Shown piece by piece: positions 1 through 64,000 of a stretch of 64,000 bases of DNA. This DNA is from Lutjanus erythropterus (Eukaryota > Chordata > Actinopteri > Lutjaniformes > Lutjanidae): NCBI GenBank assembly GCA_020091685.1, contig CM034607.1, forward strand, positions 5,003,130 through 5,067,129, given 5' to 3'. The stretch's first letter is position 1; every line of letters starts with the position of its first letter. The notes below the pieces were generated by a model. It saw only the letters and a program-made list of their open reading frames with translations. It was not told the origin of the DNA and did no database searches. Both the position numbers and the translations under genes were made by a program.

Positions 1-240
1 CTTACTTGGACCTTTGAATGCAAGTTTATTTATAAAAAGAACAAAGACGGGACTATTAACAAGAACGCAGTGATTTGTACCTTTGTGTATTCAATTGATT
101 AGTCATACACTACAATTTTGTAATGTCCTAGAATTCAAATTTTATTTGGGGACCTTTAGCAGATATGAGATTAAATGCGATTAATTTAATTAATTACAAA
201 TCCTGTAATTAATTAGATTAATTTTTTAATTACAGCACTA
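1..240. mobile_element. Terminal fragment of a hAT-like element (TAGTGCTGTCA-type end)
   Basis: The AT-rich stretch carries AAATGCGATTAATTTAATTA followed by a TAATTAATTAGATTAA block and ends in ACAGCACTA at 232-240. I recognise this as one terminus of a common vertebrate repeat whose TIR reads TAGTGCTGTCA. The other end lies before the window, so no target duplication can be paired. Superfamily (hAT) is inferred from the terminus style only. Confidence 0.4.
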
Positions 241-248
241 TTACTATA

Positions 249-448
249 TATATGACGACATCGTCACCTCCTTCATGAGTTTGTTCTCATTTCACATTAC
301 TGAGCCTCTACTGGAAACAAGTATTTCAACAGAGAAGGCCACGCAGCAGTGACTCATAGGGCATTAACACAACTCCGTATGAACAGACAGTCTCGATGGC
401 TGTGTACAAACAGGCACATTGTGCCACTATTACTCATTACACTATGAT

Positions 449-493
<45 letters not shown>

Positions 494-684
494 TAATGAG
501 TAATAGTGGCACAATGTGCCTGTTTGTACACAGCCATCGAGACTGTCTGTTCATACGGAGTTGTGTTAATGCCCTATGAGTCACTGCTGCGTGGCCTTCT
601 CTGTTGAAATACTTGTTTCCAGTAGAGGCTCAGTAATGTGAAATGAGAACAAACTCATGAAGGAGGTGACGATGTCGTCATATA
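249..684. repeat. Perfect long palindrome with AT-dinucleotide loop
   Basis: The left arm 249-445 and right arm 488-684 are reverse complements over about 197 bp; I found no mismatch when comparing them by eye. The 42-nt spacer is essentially an (AT)18 run plus a few bases. Arms are of mixed composition, so this is a true inverted duplication and not low complexity. No second copy occurs in the window. It could extrude as a cruciform, or fold as a long hairpin if transcribed. A palindromic MITE with TA flanks, a recent inverted duplication, or a foldback assembly artefact would all look like this. Confidence 0.95.
451..486. repeat. (AT)18 microsatellite
   Basis: Uninterrupted AT dinucleotides forming the loop of the palindrome at 249-684. 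Confidence 0.95.
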
Positions 685-1735
685 GCAACATGTACAGACA
701 TAATGCATGAAGCAGGTGTCATGAGCTTTGGTTAATCTTGTGTCTGACCCATTCATATGACACTACAGTCACAGGTTCACCTCCTGTTGCCACTGATCAC
801 AGACACTCTAGTTTCATAATGTTACTGCCAAACCATAGACCTGCACATTTCTGCGTCCTCTCACTTTGTTATATCTTGTTCTTGTTAAGATAAGTTGGTT
901 ACTTGCTTTAATTAATTATTATTCATATGTTTATTTTGTGCAGAGATTATGGTATAAAAATGGTTGGAGATCAGTTGATCACTGGTTTTAAAATAAACAG
1001 TTAGATTATGAAACTAGAATACTTATATGTAATTTATTCTGACTGATATGAAATAAGTTACTAATACTCAAATAAATTACAGTAACAATTTGCATGGATA
1101 TTTCTGGTTAGACTGAAAGTAAAATAAATAAGTGAGAATAATTAGAATAATTAAATGAAGTAATTTGACCAGTTAATAGCACCACAATTTGTGTAACTCT
1201 AAAAATCTTGTGGGATTTAATCAATTACGGATGTGTTTGGAATTACTTAAACAGATCCATGCAAATGTTACCTTCATTTTTTTAAGTTGAGCCAGTGTAT
1301 TCTTTTTTAGACTGTTGATCTTTTTGTATCATAGTTTTATTTTTTTGAACATCACTTTTTCCACAATGAGTGTTTTTTTTTCCTCACATTATTTAGTTTT
1401 TCTTTGGAACACCTTCCCTCCCTCCCAACCATCGATAAACTCTAAGCCATCAGTGTAGGTAAGACAATAATAATAATTTATAAAAATGATATCAGTAATA
1501 AAAATAAGGCACCATTTATACAGAGACACATACTCATGTATATAAATGTATGCATACATGCCTGTGTATCAGCTGTGAAAGAGAAAACTAAAAACTGAAA
1601 CACTAAATGTAACAGTGAGTTGAGGTATAAATATGTAGTTATGTTTGTTACATAATCAGACCATACAGTCTTATTTTATAGCAGCCTTAGATCTCCCAAT
1701 CATTGATAAACGTTATAATTCAAAATTCAACAGCT
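685..1735. other. Gene-free AT-rich stretch
   Basis: No open frame or recognisable repeat. T-runs near 1370 and a partly repeated segment (CAACCATCGATAAAC near 1428; CAATCATTGATAAAC near 1697) are the only structure seen. Confidence 0.5.
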
Positions 1736-1737
1736 GC

Positions 1738-1858
1738 AAAGATTGTCTTGTCCTCAATGTCTTTTTACCTCTTTTTGTTTATTTGTTTTTATATCTTGTA
1801 TGTCTTTTTGTCTTGTTACTTCTCTTATGTTGTTACATCTTTTACATCTTGAATTATT
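1738..1858 (+). repeat. T-rich minisatellite, short copy
   Basis: A CTTGTCCTCAATGTCTTTTT start runs into degenerate TTTTGTCTTGTTACWTCTTTT units. It matches the first ~120 bp of the longer array at 3035-3455, including the TTGTTTATTTGTTTTTATAT segment, so the two are copies. The 71-codon frame here (1645-1860) is a by-product of T-rich DNA. Confidence 0.7.
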
Positions 1859-1859
1859 G

Positions 1860-2354
1860 AAAAAAATAAATAAATAACTGCAAGCACGGCCGTTCTTGGC
1901 TTCCATAAATTTCTAATAGTAAAGAAATGTGAGCCTAATAAGAAAAAGCTGATCGTTTCTTCACAGGTGCAGTCTAGTATATAAAGCATCTCAGTCCATT
2001 TTTTCCTCTACAGTGGCAGTGAAACACAACAGATGGACCCGATGATGTGATAATTGTGTTCTATTAAGAGCTTAACAAGATATTTAAGGCATAAAAACAG
2101 TAACGTTAGCAGTGATAAACAGCAGGACTGTGGCTACAGTCACTCACAGAACTGCTGGCTCAGCTACAGCACAGGTACCCACACAGTGTCTCTCAGAGGA
2201 CCACAAATGTGCTTTAGTGACTGTCAAAGCTCCAGCAGAGACAGAGAGTCTGACAGCAGCTGCTCGTGGCAGATTAGCTCTGACTATTAGCTGTACATTT
2301 GTGTTTTTTTTTAATCACATACTAATGTAATAGCTACAATATACTCAGTAAATC
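1860..2354. other. Gene-free stretch
   Basis: Two overlapping short frames of 78 and 72 codons occur, but they show no domain, no splice context and no familiar sequence. Nothing else was identified. Confidence 0.45.
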
Positions 2355-2765
2355 CGTATGACAAGTCCAAATGGTATGACTTTAGTTCAGGACAAATTAT
2401 TCACGACACAATTATATGTTCACATGACAGTCAATGTCAAAACCAACCACATATGACAGTGTGAAGTAATGTTAACACAAAACTATGATAAATAGGTTCT
2501 TTAAGTTTGACAAGTAGGCCTGCTATGGCATGTTTATGACATGCTGTCTTGATAAATGTCATAACAAAGACACTGTTGGCTTCATTAATGTCAAGTTGTC
2601 ATAACAAAGACATGTCAAACAGCGTCGACTTTGCATTAAAATGTACATAATTGAGGAATGACGCACACTGACAGCTCCCTCGTGTTCATGATAGGTGTCA
2701 TTTCATTGTTGTGACCGTGTCATGTCAGCGTTATGCACACCCCTTCAAAAAAAAGTGTTATCCCC
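2355..2765 (+). repeat. Interspersed teleost repeat rich in TCATGTCATAA/CATAACAAAGAC motifs
   Basis: Repeated GTCATAACAAAGAC (twice), ATGACAGT and GACATGCTGTC motifs end in TTATGCACACCCCTTC with an A-run and AGTGTTA. I recognise this as a dispersed teleost repeat with a conserved 3' end. It is degraded, and family assignment is from memory. Confidence 0.5.
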
Positions 2766-3034
2766 TCTTAGTAGTTACAGCATGATGCTATAAGTGTCTG
2801 TCTTGCAGTCCACCATTGGACAGACACAATGCATGTGGGGTGGTTGAGTCTGTCCAGTAAGCTCGTGGTGCATGTTGACATATTCTTGCTTATCTGAGGA
2901 CTTCTAATGTACAGAAAATGCACAAACTATGCAGCCGGAATGTCTTCAATCTGACATCATACTTGGTATGAATAGTACATTAATATGCGCTACTGAACGC
3001 AGCCTACATCTCTGTCCATGATACACTGTAGATG
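2766..3034. other. Unassigned stretch
   Basis: Unique-looking sequence with no motif, open frame or repeat recognised. Confidence 0.4.
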
Positions 3035-3455
3035 TTCAGCTTCTTGTCCTCAGTTTCTTTTTATGTCTTTTTTTGTTTGTTTGTTTTTATATCTTTTACA
3101 TCTTGGTATGTATTTTTGTCTTGTTACTTCTCTTATGTCCTTACATATTTTTTGTCTTGTTACATCTCTTGCATCTTGTTACTCCTTTTATGTCTTGTTT
3201 CGTCACTTTTGTCGTTACGTTTTTTATGTTCTGTTACATCTTTTTTTGTCTTGTTATGTATTTTACATCTTGTTTTGTCTTTGTCTTGCTTCGTCTTTTA
3301 TGTCTTGTTACAACTTTTATATCTTGTTACATCTTTTTCTGTCTTGTTATATCTTGTTCCCTCTTTTATGTCTTATTACGTCTTGTTATGTATTTTACAT
3401 CTTGTTATATCTTTTACATCTTGTCTCATCTTTTACGTCTTGTGACATCTTTTGA
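3035..3455 (+). repeat. T-rich minisatellite (TTTTGTCTTGTTACATC-type)
   Basis: About 420 bp of degenerate 15-25-bp units built from TTTTGTCTTGTTACATC. Strong strand asymmetry (T/C-rich top strand) leaves all three forward frames open for 130-145 codons, giving Leu/Phe/Cys/Ser-rich pseudo-proteins. The same unit forms the core of the hAT-ended elements at 4529, 11280, 13380 and 41180, but I see no hAT end flanking this array. Confidence 0.85.
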
Positions 3456-4528
3456 GAGATTTTAACTATGTTTTTAACCATGCACAGATTTGCTGGAAAA
3501 TGTTTTGTTGTTAGAGATTGGTTAGTAGACACTGCCTCTGATTTATACTGCTGCAAGGACGGGTAGTAAATGGACTTTGTGCTGAGATTTTTATCTCAAC
3601 TGCATGAGTGTAGTTTTACATGTATACACTGTAAAATGTCCTCATCAAACCTTGGAAATGTGGATTAAGAATTGATCATATGACAGTGCATGGGTTGGGG
3701 TTTTGTCTGAGCACTGATGCGTGTGTTTGGGCTGTGCACGTGAGGTGGATGCAGTTTTCCAGATAGCAAGTCAATAAAACTGAGCAGAGACAGCAAATAT
3801 AGCCAGAGACACTGTTTACAGGCCCTGTAGTCACCTTTTGTGATGAACGTCCCTCCCTGTGTGAAAGATAAATCAATGAAGACAGTGTATAGAAGATCTT
3901 TTCTTCTTTTATCCTGTTTATCTTTCACCTCTCGCAGCTGTCCAATTTTTCAAAATGGCAACAGAATTACTGCTAAGAGGAGCCTTTTTACATGTGGGTT
4001 ACTCTGTGTTGGTATCAGTTATTACATTTATTGAAATGGTTAATTATTACAATCCTTAATGAGCTATTACTGTAGCGTTATGGCCTGTATTTTATCATTT
4101 GGACCTGGCTCCTGTTGTTTGTACATTGAAGTGAACGTGGTCTGGAGCTTCAGTTACAACAGTCCTCAGCCGCCCCAGCTGACACATCGACCTGGCAAAG
4201 TTTTGGCAACGTGCTCAGACTCACTCTGCTTGTTGCCCAAGACTAGTTGTGAACTTAGTGCCGAGAGCACAGGGTCCAGTTTGCTATTCTTAGCACTCTT
4301 GGAATGCTGTTTCTCCGCCCTGTTATTTTGTTTGCTCTCTCTTCACTTCGGTCATGTTAGGAAACTTGTGTTTGGCCTGGCTGCTCTCAGCCGGGATAAC
4401 AACCCGCCCCCGGGGCCTGTGACGTGCAGCTGGACTGTTGTGGGGAAGAGGAGTCATGATAGGGTGAATAACAAGCTGCCTGCTGGTGACTTTTAAAGGA
4501 AATCCCTGGATGTTGTGAAGCCTATGTG
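3456..4528. other. Gene-free stretch with a GC-richer patch
   Basis: The 4080-4490 part is less AT-rich than its surroundings and holds a 145-codon open frame (4059-4496, +) with many Cys, Ser and Leu residues and no recognisable domain. It might be a diverged exon, UTR or regulatory element, but the sequence alone does not decide. 3456-4050 holds nothing recognised. Confidence 0.35.
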
Positions 4529-5250
4529 CAAAGGTCCACGCAGTCTTTACTCACATAGAAGTACAGATACTTGTGTAAAACATTACTCTGGTAAATGTAC
4601 TGACTCAACTTCTTTATTCAAGTAAAAGTTAAAAAGGACAGCCTCTGAAATGTACTCAAGGGATAAAAGTAAAAAGTTGCCCTTCGTCTGTTACATCTTA
4701 TTACATCTTTTATGTAGCTTTTCATCTTCTTACATCTTTTTGTCAAGTTTTACATTGTTTTAATCATTAATCTTGATACCTTTTGTTACATTTTGTCATG
4801 TCTTGTTACATTTTGTTACGTCTTGTTACAATTTCTTATGTCTTCTACATCTTTTTCTTCTTATTATGTTTTGTTACATCTTTTTTTGTCTTGTTAGATC
4901 TTTTACATCTTGTTACGTCTTTTCTGATGTCTTTTTTGCGCTGATGGATACACCAAGGAATCATGTTTTCTATGTGTTATTGTTCCATCCATTCAGGTTG
5001 ATATCAGTCTTGATGTTGAAAGGTGGCACACAATGATGCAAAATAAAAATAACCAATAATTCCCCTCAAATGCATTAACACTTAAGTAATGAGCCTGTTG
5101 GAGTAGAAGGAATAGAGAGTGCAGATATCTATATGAAAAAGTAGGAAGTGAAAGTAAAAAGTTGCCAGAAAAGTAGATACTTAAATAAAGTACCTGAAAA
5201 CTCTTTAAGTACAGTAACTACGTGTTTGTACTTTGTTACTTCCTCCTCTG
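4529..5250 (+). mobile_element. hAT-type composite element with minisatellite core, copy 1
   Basis: The 5' portion carries TTACTCACATAGAAGTACAG, TTCAAGTAAAAGT and TGAAATGTACTCAA motifs. The centre (about 4690-4930) is a TTTTGTCTTGTTACATC array. The 3' part holds GCTGATGGATACACCAAG and AAGTAGATACTTAAATAAAG, ending TTACTTCCTCCTCTG at 5250. The same layout recurs at 11280, 13380 (reverse) and 41180. The short repeated AGTACTT/AAGTAAAAGT motifs and CAGAGGTG ends resemble hAT elements of the Tol2 type. No transposase coding capacity remains, and the 5' CAGAGGTG has decayed in this copy. Confidence 0.65.
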
Positions 5251-5759
5251 ACTACATGTAATACATTGAGTCTTCTTAAAACATTTACTCACACAGAAGT
5301 GTTCTTTCTGATTGATTTAGTTTTCAAACTCTGCTCAGTATAGTTGAGGTAGACTTGTTTGACAGACATTATTAATGGTGAAGATGAATGTCCAAAGTCA
5401 ATAATGACACGCTTGGCAGCCTCGGAAGTAGTGAAGCAATATGTGTGTGGGAAAAAGAGTGAGTAACACTGCTGACATGGCCTTAAGGATGGCACTTAGC
5501 CTCACAACGCTCCAACAGAAAAGTGTGGTGGTATAGGGCAGCTCTGAAGTGTGAATATGTGGAGCTGCATCAATGGAGCTGAATGTTACTGGGAGAGTGA
5601 TTCACTGTCAGTGGATAGATAAAGGTTCAAAGAAAAATGTTAGTGTTACTCTTCAAATCAAGACCTTTTCTGCCCAATGTGTCAGCCTTTCAGAATATCT
5701 GAATATACCTCCAACTGTAAATATTCACACTGTAAAAGATTTTACAAGAATTTAGTGGA
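5251..5759. other. Unassigned stretch
   Basis: Nothing recognised apart from short frames of 60-68 codons. TAGTGGAATC at 5753 resembles a motif in family A (15530), suggesting that an old family A copy begins here and was split by the next element. Confidence 0.35.
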
Positions 5760-7098
5760 ATCAATTAAACTTTTCTCACTGACTTAAATATTTAATCGCA
5801 ATTAATCGCATTACTGTATGTAGTTAATCTCAATTAATTTGCAATTAATCACACATTTTTTATTATTTCACAATGTGGAACTTTATTAAATAAAACTAAT
5901 TAAAAAATAACAATGACAAATATTGTCCAGAAACCCTCAATGGCACTGCATTTGTCATAAAAAGTATGCTCAGATAATAACATAACAAACCCATCAGTCC
6001 ATCAGGCAGAGATGAGCATATTGACATGCACTAAAAAGCACTAAAAGCTTCAATAGAAAAGTCAACTGAAGCTTCTACGGAACTGCAGGCTTCAGATTTA
6101 AAATTCAAACACCACAGAACCAGCAGTATTTTAGGAAAAGGTCACTAATTACATGTATTTATTTATTTAGTATTATTATTGTCAATGATAGTTTATTTCT
6201 TTAATAATATACTGTCCTCTGAAGAGAAAAATCCTCACCTTTATTCAGCTCAGTCTACAAATGATGAAATGGTGTGTGATATTGATGTTTTTGTATGAAG
6301 GCACAGGATCATTTACATCAGTGTCACTCTGACAGTTTACATCAGTGAGGATGTTTTAGACCACAGCAGACAGCAAACTGTACATCGACACACACCGAGG
6401 AGATGAAGAGGAGAGACAGAGTCTTGACTCCTCATCATGACTTACAATAATGGAGCGCAGTGACAAATGTTTTGTGGAGGAGACGGGCGTCTGTCTGTTT
6501 GGTCTTTACAGAGACTGATATTTTAATCTGTAGTGTTTAAACCACAGAACTGTACAGTAACATCAGGATTCATCATCAATAAAAGTTTTCAAATTGGTCG
6601 GTACTTCACACACTCGCTCCCCCACCCTCCCTCCTCTCTGCAGCTCGTCTCTCCTCCCTTGCTGTTGTGATCAATCACTATCAAGTAATAAAGTTTTTAA
6701 AAGTACCCAAATTGGACTTGCAGTAAATAATCATGCACACAAGTGTATGGTAACATCATGATTCATGATCATAAAAAGTTTTTATATGAAGTCAACGCAT
6801 CTGTCCACATTCACACGCTTTCTTCCCCTCTCTCTCTGCTGTGGGTCAGCCTTATTTTCACTTTTACCTGGTTTCAGGTGGAGCTGCAGTTCGATCAGCA
6901 CTCACTCAGCTCCTTCCTCCTATACTTCTATTTCTTTGCATTGAGCCAGTTGCCTAAACAGACAAGCCTGTTTATATTGCCAGGTGACAGGGAAGCTCGC
7001 TTCTGATTCAAACTCTGGGTCAGGCCAGTATAACAGAACGTGCATTAATTACGCATCAAAGAAATTAGTGACGTTAAAAGGAATTTGTGTTACGCGTT
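5760..7098. mobile_element. Degraded DNA transposon with ATTAATCGCAATTAA / ACGCGTTAAC ends
   Basis: The left end near 5785-5860 has TATTTAATCGCAATTAATCG. The right end near 7040-7098 has TTAGTGACGTTAAAAGG then TTACGCGTTAACTTTGA. I recognise both as termini of a vertebrate hAT-like element (TAGGGCTGTCA-type). The ~1.2-kb interior has no usable frame (best 87 codons). TGAGACACATCTGATAG immediately to the right belongs to family A, so this looks nested in a family A copy. Superfamily is inferred. Confidence 0.45.
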
Positions 7099-7400
7099 AA
7101 CTTTGATTGAGACACATCTGATAGTAATATTAGTTCATGAATTTGTAGAAAAAGTTTACCACTGCATGAGCAGTATTCCTGCCTTTTTTAAATCAGGAAG
7201 GGAGACATGGGTCCTTAGGGTATAGCTGAGCCTTTTTATGTCTGATTAAATCATTTTTTGTAAAAATCTCAGAGTTTACGGAAATCTGGGACAGTTGGTT
7301 AAAATAGCACAATTTTATACCAATGTTAGTTTTAGATTTTAAAGGTGTTCAAAATATTTTTTAATATTTTGAAGTTGTGAATTAAATTGAGACCTTACAG
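7099..7400 (+). repeat. Family A repeat, copy 1 (3' part)
   Basis: GTTTACCACTGCATGAGCAG, the GGGTCCTTAGGGTATAGC block, the ATGTCTGATTAAATCAT motif and TTGAAGTTGTGAATT all recur in the copies at 15530, 30800, 35396 and 43110 (reverse). The family is not assigned to a known class. Confidence 0.8.
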
Positions 7401-8469
7401 CCGTACCTGGAGATTCTTCATGTGGCATGACGAACTGTTTCTTAAAATCTAGAAAATATAAAAGGAAATCAAATTTGTTTGTAGTGTCCATCAGCAGGAC
7501 TGAGGAGTTGTTGCTTCAACTTAATATCTTCATTTTACTGAACATATTGTCTCAAGTACAACTGAATTAATAATGTTTATTTGAAAAAAAAAACAAAAAA
7601 ACTCGTCTTTGCAAATTCAGCCAACAAAAAATTTTAGGGCAGCCCAGCCACTAACTTTTCTAAGTTAAACAAATATTTTTTTGACCGTGCATAAATTGTG
7701 GTTTCTCACATTTAGCCTTCCTGTTGACAATTTTCAGTATTAAAAAAATATACAATGAATTTGCTTAATCTTTAAAAACAATGAAATAATCACAAGCTCT
7801 TGACAACAACCTCTTTAGGTTATGTCGGGTTCATTTCAGGTTCTAGCATAGAGGAGGCCAGTTCATTTGCATCACCATAGTTTATTTAAAACAGCTGGCA
7901 CAGACACATTTACATGTTACATCAACGTGTTATCTGTTGTTGTGCATCTTCAAAATCTGTCTGTAAGTGTTTCTCGGTTTAGCAGCAATGTATTTGTCCT
8001 GAAGGGTAGTATAAGGACAGGTTGGCTTCCCATGGATTATTCTCAGTCACTTCTGCTATATTAAGTACAGAGCTGTGTCCCCGATCCACACCAGTCTATT
8101 TCTGAGTGTTTAGTGTATTCACACTGGAAAAGTAACAAAATGTAATGGATCCAAAACAGTGAGTGTGCATGCTGAATCTGCTCCATTTTTTGTTTGCTGT
8201 GTATTTACACTGTTCTCCCACAATTCAATGCACTGTGGAAAAGCAGAAGCTCACAGCTGTAAAACATTAAAATCGATGGTGAAGCAACAGCAAACAAAAA
8301 ATAACTTTGGTTTAACAGGCAGTGCCAAACTAGAGTTGAAGTTTGATTGGATGTGCACATATTGCATAACGTCTTGTTTGTATGAAACAGGGTTAGTGTG
8401 TTGAATTTTTGTACACTAACTAGAAAGAACAGTTCATTTTAGTAGTACAGTATAGACTTAAGGGATGGT
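7401..8469. other. Gene-free AT-rich stretch
   Basis: A-runs at about 7585-7601 and short frames (65 and 81 codons) without features. No repeat recognised. Confidence 0.45.
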
Positions 8470-8700
8470 ATCTTTGTTCCCAGGGTCCTATACATTCCCA
8501 AGGTCCAATGTTCCCAGGGTTCTATGTTCATGGGGAAGAGCAATGTTTGTTCTCAATTTCCTGGCCACCGATCCAATAGCTGTTGAAGCATTTTATTCCC
8601 CAAAATGTAAACCTGCTCATAGTTCCCATCAGGGGATTACCAAAGTCAATAAAGTTGTGAACTGGAAAGAGCTGCTTGTTCTGGAAAGTACTTTCCTACC
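8470..8700 (+). repeat. Short degenerate TGTTCCCAGGGTYCTA minisatellite and adjoining repeat fragment
   Basis: Three or four units of TTCCCAGGGTCCTAT and TTCCCAAGGTCCAATG lie at 8476-8530. They are followed by a segment with TTATTCCCCAAAATG that reads like a dispersed teleost repeat. Confidence 0.5.
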
Positions 8701-8989
8701 CATTCCTGTTTAAAATGTTTTTATTGATATTCTCAGTCACTTATTTATCATTCAAACGCAGGTGTTTATCAGATAAGTCCACCGGCAAATGGATGTTTCT
8801 TGCCAAAATGCATCTTGAGAGTTTTAGTTAACCTCTCACTTTACGTTTTTACTGTAATTTATTTTATTTATTTATTTATTTTATTTAAGATATTTCCTCA
8901 TGCAGTTATTTGCTTTGCCACTCGACAACTCTGAGACACATCATCTAGGAACCGTGACATCTGTACTATTATTTTAGCCAATCTATTGG
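8701..8989. other. Unassigned AT-rich stretch
   Basis: Only a short TTTA-rich run at 8858-8888 stands out. Confidence 0.4.
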
Positions 8990-9330
8990 CAAGATATTGA
9001 TATATCTCACTGGTGAAAACTCTGACCTGCTGGGGGAGCTAGAGAAAAAGTCAGAGGATCTCCAAAGCCATTAAGATTCAGTCACAGGGGACCATGAATG
9101 TCTATATAAAATTTCATGGTAATCCATTCAACACACATATTTCAGTGTGGACCAAAGTGGTTGGGGTTTGACATTCACCATGGCGTGATGGCCTGTGGCC
9201 ATGAAACGTTACTCTAAGGCCACCAAATATTCCATGTAGGTGGTCACCAAGTTTTATGTCCACACTATGAGCCTTCACCAACACAACATTACTGTTCCGT
9301 GAACATTCTAAATCCTTCATGCCTTTTAAT
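8990..9330 (+). repeat. Family E interspersed repeat, copy 1
   Basis: AAAAAGTCAGAGGATCTCCAA, ATTAAGATTC, GGGACCATGAATGTCTAT, AATTTCATGGTAATCCATTC and TTCAGTGTGGACCAAAGTGG are hallmarks of a very common teleost repeat. The reverse complement of 50400-50690 aligns with it, and fragments occur at 26212 and 32176. Confidence 0.7.
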
Positions 9331-9766
9331 TCAACATTCTATAAAAACAGGCTACTTGTGACCTTAATAGCGATATGTCGGGGCAACTTAAGTCTAGGTT
9401 TAACCAGCCTACACACACAGCTAACCCAATCCTAACAGAAGACCCAGAAACACAAAACTGATTTGTGTTGCCAGCATCCTTAACTAGCCAAGCAAGAAAT
9501 GTAGCACATTTTTTATTGGAAACACCACACCACAATGCATGGAAAGAGTGGATGACAAGGGCTAAAATGTTCATTGTTGCTTGGCAACACCTCTTTTTCA
9601 CTTCTGTACCAACATAATCATCCAGATTTTACATTAAAAAAAAAAACTAAACTAAAATGTAATATTAAAAAATTATACTCTGATTTTCATAAGGGAAGAA
9701 TCTGGGAAAAATTGCCCCAAAGCTCCTGTAGCGTGGGACCAGCATCATAAATCTAAATCAAGCCGG
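9331..9766. other. Unassigned stretch
   Basis: One 91-codon reverse frame (9326-9601) has no recognisable domain. Otherwise AT-rich unique-looking DNA. Confidence 0.4.
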
Positions 9767-10065
9767 AATTATGCAGGTGTAACAAAATGAGCAGTTTTTT
9801 CTGCTCTGAAACACTGGGGGCGCTCCACTGTGTCAGTGTCAAACACCATGACCTGAAAACAACCTGAAACATGGACAGTCTGTCTTTGCATTATTGGACA
9901 TGTCCAGACATGTTTGACCCACCAGAGCCAGAGGACAGTGACAGGATGGTATTTTTTTTACTTCTGTGTCAGGTTGTTGGAACTGAAGTGAGCTGAAGTG
10001 AACTGCTGGACTGATTGGACTAAGAGAGTTGCTGAATGTACGTTAGGGAAGGTGAAGGTGGTGTC
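9767..10065 (-). repeat. Family C interspersed repeat, copy 1
   Basis: The reverse complement matches 27970-28130 (ACTTCAGCTCACTTCAGTTC, CCAGAGCCAGAGGAC, ACATGTTTGA blocks). Its outer part also matches 28690-28950 (CCACTGTGTCAGTG, CCTGAAACATGGAC). Unclassified dispersed repeat, no coding potential. Confidence 0.8.
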
Positions 10066-10490
10066 GTTCACTCCGGCATGTCCTGAGCCATGTTTCAGGT
10101 CCGCCCAAAAAATCTGGATTGCAGACATCATGAAAAACAGTTTAACTGTTTAATTTCACAATTCAGTATTACATAGTTCTCAGTCTTTTCACATGTTTTC
10201 AGCAACTATGTTCTAACATGTAGAATATGTTTAGAAGAAAAACTCCCTTTTTCCTTTACAAGGACTTTACATGTAAACTAAACCGTTTTGAGGTGTAAAT
10301 GAGGTCATCTTCAGTCCAACAGTAGCATCAACACTGGCAACTTTCCAGTGCAGAGGGAATCACGTACTACACTTGAATGTTTAACTGGAGACTCATTCTC
10401 TTTACGTCTAATCAGTGCCTACTGGCAGAATCTACATGGCCTCAGGTCGAACAGAATGTCCTGATAGTCGGCTGCTTGTGTCAGATTGTT
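10066..10490. other. Unassigned stretch
   Basis: AT-rich with no motif or frame worth calling. Confidence 0.4.
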
Positions 10491-10900
10491 TTCCTTGTTC
10501 CTTCCCTTCCTCCTCCTCCTCCTCCAAAAACACTGGCTGCCTGGAGTTCTCGGTATCCAGCAGAGTGATCACATGTCTCCCAGGCTTGAGTAAATCACAC
10601 AGCAGCGAGCAAAGATGGGCTGGACAAAGGAAAATAGGCTGATAGTGAGAGAGGAGAGAGGTGGTGGTGGTAGTGGTGCTGAGGGAAGGGGGGCAGGGTG
10701 GCACACAGCACGTGTTTGAAGTAGCCCTGCTCATACCCATCCAGATGAGCGAGAGCACGTGGACGGGGGAGGAGGGAGCGGAGCGACGGCTGCAGGGAGG
10801 GGAGGGAGGCTGTCCGAGGGGAAAACAGGCACCTCTGCAACAAGAGACAACAACAGCACAAGACCCATGTGACAGCTCCATTGTTGTTGCAAATAACTTC
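10491..10900. other. Strand-asymmetric C/T- then G/A-rich block
   Basis: 10500-10528 is CTC-rich on the top strand. 10640-10820 is purine-rich with G-runs (GGGAAGGGGGGCAGGG, GGGAGGGGAGGGAGG). These explain the overlapping 84-156-codon frames on both strands. No protein domain. Possible non-B DNA or a regulatory patch. Confidence 0.5.
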
Positions 10901-11279
10901 ACTCGCAGCGAGTGATAAGATATGTCACGTGATAGAAAAGCAGAGCCCAGTGTTTTTTTGTTTTTTTTTATTATTATGACCCTCTATAACTTTCTGCCTT
11001 TAAAAGATAATTGTAGTTCATCGCTGTAGTTTTTATTTACTTGGTTTAAGCCATCGTTCCTCTAATCTGTAACCACAACTGTATTTAGCAAGTTAACAAG
11101 TGAGATAACGCATGACACAGCAAAACAGGTTTTGGGCACGCTCACTCTCCACCAAATCAAGCGATTTCTATCTGTCTAAACTGCTATTTTTATTTGGTTT
11201 TGGAGCAACAAGAACGTGGGTGTTACTTGGGTTTGGTCACAGTCCATTGTCAGGATTTCCTCAAACAGTTTGTCAGTGT
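10901..11279. other. Unassigned stretch before composite hAT copy 2
   Basis: AT-rich. Nothing recognised. Confidence 0.4.
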
Positions 11280-11960
11280 CAGAGGTGGCAAAAGTGCACA
11301 CATTCTTTAGTAAAAACTTCTAGAAAAAGTACTGATTCAATTTCTTTACTCAAGTAAAAGTGAAATTGTACAGGCTCTGAAATGTACTCAAAGTATAAAC
11401 GTAAAAAGTAGCTAAATGAACCTCACCTTTTCTCTGAGGTCATGTCTTCCTGTCTGTTTTGTCTTGTTACATCATTTTCATCTTTTTACGTAGTTTTTGT
11501 CATGTTGCATCTTTTAAGTTGCTTTTGTCTTGTTATGTCTTATGCGTTTTGTTACATCTGTTTTGTTTTGTTGCATCTTGTTAGTATCGTGATGGGTTTC
11601 TTTTTTACGTCTTTTTTGTTGTTTTTGTCTTGTTACGTCTTTATCATTTTGTTATGTCTTTTGTGTATTGTGAAGTCTTTCTTTTCCTTTTTTTTTTTTG
11701 TCTTGTTATGTCTTTTATCTTGTTTTTGTGTTGGAATTTTTAATTGCACCATTTCTTGCTACGTCTTTTTTGTCTTATGTCTTTTACGTTGATTTCATCT
11801 CATCAGGTTCAATGCCTTAAAAGTCAAGTAACTAGCCTGTTTTGAAAGTGTAAGGCATAGGAAGTACAGATAGTTGTGTTAAAATATACAGAGTAAAAGT
11901 TATCAGAAAAATAAATACTCAAGTAAAATACAGATACCTACTTATTCAAACAAAAAACTT
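11280..11960 (+). mobile_element. hAT-type composite element with minisatellite core, copy 2
   Basis: Starts with an intact CAGAGGTGGCAAAAGTG terminus at 11280, followed by TACTCAAGTAAAAGTG and TGAAATGTACTCAAAG. The core 11445-11800 is the TTTTGTCTTGTTACATC array, whose 116-codon frame (11442-11792) is an artefact. The 3' arm has CAAGTAACTAGCCTGTTTTG and TACTCAAGTAAAATACAG, but the terminal CACCTCTG is lost. CAGAGGTG followed by repeated AAGTA motifs is typical of Tol2-like hATs. The copy is non-autonomous. Confidence 0.75.
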
Positions 11961-12213
11961 TAGAATTTGACAAACACTAATCCTTATAACGAAAACTTAT
12001 TTCAAGTTAAGTCAGTTTTATTAAGTGTCAAATAACAGAAGCTATCTCAGTGCACTTTTCATTTTTTTCACTTTTACAGAGCAGGTCTAGACTGTACTCT
12101 TCATAATATTATATACAGATGCACAACAATTCCCACCATGAGCAAGCACTATAGAGAAAAGCAGCGAGGAAAATTCCCTTTTAACAAGCAGGGTGGCCAT
12201 CTGAAAAATTGAA
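11961..12213. other. Unassigned stretch
   Basis: No motif recognised. Confidence 0.35.
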
Positions 12214-12285
12214 TGTCTTGGACTTTTCACAGTATGCTTAGCCCTGGGCTAACCACCTGTACACTGTGATCATATTGTACTGGGC
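12214..12285 (+). repeat. Fragment of a CTTTTCACA...TTAGCCCTGGGCTAA repeat
   Basis: GGACTTTTCACAGTATGC and TTAGCCCTGGGCTAACC resemble the TIR region of the element at 46185-46490. A similar TTTAGCCCTGGGCTAG occurs at 12784. The hAT at 12286 appears to interrupt it. Confidence 0.35.
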
Positions 12286-12593
12286 CAGAGGTCAGCAACC
12301 TTCAGCAGCATGTGGCTCTTTTGTTCTTCTACAGTGGCTCCCTGTGGCTTTGAACAAAAATTATATGTCAATCAATAATGCTTTTTTTTTACATTTTAAT
12401 TTATCTAGTGTTACATCAAATAAGAAATATTTTGTCAAATAAAATGTGCCTATTTTCATGGCTTGGCACCTTGTCTTCAAAATTTTGCTGGTGGCTAGTC
12501 TTGGCTAGTCTAGCTATGGATGCCAAATTAAAAAAAAAAAAATCAAAGTCTCAAAAAACAGAAAAAAATAGTTGCAGCTCCAGGCAGATTTAC

Positions 12594-12629
<36 letters not shown>

Positions 12630-12672
12630 GAACATAAATGGCTCTTTTGAGATTAAAGGCTGTAAACCCCTG
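12286..12672 (+). mobile_element. Short non-autonomous hAT with 8-bp target duplication
   Basis: Left end CAGAGGTCAGCAACC with GTGGCTCTTTTG and GTGGCTCCCTGTGGC. Right end TGGCTCTTTTGAGATTAAAG then AAACCCCTG. These match a widespread vertebrate hAT whose consensus begins CAGGGGTCGGCAACC. Flanking 8-mers TACTGGGC (12278-12285) and TACTAGGC (12673-12680) agree at 7 of 8 positions, as expected for an aged hAT target duplication. The interior has A- and T-runs and no transposase. Confidence 0.8.
12593..12629. repeat. (TTTTC)n/poly-T simple repeat
   Basis: Five-base TTTTC units pass into a T-run inside the hAT at 12286-12672. Confidence 0.9.
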
Positions 12673-12680
12673 TACTAGGC

Positions 12681-13379
12681 CAAAATGTTGCATTTTATCA
12701 TTTTGTGCTTGAAAATAGCACCAGAGGCCAGACAGACCAGTGGAAGTATGCAACGGTTAGCTAATGGGAGGGTTTAGCTTAGTTTAGCCCTGGGCTAGTA
12801 GCTGTTTCACCCTTACAAATTGGAATGTGGGCCGTCCCGCTCTTTGCCTGAAGCAAATTGAACCTCACTCTTGAGCTGAATTAACTCTGACTTTTTGGAG
12901 TCTTATCCCAAAACACAAGGCAAAGAGTTTATTAGCTTGAATTTCAACAGCAGCATTTATCATTTGTTGTCCAAGCTAATATCAACAAGTTGTATCTTAT
13001 CAGGATCCCAAAAGTCTAAATCCTTGTGTTGATTTTCAACTAACATGGAGCTAACTGCCCATGATTTAGAAATACTAGTGTGGCAAGGCTAAGCTAGCCT
13101 TGGGCTTTTTGTATCAGAGGGGTTCAGGGTAGCCTCCTATTAAAGGTCGCTCCAAACAAATAGGGCAGCAAATCAACAGAGTAACCACTAACTGCTGCCT
13201 TGTATACTCTTTGCTGCAACCATCTTTGGCTGTAGCTGCTAGCTAGTCTTAGCTCAATTAGCCGTGTAGGTGGTTGCCCTGACCTGACATCCTCTGAGGA
13301 CAGATTGATGACAGGGAACACTGTGCCAAGTGGATTTACAGTGTCAAGCAGTGGCAAGGCTAGCCAAGACAGTTTTATG
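12681..13379. other. Gene-free stretch
   Basis: Contains scattered GCTAGC, AGCTAGTC and TAGCCTTGGGC motifs suggesting old decayed repeat, and a 77-codon reverse frame without domain. No gene. Confidence 0.4.
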
Positions 13380-14359
13380 TTGTTGTTTCTTCAGTATTTA
13401 TTTTTCTGACAACTTTTTACTTTTACTCCCCACATTTTAACACAAATAACTGTACTTTCTACTCTTTATATATTCAAAACAGGCTCAGTACATTAGTTTT
13501 ATCACATTTAAGGGGAATTGTTGATTAGGTTTTATTCTGCATCATTGCATGCCGCTTTCCCAACATCAAGATTAATTTCAACCTAGAAGGATGGAACATT
13601 AACACATACAAAAGATGGTCTCTTGATGTCTCCACCGGTGCCATGCACGACAGGCACAATGAAAACTAAGAGACAAACGTAACATGAAGAAAATGACATA
13701 AGACGAATGGGACATAAGATGAAAACAACGGAAAGGACGTAACAAGACTGAATCAAAGTACATGAAAGACATAACAAGAAGAAAACAGGATAAAAGATGT
13801 AATAAGATGAAAATGATGCATGTGAAAGGTGTAACAAGACAAAAACAATTTTCATAAAAGACAGAAGACAAAAACGATGTAAAAACATCACAATACAAAA
13901 AAGGTGTAGATAAGACAAAACAAGATGACAACAACATTCATAAAAGACATAAGACAAAAACGCTCGGACAATATGCAGCAAGATGTAAACGACATTCATA
14001 AAAGATCTAACGACAAAAATATCATTCATAAAGACGTAACAAGATGAAAATGACTTAAAAGATGCAACAAGACAAAAACAGTGTAAAGATGTAAACATTA
14101 TGACAGAAATATTCAGAAAAGACCTAACAAGATGTAAACGATGTTAGTAAAAGACATGACCAGACAAAAACTATGTTCATAAAAGATGGAAGGAGACAGA
14201 AACAGACAGCAGAAATGTCCTTCAGAGGATAACTTTTTACTTTTAAAATCTGAGTACGTCAGTGCCTGCACTTCTTTCTCTTGGGTCAGTGCGTCTGCTT
14301 TTACACAAGCTTCTGTACTTCTACTTGAGTAAAGAATGGGTGTGCTTTTGTCACCTCTG
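13380..14359 (-). mobile_element. hAT-type composite element with minisatellite core, copy 3 (reverse)
   Basis: On the minus strand it starts with CAGAGGTGACAAAAGC (14359 downward), then TACTCAAGTAGAAGTACAG. The core 13660-14200 is an unusually long array of GATGTAACAAGACAAAAA units (top strand). The distal arm has CAGGCTCAGTACATTAG and ACAACTTTTTACTTTTAC. The 171- and 112-codon reverse frames (13583-14098, 13599-13937) are translations of the minisatellite, not genes. The outer 13380 boundary is approximate. Confidence 0.7.
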
Positions 14360-14770
14360 AGTTGGTCCCATGACTAGCTAGCTAATTTCTCAACTGTTGG
14401 GTGAGCCTTGCAGTCAGTCCTCGGGGCAGAACTGACGTCCTGACCGACTGATGCTTTGTTAACCACGTTAATAAGAGCAACAGGGAAAAAGACGAATTGA
14501 AAATCACATTAGAGGTGCATTCTGGATGAATTTCCCCTCTAAACTGATAGTTCCGTGACCTCTGTTTGATAATTTGTCACTCTGACAAATTTAGATCATT
14601 GATATGAGTGGGTGTAGGATTCGTATTAGATGCAGGAACTTTTGCCAAAGCCTCCGGTTGAGCGAATTAACAGCCCTGCTCAGCAAGGTGAAAGATAATT
14701 CAACATCACTGTAACCTTGTTGGAAATTCGCTGTATGTTTCCGTGCTGCAGAGGCTCCAGCGTGTTCGGC
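14360..14770. other. Unassigned stretch
   Basis: No repeat or frame recognised. Confidence 0.35.
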
Positions 14771-14839
14771 ATTGAGCCATGCTGACACATTACATGCTGC
14801 CGGAGCACACCTGCTGGGTTTTGGTCTCCTTCTCCCTGT

Positions 14840-14872
14840 CCTCCTCCTCCTCCTCCTCCTCCTCCTCCTCCT
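14840..14872. repeat. (CTC)n trinucleotide repeat
   Basis: About eleven CTC/CCT units. They produce the Ser/Leu-rich (top) and Arg/Gly-rich (bottom) runs of the overlapping short frames. Confidence 0.95.
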
Positions 14873-14989
14873 GCCTGCCTCCACTCCACCCCCACCCCAC
14901 CGTCTATCTAAACCCAACCCGGTTTCCTGGCAATGTGGTGAGAGAGAGCCGTTGGGCTGCGTCTTTGTTTGCGTTCCCTCGGCTTCCTC

Positions 14990-15013
14990 TTTTTTTTTTT
15001 TTTTTTTTTTTTT
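14990..15013. repeat. Poly-T tract
   Basis: 24 consecutive T residues. Confidence 0.95.
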
Positions 15014-15029
15014 ACTGAGAGCTTCAGCA

Positions 15030-15235
15030 GAACAGAGATAGTTAGAGCGCCGCTCCCCTCCCCCACCCCCCTGCCAGTATCCACGCCTTAGCATGGTGCT
15101 ACATGCCAAGCGACCTGAGACGCTCCCTGACTCGCAGTTCAATCCGCTGACTTTTATTGCCGTGGCTGTTTATCACAAACACCGTGGCCGGAGCACGTAA
15201 CACGGCGGATGCACGCGTTCGAACCGTAATGAGGA
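15030..15235. promoter_or_regulatory. CpG-dense patch, possible promoter or regulatory island
   Basis: About 18 CpG dinucleotides in roughly 190 bp, including GAGCGCCGC, CACGGCGG and CACGCGTTCG, in a window otherwise strongly CpG-depleted. No TE terminus flanks it. CpG retention could mark an unmethylated island (promoter, first exon or enhancer) or a young insertion of unknown type. No start codon with a convincing frame was found. Confidence 0.3.
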
Positions 15236-15525
15236 AGAATGTTTGATAGACAAAGTAATTCATTAACCTCACACATTCAAATCCATTTATATCATTACTA
15301 ACAATTACAGCACTGAGAGTGTGGATTATACAGCAGTTCACAATAAAAATGTTTAGAATAATGAGAAACAGCTCTTAGTTTGAGTTGGTGCTTGTGTCTG
15401 CATGTTTGCTTAAGATTATCACAGCAGCTGCCAGCACTCACATTCTTTAAATTCTGGGTATTCCTGCTTGGATTTTCTAGGCTTTTAAATTCTTGTTCAC
15501 TGGAAAAAAAACAAAAACATACAGA
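15236..15525. other. Unassigned stretch
   Basis: Nothing recognised. Confidence 0.35.
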
Positions 15526-16260
15526 AACGTAGTGGAATCCACTAATCTTTTCTCTTTCTTATTGTATACATATGTTTTATTTATTAAAGTTAATGAAACT
15601 TCAAATTTCTGATATCTCACTCTTCTTAAAAATTGGCACAAAACCATATTTTGATGGGTTTTTGATTTTTACTCTTCAATTATGGTGGAAAATATATTGT
15701 AGAAGATCAAAATCTTGGCTATTACACCTTGTAACAGGCCAGCCTTTTAGTGATTATATTTTTTATTAAATGCAAATGGAAAATCTGATGGAGCTGGCAC
15801 CTCTCTTCATTTCACAGCGTAGTCGCAGTGACCAGCTAATTTGTTTTTTAAAGTATCTCAGAGTTCTCTTAATGTTAATCAAAATACAACTTTAATAATT
15901 CTTATTTAGCTTTGATTTAGAAGGGCTACAGAGTTGACATGTTGTGTTGGAGACACATATTATTTAATGAATTTGTCAAAAAATAGAAAGTCTGTCTGAT
16001 TAAATGGTTTTTGTAAAAATCCTTATGTTAAAGAGCCAGCATTGTCATAAAAATATATTTTAAAACAAAGATGACTATAATAGCACATTTTTACACCTAT
16101 GCTATCGGTAGGTATTGTTAGTTTTAGATTTTGAAGGCTTTTAACACATTCTTAAATAGTTTGATGTTGTGGATTCTTGTCTGAGAAAAGGCTATTTTCT
16201 GGCACAGAGCAAGTTTAGAAAGTAAAAAAAATTAAGTCAAACCAAAATGCATATGTTCCA
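15526..16260 (+). repeat. Family A repeat, copy 2 (most continuous)
   Basis: Runs from the TAGTGGAATCCACTAATC motif, through ACAAAACCATATTTTGATGG, the ATTTTTACTCTTCAATTATG block, ATCTCAGAGTTCTCTTAATG, TTCTTATTTAGCTTTGATTT, GGGCTACAGAGTTGACATG and GGTATTGTTAGTTTTAGATT, to GAGCAAGTTTAGAAAG. An internal segment with the GGGTCCTTAG block is missing relative to other copies. A 65-codon frame (15572-15769) resembles a reverse frame at 44137-44334 because the DNA is homologous. No known protein domain. Confidence 0.85.
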
Positions 16261-16644
16261 TTTATATAAATTCACCAAAAAATTGGAATCAGTGTTGCTA
16301 ATAATATTCAAAACATTTTTGTTAAGATATAATTTGTGCCAATCCTCAAGAATGTTTGATTTATTTTCAGAACCCGTCAAAACTTATTAAAATTAGTTCT
16401 TCTAAGTCTTTTGACTTAAAATGATGGGAGTTCAATCAGCTCATTAAATCAGATCTTTAAAGAAACATGACCAGCATATTGGCAGGCTTCCCAGCATGCA
16501 CTGTTTGAGTTTTTTTTTTTTTTTTCAAGAGTTTGAAGAAAACATATGATGAAAACTTGCTGTGTCTCTGACACACTTTAAGATAAGTCAAGACGTGAAC
16601 CATGATGAAGACTGGCACTGAATTCAGTCCATTCCTACTTTAAC
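16261..16644. other. Unassigned AT-rich stretch
   Basis: Includes a T-run near 16510-16525. Nothing else. Confidence 0.4.
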
Positions 16645-16648
16645 TTAA

Positions 16649-17141
16649 AGAGACAATTCAACCCAAAATCAAAAATACACATTTTTCCCTGTATATTTAT
16701 CCATCTAGATTGTTTTGGTGTGAGTTGCAGAGTTTTGGAGATACCAGCTGTGGAGATGTCTGCCCTCTCTCCAGTATAATGGGACTAAATGGCGCTCAGC
16801 TTGTGGTGCTCATTCCAGATTGAAAATAAGTAGTTCCAGTAGACTCTACTGCAGACAGAAAGTAGTTCCTCCAAAATACTGCCCACAATAAGGTCTGTGT
16901 ATTATCTTGATTGAGCGGGTCATGATTTTTGAATAGAGATACTGGTTTTGAATTTTTCAAATGTATTTTCTTTGTGCTTTGAGCAACACAAGCCGAGTGC
17001 CATTTAGTCCCATTATATTAAAGAGAAGGCAGATATCCCCAAAACTCTGCAACTCACACCAGACTGTCTAGATGAATAGATAAATAGTAGTCCAGGCCAG
17101 AGGGGAAATATATATTTTTGATTTTGGGTTGAACTGTCCCT
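16649..17141. mobile_element. Kolobok-like MITE flanked by TTAA
   Basis: Left TIR AGAGACAATTCAACCCAAAA (16649 on) and right TIR, read on the minus strand, AGGGACAGTTCAACCCAAAA (17141 down), are inverted repeats flanked by TTAA at 16645-16648 and 17142-17145. Long subterminal arms are also inverted (TGAGTTGCAGAGTTTTGG against CCAAAACTCTGCAACTCA; ATGGGACTAAATGGC against GCCATTTAGTCCCAT). TTAA target plus AGGG ends fit Kolobok. It is a 493-bp non-autonomous copy of a very common teleost MITE. Confidence 0.85.
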
Positions 17142-17145
17142 TTAA

Positions 17146-17739
17146 AATGTAATACATTCACTTTTTACAGTGTTGTTGGATCAGGTGGTGCTCTGCTGGA
17201 GTCATTTTTGGACAAATATTTATGTCAATAAACCAGCAAAACATGTTTTCACTGTTTCACTTCTTGCACGTAAACCAGTGGACATGGATTGTATTTCAAG
17301 AGGCCCATCCCAGCATGCATAGGGTGACAGGCAGGGAAATACCTCGTCTATTCACACCTGTGGGAAATTTACAGTCTCCACTTGACTTGACCCGCATGTG
17401 TTTGGATTGTAGAGAGGAAATCAGAGTACACAGAGGAGACCTACACTAACACACACAGGGAACATGCAAACTACATCAGAAAGCCACCTGCACGGCTGAT
17501 CCCCAGTCAGAACAACACAAATAAAAATGTAAAATTGGACACATGCTGTAGATATGTAGGTAACCAGCATTAACCAAAGACACTATTCTATCTTATTGTA
17601 TGAAAACTGAACTTACTGATGATTGTGGATTGTGATGATGATTGTGAGGCAGTTTACATAGTAATTTATACTACAAGGTTACATATTATAACTGTGGTTC
17701 TCTGAGCACAGCTACAGCCCCCAAATTGCCCTGGATGTA
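17146..17739. other. Unassigned stretch
   Basis: A 75-codon frame (17222-17449) has no recognisable content. No repeat identified. Confidence 0.4.
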
Positions 17740-17743
17740 TTAA

Positions 17744-17893
17744 AGAGATAGTTCACCAGAAAATGAAAATTCAGTCATGAGCTACTCACCCTCATGCCAA
17801 CTGAAGGTTGGGTTTAGTTTCTCCAGCAGTGTTTTGTGGACTAAACTCGACCTTCAGTCGGCATGAGGGTGAGTAGATAAAGACTGAATTTTT
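17744..17893. mobile_element. Hairpin MITE with TTAA at left flank, right tip lost
   Basis: TTAA then AGAGATAGTTCACCAGAAAA, GAAAATTCAGTCATG and GAGCTACTCACCCTCATGCC. The right arm GGCATGAGGGTGAGTAG is the inverse. Both arms include ACCTTCAGT. The terminal ~20 bp of the right TIR (expected GTGAACTATC) is replaced by unrelated sequence, so the copy is truncated. Same class as the common teleost GATAGTTCACCCAAAAATG element. Confidence 0.75.
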
Positions 17894-18094
17894 GAGCCCC
17901 ACCTTTCAAAGAGGGATCCATTTTGTGTCACTGCATCTGAGGGAACATTTGCTGGCTAACATGCTTGTCTTATGATGTGCCTTGATTGCTGTGATGTTAT
18001 TAAAAACTGATCGCTGAAATTATGCATTTCAATTGGATATATTCTATATCTTATGGCGAAACCTATTTATGCCTGATTAAATCCTGTTTATTCT
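17894..18094. other. Unassigned stretch
   Basis: Possibly the outer part of the family D repeat that follows. Not resolved. Confidence 0.3.
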
Positions 18095-19070
18095 GTCTGA
18101 GGGAATGCTAGCTAACCAACATCCCCCGTCACTCATAGGTTTCTGAAGAGCCATTTTAAAGCTCTGGCTGTAGCCAACTTGGCAGTGCCCGATAGTGGGA
18201 GAGGTGAAGTTAGCCAAATTGAGAGGCAAAGTCACACCCTTTTCAGTATGGCCCATTGGACCTCACTTCAGAAGAAATATGAATGGTAGTCTATGGCAAA
18301 AGGCAAATCATTTTTTGATCCCATTTGATTTTACGTGTCAAGAAAGTCTCAGTTTGTGGTAGTTTAGTTTAGTTTTGTGTGAACCCGCTCAGTGAACTAC
18401 ATATTTTGTCCCACCCAATATACATCATCACAAATCTCAATGCCCTTTGTAACATTATTTAACCTGAAGGGTTTTATCCAGCAACTCCTGGTCCTTTAAT
18501 CAGCCATGAAGGGAAAAGCAAGTAAGAGCCGTTGTTGTGTGGCTACATTCCAGTATGAAAACACATAGACATTAAAGCTAACGTTAGCTTCTGGATGGAG
18601 AAGGTCATGATGTCATGATGACGTCTTTTAAAATGACAAACAACATGTGTGTAATTTGTGGTCACAATTCAAAAAGGATGGAATATAACTTGTCTCTGTC
18701 TGTAGACTATGTTTCATATTTTTCCCAAAGTTTGGTCTCATGGTGGTCCACCAGAAGGGGCGTGACTTTGTCCCTCTATGAAGCAGTGACCTGTGACAGT
18801 GCCCACCTGTCTCTCAAAGCAGCCAATCCCATATAAACTCCTATAATTACAGGCAAGTCATCTAAAAATTCACCCTCCGTACAGTTGTCATGAACAGGGA
18901 AATTAGCTAGAAGCCAAAACCGTTCTCTGGATCAGACTATAAATAGTTAATTTTTGCTGTAAAGTTGTGGATTTCAGTATGGGCGTTCATGGGAATTGAC
19001 TTGCTTTTGGAGCCAGTATTTCCGCTCGGCTTCATTTTTGAGACCCGGAGGTTGGCACTTGGTTTCGACA
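18095..19070 (+). repeat. Family D interspersed repeat, copy 1
   Basis: Shares with 38375-38790 the blocks CCGTACAGTTGTCATGAACA, CTGCTGTAAAG, GGGAATTGACTTGCTTTTGG, GGCTTCATTTTTGAGACCCG and CTTGGCAGTGCC. This is a familiar teleost dispersed repeat of unclear class. The 73-codon frame at 18615-18836 is internal to it and not a gene. Confidence 0.7.
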
Positions 19071-21014
19071 CTTAAGAAAACTCTACTATACTCTCTAAAC
19101 ATCATGATGTTATGCATGATCTATTTTAAGTTTTAAGGACTATCTTCTTTTTTTTTTTTTTAATTCCATAGCAGATTCATAGATGTTTATCACTGCTAAG
19201 AGTGAGTCATGCTGATTACAGGCATGTGTGTAAGACCTTTCTCAGATATGACTCTGAGAGGAGGGTGTGATTTTTTTTTTCTTTTATGCAAATCACCTCA
19301 ATCAGGTTTTATGAGTGAAATCTTCATGGCTGAATCAGAATTTCTAAACTCTGCCTGCCAGCACCTCTAAAGCTCACTAATTACCACGTTATATCTTGTT
19401 TGTATAATTGCACAAATACCGAAGTGAAATAATGTTTGTGGTTGTGTGTTTATTTGTGGTTTAGCATATATGAGGCAATAAAAGACCTGTACAGAGATGG
19501 TGCTTACAAGCTCTGCAGAAAAACAGACACAGATCTGAATTATAATTAACTAAGATAAATCCATATTTTATGAATTGTTATACTGGCTTCCCACAAAAAA
19601 AAAAACAAAAACAGGCAGCATGTTAAAGATTCATTGAGGAGCACAATCAACCCCTGGGGGCAACAACACAGAAGAAAGCAGATATGTAATGAGCTCTGGA
19701 ATATATATAATTTCAAGAGACGGCCTGAAGAAATAATCCATCATGAGCAGCCCTATATTGATTAATAAGAGCCAAACAAAAGTTTTGAACATGATTTATG
19801 ATTATTTGGATCCATTATCAATTCCCTGTTAAGTATGTGTGAATGACTGGTCTGTTTGGTTTTGGAAGCTCTAAATAGTCCGTTGAAGCTCAAGTATCAT
19901 ATCATCCATAATATTCAGTCAGTCAGTCAGTCCATTTTTTGGCCATGTTGGTATCATGTTGCCTTGCAACACAGTTTGATTTGACTGCTCGAAGGTACAT
20001 GTGATAGACAAATTGTTCATTCAATCACCTGCCAAGTGTTTTTTGAAAGTGCCTGCCCCTTTCCAAACAGTTTCTAAGGACGACTTCCATGGTTCCATGT
20101 AACAAACCATCTGGCGTGTCAGGTCAGGCATCATGGCTTTTCAAGTACCAAAGTTGCCAATGTCAGTCATCAGACAATGTTTTAATGAGTCTGGTGATCC
20201 CTTGACTTTACCAGCAGTAGGGCTGGTGCAGCAGGTCGTGATCCCCGAGTCACAACCCACTGTACCAGCTGTTCGTTATACAAACCAACCCCCCCCCAAA
20301 AAAAAAAACATAGACACAGATCTTCACGTAATACAGACGCTATGCTTGACTCATTCTTAGTCCCTCAGAATTAGCATATAGCAGATAAACATGGCTGGTC
20401 TGTTGTTATGGCCCTGTTGCCACAAAAAATTAATTAATTGTATCTTGTGCAAAGGCAACTAAATTGTTCCTGGCAATAATTTTGATCAAAACATGAAAAT
20501 ATAACAACTGTTGCCTGTCAGTGTTTAGTATAACTGTTTTCTGTATTATGGCAAATTATCATTGCTGATTATAAAAGCAAATCAATGCGTTTTCAAGATT
20601 GAAAGCTTGTGTCTCCCTCTTATTATGCCTCATATTGGTTTGATCCGCTGCCTAACTATAGTCACAGGTCTCTTTTTATTGGCACAATGTTTAGTATTTG
20701 AATTAAGTGATCAGCCACAAATCTAGTGAGTTATTTAGACCATCAGGGTGAAAGTGAAATATGCACAAATCTATTATTTTGTCATTTATTCTCTTGCATG
20801 CTGCAGTCTCAGCCAGCACTGCTGGCAGCAGCGCAGAGTCTCCCCACATTTATTGTTTATTGTCCCCACCAACTGTGGCATTAAATATCCACCTGTGGCC
20901 TTGATACATTTTTCTTTTCCTCTCTATGGCCACCCCAGGGCTAGTGTGTAAGTACACAATAGAATCACACTTTGCAAGGGGAAGAAAATTGTTCTTAATT
21001 TTAAAAAAATAATA
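19071..21014. other. Gene-free stretch of about 1.9 kb
   Basis: T-runs at about 19147-19162, a short CAGT tetranucleotide run at 19917-19932, and a C9A11 run near 20289-20308. A 75-codon frame (20133-20360) ends in that homopolymer. No repeat family or exon recognised. Confidence 0.45.
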
Positions 21015-21175
21015 ATTTGGGGTTGTTTTTTTGTGCCTTTATTTGTGATAGGACAGTGTAAGATAGACAGGAATGGGGGGAAAGAGAGTGATGAGATGCA
21101 GAAAGACTAGAAGGCCAGAACTGAACACAGGCTGCTGTCGAGGACCTTTGTATATGGCTCCCAGGGCGCCCCAGT
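21015..21175 (-). mobile_element. tRNA-like SINE, degraded
   Basis: On the minus strand, CAGCCTGTGTTCAGTTCTGG looks like a decayed tRNA B box. It is followed by GCATCTCATCACTCTCTTTC, CCATTCCTGTCTATCTTAC and CCTATCACAAATAAAGGCAC, the body and 3' end of a common percomorph SINE. The A-box side (beyond 21175) is not recognisable, and no target duplication is clear. Confidence 0.6.
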
Positions 21176-21617
21176 CTCCACCAAACTGGGAAAACTATAC
21201 GTCAAGGGCACTTAGCCATTGGGATGTAAATCACTTTTAAAGTGGCCCCAAATCGCCACGCTGGAGTTGTTTTGGCTTGCAGAACTATGGGTTGTTAAAA
21301 CTTTTCACAGCTCTGACAGCTCATGTTTTTCGCCCTGTCTGACCTATTGTTAGCAATGTCCCCACATTCCAAGATTTGACAAAAATACCACATCTACATT
21401 GTAATAAATTGTAACATTTGCATATTAATAGACAATCAGAAGACAAGGAATAATATTTTCTTTTACAAAAAGTCATGTTCGTCACTCCTTTTCCTTTCAT
21501 TTTTGGGCCACTAACCCCAAAGACAAAGATTTGCCTCTTCAGAAGCTAAATGCTCTTTGTTGTTCACCAGCAACTTAGCTATTTGTTAACTTGAGCCACA
21601 TTGCCACTGCAGGAACT
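21176..21617. other. Unassigned stretch
   Basis: No recognisable element or frame. Confidence 0.35.
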
Positions 21618-22290
21618 TTCCCCACGGGACTAGGAACCTTTGAAGGAATTCTGAATTTCCACCACAGGAACAAGAGTCTAAATTAAGTTCCAGGGACATT
21701 ATTTTAACCCCCAAAAATCCCTGCTTGTGGGGATAGTACTTTCCAAAAGTACAACTTTTGGGAACTTTTGGGGTGGGGCTTGTAGTGCTGAGTACTCACA
21801 GCATTTTATTTCAGCCCTCATATTACAAAATCTGCACCTGCATACCAATTTGTCTTTTGTTCATTGTGCTTCAACACTTTAACATGGAGTTACAGAGGAT
21901 GTATAGCACCAAAGTACTTAGAACATCAAAGTACTTAGAACATCTAGTCCCAGGAAGTTATTTTCCCACTTTGGTCGCTGATGGATGAAAAAGCGGCAAC
22001 TAATTTTATGCATCATTTTGCGTGTGACTGCACAACAATGAGGCCTGGCCATATGTTATATTCTTTTTTCTGTAACTCCATGTCGATGTGTCGAAGCCCA
22101 GTGTTGACCAATCAGAAAAGTTCATCACTGCATTCCCCATCTCAAAATTTCTGTACTTTATTAAAATACCTCCCTACTTCCCTCAAGGCTTTTTTGTGGT
22201 TAAATAATGTCCCAGGAACATAGATTAGACCCTGTTCCCTGTGGTGGAAACATACCTCCACAGGTTCCTAGTCCCCAAAGAAACACACAA
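21618..22290. mobile_element. Non-autonomous DNA transposon with ~80-bp inverted arms
   Basis: Left arm GGGACTAGGAACCTTTG, TTTCCACCACAGGAACA, GTTCCAGGGACATTAT (about 21626-21702). Read on the minus strand, the right arm is GGGGACTAGGAACCTGTGG, TTTCCACCACAGGGAACA, GTTCCTGGGACATTAT (22276 down). The interior has GGGAACTTTTGGGGTGGGGC, typical of a teleost MITE. The 76- and 80-codon frames inside lack transposase features. Outer boundaries and target duplication are unclear. Confidence 0.65.
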
Positions 22291-23199
22291 AAATGAAAAA
22301 TGTAAAAGCAGCTGTCGCTTTTTTATAAGTTAGTGGACTGATTTGCCTCATCTTTGTGTGTCTTTAGAACACGGTGGAAACGTAAACAACAATGGGCTGA
22401 AGATACCTTTTAGTTCCCTCAATAGTAATTCTAGGTACTTTGGGTGGAAACATGTCTTTTGTCTGTATGTTCTTTGGTGTTGGTCAGGTGTAGAATTAGC
22501 TTATCAGAACTTTTTCAGAAGAAGCTGCAGATGCTGGAAATCAGGTTGATGAGTGTGGTGAAACTGAACCAAAACAGTAAAGTAAACAGTAAAACCAAAA
22601 CAATGAGCTAAAAGACGCTCCGTAGAGCTGAGGGGACTGAATCTCTGGATTCATCATTACTAGTGACCCCCATCACATTACAGATTTGATTGTAATAATA
22701 GTAATAAATAATCAGTAATAAAAAATATTGATTAGAGTCTTGTATTCTTAACTAGGAAACCAATGTCTCCACCAAAAAGGGTGTGGTGCTTCACTGTTCA
22801 CATACAGTCCTCCTGGACATTCTTGTTTTTTAACACCATGCTTCATACATGACAACAGTACTGAGAAATACCCCTAGCTCTCCTTGTTTGCTGGCTTTGT
22901 TCCACAATTAGTGTGTGAATGAATCATCCTGAAGGGCTGATTTTTTTTTTTTTTTTTTTTTTCATGACGCTGTTGCTGCTCTTGTTTTCACCGGGGTGAT
23001 AATGATGAGGAACAGGAGTTATTAATACACACATTTCCTTTGGGGGCTCAGTCTCACAGTCAAAGCGGAAGTCGACAGTGCTCCGGGTGGGTTTCACAAG
23101 CTGCCCACGATCACATTGGTCGCTGGGTTTTTAGTCAATAAGAAGTGAGGATTAATGGTTGTCATGTTTTGGTTGACTGGGTATTTCTAAACATTTTAT
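22291..23199. other. Gene-free stretch
   Basis: Contains a 22-nt poly-T at 22941-22962. TTCTAGGTACTTTGGGTGGAAAC near 22430 resembles the preceding transposon's arm, so a second decayed copy may be present. No gene. Confidence 0.4.
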
Positions 23200-23850
23200 T
23201 TTAAGACTGATGATTGAAAGGGATGATTCAGATTATCTGAAGAGGAGTCACGTGAGATATTATTGATGGTCAGTGTATTAGCTACAGTAGATGACAGTCT
23301 TCCTGCCCCCAGTCTGGAGAAGCAGTTTAAGTTTACACTGTAGAATATTTTCACTGCTTTACTTTGCCACCAGACAGCCTTTTCTGACAGAAAACTGCCA
23401 TTATAGAGGCCAAATATCACTCTCTCCAAACCAACCAAACTCCACAGGCGAAATGAGCAATTTTGCCTCACAGAATAGAAGAACTCCTGCTCTGCTGCTA
23501 CCTCGATTGGTTAGTTTTTTTTGTGTGTTTTTATGTTACTTTGGTGAATGCGAATTATCCTTTAAAACAATGCAGTCACACAATAACACAAATAACCTAA
23601 CAATCTGAGGCAGTGGTAGACCAGCAACTCCTTTGTTCTATGAGGTAAAATTACTGATTTTGCCAGTGAAGTTTAGATGGTTTGGAGAGAGAGATATTTG
23701 ACTTATATAACCGCTGTAAAGACTCAGAGACTTTTAAAAACCTCTTTCTCTCTGCTGTCAGAAAAAATACATAAAAAACCAATGATCAATTGCCTATTTT
23801 TAGTATGCTTAAAAGCCTGCAAATACACACTAATTTTGGTTTAAAAATGG
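23200..23850. repeat. Family F foldback element, copy 1
   Basis: Left half: GGTCAGTGTATTAGCTACAG, CCCCAGTCTGGAGAAGCAG, TCTCTCCAAACCAACCAAAC, AGCAATTTTGCCTCACAGAA. Right half (about 23570-23710), inverted: GAGGTAAAATTACTGATTTT, GGTTTGGAGAGAGAGATATT. The hairpin centre is near 23550-23565. The 105- and 91-codon frames that cover it are artefacts. I recognise the sequence as a common teleost repeat. Partial copies: 23860 and 58925. Confidence 0.75.
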
Positions 23851-23859
23851 TATAAACAA

Positions 23860-24345
23860 TGCATGGCTGCAGACAGGGTCAGCAGCAAAATGTATTTTAG
23901 TCACTTTCAAAAGGTCCACTTAAAAGAAATCAACATCAGTTTAAGTGTATGCTGTATGTAGAATATTTTAAACACTTTATTTTGCTGTCAGACAGCCTTT
24001 TCTGATGGGGAAATTGCCATTATATGAGCTAAATATTTGTCTCTCCAAACCAACCAAACTCCATAGGTGAAATCAGTAATTTTATCTCACAGAACACAGG
24101 AGTTTCTGGTCTACCGCTGCCTCAAGCTGTTAGTGTATTTGTGTTATTATGTGACTTCCATGAATCCAAACTATCCTTTTGAAACAACAAGGTCGCACAA
24201 TAACACAGATCAAATTAGCAGTAGACCAGCAACTCCTGTATGCTATGACATAAAATGATTGATTTTGCCAATGAAGTTTGGTTAGTTTGGAAAGAGCGAT
24301 ATTTGGCTTACATAACAGCGGATTCCCCTCAGAAAACATTGTCTG
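23860..24345. repeat. Family F foldback element, copy 2 (tandem)
   Basis: Repeats copy 1: TGCTGTCAGACAGCCTTTTC, TCTCCAAACCAACCAAACTC, AATCAGTAATTTTATCTCAC. Then the inverted arm ATGACATAAAATGATTGATT, GTTAGTTTGGAAAGAGCGAT at about 24240-24305. The centre is near 24170. Both copies lie head-to-tail, each being itself a large hairpin. Confidence 0.75.
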
Positions 24346-25434
24346 ATGATGAAGTAAAGCAGTGGAAATAGTCTAAATATAGTGCGCAAGGATCAATGGC
24401 TTATTTTTAGTGGGTTTATCCATGTTTAAAAAACATACACACATATACGTGCTAATCTTGGTGTATAAACAATATATGGATAGCATCTCATACAGCCCCA
24501 CTACAAATAATGTGAAGTATCCCTTTGAATTAATTTCAACTACAACTTTAAACAAACCATGAATGTCAGCTGGGTGTTGTATCAAGCTTAAGTGAGTCAA
24601 AATAGTCTTGTAGCTTTTATGATTAAGCTTAACAAGAGCAAAGATCAAACAGAAAGTGCTAAAATAAAATTGGAAGTCGCAGCTAACAATCACATCAGGG
24701 AGCATTAAGGACCACTGTTTCCTCTAAACAGACTAGGTTGGCGTCTAATAATTCATCATTTAATAGAGAGTAATATCTTGTCAGTCAATATCCGCTGTTC
24801 CAGTCTGTGCTCAGACATTAAGAGGAATATTTGTCAGATTACAGAGGCAGAGTTTTGATTGTTTGCCGAACAGAGGCCCCTGAAGAAAACCGTCTATTTT
24901 TTTTGATGTTGTCCTCATTACAGTGACTGATGAGGAAACATCCCAAAGTAAACACATGTCCATTTGGCTGAAGGATCCCTGCTGTTGTTCTTCTAAACAA
25001 CCCCCCCTCCCCTCCTGGCTCCTATTTCCCAGTGCATTGTGGGATGACAAATAAACAAGTCCAGGCGGAGGAGGAGTCCAATGTTCAGCCTCCACAACAG
25101 GGATCTGTGGCAGAGTGTTTCTCAAAGCCAGCTGAAGCACCCGAGCTGAGTCACTCGGACTGTGAATCAGCCCACACGCTCCGAAAGACAACATGTCATT
25201 CTGAACACATCTGTGTGTCCAGGCAACACAAGACATAATACGTCCATATACACTTAAAGACTGTAACTGTTTGATCCCTGTGAGGAAACCTTGAGGCTGC
25301 AGGAACACATAGTACCAAAACAGGGAAAAGAAAGAAACACACAACTAAATAAAAGTAGAAAATAATATAAGAACATGCACATCATGAGCACAGCAGTGTA
25401 TTGCTGCCATGCCAAGAAAATAAAAGATCATGTT
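24346..25434. other. Gene-free stretch
   Basis: The longest open frame in the window lies here on the minus strand (177 codons, 24811-25344). It has no domain I recognise, and the residues around its Cys and Pro-rich middle look unstructured. Splice-bounded exon signals were not evident. Left as non-coding. Confidence 0.4.
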
Positions 25435-25610
25435 ATAGTGTGAAAAGTGTTATAACATGATGTTTTTCATGTTATAACAAGATATTTTTATGAATATACT
25501 TTTATTTTGTTATAACACAAATTATAACATATAACATTTCATGTTTTTATGTGATAACATCTTGTTATTACATATAATGTTCACATTACAATGTGATAAA
25601 TATTTGATAG
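25435..25610. repeat. AT-rich block of TTATAACATGA palindromic motifs
   Basis: A perfect 12-bp hairpin GTTATAACATGA / TCATGTTATAAC with a 6-nt loop lies at 25449-25478. The same GTTATAAC and ATAACAT motifs recur irregularly to about 25600. Not a fixed-period tandem array. Confidence 0.65.
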
Positions 25611-25729
25611 GATTTTATGCTGTAACAAAAACCGGTTCATTCCACTGATTCCATGAATTCCAGTTTTGATCTGTCCTGTACACGGCTGCATGCCCTCACT
25701 ATCAGAGGCGTTTCATCAGCAGAGTGTTT

Positions 25730-26165
25730 TGGCTACCTGATCATGTTGAGATTTTGGTGTGGTTCCTCTGACTTCCTGACTTGGAATCAAGCTCAGGGGG
25801 CGTTCCAGTTGAAATTTCCAACTGGGAACTTCCCAATTTCCCAGTTAAAATGGAATGCCCCATATGTTCCCCATCCTAGTGACAATGAGAGCAGCCATAC
25901 ATCATGTCCCACAACCGCGCCCCACTATAGGTGAAAATAAGTGATACTACTGAGTAAATGACATGCGTGCCGATTTTGTCTGTAGATCAAAATCAATCAG
26001 AAAAGAATCTTGGTGATGGTGTAACTAAAGTTCTTATTGTGAAAAAATATGATCCTACCATAAAACACCTGCTTTTAGAATGGAGTTTGGTTCTACAGTC
26101 CCAAATGATCAAAATAAAGTGTCTTAACAGTATAAATTCAATAAATCAGACTGAAAGGACCCTTA
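25730..26165 (+). repeat. Family B interspersed repeat, copy 1
   Basis: GGTTCCTCTGACTTCCTGA, GCGTTCCAGTTGAAATTTCC, GAGAGCAGCCATACATCATG, GTGAAAAAATATGATCCTAC, GAATGGAGTTTGG and GTCTTAACA all recur in order at 28190-28680. The GGGCGTTCCAGTTGAAATTT block is a familiar teleost repeat. A 93- and a 91-codon frame in it have no domain. Confidence 0.8.
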
Positions 26166-26211
26166 ATTTTTTTTTCTATGCCATAACGTTGACTGTTGAT
26201 CAGCAACTGCC

Positions 26212-26255
26212 AGCAATTGCTAACTGGCACTAAACACAAAGCTGAGGCTGCTGGG
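26212..26255 (+). repeat. Family E fragment
   Basis: TTGCTAACTGGCACTAAACA and CAAAGCTGAGGCTGCTGGG match the segment of family E that normally precedes the part present at 8990. Confidence 0.45.
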
Positions 26256-27969
26256 TGTTACGTGCTGCAGTGTGTGTTGATGTCTGTGCTCTCCTGTACT
26301 CAGGTACTGCTGCCCCTCCCCCTCGTTGCAGCTGCAGTTAATCCACAATCGGGGCCTCGTGCTTGAAAGCAGGGAGTCTGCAGCTGAACGGGGCCACTGG
26401 GCCATTCAGCAGACGACAGTGTGCATGTCTGCAGTCAAGTCCTGTGCTGGCAGGATAGACTTGCTTGCTTGTTGTTGTGTTTGTTAGCATGTGTCTTGCT
26501 AGCCTCCCTGCTGGCTAGCAAAAACACATTCGTTGTCTGTGTTTAATGCGTTTTGCTAGCCTCACTAGCTAGCAAAGACACTAGTTGTTTGATTAATATT
26601 TGACCTTAATTTTGTTTGAACGTGATTTATTAGTAGAAAGAACCTTTGTTTGCACTTTTGTCTCAGTTTTCCCTCCTTCCTCTTTGCCTGGTTACTTTTA
26701 ATTAATGTTACACAATATGGTCGTAACAATGGGAATATGAAAATATAGAAAGAAGAGAGATGTAAAAATGAGCTTTTTTCCACAACATGACGTTATATAT
26801 GAAACACTGGCATGCAAATGGAAAATATGCAAAAAGAAACACAAATGCATGCATGCCTTACATAACAGGTTAATATAAAGGCAAATGTGAACTGATAGCA
26901 TAGAAACATATGGTACATTTACATTAACAAGCCCCTGCAGTACATATACAAGGACTTTTGTACAGAACAACATATTCCAGTTGCAGAAACAGTTGTGTCT
27001 TACATATCTTGTGAATGTTTTAAACTAGGGCTCTAGCAGTTCTCAAATAATAACACAAACTTTAAATTCCCAGTGGGAGTCAGCCCTGCTGCTTCAGCAC
27101 ACTGTCACCATGGCGATCCCTGGGGAAAGGTCATGAGCTGGCCGGCCAGGATGTTTGAAGGTCTGCAGATTGGCTATTGATGCTGATGACACGAGACTCG
27201 CTGGCACATACTGGTCATCCTTCAGCTGGCTCACTTTCAAACTTTGCTCTTTCAGAGGATCATTTTCACGAAGCTCCTCAGCTCCCCGCTTGATGCTTCC
27301 ACTGAACCCTGATAGGCGAATGTTTTTGGAACAAAGCTGCTAAGAGCTGACATTCAGTTTCCCTAAACTGGCATTTTTATGTCAAAAACGATGAAAATTG
27401 AAACTCTCCATTTAAACACATGAAATTCTATTAGGTGAGTTATCAGCTCCTCGTGTGCAATTACAGTTCTGTGAAGAGCACTTGTGGTCCATTTAAAAAC
27501 AGTAGAAAACATTACCCAAATTTTACAAGTGTTTAGTTAACAAGACACATCTGCCCACTTAGCACTCTCTCATTTATTTCTGTGCAGAGTGCACATTTTA
27601 TCATTCCCATCAATATGTGAAAAACCTTCATTTCAGACATTAAACACATTTGTTTAAACTTTTTCCATCACATGTTCATTAAAAAGCTCTGGTAACAGAT
27701 ATCTGAGCTTTTACTTGTGCAGGTAAAAAAATACATTAGACATTTTAGAAAATGGTTGCTGAAAATGTGAAAAGACTGAGAAGTATGTAGCACTGAATCG
27801 AGGAGTTAAACTGTTTTTCACAATTTCACAAAATCTGTGTTCAGGATTTTTTGAGGGACCTGAAACGGGGCTCGCTGACGTGTCAGAACCATGGACCCCC
27901 AATAAGTCCCACGAACAGACACACAAACAACGACACCTCCCCCTCTCCTCACCCTCCTTAACAGTCGGT
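26256..27969. other. Gene-free stretch of about 1.7 kb
   Basis: Two small hairpins built on TTGCTAGC...GCTAGCAA at 26497-26522 and 26552-26576 are the only structure. 27060-27350 is less AT-rich and could be a conserved element, but nothing in it is diagnostic. Confidence 0.4.
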
Positions 27970-28130
27970 TCCAAACGTACCATCAGTGACTCTCAGTCCA
28001 AATCAGTCCAGCAGTTCACTTCAGCTCACTTCAGTTCCAACAACCCGACACAGAAGAAAAAAAATACCATCCTGTCACCGTCCTCTGGCTCTGGTGGCTC
28101 AAACATGTCTGGAAATGTCCAATAAAGCTG
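27970..28130 (+). repeat. Family C interspersed repeat, copy 2
   Basis: GTCCAGCAGTTCACTTCAGC, TTCAGTTCCAACAACCCGAC, CCTCTGGCTCTGGTGG and CAAACATGTCTGG match 9767-10065 (reverse) and 28690-28950 (direct). Confidence 0.8.
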
Positions 28131-28189
28131 CTAGAAAGAGCTAAAGAATTGTGTATTACTACAGATTGCATAGACTGTTGATGCATAGA

Positions 28190-28680
28190 GCAGCCATCTT
28201 GGATTTTGAGGTCAATGTTGCTGAGGTTCCTCTGACTTCCTGAGTTGGAATTTCAACTTCAGGGGGTGTTCCAGTTGAAATTTCCAACCGGGAGAAATTC
28301 CAAATTCCTAGTTCAAATTGAACACACCATAAGTTCACCCTTTGAACTAATGAGGGTGACAGCAGCCATATGTCATGTAACACGACCCCACCCTGCTTTG
28401 GGTGAAAACAAACATTGTAAAAGCCCCCAGTCAGTATGTGTGTTAGCAGCAAACGTTAGTTAATGATGCTAAATGACATCCATCGATTGTGTCTGTAAAA
28501 CCAGGTGAATCAGAAAACAGTCTTTTTGATGGCACAAGTAAAGTTTTCACTGTGAAAAAATATGATCCTATCATAAAACACCTACTTTTAGAGTGGAGTT
28601 TGGTCCAACAGTACCAAAACAGAAAAAATAATTGTCTTAACAATATAAAAAGTGACAGATGTCTGAAATACATTACCCAA
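28190..28680 (+). repeat. Family B interspersed repeat, copy 2
   Basis: Same order of blocks as 25730-26165 (TTCCTCTGACTTCCTGAG, GTGTTCCAGTTGAAATTTCC, GTGAAAAAATATGATCCTAT, GAGTGGAGTTTGGT). It sits between two family C copies. Confidence 0.8.
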
Positions 28681-28689
28681 AGCTTCATT

Positions 28690-28950
28690 AAGGCAGTTGT
28701 ATATGTCAGCAGTTCACTTCAGCTGATTTCAGTTCCAACAACGCGACACAGAAGAAAAAAAACAACATACTTTCCTGTCACTGTCCTCTGGCTCTGGTGG
28801 CTCAAACATGTCTGGACATGTCCAGTTAAGCTGTTAGATGGAGCGTCCATGTTTCAGGTGATTTTCAGGTCATAGAGGTGTTTGACACTGAGACTGCAGA
28901 GCGGACATGTCCCCACTGTGTCAGTGCAGAAAAAATGCTAATTTTTTCAT
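28690..28950 (+). repeat. Family C interspersed repeat, copy 3
   Basis: CAGCAGTTCACTTCAGCTG, GACACAGAAGAAAAAAAAC, CTGGCTCTGGTGGCTCAAAC, GGACATGTCC and CCACTGTGTCAGTGC match copies 1 and 2. It is the longest of the three on its distal side. Confidence 0.8.
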
Positions 28951-30371
28951 GATTTTGAGACATAATTTTTGGACATGTGCATTGTTCAAATTATGAGGAG
29001 GGCATGAGCTCCCCTCAAAGTTTACTTTGAGACATTTAGTGGGAGCTCAAAAATGTTGTTCATTTACCTTGTTACAGATAATATTTCATTTTTAAATTTT
29101 CCTTAAACGGCACAAGAAGGCTCTTTATTTATCGCTGAAAAACACAAGTTTGTGAGATTCTTGAAGGGATGTGAATGAGAGGCAGAAAAGCATCACCCCC
29201 CCAGCTGATTTCATGATTTTTATGTTTTTTAATTTTGCTTTAATTATACAGATTTTTAAAACAATAGCCATATGTTGTTGTTGTGTAGCATCTATTAAAT
29301 GTTACTGACAATATTAACTGCCTGTAGTAGTAGCTACTGTAACAGCAGATGCTTTGCACAGTAACCCCTGACATGTTTTAGTAGCGGCGCGCACCAGAAA
29401 ACAGGGCTCCCATGAAAGCCACTGTGTAATTCGAAAAACTGGACATGATGTCACTACTGCACAACACTTTGTGTCCTGACCACCAACTTCTGACAAGTTT
29501 AAATAGCACAGGCCATTCAACGTATAAGGATACACATCCACCGATGCCGCCATGTGCTGCGTACCACGCCAGCCCAACATAAAACTGTCAGATTCACACG
29601 CTGACAGTAATGAAGCAAAGGTCTGGTTGTGCATAATCAAAGCCGAGAAAATCAACTTGACTCCCAAACACACTCTGCTCACTGTTCTCATCCAACAGAG
29701 GCAGAACAGTCACCTCTCATTAGACATGCAGGTATCACACACCACCAAAATACATACATCACAGCGGGGAACGCAGCGCTCAGGGTTTGCTATTGATTGC
29801 AGTGGGTTAGATTAGTTTGAATGTTTACATTTCTAAGCCTGGTATTACAAGACTGACTTGGTTGTGTTAGTGTGCTGAAGGCTGCATGAAGGTTATGGAA
29901 ATTTACTGTCAAACACCATCAAAATTACATGAGAAAACACTTTTTGCTGTACAGGAGTTGAGGTGTAAATGTTATTTCTGTCTATTATAGGAAGAAGAAT
30001 CAAATTTCCCAGCCATCATGCCAGTGATTCAGATACATACAGCCAGAGGTCACTGCCAAATTGATAGAAATTATTCAAACTACCAGAATGCTATCTTTGA
30101 GTGGGGCAGTTCATTCCTGACCTTGGATACAGAAGATAACAAAACAATCTACACAAGATCCTCTTACACAAAACAACAATGATCATGGTCAGGTGTTTAT
30201 CTTGAGTGCAGTGTCACAAGCTGGTTGTCATGCTTTGTTATTGTTTATGCTGTCACCTGATCTTGCAGTAAGTATCAGCTGATTGTAGCAAAGTGATGGT
30301 CATGTGACATGATGTAGACATATGTTTTATAAATCAAGTTAATCCAACTTCTGGCTATGAAGCCTCAGAGT
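28951..30371. other. Gene-free stretch of about 1.4 kb
   Basis: A 125-codon reverse frame (29314-29691) and an 87-codon forward frame overlap, with no domain in either. 29340-29560 is mildly GC-richer. No repeat recognised. Confidence 0.4.
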
Positions 30372-30799
30372 TATTCATTTTTTCATTTGACAGCGCAATT
30401 TTCCCAGAAGCGTCTCTCCGCTCTGCTTCATATACGCACCAAGTCTATTTTTGACAAATGTCACGTCAATTAGCACACAGCAGATCGAACGGGCAGGAAG
30501 TCAGCAACAGAAAAGGCAGGGAGAATCCAATTAATTTTCAAAATAAAAGACCACATGCAGACTCACGATCATAAAGACAGACACAAAAAAAATGTAACCA
30601 TGTAGCCTGTTTATCCATGGTAGAAACACAAAGAGCAAGGACAGAGGACCTAATCAACAAAATCTGAACAAGTTAACATAATCAGGCAGGTAAAACGCAA
30701 GGCTGCTGAAATGCTTCTGAACTGCTGCTGGTGGAAGGATGGGCGGTGGACGGATCAGAACCGCAGCGCAGTCATGCCGTGTTTGGTGGAATCAACCGC
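30372..30799 (+). mobile_element. Decayed Harbinger MITE, copy 1
   Basis: Aligns along its length with the intact copy at 51810-52354: CAGATCGAACGGGCAGGAAG, ATTTTCAAAATAAAAGACC, GCCTGTTTATCCATGGTAGA, ACACAAAGAGCAAGGAC, GAACCGCAGCGCAG. Many CpGs of the other copy are TpG or CpA here, and the terminal CACCAGGCGCG is barely recognisable, so this copy is older. Family A begins immediately at its right end. Confidence 0.75.
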
Positions 30800-31320
30800 A
30801 TCAATGCTAATCAAAATACTCCTTTTTAAACCAGAATTCTTATTTAGTTTTGATTTAGAAGGGCTACAGAGTCAACACATCTGATAGCAATATTATTTAA
30901 TGAATTTGTCAAAAAATAGAAAGTTTACCAGTGCTTGAGCAGTATTCCCGCCTTTTTTTTTAACCAGGAAGTGAGACAGGGGTCCTTAGAGTATACCTAA
31001 CCCTTTTTATGCCTGATTAAATTATGTTTTTGTAAAAATCGGACGGAATCAGTAGAAATCTGGGACACAAGTTTATGGGCCAACATTTTAATAAAAAAAA
31101 AAGAACAATTTTAAAACAAAGATGATTATCATAGCTCATTTTTGTACCTGTGTTATCAGTAGGTATTGTTACTTTTGAGATTGTGAAGGATTTTGACACA
31201 TTTTTAAATTGTTTGAAGTTGTGAATTCTTGTTTGGGACAGGAGTGCTTTCTGGAACAGAGCAAGTTTAGAAATGATTAAAAAAAACATTTCTTGAATTA
31301 CATATATTTCATATATGCAA
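30800..31320 (+). repeat. Family A repeat, copy 3
   Basis: AATGCTAATCAAAATACTCC, TTTGATTTAGAAGGGCTACA, GTGCTTGAGCAGTATTCCCG, AGGAAGTGAGACAGGGGTCC, TTATGCCTGATTAAATTATG and GAGCAAGTTTAGAAATG. A 105-codon reverse frame over it is not conserved in the other copies. Confidence 0.85.
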
Positions 31321-31599
31321 ATCCCAATAGTCAAGAATGGGCTGGCTGTTGCAGAACCTAATTGGACAACATTTTTATAGTTTCATCTTTTGCTCTTATT
31401 CAAGTTAGGACTGAATGATAGAGCTGAAAAATGTATGATGATAGAGAAGTTTCATATTGGTCCATATAGATAATTATTTATCATGTAAGCTGTGACTGGT
31501 GACATGTTGTGTAGTCCAAAACGTGGAAGTGGTTGAGTTTGTTGTGTTACTGGTCTTGATCGGGACTGTTTTCCTGCACAGTTTACATACAGTGGTCCA
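31321..31599. other. Unassigned stretch
   Basis: Nothing recognised. Confidence 0.35.
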
Positions 31600-31880
31600 T
31601 TGATTCATTCATTCATCCATCAGGCAGGAGACTGAAAAGGTCCTCTCCCCTCTAACTCTTTGCAGCTCCTCCTGGGTGATCCCGAGGCGCTCCCGGGTCA
31701 GATGAGAGATGTAATCCCTCCAGCGAGGTCTGGGTCTACCGCGGGGTCTCCTCCCAGAAAACCCTCGAAGGTAGACGTCCAGGAGGCCTCCTAATCAGAA
31801 GTTCAAACCACCTCAGCTGGATCTTTTTGACACGAAGGAGAAATTGTCCCCCGGATGTCCGAGCTCCTCACGCTCTGCCA
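31600..31880 (-). pseudogene. 3' fragment of a LINE reverse-transcriptase ORF with (TTCA)n tail
   Basis: On the minus strand, 31790 down to about 31650 translates to a segment containing GRRPRGRPRPRWRDYISHL then RERLGI. Just upstream, LRWFELLIRRPPGRLP lies in a different frame. The pattern is the C-terminal end of a non-LTR retrotransposon polyprotein (consensus-like LRWFGH...R.P.GR and GRRPRGRPRTRWRDY). The frames are offset, so the copy is a broken pseudogene. The element ends at a short ATTCATTCATTCATC run (31602-31617), as expected for CR1/L2-type 3' ends. Family not determined. Confidence 0.65.
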
Positions 31881-32175
31881 GTTGTCCGACAACAACAAGC
31901 AGCTTCCATTCTGGTGAGCTGATCTGTCCTTTTTTTTTATTCACAGCTCCCTCTCTGTCTGCACACATTTTCTCACTCCACTGTTTCTGTGGTTGTGTCA
32001 CAGGTCAATGGTACAACCGAGCAACACACCGGTTAAATGACTGGCTCTGATTGTTATGTTTTACTGCCGTTAGCAGACTGAAATATCTTATGATGGCTGC
32101 CATAAAATTGTGCACATATTTGTTCCCTTGAGTATGAATACCTTTGCTATCTTGCACGGTGCTTGCACTTGCAGT
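31881..32175. other. Unassigned stretch
   Basis: 62- and 68-codon frames at 31813-32050 partly overlap the LINE fragment and have no domain. Confidence 0.35.
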
Positions 32176-32240
32176 TTGTCCAAATCTTTGGTTTTATAAG
32201 CAAACACCTGCAAAACTAATGACACTGCCTTCAGTTTTCG
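32176..32240 (-). repeat. Family E fragment (reverse)
   Basis: GTCCAAATCTTTGGTTTTAT and ACACCTGCAAAACTAATGAC match the minus strand of the common teleost family E repeat. Confidence 0.5.
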
Positions 32241-33237
32241 AAGAAGTACTCAGGTCCGCCACTTAATCCACTCCAGTAAAACCAGCTAATCATCTAAAAT
32301 GCTTATCCAAGGCATACTCAAAGTAAATTGAAAGTTGTTTTGAAACCATGTGGAGTGCATGCATGGTTTGGGTCTCTTTTGAAAGGTAACCCTGAAGTTT
32401 TTTCCCCCACCAGCCAGAATCGCTTTAAGTGCTTCTGGTGCTGAGAAATAGATATTTTAACACACAGGAGTAGAAGTTTTTCATAGCTGGAAAACACAAT
32501 GGGACCACAGCATTTAGCCTTGCCTGGTCCCAAGGTCAAAGGTGACAATAATGCAGGAAGTGGAACATGTATTTTTTTTAAGGGTATGTCTGTGCGTTTT
32601 CTTTTTTTCAAAAACCCTGCATTATAGTAAGTGAAGCATAAAAACTACTGATGAAACTACACTGTGTGCATTTAAAGATGTCAAACGAGTGCTACGGTGA
32701 AAAACTGCGTCTTCATGTGGACCAGATTTCATGATATGATTTTGGAGAAAGGCCTTCACACTTATCAATGTTGATGCATGAACAAATTAGCAGTATTATT
32801 TAAAAAATATGCGCTTTGTGATGCAGTGACGTTGCAGACGCATTTTAGCCAATGAAAAGAGTGTCAATACCAGCAGCCAGGCGGTCATTTTGACCGTCAA
32901 ATTTATATGGACAATAACTTAGTTTAATTAAAAGATACAATACTGTTGATACCTGACTTTTCCTTGTATTTTCATTTAAAATGTTTTCATATAAATTACA
33001 CAAAAGGCAAAGAAAATGTGATCATTTTTACCTTTTTTCAACCAAAAGCAGTCATATTAACCACATGGAAATTGCAGCTGTTATACTGTTCATTTTTGCA
33101 CAGCTGGAGATGCATCTTGGTTGCTTAGCAACTATCATTGTCTCTGTCAACAAAACCTAACAAGTGGTCTCGATTATCAATATCCTGACATTAAAATACA
33201 AATAATGAATTAATCAGACCCAATTCAAAATAAAATA
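32241..33237. other. Gene-free stretch
   Basis: A small palindrome CGGTCATTTTGACCG lies at 32881-32895, reminiscent of piggyBac-type MITE termini, but no partner end was found. A 97-codon reverse frame (32318-32611) has no domain. Confidence 0.4.
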
Positions 33238-33400
33238 GGGGAGACCAGGGACAGTTGTAACAATTCTCAGCACCTATAACTCACTGAATTTTTGTGTTAA
33301 AGTGCTCAAATTTTGAAACAGTGTACCCTTACTATTACAAATAGCTGTTTGTTTTAGTTTTGTACTCTTTTCCCATAAGCTGTGATTATGTTTTGTGATG
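33238..33400 (+). repeat. Fragment of a GGGGAGACCAGGG-type repeat terminus
   Basis: GGGGAGACCAGGGACAGTTG then TAACAATTC resembles the end of a teleost DNA element (GGGGGAGACCGGGGCNAGTTG). No opposite end found. Confidence 0.3.
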
Positions 33401-34764
33401 GTTCTAGGTGGAAATTTATTATTAATGTTAAAATAAAATGTTTATTGGATCACTGATGATTATTATCCTACAGTAAAATACTGCAGTGAATATATGCAAT
33501 CATTATGGTTTACTACACAACATGCATATTGATAAATATCTAAATACAGTTTTACAAAATGTACATTTTAGTGTCATTTAGTTTTTAAAAAGATAAACTA
33601 AGAGAATAAATGCATTAATCTCTTTGTCTGGTATTTATCATGAGAGATTTTGAAATCAAAGGTCAAAATGAGCCCTTATGACCATTCTAGTAGTTATGGA
33701 CTTTTGGCACTTCAGGTGTTAAAACAGGTCTTCAGACTTAATATCAACCAGTTTTCAACTAAAAACCAACGCTCAAATCCCAGTAAGTGCTCAATGGACA
33801 CACCGGCATACATGTAGTATGATTTGTAGCTTTTACCACCTGTTTTTGTCCATATTCCTGTTTTCTTATTATTTTAGACCTAGTTTTGTTCCTATAATAA
33901 GTCAATGCATGGGTCTGCAGGGCAAGGTGAATGTGCAGTGCTGCTCATGTTCACACATCAAATTGGTTTTTATACATTCCAGGTTTTGTATTGAGTGATA
34001 TTTGTCCATGTCCTTGCAGCTACAGTTATTCAGTGTTCTTTCAGTTTTCAGACAAGCGTACAGTACATGCACAGTGCTAGTCTAAAGCTACACAACAACA
34101 AAAGAAAGAGACTGTTTTCTCACCAGGCAGGTCGCTTGAAAATAACCTTATTTTATCATGCACTAGTTAGGTAGAACATGCATCTATGAGGGTTAAATAT
34201 CAAATCATTAAGAAGGAGAAGCACACTGTTTGATTAATTGCTTTCCCCAGCAATGAACTGTCTTGATTATCCACAGGCAGCGTCCCTGCTTGCTGTTTGT
34301 GTTATGACCCACTTCTACCTCCAATTTCAAAACACTTAGGCAATGTAGGGCAGCAGTTATGCAGCTCCAAACCACTCAGCCAGCCAAACAATGACACACA
34401 GTAACACTGTGTAGCCGGGCAGTATTTTATCTAAGCAGAATGATTTGTTCCAGCAGGTACTGAGCCTGCAGGGACTAAAACAGATGGAGATTCAGAGAGG
34501 CGACAGTTGCTGCGGAGCTATCAGAACAACGTTTGGCAGAGTCGGGGTGATAAAGATCAGAAGTCAGGAGGGAAAAAAGGACAAAAAAATCTTAAAATTG
34601 TATAAACAGGATATCGCGTGGACTTAAATATGATGGTGTGTTGTTGTGGGGAAGTGGCTGCTGCAAGCCCTGTTCAGTGTTATGTGTGAAAGTCAGGTTT
34701 TGCAGGATAATTTAGTCCAGACAAAAATAAATTGAATTCTTCTCTACTACAGAGCACATCACTC
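33401..34764. other. Gene-free AT-rich stretch of about 1.4 kb
   Basis: No repeat family, hairpin or persuasive open frame. A 60-codon frame at 34445-34627 is the only ORF-length item. Confidence 0.4.
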
Positions 34765-34849
34765 ATTCTTGAGTACTGGGACAAACAGGAGGTTTTGATT
34801 TTTACTCTTCGATTAGGCTGGAAAATATATTTTAAAAGATATGCGTCTA
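34765..34849 (+). repeat. Family A repeat, copy 4, left piece
   Basis: GGTTTTGATTTTTACTCTTC then GGCTGGAAAATATATT corresponds to 15650-15700 of copy 2. It is cut by the TTAA-flanked MITE, beyond which family A resumes. Confidence 0.8.
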
Positions 34850-34853
34850 TTAA

Positions 34854-35067
34854 AGGGAAAGTTCACCCAAAAATAATAATGTTGGTCCGCAAAACGCTGC
34901 TTGAGTTTTACAGGAAAACAGTGTCGCAGAATAATCCAAATAATGGAAGTGAATGGTGACCAGTTTTCAGATGTAAAAATGGAATGGAATAAAACGGCTC
35001 CATACTGCTCATTTGGTGTAATCCAAGTCTCCTAAAGCCCTGATATGCCTTTTGCACACCATCACAC

Positions 35068-35134
<67 letters not shown>

Positions 35135-35391
35135 CAGTGTGCATGTGCATGGAACGTTGCTCCCAGAGAAGGATCTGCAGTGAAGATTCAGGCCAAAAAT
35201 CCATGGTGTAAATAACAATTTTTAGTCAACTTGGCATGTCGGGGCTTTAGGAGACTTTGTTTTAACCAGATGAGCAGTATGGAGACATTTTATATTTTTA
35301 TTCTGTTGTTCTTTTACATCTGAAAACTGGTCACCATTCACTTCAATTGTCTGAGAGATTCTGCAACGCTGTTTTCCTGTGAACTATCCCG
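34854..35391. mobile_element. Kolobok-like MITE inserted in family A, carrying a (CA)n
   Basis: Left end AGGGAAAGTTCACCCAAAAA and right end ...GTGAACTATCCCG lie between TTAA at 34850-34853 and TTAA at 35392-35395. Long subterminal inverted arms are visible: GTGAATGGTGACCAGTTTTC against GAAAACTGGTCACCATTCAC, and CCATACTGCTCAT against ATGAGCAGTATGG. The flanks rejoin as family A (AAAATATATT before, GTGGAAAATCTGATGG after). 538 bp including the CA microsatellite. Confidence 0.85.
35073..35131. repeat. (CA)n microsatellite inside the MITE
   Basis: About 29 CA units without interruption. Confidence 0.95.
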
Positions 35392-35395
35392 TTAA

Positions 35396-36060
35396 ACCTT
35401 GTGGAAAATCTGATGGAAAAAAGATGGAAAGATGGAAAATCTGACAGTGTTAACATCTTACAGAGTTGACTGAATGTTACATGTTTTCATTTCACAGCAG
35501 AGTCGTGGTGAGTGGTCATTTTAGTTTTTAAAACTGATCAGAGTTCTTTTAATGCTAATCAAAATACACATTTTTAAACCATAATTCTTATTTAGCTTTG
35601 ATTTAGAAGGACTACAGAGTTGACATGTTACACACCCCATAGAAATATTGTTTAATGAACTGATCGAAAAATAGAAAGTTTACGGGTGCTTGAGAAGTTT
35701 TCCTGCCTTTTTTAAACCAGGAAGTGAGACAGGGGTCCTTAGAGTATAGCTAAAAATTCTGCGTTCACAGAAATCTGTGACACGACTTTAAACAGCCAAC
35801 ATTTTCATAAAAAAAATATTTTAAAACAAATTTGATTATAATAGCACACTTCTATACCTATGTTATCAGTCGGTATTGTTAGTTTTAGATTTTGAAGGCT
35901 TTTAACACATTTTTAAATTGTTTGAAGTTGTGAATTCTTGTCTGGGACAAGAGTGTTTCCTGGCACAGAGCAAGTTTAGAAATTAAAAAAATTAAGCAAG
36001 AAATTACATACATTAATAATAATTCTTGTTTAGCTTTAATTTAGAAGGCTGCAGAGTTGA
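35396..36060 (+). repeat. Family A repeat, copy 4, right piece
   Basis: GGAAAATCTGATGG, AATGCTAATCAAAATACACA, ACTACAGAGTTGACATG, AGGAAGTGAGACAGGGGTCC, TCGGTATTGTTAGTTTTAGA and AGCAAGTTTAGAAATT. A second short piece of the same family (TTCTTGTTTAGCTTTAATTT, near 36020) follows, suggesting internal duplication. Confidence 0.85.
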
Positions 36061-37080
36061 AATGACATGATATGATAAATCTGTATAAAATGGTTCACAA
36101 AATATTTATATTTATTTATTTTGTTTTCTATTTTCTATCATATTCCATTCCTGTATATATGTTGTATTTTGTGTGTATTATAAAAGAATTCTGATTTCAT
36201 TGCACAACCCTGTGTTGTATAACGATAATTAATTGAATCCTTGAGCTATTTAATTTGATGTGATGGAAATAAACAGCCATAAAAACACACTGTTCAGTAT
36301 TTTACAGTGTTCACATCATATAGCTTCAGTGAAGTGCAGCAGAAACATATACTTGAAGATTTTGGCTTACATCGTGGAAAATGTGCCTTTCTAACTACTT
36401 TAAGGAGAATTTAAGTAAAGAAGGAAGGACCAGTGAGCAGGTAAACTGGTGTAAATTCTACAGTATGAACCAAATCATCATCTACTGAATTACAGGTGAC
36501 TAGTCAAGTGTAGGATATTTATGTTTCTACGTTCTCATGGCTCCACACACCAGTCACTCTGACATTCTAGCATTGCAAGAACTGTGAAAGGCAATATACA
36601 TCAGTCAGCTCTATATTAATTAGCTCACGCGTTTGGTCACCAGTCTGACACTGATGTGTGCTGAATTGCACAGGCCAGGTTAATAGATTAGAACTAATTC
36701 AGCGAATCAGACAGACGGAAACAATATGCCGCTGCAAAGACAAACGCTTAATGCACCACTGAGGGCAATGTGAGCGCTGAAGTCATCAGACACATACTAG
36801 CGTGTAGTTAGCATGTTTGGATAACACATATGATTCGTTTACACATGGATAAGCTGGCTGTGTCAGGGAGCCACAAGAAAAATCTGTGTAACATCAGGGT
36901 CATTAGTGGCAAAACAAATGATACTGTCCACATTTTTATAGCTTTATGTCTTAATTTAACAGCTATGTTCTACAGTGGTCTCTAAAGTGTTACATTACAT
37001 TGTTTTTATTATATGAGAATCAGCAAATATATCGCATTTCTTCATTTTCAGTGTGAAATACTGTATTTTATTATGCAGTA
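36061..37080. other. Gene-free stretch of about 1 kb
   Basis: AT-rich with no recognisable element or frame. Confidence 0.4.
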
Positions 37081-37540
37081 CTTTAAAGTTGCATTAATTG
37101 ATTTTTTTTTCTTGGGTTATTTGGGGGTGAAGGAAGCTGTAAACACAACGCTGACCTTTCAAAGTTAGCATATTAGCCTACAGTAGGCCTGATTAACATG
37201 CACATTTTCAAAAAGTTATTAAAACATCTAGCAGGCGGGGAGGAACATTAGTAGTAGTATTATTTAGAGTCGTGTTTCTCACCGTTTGACAGTATCCACT
37301 CTCCTTTTAACTCTGTTTTTGTCTTTACCATCTTCTGAGAAAATATCTGTCCTAGCTAGCTAAATGCGTCACTCTGTTCAGCAGTTAGATGCTAACTGTG
37401 CTAACTGTCTGTTGTTTGGTGCTGGGCAGAGATTTTGTTGTGCCTTCCATGACTGGAGACAAAGTTGAGAGTGAACCAAAATGACTACAAGCAACCGCTA
37501 TCATATTACATTTGATCCATTATTATAGCAGCTTTAAAGG
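37081..37540. mobile_element. Interspersed repeat with short TTTAAAG(C/T)TGC inverted ends
   Basis: Left tip TTTAAAGTTGC (37083 on) and right tip GCAGCTTTAAA are inverted and could be read as TTAA-flanked. The interior (ACAACGCTGACC, GAGAAAATATCTGTCCTAGC, GTTTGGTGCTGGGCAGAGAT, GCAACCGCTATCATATTACA) is a familiar teleost repeat. Non-coding. Confidence 0.5.
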
Positions 37541-38374
37541 AACAATACGTAGCCATTTCACCCTCAAAATTGCCCGAATTGCAGGTTGAAGTAATAGACT
37601 CTTCTTAATTAATATACAGTCGTATTATACCATACTTGGTTGAAACAAGTTGTTTCCTGACACACTCTCCTCCCCAGACACAGCAGAGACAGGCAGGCTG
37701 CAGGAGCTCTGCAGGATGCTTGCAGCATCATAAATTGACAATAACAAGCGACAACAAGTCCTCCAGTGTAAGCTGATCTGCTGTTTTTAACTGTCAGTTT
37801 TCTGTCAATGTAAAGTTAAGTCAGTCATCCTGAAAACAAAAGCCCACTGCTTTCAAATAACACTCTGGACGATGAGTTAAGTGGCTGCCTTTTTTCACTG
37901 CCTACCAAACTCCATTAACATTTTGCTCAGTTTAACAGCTATAAACATCTCTGCCTTCTACAAAATTACTAATGATTTCTTACAGCTCATAAACAGACAC
38001 TTACTCATTTGGCAGAAATTCAGCTTTAATTTGAACCCTACTTAATGTGAAAAGCATGTAAAAAAAAACCCAAAACAGTTATTCCAGCTGAGAACAGACA
38101 TTTCAAAGGGGGACATTGTAGCGTAGCGTTCATGCCAAGCGAACTTAACATATTTCCTTAATTACTGATGACACATTGTCATTTTATGATTTATTACAGT
38201 AAATATATTACAGATTTCGCATTTAAGTATAATAGTGTGGGTAGTGATGTACAGTAAAATGTCTGTTTGTCTGTTGACAAAGTAGGCTAATTAGCAAATT
38301 ACAGTGCATACAAACCTGAAAATGTAAAACACTGTATCAAACTATGTACAGTATAATAATGGACGGAGTGGACA
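37541..38374. other. Gene-free stretch
   Basis: Begins with AGGAACAATACGTAGCC, the start of another common teleost repeat (moderate memory match). The rest is unassigned. Confidence 0.35.
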
Positions 38375-38790
38375 CCCACAGGCTCCTGAAGAGCCGTTGT
38401 GGGGCCCTCAGTGCGGTGGCTCTGGCCGTCACCATCTTGGCAGTGCCTGACTTGGCTAACTCCTGGATAATCCAAAAATGGGCAAAGAGGTGGCACATGA
38501 TTGGAAGTGAGGTGGCCGAATGAAGCGGCTACTTTGTGGCTGCCTGTGACTTAAATGTAAGTCCACCCCGTACAGTTGTCATGAACAATGACATGTTTTT
38601 TTTTTTGTTCCAGGCTGTAAACATGTTTATTTCTGCTGTAAAGCTTAACATTTTAATACGGGGCTCTATGGGGATTGACTCACTTTTGGAGCGAGCCTCA
38701 AGTGGCCATTTGAGGACCCACAGTTTTCTGGCTCTTTGTGCTGGCTTCATTTTTCAGCCCCTGAGGTTGCTGCTTGGATTAAAACAACAG
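38375..38790 (+). repeat. Family D interspersed repeat, copy 2
   Basis: CCATCTTGGCAGTGCC, CCGTACAGTTGTCATGAACA, CTGTAAACATGTTTATTTCT, TCTATGGGGATTGACTCAC, CTCAAGTGGCCATTTGAGG and TTCATTTTTCAGCCCC match 18095-19070. A 118-codon forward frame (38536-38892) is open across it by chance. Confidence 0.75.
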
Positions 38791-39471
38791 AAAGGACTTG
38801 AAAGTAGGACGTCAGGCTGCAAAACAGCTAATGTTCTTTACTGTGTGGATGTTAACAATCCTGTGAATAGAAATGTCATTGCCAACATGTGATAAACATG
38901 AAGCCAGGATATCAGGGCTACCTCAGCCTCCACACGCTCACTTTCCGCCACACGACATCAGCATCATAGCACTTTGTGCGTTGGCACTGAATGTTCCGGC
39001 CAGCTTTGTGTTGGCACAAAATAGTCAAGAATAGCTGCTGATAAATGTAACTGAAATGAGACAAGGTTGATTTCTATTATGTGTTCAATAGAATCTTGAA
39101 AAGTAACAGGCGGTCTTCTGCTGCATTGATTAATAGACTTCCTGTTTTTGGTTCAGTCCTTTAGAACGTAGTGAAGGACACAGAGTGATGCTCCAGCGCA
39201 CTTTAGAAAGTACTGAAACTAAACAGAGCAAAGGCTAAGAGGAACTTTGCCACTACGTGAATGATCCACATTTCACTATCATTATAAAATACAACTGGCA
39301 GAGAAAACTGATTGGTACATTTTTCTTATGTTGTCTTAGGAAAGTTAGGGATTATGTGTTTGGTACAAAGCACACTGTAAAAAAAAAAAAGAGTTGAGAT
39401 GACTTAAAATTTCAAGGTAAGTTCTGAAATATTATATATTATATAAAATTTCTCTTACTTTTTTTGTACAA
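38791..39471. other. Gene-free stretch
   Basis: A-run at about 39379-39391. Nothing else identified. Confidence 0.4.
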
Positions 39472-40244
39472 AGGCCTCATACAAACACGTCACGTCAGAT
39501 TCGACAAACTTCAGAAAACTGTAAACGATCCACCTGTGCGTATTTGACTGCACGTGCATGAGACTTGTAAATTAGCATAATTAATGCCCCAATAACACCA
39601 TATATGGCTGCGCTTCCTGCTCCACATGTCAGGAAGTGTTTATTGATGAAAATGTCGTCAAAGAGAAAAAAGAACTTTATGAGTTTGGAGTTTGACGTCC
39701 TGCTTTCAGAGATCCGTGAAGGAGAATCTGTCATTTTATCAGCATCAGCAGTGGAACTAAAAGACCTGCTAAAGCAGAGAAACAGGAAAAGCGATCGGTG
39801 ACTGCAGTGAGAAGAGAGGGTTAAGAGGAAGTTTTCATCACAGAGACAGAGGACAGAATAAGTGAGGATGTTCACCTGGACAGAGACTTTATAAACCTGC
39901 ATGTACAGATATACAGCCAATTTATTATGCAAATTTACAATCATATAATAATTTGAAATGTAGTCAAACAGGATAATGTTGACATAATCCTGAAGTGTAA
40001 TTTATTTTTCAAACTCAAAATGTCTTCAAACTAATGAAATATACAGAAAAACTTTGCTTTGGATACCAGCAGACTGACTGCACATGGCTCTACGACAGGT
40101 CTGGACCACTTGTAAAGTGTGTTCATATCTGAAAGAAAATTCAAAATACAAGAAAATAGTTGAATGCCAAATGTTCTCTTAAATCACTCATACGCGCCAC
40201 TTAAGAACAAACCTGTTCGTACGAGCGGTTCTTGCATGAGGCCC
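39472..40244 (+). mobile_element. PIF/Harbinger-like element with relic Myb/SANT-like ORF
   Basis: Left tip AGGCCTCATACAAACACG and, on the minus strand, right tip GGGCCTCATGCAAGAACCG form imperfect TIRs of the GGGCCTCATG type that I associate with teleost Harbinger elements. A short coding relic lies inside. No nuclease ORF remains, and no 3-bp duplication is clear because the left tip is altered. About 770 bp. Confidence 0.55.
39652..39801 (+). pseudogene. Relic N-terminus of a Harbinger Myb/SANT-like DNA-binding protein
   Basis: The frame starts MSSKRKKNFMSLEFDVLLSE and stops after 50 codons. Basic residues followed by NF..LE...LL.EI is the start of the Myb/SANT-like domain carried by the second ORF of PIF/Harbinger transposons and by genes domesticated from it. 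An intact domain is about 75-80 residues, so this copy is truncated and its second half departs from the pattern. The position inside a GGGCCTCATG-ended element supports the call. Expression is not expected. A chance match is possible because the similarity is short. Confidence 0.45.
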
Positions 40245-41179
40245 ATTGTCTCTGGAAAGACACACGGGTGTTAAATGTAAATTTTCAATGGTGTGAGATC
40301 CAAAAATGTGATTCCGTTCACTACAAAAGTTGTGAAGTGGAAGCACGAATGTCAAGGTCTCAGTATATTTCATACAAACCGGCTCGCACAATAAGTTGAC
40401 TGAACATGTGGTAGTATTGTCACTAACCTGAATGAAACCTGCCATCATTGAGAGGGATAAAATTGCACAAATGGGGATAACGGCGCACAAAGTCCTCGAA
40501 AGCACTCGCCCGCACACACGAAAAGTGACAGAAGCAGTTGTGTTAAGAATAAAAACGCTGAAGCACGAGAGAGAGGTTCAAATCCTGCACACTTCTGAAC
40601 TTTGGTGCACCTTAGTTGCTGCATGAAGTAGCATGATTGTTGAATTATTACAAAAAAATATATGGACTCAGACCGTCAAAACCCAAAGATGTGAGGCTGA
40701 GGGTTTTCAGATGCTGCTGGATGATACAACGGTTTGTTTGAAACAAACTGACACTTTCAGAGGCAGATATCTCAAAACCTGTGCAAATATTTACTCAAGC
40801 ACTGTACTTAAATGCAACATGTAATTTCTGCTGCTGGGAATATCTCACATCAAACAAAAGACATAACACTGTGAAGGATCATGGGAGTTAAACAACCACC
40901 ATATCTGATGAAAATCTACCAGAAATGATTCAGGCTGAAATTGTGTCCATGGTAGAGATAATGTAACTTTTATTCATGTCACATTTAGTCACATTTGCTG
41001 ATTTCTTTCCTCACTCTGATGTCTTCCATGTTTCCCTTGACAGGTGACCCAAACTCACCGCTACCTTGAATAAAATTATGAACATTTTAACGTGGATTAA
41101 ACCTTTAAGTATAGTTGTGAGTTGTACTTCAGTATCTCCATCCTATGCAACTAGCCCGTTACATTTTAGAGGTTACTAG
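40245..41179. other. Gene-free stretch
   Basis: Short frames at 40188-40824 lack domains. GGTTCAAATCC at 40577 resembles a tRNA B box but has no supporting cloverleaf. Confidence 0.4.
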
Positions 41180-42270
41180 CAGAGGTGGTGAAAAGTGCAC
41201 ACATTCTGTGCTCAAAAAGTAAAAAAGTAAAAAAGTAAAAAGTCGTCCCCTGAAAGGACATTTTTATCTTTTTAAAGCTAACTGAAGCTCACCTTTTCTC
41301 TGTGGTCAAGTCTTCCTCTGCCGTCTTATTACATCCTTCACGTAGTTTTTAGTGTCAATACCTGTATTTGCAGCATTCTTTTACATTGTTTTTTGTCTTT
41401 TACATTATTTTTTACGTTTTGTCTAGTTACATCTTTTTGTCTTATTACATTTTTTTGTCCTGTTATGAGTTTTACAATCTTTTTTTGCCTTGTTATGTCT
41501 TGTTTGTTTAGTTGTTTTGTCTTTTTCACATTATGTCTTATTTATCTTGTTACACTGTTTTTTATTTTGATATGTTTTTTATCTTTTAAATAATTTTTTA
41601 TGTTTTTTGTCTAGTTACATTTTTTTGTCTCGTTATCTTTTTCTGTCTTGTTATATCTTTTTTGTCCTTTTACGTGTTTTACAATCTTTTTGCCTGTTAC
41701 ATCTTGTTTGTCTAGTTAGATGCTTTTGTTTTTTGTCTTTTTCATCATGTTATGTCTTTTTTGTGTTGTTACATCATTTTTGCCTTGTTGCGTCTATCTA
41801 ATTGTTATGCTGTGCACTGATGGATACACCAAGAAATCATCTTTTCTATAATACGCAATAATACGCACAAGCAATAATACGCACAAAAAAAGACAACCAA
41901 ACACAAAAAACAATAATTCCCTCAAATGCATTAAAACTAAAGTAACAAGCCTGTTTTGAAAAAGTAAGGACTATAAAGTACAAATATTTGTGGTCAAATG
42001 TAGGGTAAAAGAGCACGAGTAAAAGCAAAAAGTTGGCTTAGAAAAATAAACAGTAAAATACAGATAATAATCTTAATCTTGCAGTTGTTATCATACATTT
42101 GTGAATCAGTTAATGCACCCCACAGTGCAAGTTCATGTCTAGGTGCATCTTTCCATTGGCTCTAAGATTTTTCTGATAGATTTTTTAAAATTTTTTACTT
42201 TTCAGAGTTTTTTTTTTTTTTTTTACATTTACTTATCGTATGTATGTACAGAATATTTCTGCCACCACTG
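41180..42270 (+). mobile_element. hAT-type composite element with minisatellite core, copy 4
   Basis: Intact left terminus CAGAGGTGGTGAAAAGTG followed by CACACATTCTG and AAAAAGTAAAAAAG units. The core 41330-41800 is the TTTTGTCTTGTTACATC array. Then TGATGGATACACCAAGAAAT (as in copy 1 at 4945), AGTAACAAGCCTGTTTTGAA and CAGTAAAATACAG. CCACCACTG at 42262-42270 may be the decayed right end. Short Phe/Leu-rich frames inside are artefacts. Confidence 0.75.
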
Positions 42271-42624
42271 ACTGAAAACCATCTGTATGGATAGATAAGA
42301 TTAACAAGAAAAATCTCTTCTTTTGTAACTGTAGTAAACCAGACTTTTAACCAACCTTAGGCATCTCAAAAGTTGGCTACAGTTTGGGCTCATTGGATTT
42401 TTCCTGAGGAAGAACTTGCCACACAGCAAATGTTCACACCTCAGATGTAAACGCAGTTCTGATCTGCCTGTAGGTCCTCTGCTCAGACCTGCAGAATGGA
42501 GATAAAAATGGCAAAGATTATTACTTAACCATCAAGATAAGGAAGAAATCAATATTCATTAACACCCTTTACACTGCTCTGCAAAAGAGCGTGATGAGCA
42601 GATTTGTCAGAGCGAGTGCATGTA

Positions 42625-42682
<58 letters not shown>

Positions 42683-43109
42683 GTGTTAAGTGGAGGAGGG
42701 GTCAGACCTTTGTGTTTCAAATTGGGCCTGGCTGAGGAATGTGGGCTGTGAGGGGCAGGAGAACAAAAAAAAAGTTGGATTCACAGGGATTAGAGACAAC
42801 GCTGAATGACAGCTCTTTCACTCATTCATTCTCTGTAACTCATGTTTAATTCATCCTCCCTTTAATCAGCTCGTTTAACTGAAATCAAGATGTCTTTTTA
42901 GAGGAGGGCCCTGACAACAGAAACACACTCGGAGAAGTGATGTGAGAGTAGTTCAACGACAGACTTTTAAATCTTCTTTAGACGTGGGACAAATCATGTC
43001 CCACCAAAAAAAAGCTTAATTTCAACACTTTCATTCCAAGTTATTGGTGAAAATGTATTATCTAAGGGTTTATAATCATGTATAAAAATGTGTAATTTAT
43101 GAATTTTTT
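42271..43109. other. Gene-free stretch
   Basis: Holds the GT microsatellite at 42628-42679. The segment around it (42540-42950) is otherwise unassigned. Confidence 0.4.
42628..42679. repeat. (GT)n microsatellite
   Basis: About 26 GT units. Confidence 0.95.
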
Positions 43110-43284
43110 TGATTTGCTTTAATTTTTTCTCATTTCTAAACTTACTCTGTGCCAAAAAACAGCCTCGTCCCAGACAAGAATTCATAACTTCAAATAATTT
43201 AAAAATGTGCTAAAAGTCTTCAAACTCTAAAACTAACAACACCTACTGATAACGTAGGTGTAAAAATGTGTTATTGTAATTGGT
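43110..43284 (-). repeat. Family A repeat, copy 5, distal piece
   Basis: On the minus strand, AGTTTAGAAATGAG, GACAAGAATTC-type text and GTAGGTGTTGTTAGTTTTAG match copies 2-4. It is interrupted by the MITE 43290-43708. Confidence 0.8.
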
Positions 43285-43289
43285 CAGTG

Positions 43290-43708
43290 TTCTTGGCAGC
43301 CAACAGATTTCTGTTTTAAAATGAGAAAACCAAACTCCTGAAAAGAGCTGTTTATAATTCCATTTAGAAATAGGGAAACAAAAAACGATAACGGATGACG
43401 ACTTGTTTCTTGTTTATGGTTTTGGTTTAAAAAAACAAAAACGACAACAACAACAACAACAACAAAAGAAAACAGACAACGGCCAGTTTCCCATTTTTTG
43501 TTTTTAAAGGGTACTTTAAGTTCGGCCAACAGCCAACAAATTTTAGTTTTACAAAATCGGAAAATGAGCTGTTTACCGATTCCCATTTAGAAATAAGGAA
43601 ACAAAAATTGGTTTTTGTTTCCCGATTTCTAAGTGGGAATTGTTAAACAGCTTGTTTCCCAATTTTGGTTTTCTCATTTTAAAACAGAATTCTATTGGCC
43701 GCCAAGTA
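43290..43708. mobile_element. 419-bp MITE with ~100-bp TIRs, flanked by CAGTG direct repeats
   Basis: Left TTCTTGGCAGCCAACAG then TTCTGTTTTAAAATGAGAAA. Minus-strand right end TACTTGGCGGCCAATAG then TTCTGTTTTAAAATGAGAAA. Arms continue through GAGCTGTTTATAATTCC and GGAAACAAAAA. CAGTG occurs immediately before (43285-43289) and after (43709-43713). A third, internal copy of the arm motif (ATGAGCTGTTTACCGATTCC) lies at 43565. Superfamily undetermined; a 5-bp duplication is compatible with some hATs. An (AAC)n run is at 43441-43464. Confidence 0.8.
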
Positions 43709-43713
43709 CAGTG

Positions 43714-44300
43714 ATGATAATAAATCAAAAACATTTTTTATGAAAATGTTGTCCCTTTAAAGTTGTCTCTGTCAATTCTGTCAGATTTTTAGAAAACCAT
43801 GATTTACTCAGTCATAAAAAGGGTCACCTATACCCTAAGGACCCCTGTCTCACTTCCTGGTTTAAAAAGAGGCAGCACCGGTAAACTATCTATTTTTTTT
43901 TATTTTTTTTTTTTTTGACAAATTCTTTAATAATTTTGCTGTCAGATGTGTCTCAGTCATAACAATTCAACTCTGTAGTTCTTCTAAAAGCTAAATAAGA
44001 ATTATGATTTAAAAATGTGTATTTTGATTAACATTAAGAGAACTCTGAGACACTATAGAAATTAAAATGGCTTCTCACTACGACTCTGCTGTGAAATGTG
44101 AAAAGCTGTGTTCAGTTTTCCATTTGACAGCTACATTTAATAAAACATGTAATCACTAGGAGGTTGACCTCTTACAAGGTTTAATAGCCAAAAGTTTGAT
44201 CTTTTAAATATATTTTTTCCGGCACAATTGAAGAGTAAAAAACAAAACCCACTCAAAATATGGTTTTGTTCCAATTCTAATTCTAAAGAATGAATCCTGG
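43714..44300 (-). repeat. Family A repeat, copy 5, proximal piece
   Basis: GGACCCCTGTCTCACTTCCT, AAAGCTAAATAAGAATTATG, TGATTAACATTAAGAGAAC and AAACCCACTCAAAATATGG are the reverse of family A blocks. T-run at 43891-43916. Confidence 0.85.
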
Positions 44301-44850
44301 CCTCTCTCTGAAAGACCCAGCAGACACGGAGCATTTAGAAAAGCAAATATAAAAGCTTCCACGAGCCGGCGAGAGGCTGAATCATTACTGCGTTCTATCA
44401 ATCAGCCCGCAAACGCGGCAAAAGAGCCATTTATTCATGTGACAGTGTCTCCGTCTATTTTAAAAACAAGCTTTGATTTGGACTGTTCCCTTCATGTCTG
44501 CTGCAAAATGACTGAAGCTCTCTGTATTGAGCCCCGACGACAACAAAAAAAAAAAAAAAGAAGAAAACACAGTCTCATGCATAGTCACACAAGGATTGAC
44601 ATATGCCAGCCGGAGCGAGCGAAGCAGCTTGGCTGGGCTTGTTCACGGCCTTAATCAATGGGAGGCTTAGCTGGTGACACAAACGATCATGGCAGCAGCA
44701 GAAGCCGCAGACTGTAGCAAATCCCAGCTCATCTCATTACCACAGATGCATGAGAGGAGCCATATTACCATTTCTGCCAGATCTGTCACTGTGAACGTTC
44801 AGGGGGTGGACGAAAATATGAAACAGCTAGCTATATATGTAAACATCTGG
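44301..44850. other. Possible conserved regulatory sequence (candidate only)
   Basis: Not repeat-like, less AT-rich and less degraded than its surroundings, with AT-core motifs such as CCATTTATTCATGTGACAG and TTAATCAATGGG, plus CAGCAGCAGAAGCCGCAG. It has a 15-nt A-run (44545-44559). No frame is convincing (71 and 111 codons). Conservation cannot be judged here. Confidence 0.2.
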
Positions 44851-45289
44851 CACTTTGTGAATATCCAGCAGCTAATCAACTGCACTGATAAGTGTGTGTG
44901 CAGATTGTGTTTGGCATATGCTGTCACTCTCCATGCTGCTCATGTCGCCACATTACAGGTGCTACAGTATGGGACGCATTTTAGCATTGAAATATCATTA
45001 GCATGTTAATGCTGAGGTATTTATATGATAAGCATAAACAAGGGAGGTTGTATGGTGTTTTTATACAGTGTGAATGCTGGATATGAAATGTACTGAAAAC
45101 AGGAGACACTTTTACATTGAAAGTAATTCACAACTTTCCTCAAATTACACTGTTGTAAAGTATGGAAGAATATTAGGCCCAAGCATAAAGGGAAAAAATG
45201 ACAGGAAGAAGGTTTTTTATTTATTTATAAGTATTGGTGCCTTTAAAAAGGTTGGGGATTTTTGCATTTTGATAATAAAGTCGAAATGT
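44851..45289. other. Unassigned stretch
   Basis: AT-rich. Nothing recognised. Confidence 0.35.
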
Positions 45290-45560
45290 TGAGGGAAAAA
45301 AAGTCCAGTTGTCAAGAATTAAGTTGAAATGTTTAAAAACAAGTCGAAATGTTTAGTTGTCACAAATAAAGTTGAAATGTTGAGAGAAAAAAAGTCTATC
45401 AAAGTCAAAATGGTGACAATAAAGCTAGAATGTCAAGAATGAATTCGAAATTTTGTTGAAGTTGAAATGTTAAGAATAAAGGTGAAATTTTGAGAAAAAA
45501 GTCATAATGTTGAGGAGACAGTCATAATGTCAAGTTGAAATACCATTTCGAAACTTTGTA
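45290..45560 (+). repeat. AAGTYGAAATGTTGAGAAAA minisatellite
   Basis: About twelve degenerate 18-24-bp units: AAGTCGAAATGTTGAG, AAGTTGAAATGTT, AAGTCATAATGTTGAG and variants. Purine-rich top strand. A common degenerate tandem in teleosts. Confidence 0.85.
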
Positions 45561-45770
45561 AATCAATGAGGCTGAAAACTCACTTTTACATTAAGAGTTG
45601 TTTGGGTCTCGTGACTCAAACTTTAGGACTTGGAACTTTGAACAGTCTTGACCTGGGACTTGTTAATCATGACTTGGGACTTGCCGTCCTGACTTGGATT
45701 GCAAAGACATGAAACTTACTTACGACTTGCAAAGCAGTAACTTGGTCTGCCATAGTTTGTAGTTTCCAAC
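45561..45770 (+). repeat. GACTTGGGACTTG-type tandem-like repeat
   Basis: GGACTTGGAAC, GACCTGGGACTTG, GACTTGGGACTTG, ACGACTTGCAAAGCAGTAAC and TTGGTCTGCC belong to a common teleost repeat end that usually reads ACTTGGTCCCACCTCTG. Confidence 0.5.
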
Positions 45771-45794
45771 ATTCAAATACAGCTGGGAGGCTCC

Positions 45795-45915
45795 TCTGAA
45801 AGCTCAGCGAAAGAGTTGGATTTTAGAGGAGACCAAAGCAGAGCAAAAACAAGAGTGAATGTTGCATTTGCAGCTGTCAAATAAAAGGCCCAAATGAAAG
45901 CTAAATTGTTTGCAT
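45795..45915 (+). repeat. Local duplication block b2, copy 1
   Basis: GGATTTTAGAGGAGACCAAA, GAATGTTGCATTTGCAGCTG, TCAAATAAAAGGCCCAAATG and AAGCTAAATTG match the b2 blocks at 48068 and 49549. Confidence 0.6.
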
Positions 45916-46184
45916 TTATTACTGAATTACTACACAATGCCTACACATTGTCAAATTTTTTGTGGGACCCCTGAGCAAACGCCTCAGCCTGGCATTACTG
46001 TCACCCTACAAATAAGTTAATAAGTTCGAAGATGGTCATCTGGATGAACACAGGCTAACGTAAGGTTAACCACTAATGTTAACATTTACCATGATAGATT
46101 TGATTGCAGATTAGGAAAACGCCTTCTACTTACAATCATTGTTTCATCATTGTGTTGGGCATTTTGAGCCCTTTTTAGGGCTTT
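45916..46184. other. Unassigned stretch
   Basis: Nothing recognised. Confidence 0.35.
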
Positions 46185-46490
46185 TCATACTGCATATTCT
46201 TAGCCTTGGGTTATCCTTGACCCTGAGCTGAGTTAACTTTGGGCTAACTTAGCCCCTTTTCAAATATATATATTGTTAAGTGAAGCACAGGGCTATATGA
46301 TTCACACTGCACTTCATTAACTTTGGGTTACATGTCTGTTGGTACATCAACTGATGTGAACATTTTAAAATGTTACATGCCGACTCTGCTCTTTTAGCCC
46401 AGTTTCACACTGGTGCTTTTTAGCCCTTGGTTTAATTGATTTTCAGGAGATAACCACACCAACTCTGGGCCAATGTGAAAAGTCCTTTTG
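46185..46490. mobile_element. Short element with imperfect GGGCTTTTCATACTG-type inverted ends
   Basis: AGGGCTTTTCATACTGC on the left; on the minus strand AGGACTTTTCACATTGG on the right. The interior has TTAGCCTTGGGTTATCC, TTAGCCCAGTTTCACACTGG and TAGCCCTTGGTTTAA. Related to fragments near 12214 and 12784. Confidence 0.4.
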
Positions 46491-47631
46491 TTTTCTTGGC
46501 TCAAAAAACAATTAGTAACTATAGGTACTAAAATAATAATAAAATATTTGTAGTCTTGCTGTAGTGTTGTGACTACATATTACTGTGTGAAAACCTACGT
46601 AGATTGGCAGCTGGCAACTTGTATTATCTTGAGTTACAGTGAAGGCTGGCAAGTGGAACCATTTTTCCCATCCCACACTTTGTGGCACTATCATGAAATT
46701 ATTCCAGATATCATCAGAAACTGTATGAGTGCTAACGTGGGCTGCTGTTATTTCTGCTGTAATGTCCATTATATCGTTGCTATGGGAACAACATAAAGAA
46801 GCACGAAGAAGTATGGGGCAGTTTAAATTGTTTCGGCACCATCTGCTCCACACTTAAAAAATTTCAATCAGTGAATGTACACATGCATCCTTGTATCTGC
46901 ATACTGACACAGCACATTACTTTGAGAACATATAAAAGCAATTACTGACAGATCTCTTCAAGCTGACACATAGTTAATCATCTTCGTGCGACTAGCCGGT
47001 GCAGCTGTGCCTTTGTAGTTGTAATTTATTGGAGTGCTTCAAAGTAAAAGCCCCTTTTAATGTGGTATTTCTATTATTTTTTCCAGCCACTGTATCTGCA
47101 GTAGAGTATATTCAGTAGTCAGTCATGATAAAGACAGAAGGCAGATCACACTCAAGGCACAGCCAGATATGAGGAAGCACAAGTCCTTCTCCTTTGTAGC
47201 CTGGAATCAAACAGATATATTTAGACCCGCTGCTCTTTGCTGTACAAACCGTGCGGTATTCCCCTCTCAATCTGTACGCCTGTGTTCCGCCGCCGCAACA
47301 CAGCCAGGGGTCTTCCACACTGTCAAAGGCTTTGTTGAAAGAATACCCACGCTGAATCAATCCCTTATGTAGTGGACACAGGAGCCGATTCACAGTGATA
47401 GGTTCCTCATAGCTGATCCATGTTTTTTGTACAAAGCCTGCTGTTGTGCAGACAGGAGCCAAGCTGTCTTCCCATGACCAGCCGGATCGGCCATGTCTAA
47501 AGCGGTGTCAGGGCGCCGCAATGGGCCTGGTGTCACGGATAACAGGACATGACTGGCCACTGGCTCCCACTCTGCCGCGGAAAATAACGAGCAGCTTGTG
47601 TCTGAAGTGACCCAGAATATTTGATAACAGG
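46491..47631. other. Gene-free stretch with a GC-richer segment 47180-47620
   Basis: Overlapping frames of 112-116 codons cover 47112-47728 on the minus strand. The 47112-47462 frame has no ATG start (it opens with TTG) and no recognised domain. The segment could hide an exon or conserved element, but no decisive splice or codon signal was seen. Confidence 0.3.
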
Positions 47632-47885
47632 GACGGAGAGCGAGACAAGTGAGAGTACAGGGGGGTGGATGTCTCAAAATTGGGGATTCATTGTGGAAGT
47701 CGAAAGTGGCCGTCACAAGAATCTCCACTCAAATACAAAAAAAACCCCATACCTGAATATCCCAGAACATCCTGACAGAAAGAAAGTGGCATTAAGTCTC
47801 TTTTGGACATCCTGTACATTACTTGTGTGATTATCTGCCTGCTGTCTTGTAAGATTTTGTTACAGAACAAACACTGCACCAGATT
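47632..47885 (+). repeat. Local duplication block b1, copy 1
   Basis: GAGACAAGTGAGAGTACAG, GGATGTCTCAAAATTGGGGA, TTTTGGACATCCTGTACATT and GTGATTATCTGCCTGCTGTC match 49809-50040. Confidence 0.8.
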
Positions 47886-48067
47886 GAAAGAAGTGATACC
47901 AAAACAATTTCATTCAAATACATAAACTATGAGGTCGTCAACAAAAACATGAATTGCGGTATGCAAAAAGCGTTCACTGGAAATTACAGACGGAGATGCT
48001 CCAACATGCAATTCCACATTAGCACTTTCTGGCATGTAAATACAATCCCCTTCTCAAATCTTGGCTG

Positions 48068-48240
48068 AAGACTTGGATTCTCTCTTTGGATTTGGAGGAG
48101 ACCAAATCAGAGCTAGAATAAAAGTGAATGTTGGATTAGAAGATCCAAATGAGAACTAAGTTGTCCACTAAGACATTTGCCATGACAACTTTATAAGGTG
48201 ATATATAAGGTGGGAAAAGTTATGTTTTCAGGCTGTTCTG
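48068..48240 (+). repeat. Local duplication block b2, copy 2
   Basis: GACTTGGATTCTCTCTTTGG, GGAGGAGACCAAATCAGAGC, GAATGTTGGATTAGAAG and TTATAAGGTGATATATAAGG match 49549-49690. Confidence 0.8.
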
Positions 48241-48304
48241 CTGTCCTCGAGGGGCAAAAAAAAATTGGTAATGCAGCTTTGAGTTTCTTTTTCTGTTTTT
48301 TAGG

Positions 48305-48390
48305 AATGCTGACATGGGTCTTGGATCAAAAGTACAGGGGTATAGATGTCTCAAGTTTGTTTCAGAACTAACACTGTGCCAGATTAATTA
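48305..48390 (+). repeat. Local duplication block b1, copy 2 (truncated)
   Basis: TACAGGGGTATAGATGTCTC then TTGTTTCAGAACTAACACTG, the two ends of block b1 with the middle deleted. Confidence 0.6.
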
Positions 48391-48955
48391 ATTACTAATT
48401 TTCTGTGTAATTGTAATATTTAACAGTGGATATATCAGTCTTCCGTTGTGCAATGAAGTTTTAATCTGTCAACAAGCAGATATTTTATCAGATAATAATA
48501 AAGGTTATATATATGACTTATATACGACTTTTTACAAGGCAGATAAAAGAACAGATGTTACATGTATCAGAAGGGGGATCTCTTCCTATTTTAACCTCAA
48601 TCAGTGATCAAGAACGCACTTTATTTCTTCAGCTATGATCGTGGTCTGCAGGGTACAGGTAACCTACAGGTGATCTAACAGGATGTTAGTGTCTCTTCCT
48701 CTATTCTCTCTTAAGTCTGTTGAAAACTGTCCAACTTGACTGCAGATTTTCATCTCCACTTCCTGCTGCGGCCGCCTGATCTCGTCTGCTTTCCAGGCGA
48801 GGCGCAGTTCATCTCAAATGAGTGTATTTTCTCACCTTTCAAGCATATTGTCTCTGTCTGTAGCGCATGTTCTCTCTCATCTCCCTCCCACTTGTTCATG
48901 TGCTCACTGTGTTGTGTGTCTATAACCCCTCCCCTCCCCCTTCTACTCAGTGTGG
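48391..48955. other. Unassigned stretch
   Basis: The 124-codon frame 48736-49110 crosses into the hAT fragment at its 3' end, and its 5' part has no domain. No other element recognised. Confidence 0.35.
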
Positions 48956-49102
48956 ACACACACACGCCACCAATCACGTGTGACTTTAACAGAAAAAAAG
49001 AGGAGAAAAAACAAATCGGCTCCCAATCAAGAGCCGGTTCCCGTCGTTCACTTCAAAGAGCTGGCGCTAACAGCCGGATCATTCGCGACCAACACATCAC
49101 TA
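48956..49102. mobile_element. Right-end fragment of a hAT with CATCACTA terminus
   Basis: CAAATCGGCTCCCAATCAAG, AGAGCCGGTTCCCGTCG, AACAGCCGGATCATTCG and ACACATCACTA (ending 49102) belong to the AGCCGGCTC-rich hAT class whose intact member lies at 59791-60320. The left TAGTGATG end was not found. Confidence 0.55.
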
Positions 49103-49105
49103 TTT

Positions 49106-49543
49106 TGTAGACTCAAAAAACAGCACGAACATCCAGAACTGATGAGTACTGGGTGCTGGACAGAAGAACAAGAACAAAAATCAAAAAACTGGCACATGCT
49201 TATAAATGTCCTTTTTCCAAGATAAATGAATTGTGTCTATATATTCCTTGGAATCATGTAGTTTTATACTGTGTTTTGTATATTTTCGTATATATGCATT
49301 TGTGATCACATGATCCATGGGGTGACTACCATTAGTTGTATATATGGAGGTGTGTCACATCTGATGAAGGGCTGGTGCCCGAAATGTCACATGTGGTGAT
49401 ACTATTAAGTCTTAAGTCTTAAGTCTTAAGGAGCGGTTTCTGGTGTGCGGACCTATTTTGGGATTTTTGTACTTCTTTTCTATTTCTGTCCAGCACCCAG
49501 TACTCCTCAGTTTTGGATGTGCGTGCTGTTTTATGAGTCTACA
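49106..49543. mobile_element. 438-bp inverted-repeat element (TGTAGACTCA ends)
   Basis: Left arm TGTAGACTCAAAAAACAGCA, GAGTACTGGGTGCTGGACAG (49106-49183). Minus-strand right arm TGTAGACTCATAAAACAGCA, GAGTACTGGGTGCTGGACAG (49543 down). The interior has TCTGATGAAGGGCTGGTGCC and a TTAAGTC heptamer repeat (49405-49430). Superfamily unknown. Sits directly against the hAT end at 49102. Confidence 0.75.
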
Positions 49544-49548
49544 TTAAA

Positions 49549-50045
49549 GACTTGGATTTTCTCTTGGGAATTGGAGGAGACCAAAACAGAGTTAAAATGA
49601 GAAGGAATGTTGGATTTGCATTTGTCAAATGAAAGCTCCAAATAAAAGCTATTTGCCATGACATCTTTATAAGATGATATATAAGGTGGTTAATGGGCAA
49701 AAAATGGGTCTTGTAGGATCAACACAAGACTGTATAAAACAGCAATCTCTGAGATGTCAACCATGGGTTTATGAAGAGTCATTGCGAAGCTCACAGCGTT
49801 GTGACTCAAGTGAGACAAGTGAAAGTACAGGAGTATAGATGTCTCAAAATTGTGGATTCATTTGGAAGTCAAACAAATCTCAGCTCAGATACAAAAATCC
49901 TGGATACCTGAGGCTCCTGGACCGTCCTGACAGCTAGTGTGAGCGTGGCGTTAAGTCTGTTTTGGACATCCTGTACAGTACTCGTGTGATTATCTGCCTG
50001 CTGTCTTGTAAGCCTCAGGCAGAGTTTGTTTCAGTGTCCTCATTT
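49549..50045 (+). repeat. Local duplication blocks b2 + b1, copy 3
   Basis: b2 (49549-49690: GACTTGGATTTTCTCTTGGG, GGAGGAGACCAAAACAG, AAGATGATATATAAGG), then b1 (49809-50040: GAGACAAGTGAAAGTACAG, TTGGACATCCTGTACAGTAC, GTGATTATCTGCCTGCTGTC). The most complete unit. Confidence 0.8.
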
Positions 50046-50279
50046 GGAGCTGTGGGGGTCAGTATGCAGCAATGCTTTTTCACTGCAGTACAGTAGACAG
50101 AATGCTTGTTGATCAAATGGAAAATGCCTCATTTACTGACTAGATCTTGACCTCATTTAATCCAAGATTAACTACTACTCTAAGACCATTATAGTGAAAA
50201 GCCCGACCTATGATTTCCATATGTTCATGTCATGTAGGAAAGATGTCTGTTGCATATGAAGCACTGCTCATCCCATCTT
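50046..50279. other. Unassigned stretch
   Basis: Nothing recognised. Confidence 0.35.
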
Positions 50280-50695
50280 TCAAGGTAAATATAGGAATTC
50301 ATGTCTGTCCCTTTAAAGAATGGCAATATCCGTCAGTCAAGTGACCAACCACCACTTGACTGATGTACCACTCCCCTGTGAAATGTTTCGGTGAATGGAT
50401 TTCTGTGATATTTGATGAAGACATTAAATCTCCATAGAACGATGAATCCTAATCATTTCTGTTGTCCCTTAAACTTTCATTTAGTACCATCGTCAGATCA
50501 AAAATATAATTTATCCAGTGCTTTTGTATACCACTGAACATTTGTGAAAATGATATTCCCACCAGCCTTTGGTTAACTTTAAGATTCGTGTTAAATAGCC
50601 AATATTAGCATGCAAACATATTAAACTAGGATAGTGGTCATGCTAAACATCAGTGTGGTACATTTTATTGTGAGCATGTGTACATGGGAAAAGTT
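50280..50695 (-). repeat. Family E interspersed repeat, copy 2 (reverse)
   Basis: The reverse complement reads ATGATTAGGATTCATC, AGAAATCCATTCACCG and CTGATGTTTAGCATGACC, aligning with 9020-9190 and continuing into the TTAGCATGCTAATG-like part absent there. Confidence 0.65.
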
Positions 50696-50990
50696 AACCT
50701 TCAGGTTTTTATGCCAAAAGACTTTTAAAAGAAAAGGTCTATTCTAACCCAAACCATGATCTTTTACTGAACCTAACCAAGTGTTTATTTGCCTAAACCT
50801 AGCCAAACTGTGACTGAAAACTGAAAAAAAAAGGATAAATAAATAACTGAAAATAAGTCAACTAAGTCTAAAAGTTTGTCTCACGCAGGACCAGAACCCC
50901 CAGTATCCTGGTAGATAGCCAGAAAGCCTGTCTTTCTGCCAGATAGGCTTGAAGAACTTCTCCCAATACCAGCATGTGTTAGCATGCTAA
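50696..50990 (+). repeat. Fragment of a CCTAAACCTAACC-type teleost repeat
   Basis: ATTCTAACCCAAACCATGAT, GAACCTAACCAAGTG, TTTGCCTAAACCTAGCC and CTCACGCAGGACCAGAACCC resemble a common teleost repeat, ending near TTAGCATGCTAACATG at 50979. Confidence 0.4.
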
Positions 50991-51443
50991 CATGAGCAAT
51001 TAGCTGAAAGCACAGTGTAAGCCAAAACGATTCTTTCCACAAGTGTGCGATGGTCCACGTGAGTCCACATCACGCAAAATTTGTCATCAGAGGGTGTATG
51101 CAACAGTCTTTGCAGACATCCCCATACCCCCACATTGTTGTGGCCACATGGACAAGCAACAGAATACCATCTGTGCTTGTATGGAACATGTCCTCCAAGA
51201 GAGCAAGAGAAAGCAGTATAAACAGAACCACTGTGCATCTGTGGTTGTCTGCATGTGTGTGTTTGGGAGTATATTCAGGCCTTCGGGCTCTTGTTGGTTG
51301 AGACACACCAGTCCCATCTTCTCAAAAATATATCTAATCAGAGTTGGTAAATATGTTTTCTAGGAAAAATAATTACTAGATTATGAGATTATGATTATGT
51401 ACCAGATTATGTTCTTTATTAACGTTACTAGGAAATATTTCTA
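50991..51443. other. Gene-free stretch
   Basis: Several overlapping 76-106-codon frames on both strands reflect a low stop density and have no domain. No repeat recognised. Confidence 0.4.
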
Positions 51444-51448
51444 TACAT

Positions 51449-52501
51449 TGTTACGGTCGGTGCTCTGCCCCAGTTTGTTCCCGTTTTCTCGTGTTTCCTA
51501 TGTCTCCCAGTGTTCCTCTGTCTGTCTCCCTCTGTCTTTGTTTGTGAGGGAGTGGTCTCCCCATCTCTCTGCTTGCTCTTTGTCTGTTTGTGGGCGGCCC
51601 CCTCCTGGTCCCTGGGCTGGATCTCACACACCTGCCTCAGATCTGGTAATCATCACACCTGACCACCATCAACAACTCACCTCCTCAGTATATCAAGCCA
51701 GCTTCAACACCCAGTCACTGCTGGATAATTGTGCTTGTGCCATGAGTTGAGTCTTTAAATCTCTGCTAGTTTGTTTTAGCTACCCACCTGCCAGTCAGTT
51801 TCCACCTTACCCCGCATTTACACCAGGCGCGGCTTTGCCGCGGAACGGCTGCACCACGGCACGCGGGGAAATAGAACCCATTCTAGTCAATGCTGTAATT
51901 TACACCAGAAGCGCCGCGGTGCGTCTCAGCAGCGTCCCAGAAGCGGCTCGGCACTCCGCTCCGCGGAGAATACACAGCGAGTCTATTTTCGACGGATGGC
52001 GCGTCAATTGACACATAGCAGGTCGAACGGGCAGGAAGTCAGGCACGGAAAACAGGGGAGAATCCGGTTGATTTTCAAAATAAAAGACCCCGTGCAGACT
52101 CGCGATCATAAAGACAGACAGAAAATAAACAGTTTAACTACGTAGCCTGCTTATCCATGGTAGAAGCACAAAGAGCAAGGAAAGAGGACTTAATCAACAA
52201 AATCAGAGAAAATAACATAATCAGACGGGCAAAACGCTCCGCTGCTGAAACGCTTCTGAAACGCTGCTGGTGTAAATTGAAGTAGTGTGCATGATGGAGC
52301 AAAACCGCAGCGCAGCCGTTCCGCGGCGCAGGCGCGCCTGGTGTAAATCCCGGGTTACACTTGTTGCTTGTCTGTCTCCAGGTTTCACACCTGCCTGCTA
52401 GCCTTTGAGCACTAGACAGCTCACTTTCCCTGGACTTATTTTGTGAACTAGCCTGTGCCTTTTATGAGTCTGCATTTGGGCTCAACCTGTTGATCATAAC
52501 T
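51449..52501 (+). mobile_element. Solo LTR of a retrotransposon, split by a Harbinger MITE
   Basis: Starts TGTTACGGTCGGTGC and ends near GCTCAACCTGTTGATCATAA + CT (expected CA). TACAT flanks both sides (51444-51448 and 52502-52506), a 5-bp target duplication. Subtracting the MITE and its duplicated TTA leaves about 505 bp, a normal LTR length. The CACACCTGCCTCAGATC and CACCACCATCAACAACTC style resembles teleost Gypsy-type LTRs. No internal coding region remains, so it arose by LTR-LTR recombination. The frame 51391-51750 is an artefact. Confidence 0.75.
51810..52354. mobile_element. Intact 545-bp PIF/Harbinger MITE with TTA target duplication
   Basis: Left TIR CCCCGCATTTACACCAGGCG and minus-strand right TIR CCCGGGATTTACACCAGGCG extend into inverted GCCGCGGAACGGCTGC arms. 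TTA lies at 51807-51809 and 52355-52357, the 3-bp target expected of PIF/Harbinger. It is CpG-rich and little decayed, unlike the related copy at 30372, so the insertion is comparatively recent. No coding capacity. Confidence 0.9.
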
Positions 52502-52506
52502 TACAT

Positions 52507-54740
52507 ACTTGAAACACCTGTTTTAGTCACTGCTCTGTTACCGCCTACTGACTCCTCACTCCTCTTAACCGGTTGGTAGGAGCTGAAAATCATACAACAA
52601 CTGCTTACTAAGTCTGTCGCAGGCCACATTTTGGCCTTTGATGTGGCTCCAAAAGTGACATCTGTAGAAAAGTCTGCATCTGCAGATTAATTCCATCCCA
52701 GACATGTTGTGATCCACTAAATTTAGGCTCGATAAGAGATAAATAAATCACAGTTTTTGTTGTATTGGCCGCCATCTTGATTGTACCTCATTGAACTTTG
52801 CATACATCTAGATAACAAAACTGACAGTATACCACACAAAACAACTTTATTCAAAACTTTGCATTGCAGTAGGTGCTTCACCAGTTGTTGCATGGCGAGA
52901 TCTGCATTACACTGGGTGCACTTGGTTAAGGCTAGGGCAAGTTCGTCATCTTTGTTAAATATGGAAAAGACAACACATAGGGCACGCCATCACTGACCAA
53001 CTGTTTTTGGTTCTTCAATCGAACAACACATGGGACAAAGAACAGATCTTTGGTGTCCAAGTCCTGTGCTTTATACTCCCACGATACACTCAGACCTCTT
53101 TAACAGATTTCAGTACAGATGTCATGCTTCCTGGATTGGAAACAACACTGAGGAGAGTGCAATCCCAACTATTTGGCAAATCAAATTGAAAAATCTATAC
53201 ATTTTACAGGTGACACAAAGTTGACAGAATTATTTCCATCAGCTGCAGATGTCTCCACATGTTCTGGCAATCACATATACATCACCTCGACATGGCTAAA
53301 ACACAGACGGGGCAGCTGGTTTCAGTTAGTTTTTCTCATATTTCTGCATTTCCTTGTAATTAGTCACACTGTATGGATGTGTCTGTGTTTGCCCCCCTCC
53401 TTTATCAAACAGACAGAAGGTCTCTTCAACGCACACAGAGACACAAACTCCGAGTGGTTAAGGAGCACAAAGAGGGATTGAGATGATGGGTGGGGCTGCG
53501 TGGAGGAGGACAGAGGGAGAAGTGTCAGAGAGGGGACAAAGACAACACCATCTGACTGCAGATGATTGTTTCAGTCATTAGCATGGGTTCGGGCCCTCAC
53601 ACAAGTCTCAGCAGGGCTTTTCTCTGGTGACACAGGCAAAGCTTTTATTGAGAGAATGATGATGTTGAAGTGGAGCTTCCACTTCTCCTTGCCCCTGTGA
53701 TGACCTTGTATTTCTAAAGCTTGTTAGAACTAATTTTCACAAAATATATCATGTTACTAAATGATCATGCAAACTTAAAGTGGCACGATTGGCCAATAAC
53801 ACCAACATAAGAGGAAAAATCACAGCAGACAAAAAGGGAAATCTCAACTGATGAGCAGCATGACCTTATCAAGCATCCTACCTATCATATGATACCTCAA
53901 ATGGCTTCTGTGATCACTGAAAGAACACAGGATCTTCCACTACTTTCATGTGCCTCCCTTTTTGCTTCTTTTCTGAATTTAGTACCATTAAAACATATAT
54001 TATCAAGGGTTCTCTACAATTTTTTTTAACCTCTCCCACAAGTCTGGGCATACTTATAGAGTAAAGCAGTGTTGCCAGATTGGGCGGGAAAAAATATATT
54101 TGGACAGCTTGTGAAAATTTGGCCTACTTTTTGTATTATTTTGGCGGGTTCTCTCAAGAAAAAAGTTATAGATATAGTCCAGTGAATTGGCCTCTTCAGT
54201 CACAACATTTTAAATAAGGAAGTTGCCTGATATCAGGCAGAACTTGTTTAACTGTTTCCATCTTCAGTCCGACATTGCATCCACCCTAACCAATTTCTGT
54301 GAGGGGGATTCAGTTTTCCTGAACCAATCAGGAAAAAAAATCTGTTGCTATTACATATCTTGATAGCAGAACAGAATCTGTCAGCGTGACAATCAAATGA
54401 GGATAAATACAATAAAAAGTCAATATGCGTTTTAAGATTTTGTTTGAACGTGTCATACAGATTTAGTGTTTTGTGTACTGGAATTATTAATGGTGACTTT
54501 TTACATGTTTTGACTTGGTGGAGGTAGTTTATCATTATGGGATGCTTGGTTTTGAATTTGCCCAATTATGCTAACAAAACAGTAGAGCAGAGGTATGTCT
54601 TTAGACCAAACCAAGAAATTCTCCAATTTAATATCATGGTTTCGGTAAAAATAAGTATGTTACGTTATGTAAGTCACACAATGTAGGTCATACACCAAAT
54701 GTTATGTAAATTTGAATAAGTCAGCACTGACTATTAGTGT
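52507..54740. other. Gene-free stretch of about 2.2 kb
   Basis: Short frames (60-105 codons) at 52781-53481 and 54248-54565 show no domains. No repeat family was recognised, which makes this one of the longest apparently non-repetitive parts of the window. Confidence 0.45.
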
Positions 54741-55160
54741 TACACAGGACAGTGAACTCCAGTCCCATGGTTGAAAGTCCTGTCTATGTGGGTCATGACA
54801 AATACGCCCCGAGGAAGAGCTATGGGCTCTGAAGCCAATCTGACATAGTGGCCAAACTATGTAATGACAATGTCATGTGATGCACTGTGGCACAAAAGAC
54901 TTTTTCCCATAGACTTACATTGTGAAAGATGTGCATACATTTTTTAGTATCCTAACCCATACAAAATAACTTGTTTCAATATCAGAATTTGATTCATTCA
55001 GTCCACTAACTTTCGGATAGCCTAAGAGAGCTGTATGAATCCGTCATTTTATCCCTATTCAAGTTAGCAGAAGGCTAACCACAGGTTACCTGCTTGGGCG
55101 AAGGAAGTCTCCTCTGAGCTTACTCTACGGGCTTCACAAAAAGAAAGAACTCCATAGTTG
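54741..55160 (+). repeat. Possible interspersed repeat (CTCTGAAGCCAATCTGACAT type)
   Basis: CTCTGAAGCCAATCTGACAT, GGCCAAACTATGTAATGAC and CTTTTTCCCATAGACTTAC resemble a dispersed teleost repeat. There is no second copy in the window, so this rests on memory. Confidence 0.35.
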
Positions 55161-56537
55161 GCTTCATGTGTCACTCTCTATCCTTGCTCACTAGCTGCCT
55201 AACTAACCTAACGCTAAACCCGATCATTAAACTACCACTGTTCAGACCAGTGAACAAGCTGGACGTGTGACGGTGCTACAAGAAAAGTCAGGGAGCCTCT
55301 AATCTGGACAGTAGTGGTCAATTTATCTACCATGCTCTGAATTGAAGTGGTGGACAGATGGACTTACCCACTGACTAACCAACATTAAGATTCTACAAGC
55401 CTTTTCACAAATACCCAAGTCAAATATTCCCACATCTTTATTTATTCATGTTGTGTAATAAAAGGTTGTACGCTAATGCAGCACAGTCTGCTGAAAACAA
55501 CTCAGACCACCAAAGTGTGGTTTTTAATATGCAGAAAGAAGGACTCAGCCAGCACAATCAAATCCTTCCGATGCATGTCATGTTCACTAACAACGCATCA
55601 AGCACAAACATGGAAACAATGTGTCTGTGATTATTGAAAGTTGCTGTCAGCTCCAGTTTCAGAGATCTCTCTGTACTGACACAAAGAATGTTCTGGAGCG
55701 AGAAGACATTTAATAAAACTTGTGAATCTATTGTTACTCTGTCATCTCTTTGTCATCTTTTACCACACTGCTTCAACAGCAGTCAGTCTGACAGCATTGT
55801 GTTTTATTACATAACACTTTTTCAATCTAAATCCCCTGTCTGTGATTTCTCAACCTCTACCCCAAAATCAATTTGACACACTCGTTGGTCCTCCCATAAG
55901 CCCCATCAGTCCATCCATCTATTACATTCATCTTCCAAATGATTCTGTCTTGTCTAGTTTGCCTTTATTATGAAGTACATGTTTTTACAGACTATGATTT
56001 TAATGAAATTAAACCCAATTTCTGATGCTTTTTATGGTTTCTCTTTCTCTGCAATACCCATTAAATGTACTAACATTCTGTTATTACCTCTCTATATATT
56101 GATTTAAATCGTTAGTGGTGGAGTCCGCCATCTCTGAATTGCAACTACCTACCTACATATTGTGATTACAACTATAATATAACTGTAACTATAATAATAA
56201 TACAAGTTTGGCTGTATTGAAGCAGATGCACCAATATCTCTTCTGTTATATTTCTCACAAACTACCCGCTGAACGAGTTTTTGTTTTTGTTTTAGTTACC
56301 ACGGTAATGACAAGTGTTGACGAATCAACCATGGCTGAAATTTTAAGGATTAAAACTTTAAAGCCACATATAAGTTGGTTTCAAATGCAAAGTATTTCTT
56401 CATAATATTAGATATCCCTGACTAAATAAGCAAAATAATAATAATCATGTATGAGGAGAACAGATGATGTTTCTAGTGCAATGTCAATCTGCTGCCAATC
56501 TGATGATTTCATCAACAAGAGAAAACACTTAAAGCTC

Positions 56538-56538
<1 letters not shown>
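55161..56538. other. Gene-free stretch of about 1.4 kb
   Basis: Nothing recognised apart from frames of 60-80 codons. Confidence 0.4.

Positions 56539-56592
<54 letters not shown>
56539..56592. repeat. (AT)n(TG)n compound microsatellite
   Basis: Six AT units then about 21 TG units. Confidence 0.95.
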
Positions 56593-56596
<4 letters not shown>

Positions 56597-56944
56597 GTAT
56601 GAAAAGCTTCTTCTTGACTTCATTAAAGCCCTGCAGCATCTGGCATCTGAAGGCAGCAGGACGCATATGTTGATAAATCTGCAGGCTCTGATTTGAAAAG
56701 TGCTGCACCAGAGTGAAGTGCCATTATGCATGACCGTACACTGTATTTACCTTGATTAAATAATGTGCAGGCTGCTACAGAATGAACACACACACACCTT
56801 TACACACATCACACTGGTTGGTTAGAACACTGTTTTTGGCCCGTTGCCATTCCCAGGTCGACTCGTGCACCGTTTAGCATCTGTATGTACGCAACAGACT
56901 TTTAGTAATTTTAATGTCAACTCATCCATGGATGGGTGGCTCAC
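56593..56944. other. Unassigned stretch
   Basis: Nothing recognised. Confidence 0.35.
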
Positions 56945-57110
56945 AGGACTTTGACCCAGGAGGCCAGGGTTTGTGACCCAGTTCTTAAGTTCCATGTCAC
57001 GGCGTCATGGGACTTACTTCACTTAAGTTACGTAACATATGTAACATAATGCATTTATTTAAACCCAAAGCTAACCAAACTGCAACAGCTTTCATCTCAT
57101 CACCTCATTA
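56945..57110 (+). repeat. Family K repeat, diverged copy
   Basis: GGACTTTGACCCAGGAGGCC, AGGGTTTGTGACCC and AAGTTACGTAACATATGTAA parallel the units at 59370-59785. Confidence 0.5.
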
Positions 57111-57629
57111 TCCATTAAAGGGTATTTTGTGCATAAGCATGACCCTAATCTGACTCACCAGATGCATTCTGCAGGTAAAAGTCCTGCCATTGGTTGCTTG
57201 CATCAAGTGGCATCACAGGGTCTGCTATCTATGTTTTCAAAGTTGCCAGTTGCAAACAAGAGAACAACTACTAGTTGCATCCTACACATTGAGAACGGCA
57301 AATTAGCACCTGAAGCACTGGCTATGCAGGACTAGCTTCACCCCAATCTCTGACCGAACTGTCAGTGGCTGCTTTGCATTGTGGGTAATGTAGGTGCAAG
57401 GTTTTGACAAGGAAGATGAATGAGGGGAATAAAAAGAGGATCTGGCAGGCCCGCAGTCAGGTGGGTACAGATAATCCCAGCCAAAGACCCAGGTGGGACC
57501 CATGCAAAGAGCTGCGGTTGACCTTTAAATGGGATCAAGTACAACAGTTTATTCGCCAACTTATATCACTGGCAAATTCAGTGTGAATGTATGCATGTAG
57601 AGATTCTTTGTTTTGTTTTATGTCTCTGC
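57111..57629. other. Unassigned stretch
   Basis: Overlapping 60-68-codon frames only. Confidence 0.35.
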
Positions 57630-57965
57630 TCAGTTTTCAGGTTGTCCGTCCATCCGTCTGTACATACGTCCATCCATCTGTCCCATTCCTCAGAATGCAA
57701 TATCCCAAGAATGTCTTGAACTGATTAGATTTTCATGGTCAAACCTCACGTCCATCCCATTGTCGAGAGCTCAATATCTCCGGAACACCTGCAGGGAATT
57801 TCTTCAAATTTGGTGCAAACATCACTTGGACTTAAGAATGAAGTCATTAGATTTATAAGTTACTGTGACTTCACAAAACACGTTTTTGGCCATAACCCAA
57901 AAATCCATATGCACATGCATTATGACAGAATTACACACAAATATCTAATAGGATAAAATGATTAG
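57630..57965 (+). repeat. Interspersed teleost repeat (GTCCATCCGTC / ACAAAACACGTTTTTGGCC type)
   Basis: GTTGTCCGTCCATCCGTCTG, CAATATCCCAAGAATGTCTT, GGGAATTTCTTCAAATTTGG, GTGACTTCACAAAACACG, TTTTTGGCCATAACCC and CACACAAATATCTAATAGG in this order are a very familiar teleost repeat. The 73-81-codon frames across it are not genes. Confidence 0.65.
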
Positions 57966-58924
57966 ATACACTTAATACCTTTTATTTAATAAAAAAAAAA
58001 AAAACATTTGGGCCATGCTTCCAAACCATGAAGCCGGTAGCTGCTTCAGAATGTTCACCTCTCAGTGTATTTACTCTGGTTGCCAACACTTTGGTTGCAA
58101 GCTGCCATATCGGCATCTAATCAACCTGTCAGTTGGGTGGTGTCTCTGATAAGACTGATCATTGTGACTTTCTGACAATGGGCTGAATGCAGGTCCTTAG
58201 AGAGACAATAGCATGCAACAACAGTGCGTGCTACACAAGATGTAACCTGAGCCGTCACCCTGACAGGAGCCAGGTAGCCTGCTGAATCTTCCTGAAATAC
58301 TAGTTCCCTAACCAGCTCATTGGGATGACACAGGCTGCCTTTGCCTTATGCCCTCTGCTGTGCTCTTCCCAGGCAGCCTGATTATGTAAGCTGTTATCCA
58401 ATCGAAGCCTGTCTGGATCGCACAGTCCTCTGTGTGCCTGTTTGTTTGCATAGTATATAGCTGAGAGCAGTACAAAGGAACCTGGATATTTGAAAGAGCT
58501 TTATGTAACTAAAAGCAACACAGTGTGCCATCACCTGCATGTACTGACTGCAAATAAATGCACTTGGCACCGCTGGCAAAGGCGACTCAGTATAATCACA
58601 GACGTGACAGTTTGAGTACACACACGATGCATGTGGGAATTATTGAGCTTTATTCAGAAAACTGTTTGTCAGTAAGGCCTAATATAGTCTGCACGTACCT
58701 GCAGAAGTAGCCAATTAATGTGCAGAGTGAATGACATTTTCCCACTCACCTTTAGAGGAGTGTGAGGGAATGCTCTGTCACACTTGAAATTTCAGGCCCG
58801 CAAAGGAGCGAGAACAGAGCTCAAAGCAGCACACATGTGGCTCTTTTCCAACTCCAGAGAGCTCCAGGAACTAGGGAGCATCAGGAGCTAAAGCCGTGAA
58901 GTGCGAGACATAAGCCAGATTATT
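57966..58924. other. Gene-free stretch
   Basis: A-run at about 57991-58004. 58300-58640 is less AT-rich with no repeat signature. No exon evidence. Confidence 0.4.
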
Positions 58925-59110
58925 TGAAGTGGAGTTGTATGAGGTACTTATCCATGGTCAGTGTATTACCTACGGTAGATGGCGGTCAACATGCCCCCAG
59001 TTTGGAGAAGCAGACAGGAGTGCCAGCACAGAAACTGAGCAATGTTCTGCTGTGGACAGGGCAATTTAGCCACCTAAAAAAGTGTACAATATATTTAGAC
59101 ATGTTCTTTA
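58925..59110 (+). repeat. Family F fragment, copy 3
   Basis: ATGGTCAGTGTATTACCTAC, GGTAGATGGCGGTCAAC and CCCCCAGTTTGGAGAAGCAG match the left edge of family F copy 1 (23255-23330) and continue with ACTGAGCAATGTTCTGCTGT. Confidence 0.65.
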
Positions 59111-59369
59111 TAACTAAGTCAAATCAAATGGGACTCAACAGTACATGAGGCATAGCACAACTCCTGCACTAAGTCAATTAGCTGGTCAATCAATCAGTGC
59201 AAAGCATAATACAACCAATGTACAAGACAATATATTGAATGAGCTGGAGTTGACCCAGCTCACTTAGATGGTATGCTGTGGCATGAACCTCGCCCACACC
59301 TTCAGAGGTGAACAAGCTGGCGATCTCCAGACTTTCCCGTTCTGGCGCAGACGTTGGCGTTACATTATG
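59111..59369. other. Unassigned stretch
   Basis: Partly covered by a 110-codon reverse frame (59190-59522) without domain. Confidence 0.35.
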
Positions 59370-59790
59370 TAACTTCAATATGTTACGCCACACAACCACA
59401 CATAAACTAACTACATACTTTGCCAAACATAATATACTTGCATATATCATGTTACGAGAGTTGCGTAACAAAGACAGGACTTTGACCCAAGAGACCGAGG
59501 TTTGTGTCCCGTGTGAAAGCAACAGCGACTTCTTTTAACTTATGTACATACATAACATCTGTTTGTAAGTCATGTTACGAAAATTGCGTATGCACATAAG
59601 TTACAGTATAAAACCTGCATGCATTACGCCACACAACAACGCTCTGACTAACTACGTAACTTGTAAATGTAACATACTTGCACAATTAGGTTACATTAGT
59701 TACATAACAAAGAGGGGACTTTTACCCAGGAGACTAGTTTTTTTTGTGCCATGTGAAATCAACACTTAATGGTGACTGCTTTTTACTTAC
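59370..59790 (+). repeat. Family K, two tandem units
   Basis: Unit 1 (about 59375-59545) and unit 2 (about 59620-59790) share TTACGCCACACAACMAC, AACTAACTAC, ATACTTGCA, GTTACATAACAAAGA and GGACTTTGACCCAAGAGAC. CCGTGTGAAAGCAAC corresponds to CCATGTGAAATCAAC. The hAT at 59791 cut the 3' part of unit 2, which resumes at 60321. Confidence 0.7.
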
Positions 59791-60320
59791 TAGTGATGTG
59801 TCATGCACAAAAGATGCGGCTCTGACAGCCGATGCTTTGTAGTGAATCAGAAGAGCCGGCTCGCATCGAGTGAGAGCCGGCTCCCAGTTTTTTTCCTTTC
59901 GCTGCTTACCTCAGTGCTCAGCCTGAACTCTGCTCAAGGCAAAACTTTGTTTTGATTGGTCACCATCGCGGCCAATCAGATGTGAGGATATAGGATCATA
60001 CCATTATGTGAAAACAGAGGGGGGCGCGCCACCTCTCTGTCTGTCTGTCTGAGCACCCCCCTCTCTCTAAAATGTTTGATTAAAATATTAAACAAAAGAA
60101 TGGTTTTGTAACAGAATAAATGCACAAAAGTAGGCAATTATAAGGCTTCTCATAAAAACACTGAACATGAAAGGGTTTTCAACACACAAACCATTAATTT
60201 TTGCAAAGTTGTGGTAAAATAAAGGCCTACAAAAAATCCTAAATTAAGAGCCGTTCAGGAGTCGAAAGAGCCGGCTCTTCTTTGGGAGCTCTCTGAAAAG
60301 AACCGAACTTCCCATCACTA
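59791..60320. mobile_element. 530-bp non-autonomous hAT with perfect 8-bp target duplication
   Basis: The left end is TAGTGATGTGTCATGC and the minus-strand right end is TAGTGATGGGAAGTTCGG. TTACTTAC occurs immediately on both sides (59783-59790 and 60321-60328). AGAGCCGGCTC motifs near both ends (59855, 60268) are typical of this vertebrate hAT class. No transposase frame. The perfect duplication and retained CpGs suggest a fairly recent insertion. Confidence 0.9.
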
Positions 60321-60340
60321 TTACTTACATACTGTATTTA

Positions 60341-61119
60341 AGGGTTGGGTATCATTTAGGGTTTTTCTGCTACCAGTGCTAAAATGATACTTTTAAAAGA
60401 GTACCAGTGCCTGAACCTATACTTTTTTAAAAAGAAACACAGAATGACAGTCAACAACATTGAAGGACTTTTTTCATATCTGAAGAAAATCTGAGCTGGA
60501 ATTTGAAGTATATATGAACTGCTAACAGTTAAAAGTGTACTTGATATATTTCACAAACTTCAGCTCACAACATCTTGCATCTTGCATTAACCTGAGCAAA
60601 GGATGTCGTGATCATCGTCAGTGCTGACATCAGACATGTTGTATCTAGTGTTTTCTACTGTTAGCATATCTCTACTCCTCAGCTCTGGGGTCAGGGACGC
60701 CCACACTGCCAGCCAGTGAGCTCGTCGTGGGGTCAGACACGCAGTCCAGTACAGCGCATCATCACTGCTGTCAAGTGTGTCCCTGTGCATCGCAAATGCT
60801 TCCACCGTTTTTCACGCAACTATTTTCAAACATTTGCTGCACATCTCAGGCGCCATCATATATTGAGTTAAATATTGACACGCTTTAGATCACTTAGCTC
60901 GGCATTTTAACCATGTTTACAGTGGATACTAGGTCACGGAAGGCTAACACCATGTCACGTACTGCGTGTGTAACATCCGCACCAGGGGGCAACTTTTGAA
61001 TTTAAATCGACAGTTCAGGCGTGTGGCACCGGAATGATGTATCGCAGCCTGCCTTGTGATTCCGTCCGGTCATACAGGAACCAGTGCCATGTTAGCATCG
61101 AGTTGCGGTACCCAACGAA
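60341..61119. mobile_element. Degraded TIR element (AGGGTTGGGTAYC ends)
   Basis: AGGGTTGGGTATCATTTAG on the left; on the minus strand CGTTGGGTACCGCAACTCG on the right. The interior has CAGTGCTAAAATGATAC and GGCACCGGAATGATG. The ends match a teleost hAT-like class (AGGGTTGGGTACCG). A 72-codon reverse frame inside has no domain. No target duplication recognised. Confidence 0.5.
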
Positions 61120-61988
61120 TTTGCTTACACTGCGTTACATAATTTGTGTATGTTCCGTGAGTTATTGCCATGTACGTTATGTCACGTTATTTTCATTGCT
61201 AACTTGACCACGGAGCCTTACATGTGCTAAACTGACATGACATGAGAAATTGTTGGTTACAGACGGATGGTAGGAAGTAGGTTGTTTTTCTTTTTAACCG
61301 ACGCTTACAAATGGATCACTCCCTGGTTCTAACCTTTGTCCTCCTAATCAGCCAAGCATGGTGTGCACAGGCAGGAATGAGAATTCACTCCTACCCCTCT
61401 AGTTGCTTTTGGCAATGTAAAACAGGCTGATCCTACACGTTGCAGTATTGATTCTGCTGGTATGTCTTGGAGAGAATAGGTTCTGACCGTGAGATGATTG
61501 CAGTGTGTCTGTATTCATTAAGTCATGAGGTGCAAAAAGGAAGAGCTGATTCAGTAATCAGAGTCACACAGCGGCGGATCAATATGATTCGAGACAGGAG
61601 AACGTGGCTCTGCTGACTCTGAGGCCACTTGCCAAAACCATGCTTCATAATCAAGAGCTCAAATCACAGGAGATGTTTTTATTCCTCTGTGAAAAGGGCT
61701 CCAATGGCCGGCAATCATTTTTAGCATTCACTGTATCCTGTGTGAAATGGACATAAAATAAGGATGAGCAGCTGCTGGCATCAAAAGCTATCAGTCAAAT
61801 GGAGCACAGGCTAAAAGAAAAGGACAGTAGAACGAGGACAGTGGATCTTTGCTGCCTTTCTCTCTGGTCTCTGTCAGTTCAGTCAGCTGTGATTTCCATA
61901 TCAATATTTGAGTGACACTGAATAATTTAGAGGCGTGCAGTGACACAACGGGATGCAAGGCTGAGTGGCGCCCTGCCACCGCTCTTAT

Positions 61989-62026
<38 letters not shown>

Positions 62027-62876
62027 TGTGCATTTTGCCGGTTGCATTCAGAATATGTATTTGTAAGTCAACTGACAGAAATTGAAAAAGCAATCATGTA
62101 TGTGAAAGTCTGCATTGGTAGAATAGGCTCTCAAATGGCCTGCCAAAGAGCCATTTGCTTCCATGAGAGCAGTTGTGACTAATACAAGTTCAGCTCAAAA
62201 TGCATTCAGAGGTAATATTAAAACCAATCATTCACAGTGTGACTGATGGCATCTGAACACATTTTATTTTCCATAGACTGTATTATATTCATAGGGTAGA
62301 GGAATGAAAAAAATGACCACAGAAACAGCATCTGTTTCCTTAGCGTACACGGAAGACGTGTGTGATTTTGTTTTTCCAGTTCTCATGGATGAACCATTTT
62401 TACCCCTGAAAATTGTATTTTTGTAGTTATCAGATGGTGACATTGTATCAGCTTCTGGTGAAATTATCTAGAACACATTTAACTCAATTAATAGAATATT
62501 AATGCTGATTCTTGGCCACAACAAGTATATCATAGTATGCCAAGTAGCATACTGTAGCAGTATCAAGACAATTTATCATTAACAACACAGGGTTGCACAA
62601 CAAAAATGTTATAGTCCCTTCATGCTACACACAGACAATATGTACAGATAGTTACATTTTGAATAGAACAGGATAAAAATATGAAATAAATTTACATTTA
62701 CATTGCATCTTGCATCAAACAGCAGCAACAAGATAGTTATACTAATATGGTCATCACCTTCCTGAAAAATTTTAACATCTGGGAGAAATTCTCCATCAAC
62801 TTTGACTGCATTTCAACATGAAGCATCAATCAGTGTGAACAGTCCACCTCCACTTCTTCTACTGGAGTCTTACTGA
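61120..62876. other. Gene-free stretch of about 1.75 kb
   Basis: Includes the GT microsatellite at 61992-62026. 61121-61210 has TTACATAATTTGTGTATG-like text related to family K. The rest is unassigned, and short frames lack domains. Confidence 0.4.
61992..62026. repeat. (TG)n microsatellite
   Basis: About 17 TG units. Confidence 0.95.
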
Positions 62877-63420
62877 TATATACCATAATGTAGTAAACAG
62901 AGGTGTATTATAGTATACCATAATGTAGCAGGCTGTAGTGTACTATAGTATACCCTAATGTACTAAACGGTACTACATTATATTATACCATAATGGAGCA
63001 AACTGTAGTGTATTATAGTATACCTTAATGTAGCACACTTCAGTATACTATAGTGTGCCATATTGTAGCAACCTGTAGTGTACTATACCATAATGTAGTA
63101 AACGGTAGTACATTATATTATACCATAATGGAGCAAACTGTAATATTCTATAACATACCATACCATACTGTAGAAATCTGTAATCTGTAGTGTGTAGCAA
63201 ACTATGTATTATTTGTATGTAGCAAACTATAGTGCATTACAGTATACGATAATGTAGTGTACTATAGTATGTCATAATGTATCATACTTAAGTACACTAT
63301 TATAACATAATGTAGTAGACTGCAGTATAGTCTATTACACCATTATATACATACACTGTATATAATGTATGTATATTCTAGAATTATAGAGAATTATACT
63401 GTAGCATAATATAATACATA
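62877..63420. repeat. AT-rich minisatellite (TATACCATAATGTAGYAAACTGTAGTGTA)
   Basis: About 545 bp of 25-50-bp degenerate units built from ATACCATAATGTAG, AAACTGTAGTGTA and TATTATAGTA. A higher-order unit of about 140 bp is suggested because ACTACATTATATTATACC + ATAATGGAGCAAACTG occurs twice (62973 and 63107). Each unit contains its own partial inverse (TACTATAGTA, TAGTATACTA), so the array can fold back. Confidence 0.85.
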
Positions 63421-64000
63421 ATGATAATACATTCTTATAAAATAAATGAGTATAGTTAAGCCTAGTTTACACACAGTATCACATTTTAGTATTATTATTG
63501 TATAGTGTAGGACAACAGAGTATAATGCAGTATGGTATGGTGCAGAGTCAGTATGTCTGCGGAATAGACTGGTACTGTGGTCAGTCTGTGGTTTTAAAGA
63601 GAGTGAGCGGCTGCTCTTTGCATTCCACTCAGCCACTGTTGACCCAGAGACTTTGCCCCTGTCTCTGTGACTGATCAGCCATTTATCAGCTCTGTATCTT
63701 GTGACTGGAGGCTGCTGTCACTGCCTTCCTCCCTCTGAGTTGCCTGGAGACTGTTGCTCCTCTGCCCACTTCAGGTACAAGGACAAAGGGGGATGATGCA
63801 CTAATCCGCTCTGGAATATTGTGGCACCTCACAATCTTTCTTAGTGCAATGCCTGGTTATTGCCTAACGTGAAAAGGGAAAGTCGAGGTTTATCAATTTG
63901 ATTGCTTCAATTCAATAATGCGCATGCTGTCTCACATAGCCGAGGACCGCTTATTTCCCCATGCTACAAATTGTGAGCATTAATTTAACACTTAACTCCA
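63421..64000. other. Unassigned 3' edge
   Basis: After the array decays the sequence is less AT-rich (63590-63800), with no element or exon recognised. The 80-codon reverse frame 63394-63636 runs into the minisatellite. Confidence 0.4.

Follow-up and report, generated by a model that had tools for sequence, protein, structure and literature searches.

The window (the whole 64,000-nucleotide stretch analysed here, C17:5003130-5067129) carries an exact palindrome at 249-684, and three further palindromes were found on C3, C7 and C24 of the same assembly (937.6 Mb, 444 contigs). The axes of all four are AT-rich. We consider it likely that these palindromes are foldbacks through a self-complementary AT run, produced during assembly or gap filling. 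The sequence-only reading of the window had offered a very recent origin, gene conversion between the arms and an artefact as options; the artefact fits best, with a very recent inverted duplication as the main rival.

Structure of the palindrome

The same reading had described exact arms of about 197 bp closed by an (AT)18 loop, and this description was confirmed, the arms at 249-445 and 488-684 being exact reverse complements. The axis lies at 466|467 and symmetry is lost at 248/685. As listed in Table 1, the centre is AT-rich, and two mismatched pairs were observed beside the axis (446 G/487 T and 450 G/483 A). The arm has a GC content of 0.43, and the palindrome ends read TATA on either side. 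Throughout the remainder of the window the longest exact half-palindrome was 8 bp, against 7-10 bp in 20 Markov sequences as long as the window; a chance origin of the 197-bp arms is therefore excluded. Its RNA fold was strong (z = -57.7), which is due to the symmetry alone.

Table 1. Features of the window (window coordinates) and the three further palindromes (contig coordinates). Arm lengths at C3, C7 and C24 are counted to the axis, half the AT run included; on the same count the window arm is 218 bp.
Feature	Location	Strand	Remarks
End of high-copy TIR-type repeat X	1..241	+	87-92% identical to 15 other copies, varying with the stretch aligned
TA-rich tail of X	242..253	+	left outer edge of the palindrome falls inside
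Left arm	249..445	+	197 bp, exact reverse complement of 488-684
Axis	446..487	.	42 bp, AT-rich: GATAG(AT)18T; pure (AT)18 run at 451-486
Right arm	488..684	-	197 bp, exact reverse complement of left arm
Right flank	685..900	+	no other genomic locus found in the genome search
C3 palindrome	C3:38371476-38372287 (L100/L060/L101)		exact, 2 x 406 bp on (AT)17
C7 palindrome	C7:42131267-42132058 (L108/L102/L109)		exact, 2 x 396 bp on (AT)17
C24 palindrome	C24:12746278-12748985 (L015 4261-6968)		exact, 2 x 1354 bp, AT-rich axis

Genomic setting and copy number

The palindrome adjoins the end of repeat X, for which the stretch at about window 150-253 was found at no fewer than 39 other loci (40 of 574 candidates scored). 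In the 15 copies aligned, the terminal sequence is CAGCACTA, and a TA-rich run lies directly beyond it. The ends of X read TTAGGGCTGTCAG and CTGACAGCACTAA with TA runs flanking them (L013 about 4054-5179; window 1-241), and by eye the opposite X end TTAGGGCTGTCAG in L013 likewise lies beside a TA run. The sequence-only reading had placed a hAT-like end at 240; a transposon-like repeat does end there, with at least 39 other loci, and we call it TIR-type only. For the transposon-associated inverted duplication proposed with it, the support consists in adjacency only: the TA tail of X adjoins the palindrome, but no X-like end was recognised by eye at the edges on C3, C7 or C24.

Exactly 2,500 N immediately precede base 1 of the window, so that the palindrome begins 248 bp away, although this N run is not necessarily an assembly gap. 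Five multi-base N runs were seen, each of them in a locus retrieved for a copy of X.

When the arm was searched against the 937.6-Mb genome (query 253-446, E up to 10, very common words skipped), only the two arms themselves were returned and no second locus was found. This does not suggest a multicopy MITE, and the ordinary MITE with hundreds of copies genome-wide, which had been named as an alternative, is not borne out by the same-genome search.

Three further AT-centred palindromes

The longest of the four palindromes, that on C24, was met by chance in a locus retrieved as an X copy. A scan of the X neighbourhoods together with the window (169 kb without N) gave five inverted repeats, three of which, composed mostly of two dinucleotides, were filtered out. 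In a search with 1240 of the 1354 arm bases, matches elsewhere were found in short pieces only. About 4.3 kb upstream lies a direct copy of the left flank (96%); its homology to the flank breaks off 4 bp ahead of the left palindrome edge.

The C3 palindrome allows the added arm to be told from the original. Its right edge is spanned collinearly by three paralogous stretches on C3 (84%, 70% and 76%), while its left flank is a dispersed repeat for which all 36 matches listed break off at query 92-97, with the edge itself at 97 (40 of 1192 candidates scored). As the paralogs cross the right edge and the repeat homology stops at the left, the left arm is the added copy, joined to the repeat. The comparison with the paralogs thus marks the outer part of the right arm and its flank as the original. 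The arm also includes a piece of a dispersed repeat. The paralog L107, considered as a candidate for the empty site, matches the outer arm part only and does not reach the axis, so that it gives the orientation and not the original AT run.

At the right edge of the C7 palindrome, the inverted copy ends at a lone N, followed by an AT run ATATATATATATATACATATATATATTGCAG (ATATATATATATATAC...) and then by the far flank. This is the sole isolated N in the 264 kb (L012-L109) that we read from the genome in addition to the window and the search hits. The locus resembles a single AT run divided by the insertion of a left-arm copy in inverted orientation. The outer 163 bp of the arm were searched and found only at C7, and a search across the left edge gave the locus itself and one short flank match only.

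Survey of AT tracts and control stretches

The pattern G(AT)17 gave 155 genome matches, and the 100 places listed were merged into 86 distinct loci. Of these we read 65, namely the 60 at the head of the list and five picked for close opposite-strand matches. The picked loci were read across 146-186 bp only. Sixty-three of the 65 tracts could be judged, L058 and L082 having too little flank on one side. The C3 palindrome came from the unpicked loci (1 of 60) and the C7 palindrome from the picked ones (1 of 5), so that the combined figure of 2 of 65 is a biased estimate of the palindrome rate.

Both palindromes of the survey have exact arms, and no clear diverged palindrome, with inverted flanks of mixed composition, was seen among the 63 judgeable tracts. 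The sole candidate is L073, where a weak inverted match of 33 bp at 82% might be an aged palindrome. The imperfect inverted matches in L046, L051, L074, L086 and L098 lie within AT/TATG-like low-complexity sequence. L066 has an inverted match of 29 bp at 83%, and the remaining ones measure 28 bp or less.

The tracts at C3 and C7 are both 34 bp long and that of the window is 36 bp. A length of 34 bp was recorded for five tracts out of the 65, two of these being picked; among the unpicked 60, three have 34 bp and one of them is palindromic. The computed chance that both palindromes fall among the five shortest of 65 tracts is 0.005, a value that is too small because C7 is among the picked loci, whose close opposite-strand matches favour short tracts. 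It should be further pointed out that 34 bp is the minimum of the pattern, and therefore palindromes on shorter AT runs may be missed. In twelve 10-kb stretches at round-number positions (120 kb), there was neither an inverted pair with arms of at least 40 bp nor any N.

Origin of the palindromes

As (TA)n is its own reverse complement, a DNA end in a living cell can turn back inside it, and so can an assembler, a gap-filler or a read. Before such an event, the locus in the window would probably have consisted of X, one (TA)n run, a single arm and the right flank. A contig end, a gap-filler or a chimeric read would have entered (TA)n from the arm side and exited along the arm's other strand, which would leave the arm duplicated in inverted orientation around the AT run. 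A false overlap would then have closed this copy, in the window between TATAT and the TA tail of X. The join would have been made by software or library chemistry and not in the animal. By analogy with C3, and considering the TA tail of X, the left arm of the window is best read as the inverted copy; the right arm, continuous with the right flank, is presumably the original. C3 is the only locus at which the added arm is directly identified, and this weakens the generalisation.

The arms are exact at all four loci except for the two axis-adjacent pairs in the window, so the copy shows no independent divergence, as an assembly foldback would predict. The recurrence at four loci supports a foldback artefact, as does the fact that repeat homologies stop at or near the outer edge at C3 and C24, although a genuine duplication would likewise stop repeat homology there. 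We prefer the artefact because of the lone N at C7, the N run near the window palindrome, the edges that coincide with repeats or lie close to them, and because no clear aged example was seen. The tract lengths of 34 bp (C3, C7) and 36 bp (window) would, as weak evidence, also fit a graph overlap of similar length. False duplications separated by gaps or due to wrong gap filling, as well as false chimeric PacBio palindromes, are described for vertebrate assemblies (PMC9516828). Foldback reads make up about 0.55-0.6% of ONT genomic data (PMC12870357).

The strongest rival, possible if rather unlikely, is that the palindromes are real and arose very recently by snap-back duplication. Breakage or stalling within (TA)n would let the self-complementary 3' end fold back and prime copying of 0.2-1.35 kb of the arm, after which the copied strand would unfold and be joined to the other end, where a remnant of (TA)n would stay. 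The AT-rich axes of all four loci, the remnants of AT runs seen at the far edge of the window palindrome and of the one on C7, and the TATAT common to the window edge and the tail of X (a microhomology) agree with these steps. Exact arms, AT axes, AT remnants and repeat homology ending at the edges are predicted by artefact and snap-back alike.

Several points count against the artefact. The edges at C3, C24 and the window carry no N, and this absence at C3 and C24 agrees with snap-back. A simple foldback read would not reach the different flank; therefore a second wrong join is needed, and this need for two wrong joins at each locus speaks for snap-back. An exact copy should not contain the two mismatched pairs of the window, unless these arose as consensus errors or differ between alleles, and their confinement to axis-adjacent positions favours copying in vivo. 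Moreover, N need not mark an assembly gap, all five multi-base N runs lie in X loci, and a genuine palindrome would also break the assembly nearby, so neighbouring N runs are no proof. The inverted match at L073 (33 bp, 82%) could be an aged palindrome. In the study that gives the ONT figure, foldback reads are virtually absent from PacBio HiFi data (PMC12870357), and the bearing of this on the artefact depends on the platform behind this assembly.

Other points count against snap-back. The lone N stands at the C7 edge, and repeat homologies end at or near the C3 and C24 edges. No clear aged example was found in the 63 judgeable tracts. On the side of snap-back, long perfect palindromes are short-lived, which could explain the absence of old ones. 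Foldback priming is moreover a studied process: in yeast without Mre11 nuclease activity, priming at inverted repeats of 3-15 bp with fill-in by Pol delta is supported (PMC10622511). Short template switches that often yield perfect inverted repeats are described for great apes (PMC7954356). Against snap-back, the longest perfect inverted repeat reported in human (spacer up to 8) has arms of 140 bp (PMC13155455).

Rather unlikely as well, to much the same degree, is that the genome harbours a persistent group of exact and very young inverted duplications, 0.2-1.35 kb in size, in each of which a self-complementary (AT)n run breaks, snaps back, copies its flank and is rejoined. Such a germline process would keep making long hairpins that are seen only while young, since the products are unstable.

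It is very improbable that the contigs of two haplotypes were joined head to head across the AT run, with the arms as two alleles. Allelic variation could account for the two differences next to the microsatellite, and the 96% copy of the C24 left flank about 4.3 kb away might be a haplotig, but no further difference exists in 197 bp, nor in the 406, 396 and 1354 bp elsewhere. Insertion of a palindromic MITE or foldback transposon at TA hardly deserves credence either: the inverted-repeat structure and the TATA at both ends would suit it, but no second arm locus was found, by eye the four palindromes have no end motif in common, and on C3 paralogs run collinearly with the arm and flank of the palindrome there. 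A TA or TATA target-site duplication would look the same as the palindrome ends or the tail of X.

If the preferred reading as assembly foldback is right, AT-run foldbacks repeatedly give rise to false palindromes, false hairpin-RNA loci and false duplications here, and may do so in other assemblies built alike; scanning for exact AT-centred palindromes would then be a cheap quality check. If the palindromes are real, (AT)n runs seed long inverted duplications in the animal germline, and the four loci make this reading directly testable.

Comparison with known systems

Palindromic AT-rich repeats (PATRRs) have arms that are AT-rich throughout. In contrast, the arm in the window has 43% GC and AT is confined to the axis, so that the likeness lies in the AT-rich centre and the near-perfect symmetry. 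PATRRs are known from human translocation breakpoints (abstract of PMC3197554).

The false duplications and chimeric palindromes of PMC9516828 resemble ours in the undiverged copy and, for two of our four loci, in an N at the edge (C7) or close by (window). However, the palindromes described there measure 7-17 kb, the length of raw reads, while those described here have 0.2-1.35 kb per arm, are centred on an AT run and are closed into different flanks. As in the foldback-primed inverted duplications of PMC10622511, the fold would be seeded by a short self-complementary sequence; the yeast cases lead to dicentric chromosomes, whereas here a small insertion is seen with both flanks kept. The short-range template switches of great apes share local reverse-complement copying and perfect inverted repeats, but PMC7954356 describes them as mutation clusters, and here the arms span hundreds of bases.

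Other features of the window

A phage origin was rejected since no match was found in the phage collection, and a virus origin was rejected when one 27-base piece of the arm gave no match in viral contigs. No Rfam family matched the window at the gathering score, none of the 10 window ORFs scanned (out of 29 with at least 110 codons) reached a curated Pfam cut-off, and a PDB sequence search with one window ORF gave no match.

Diverged tandem arrays of related TTACATCTTTTATGTCTTG-type units occur at window 3087-3453, 4687-4923, 11610-11725 and 41377-41666. By eye, reverse-sense repeats resembling these arrays are also present at about 3600-4140 of L015. In addition, window 62871-63162 is a tandem array with units of 35, 70 and 135 bp.
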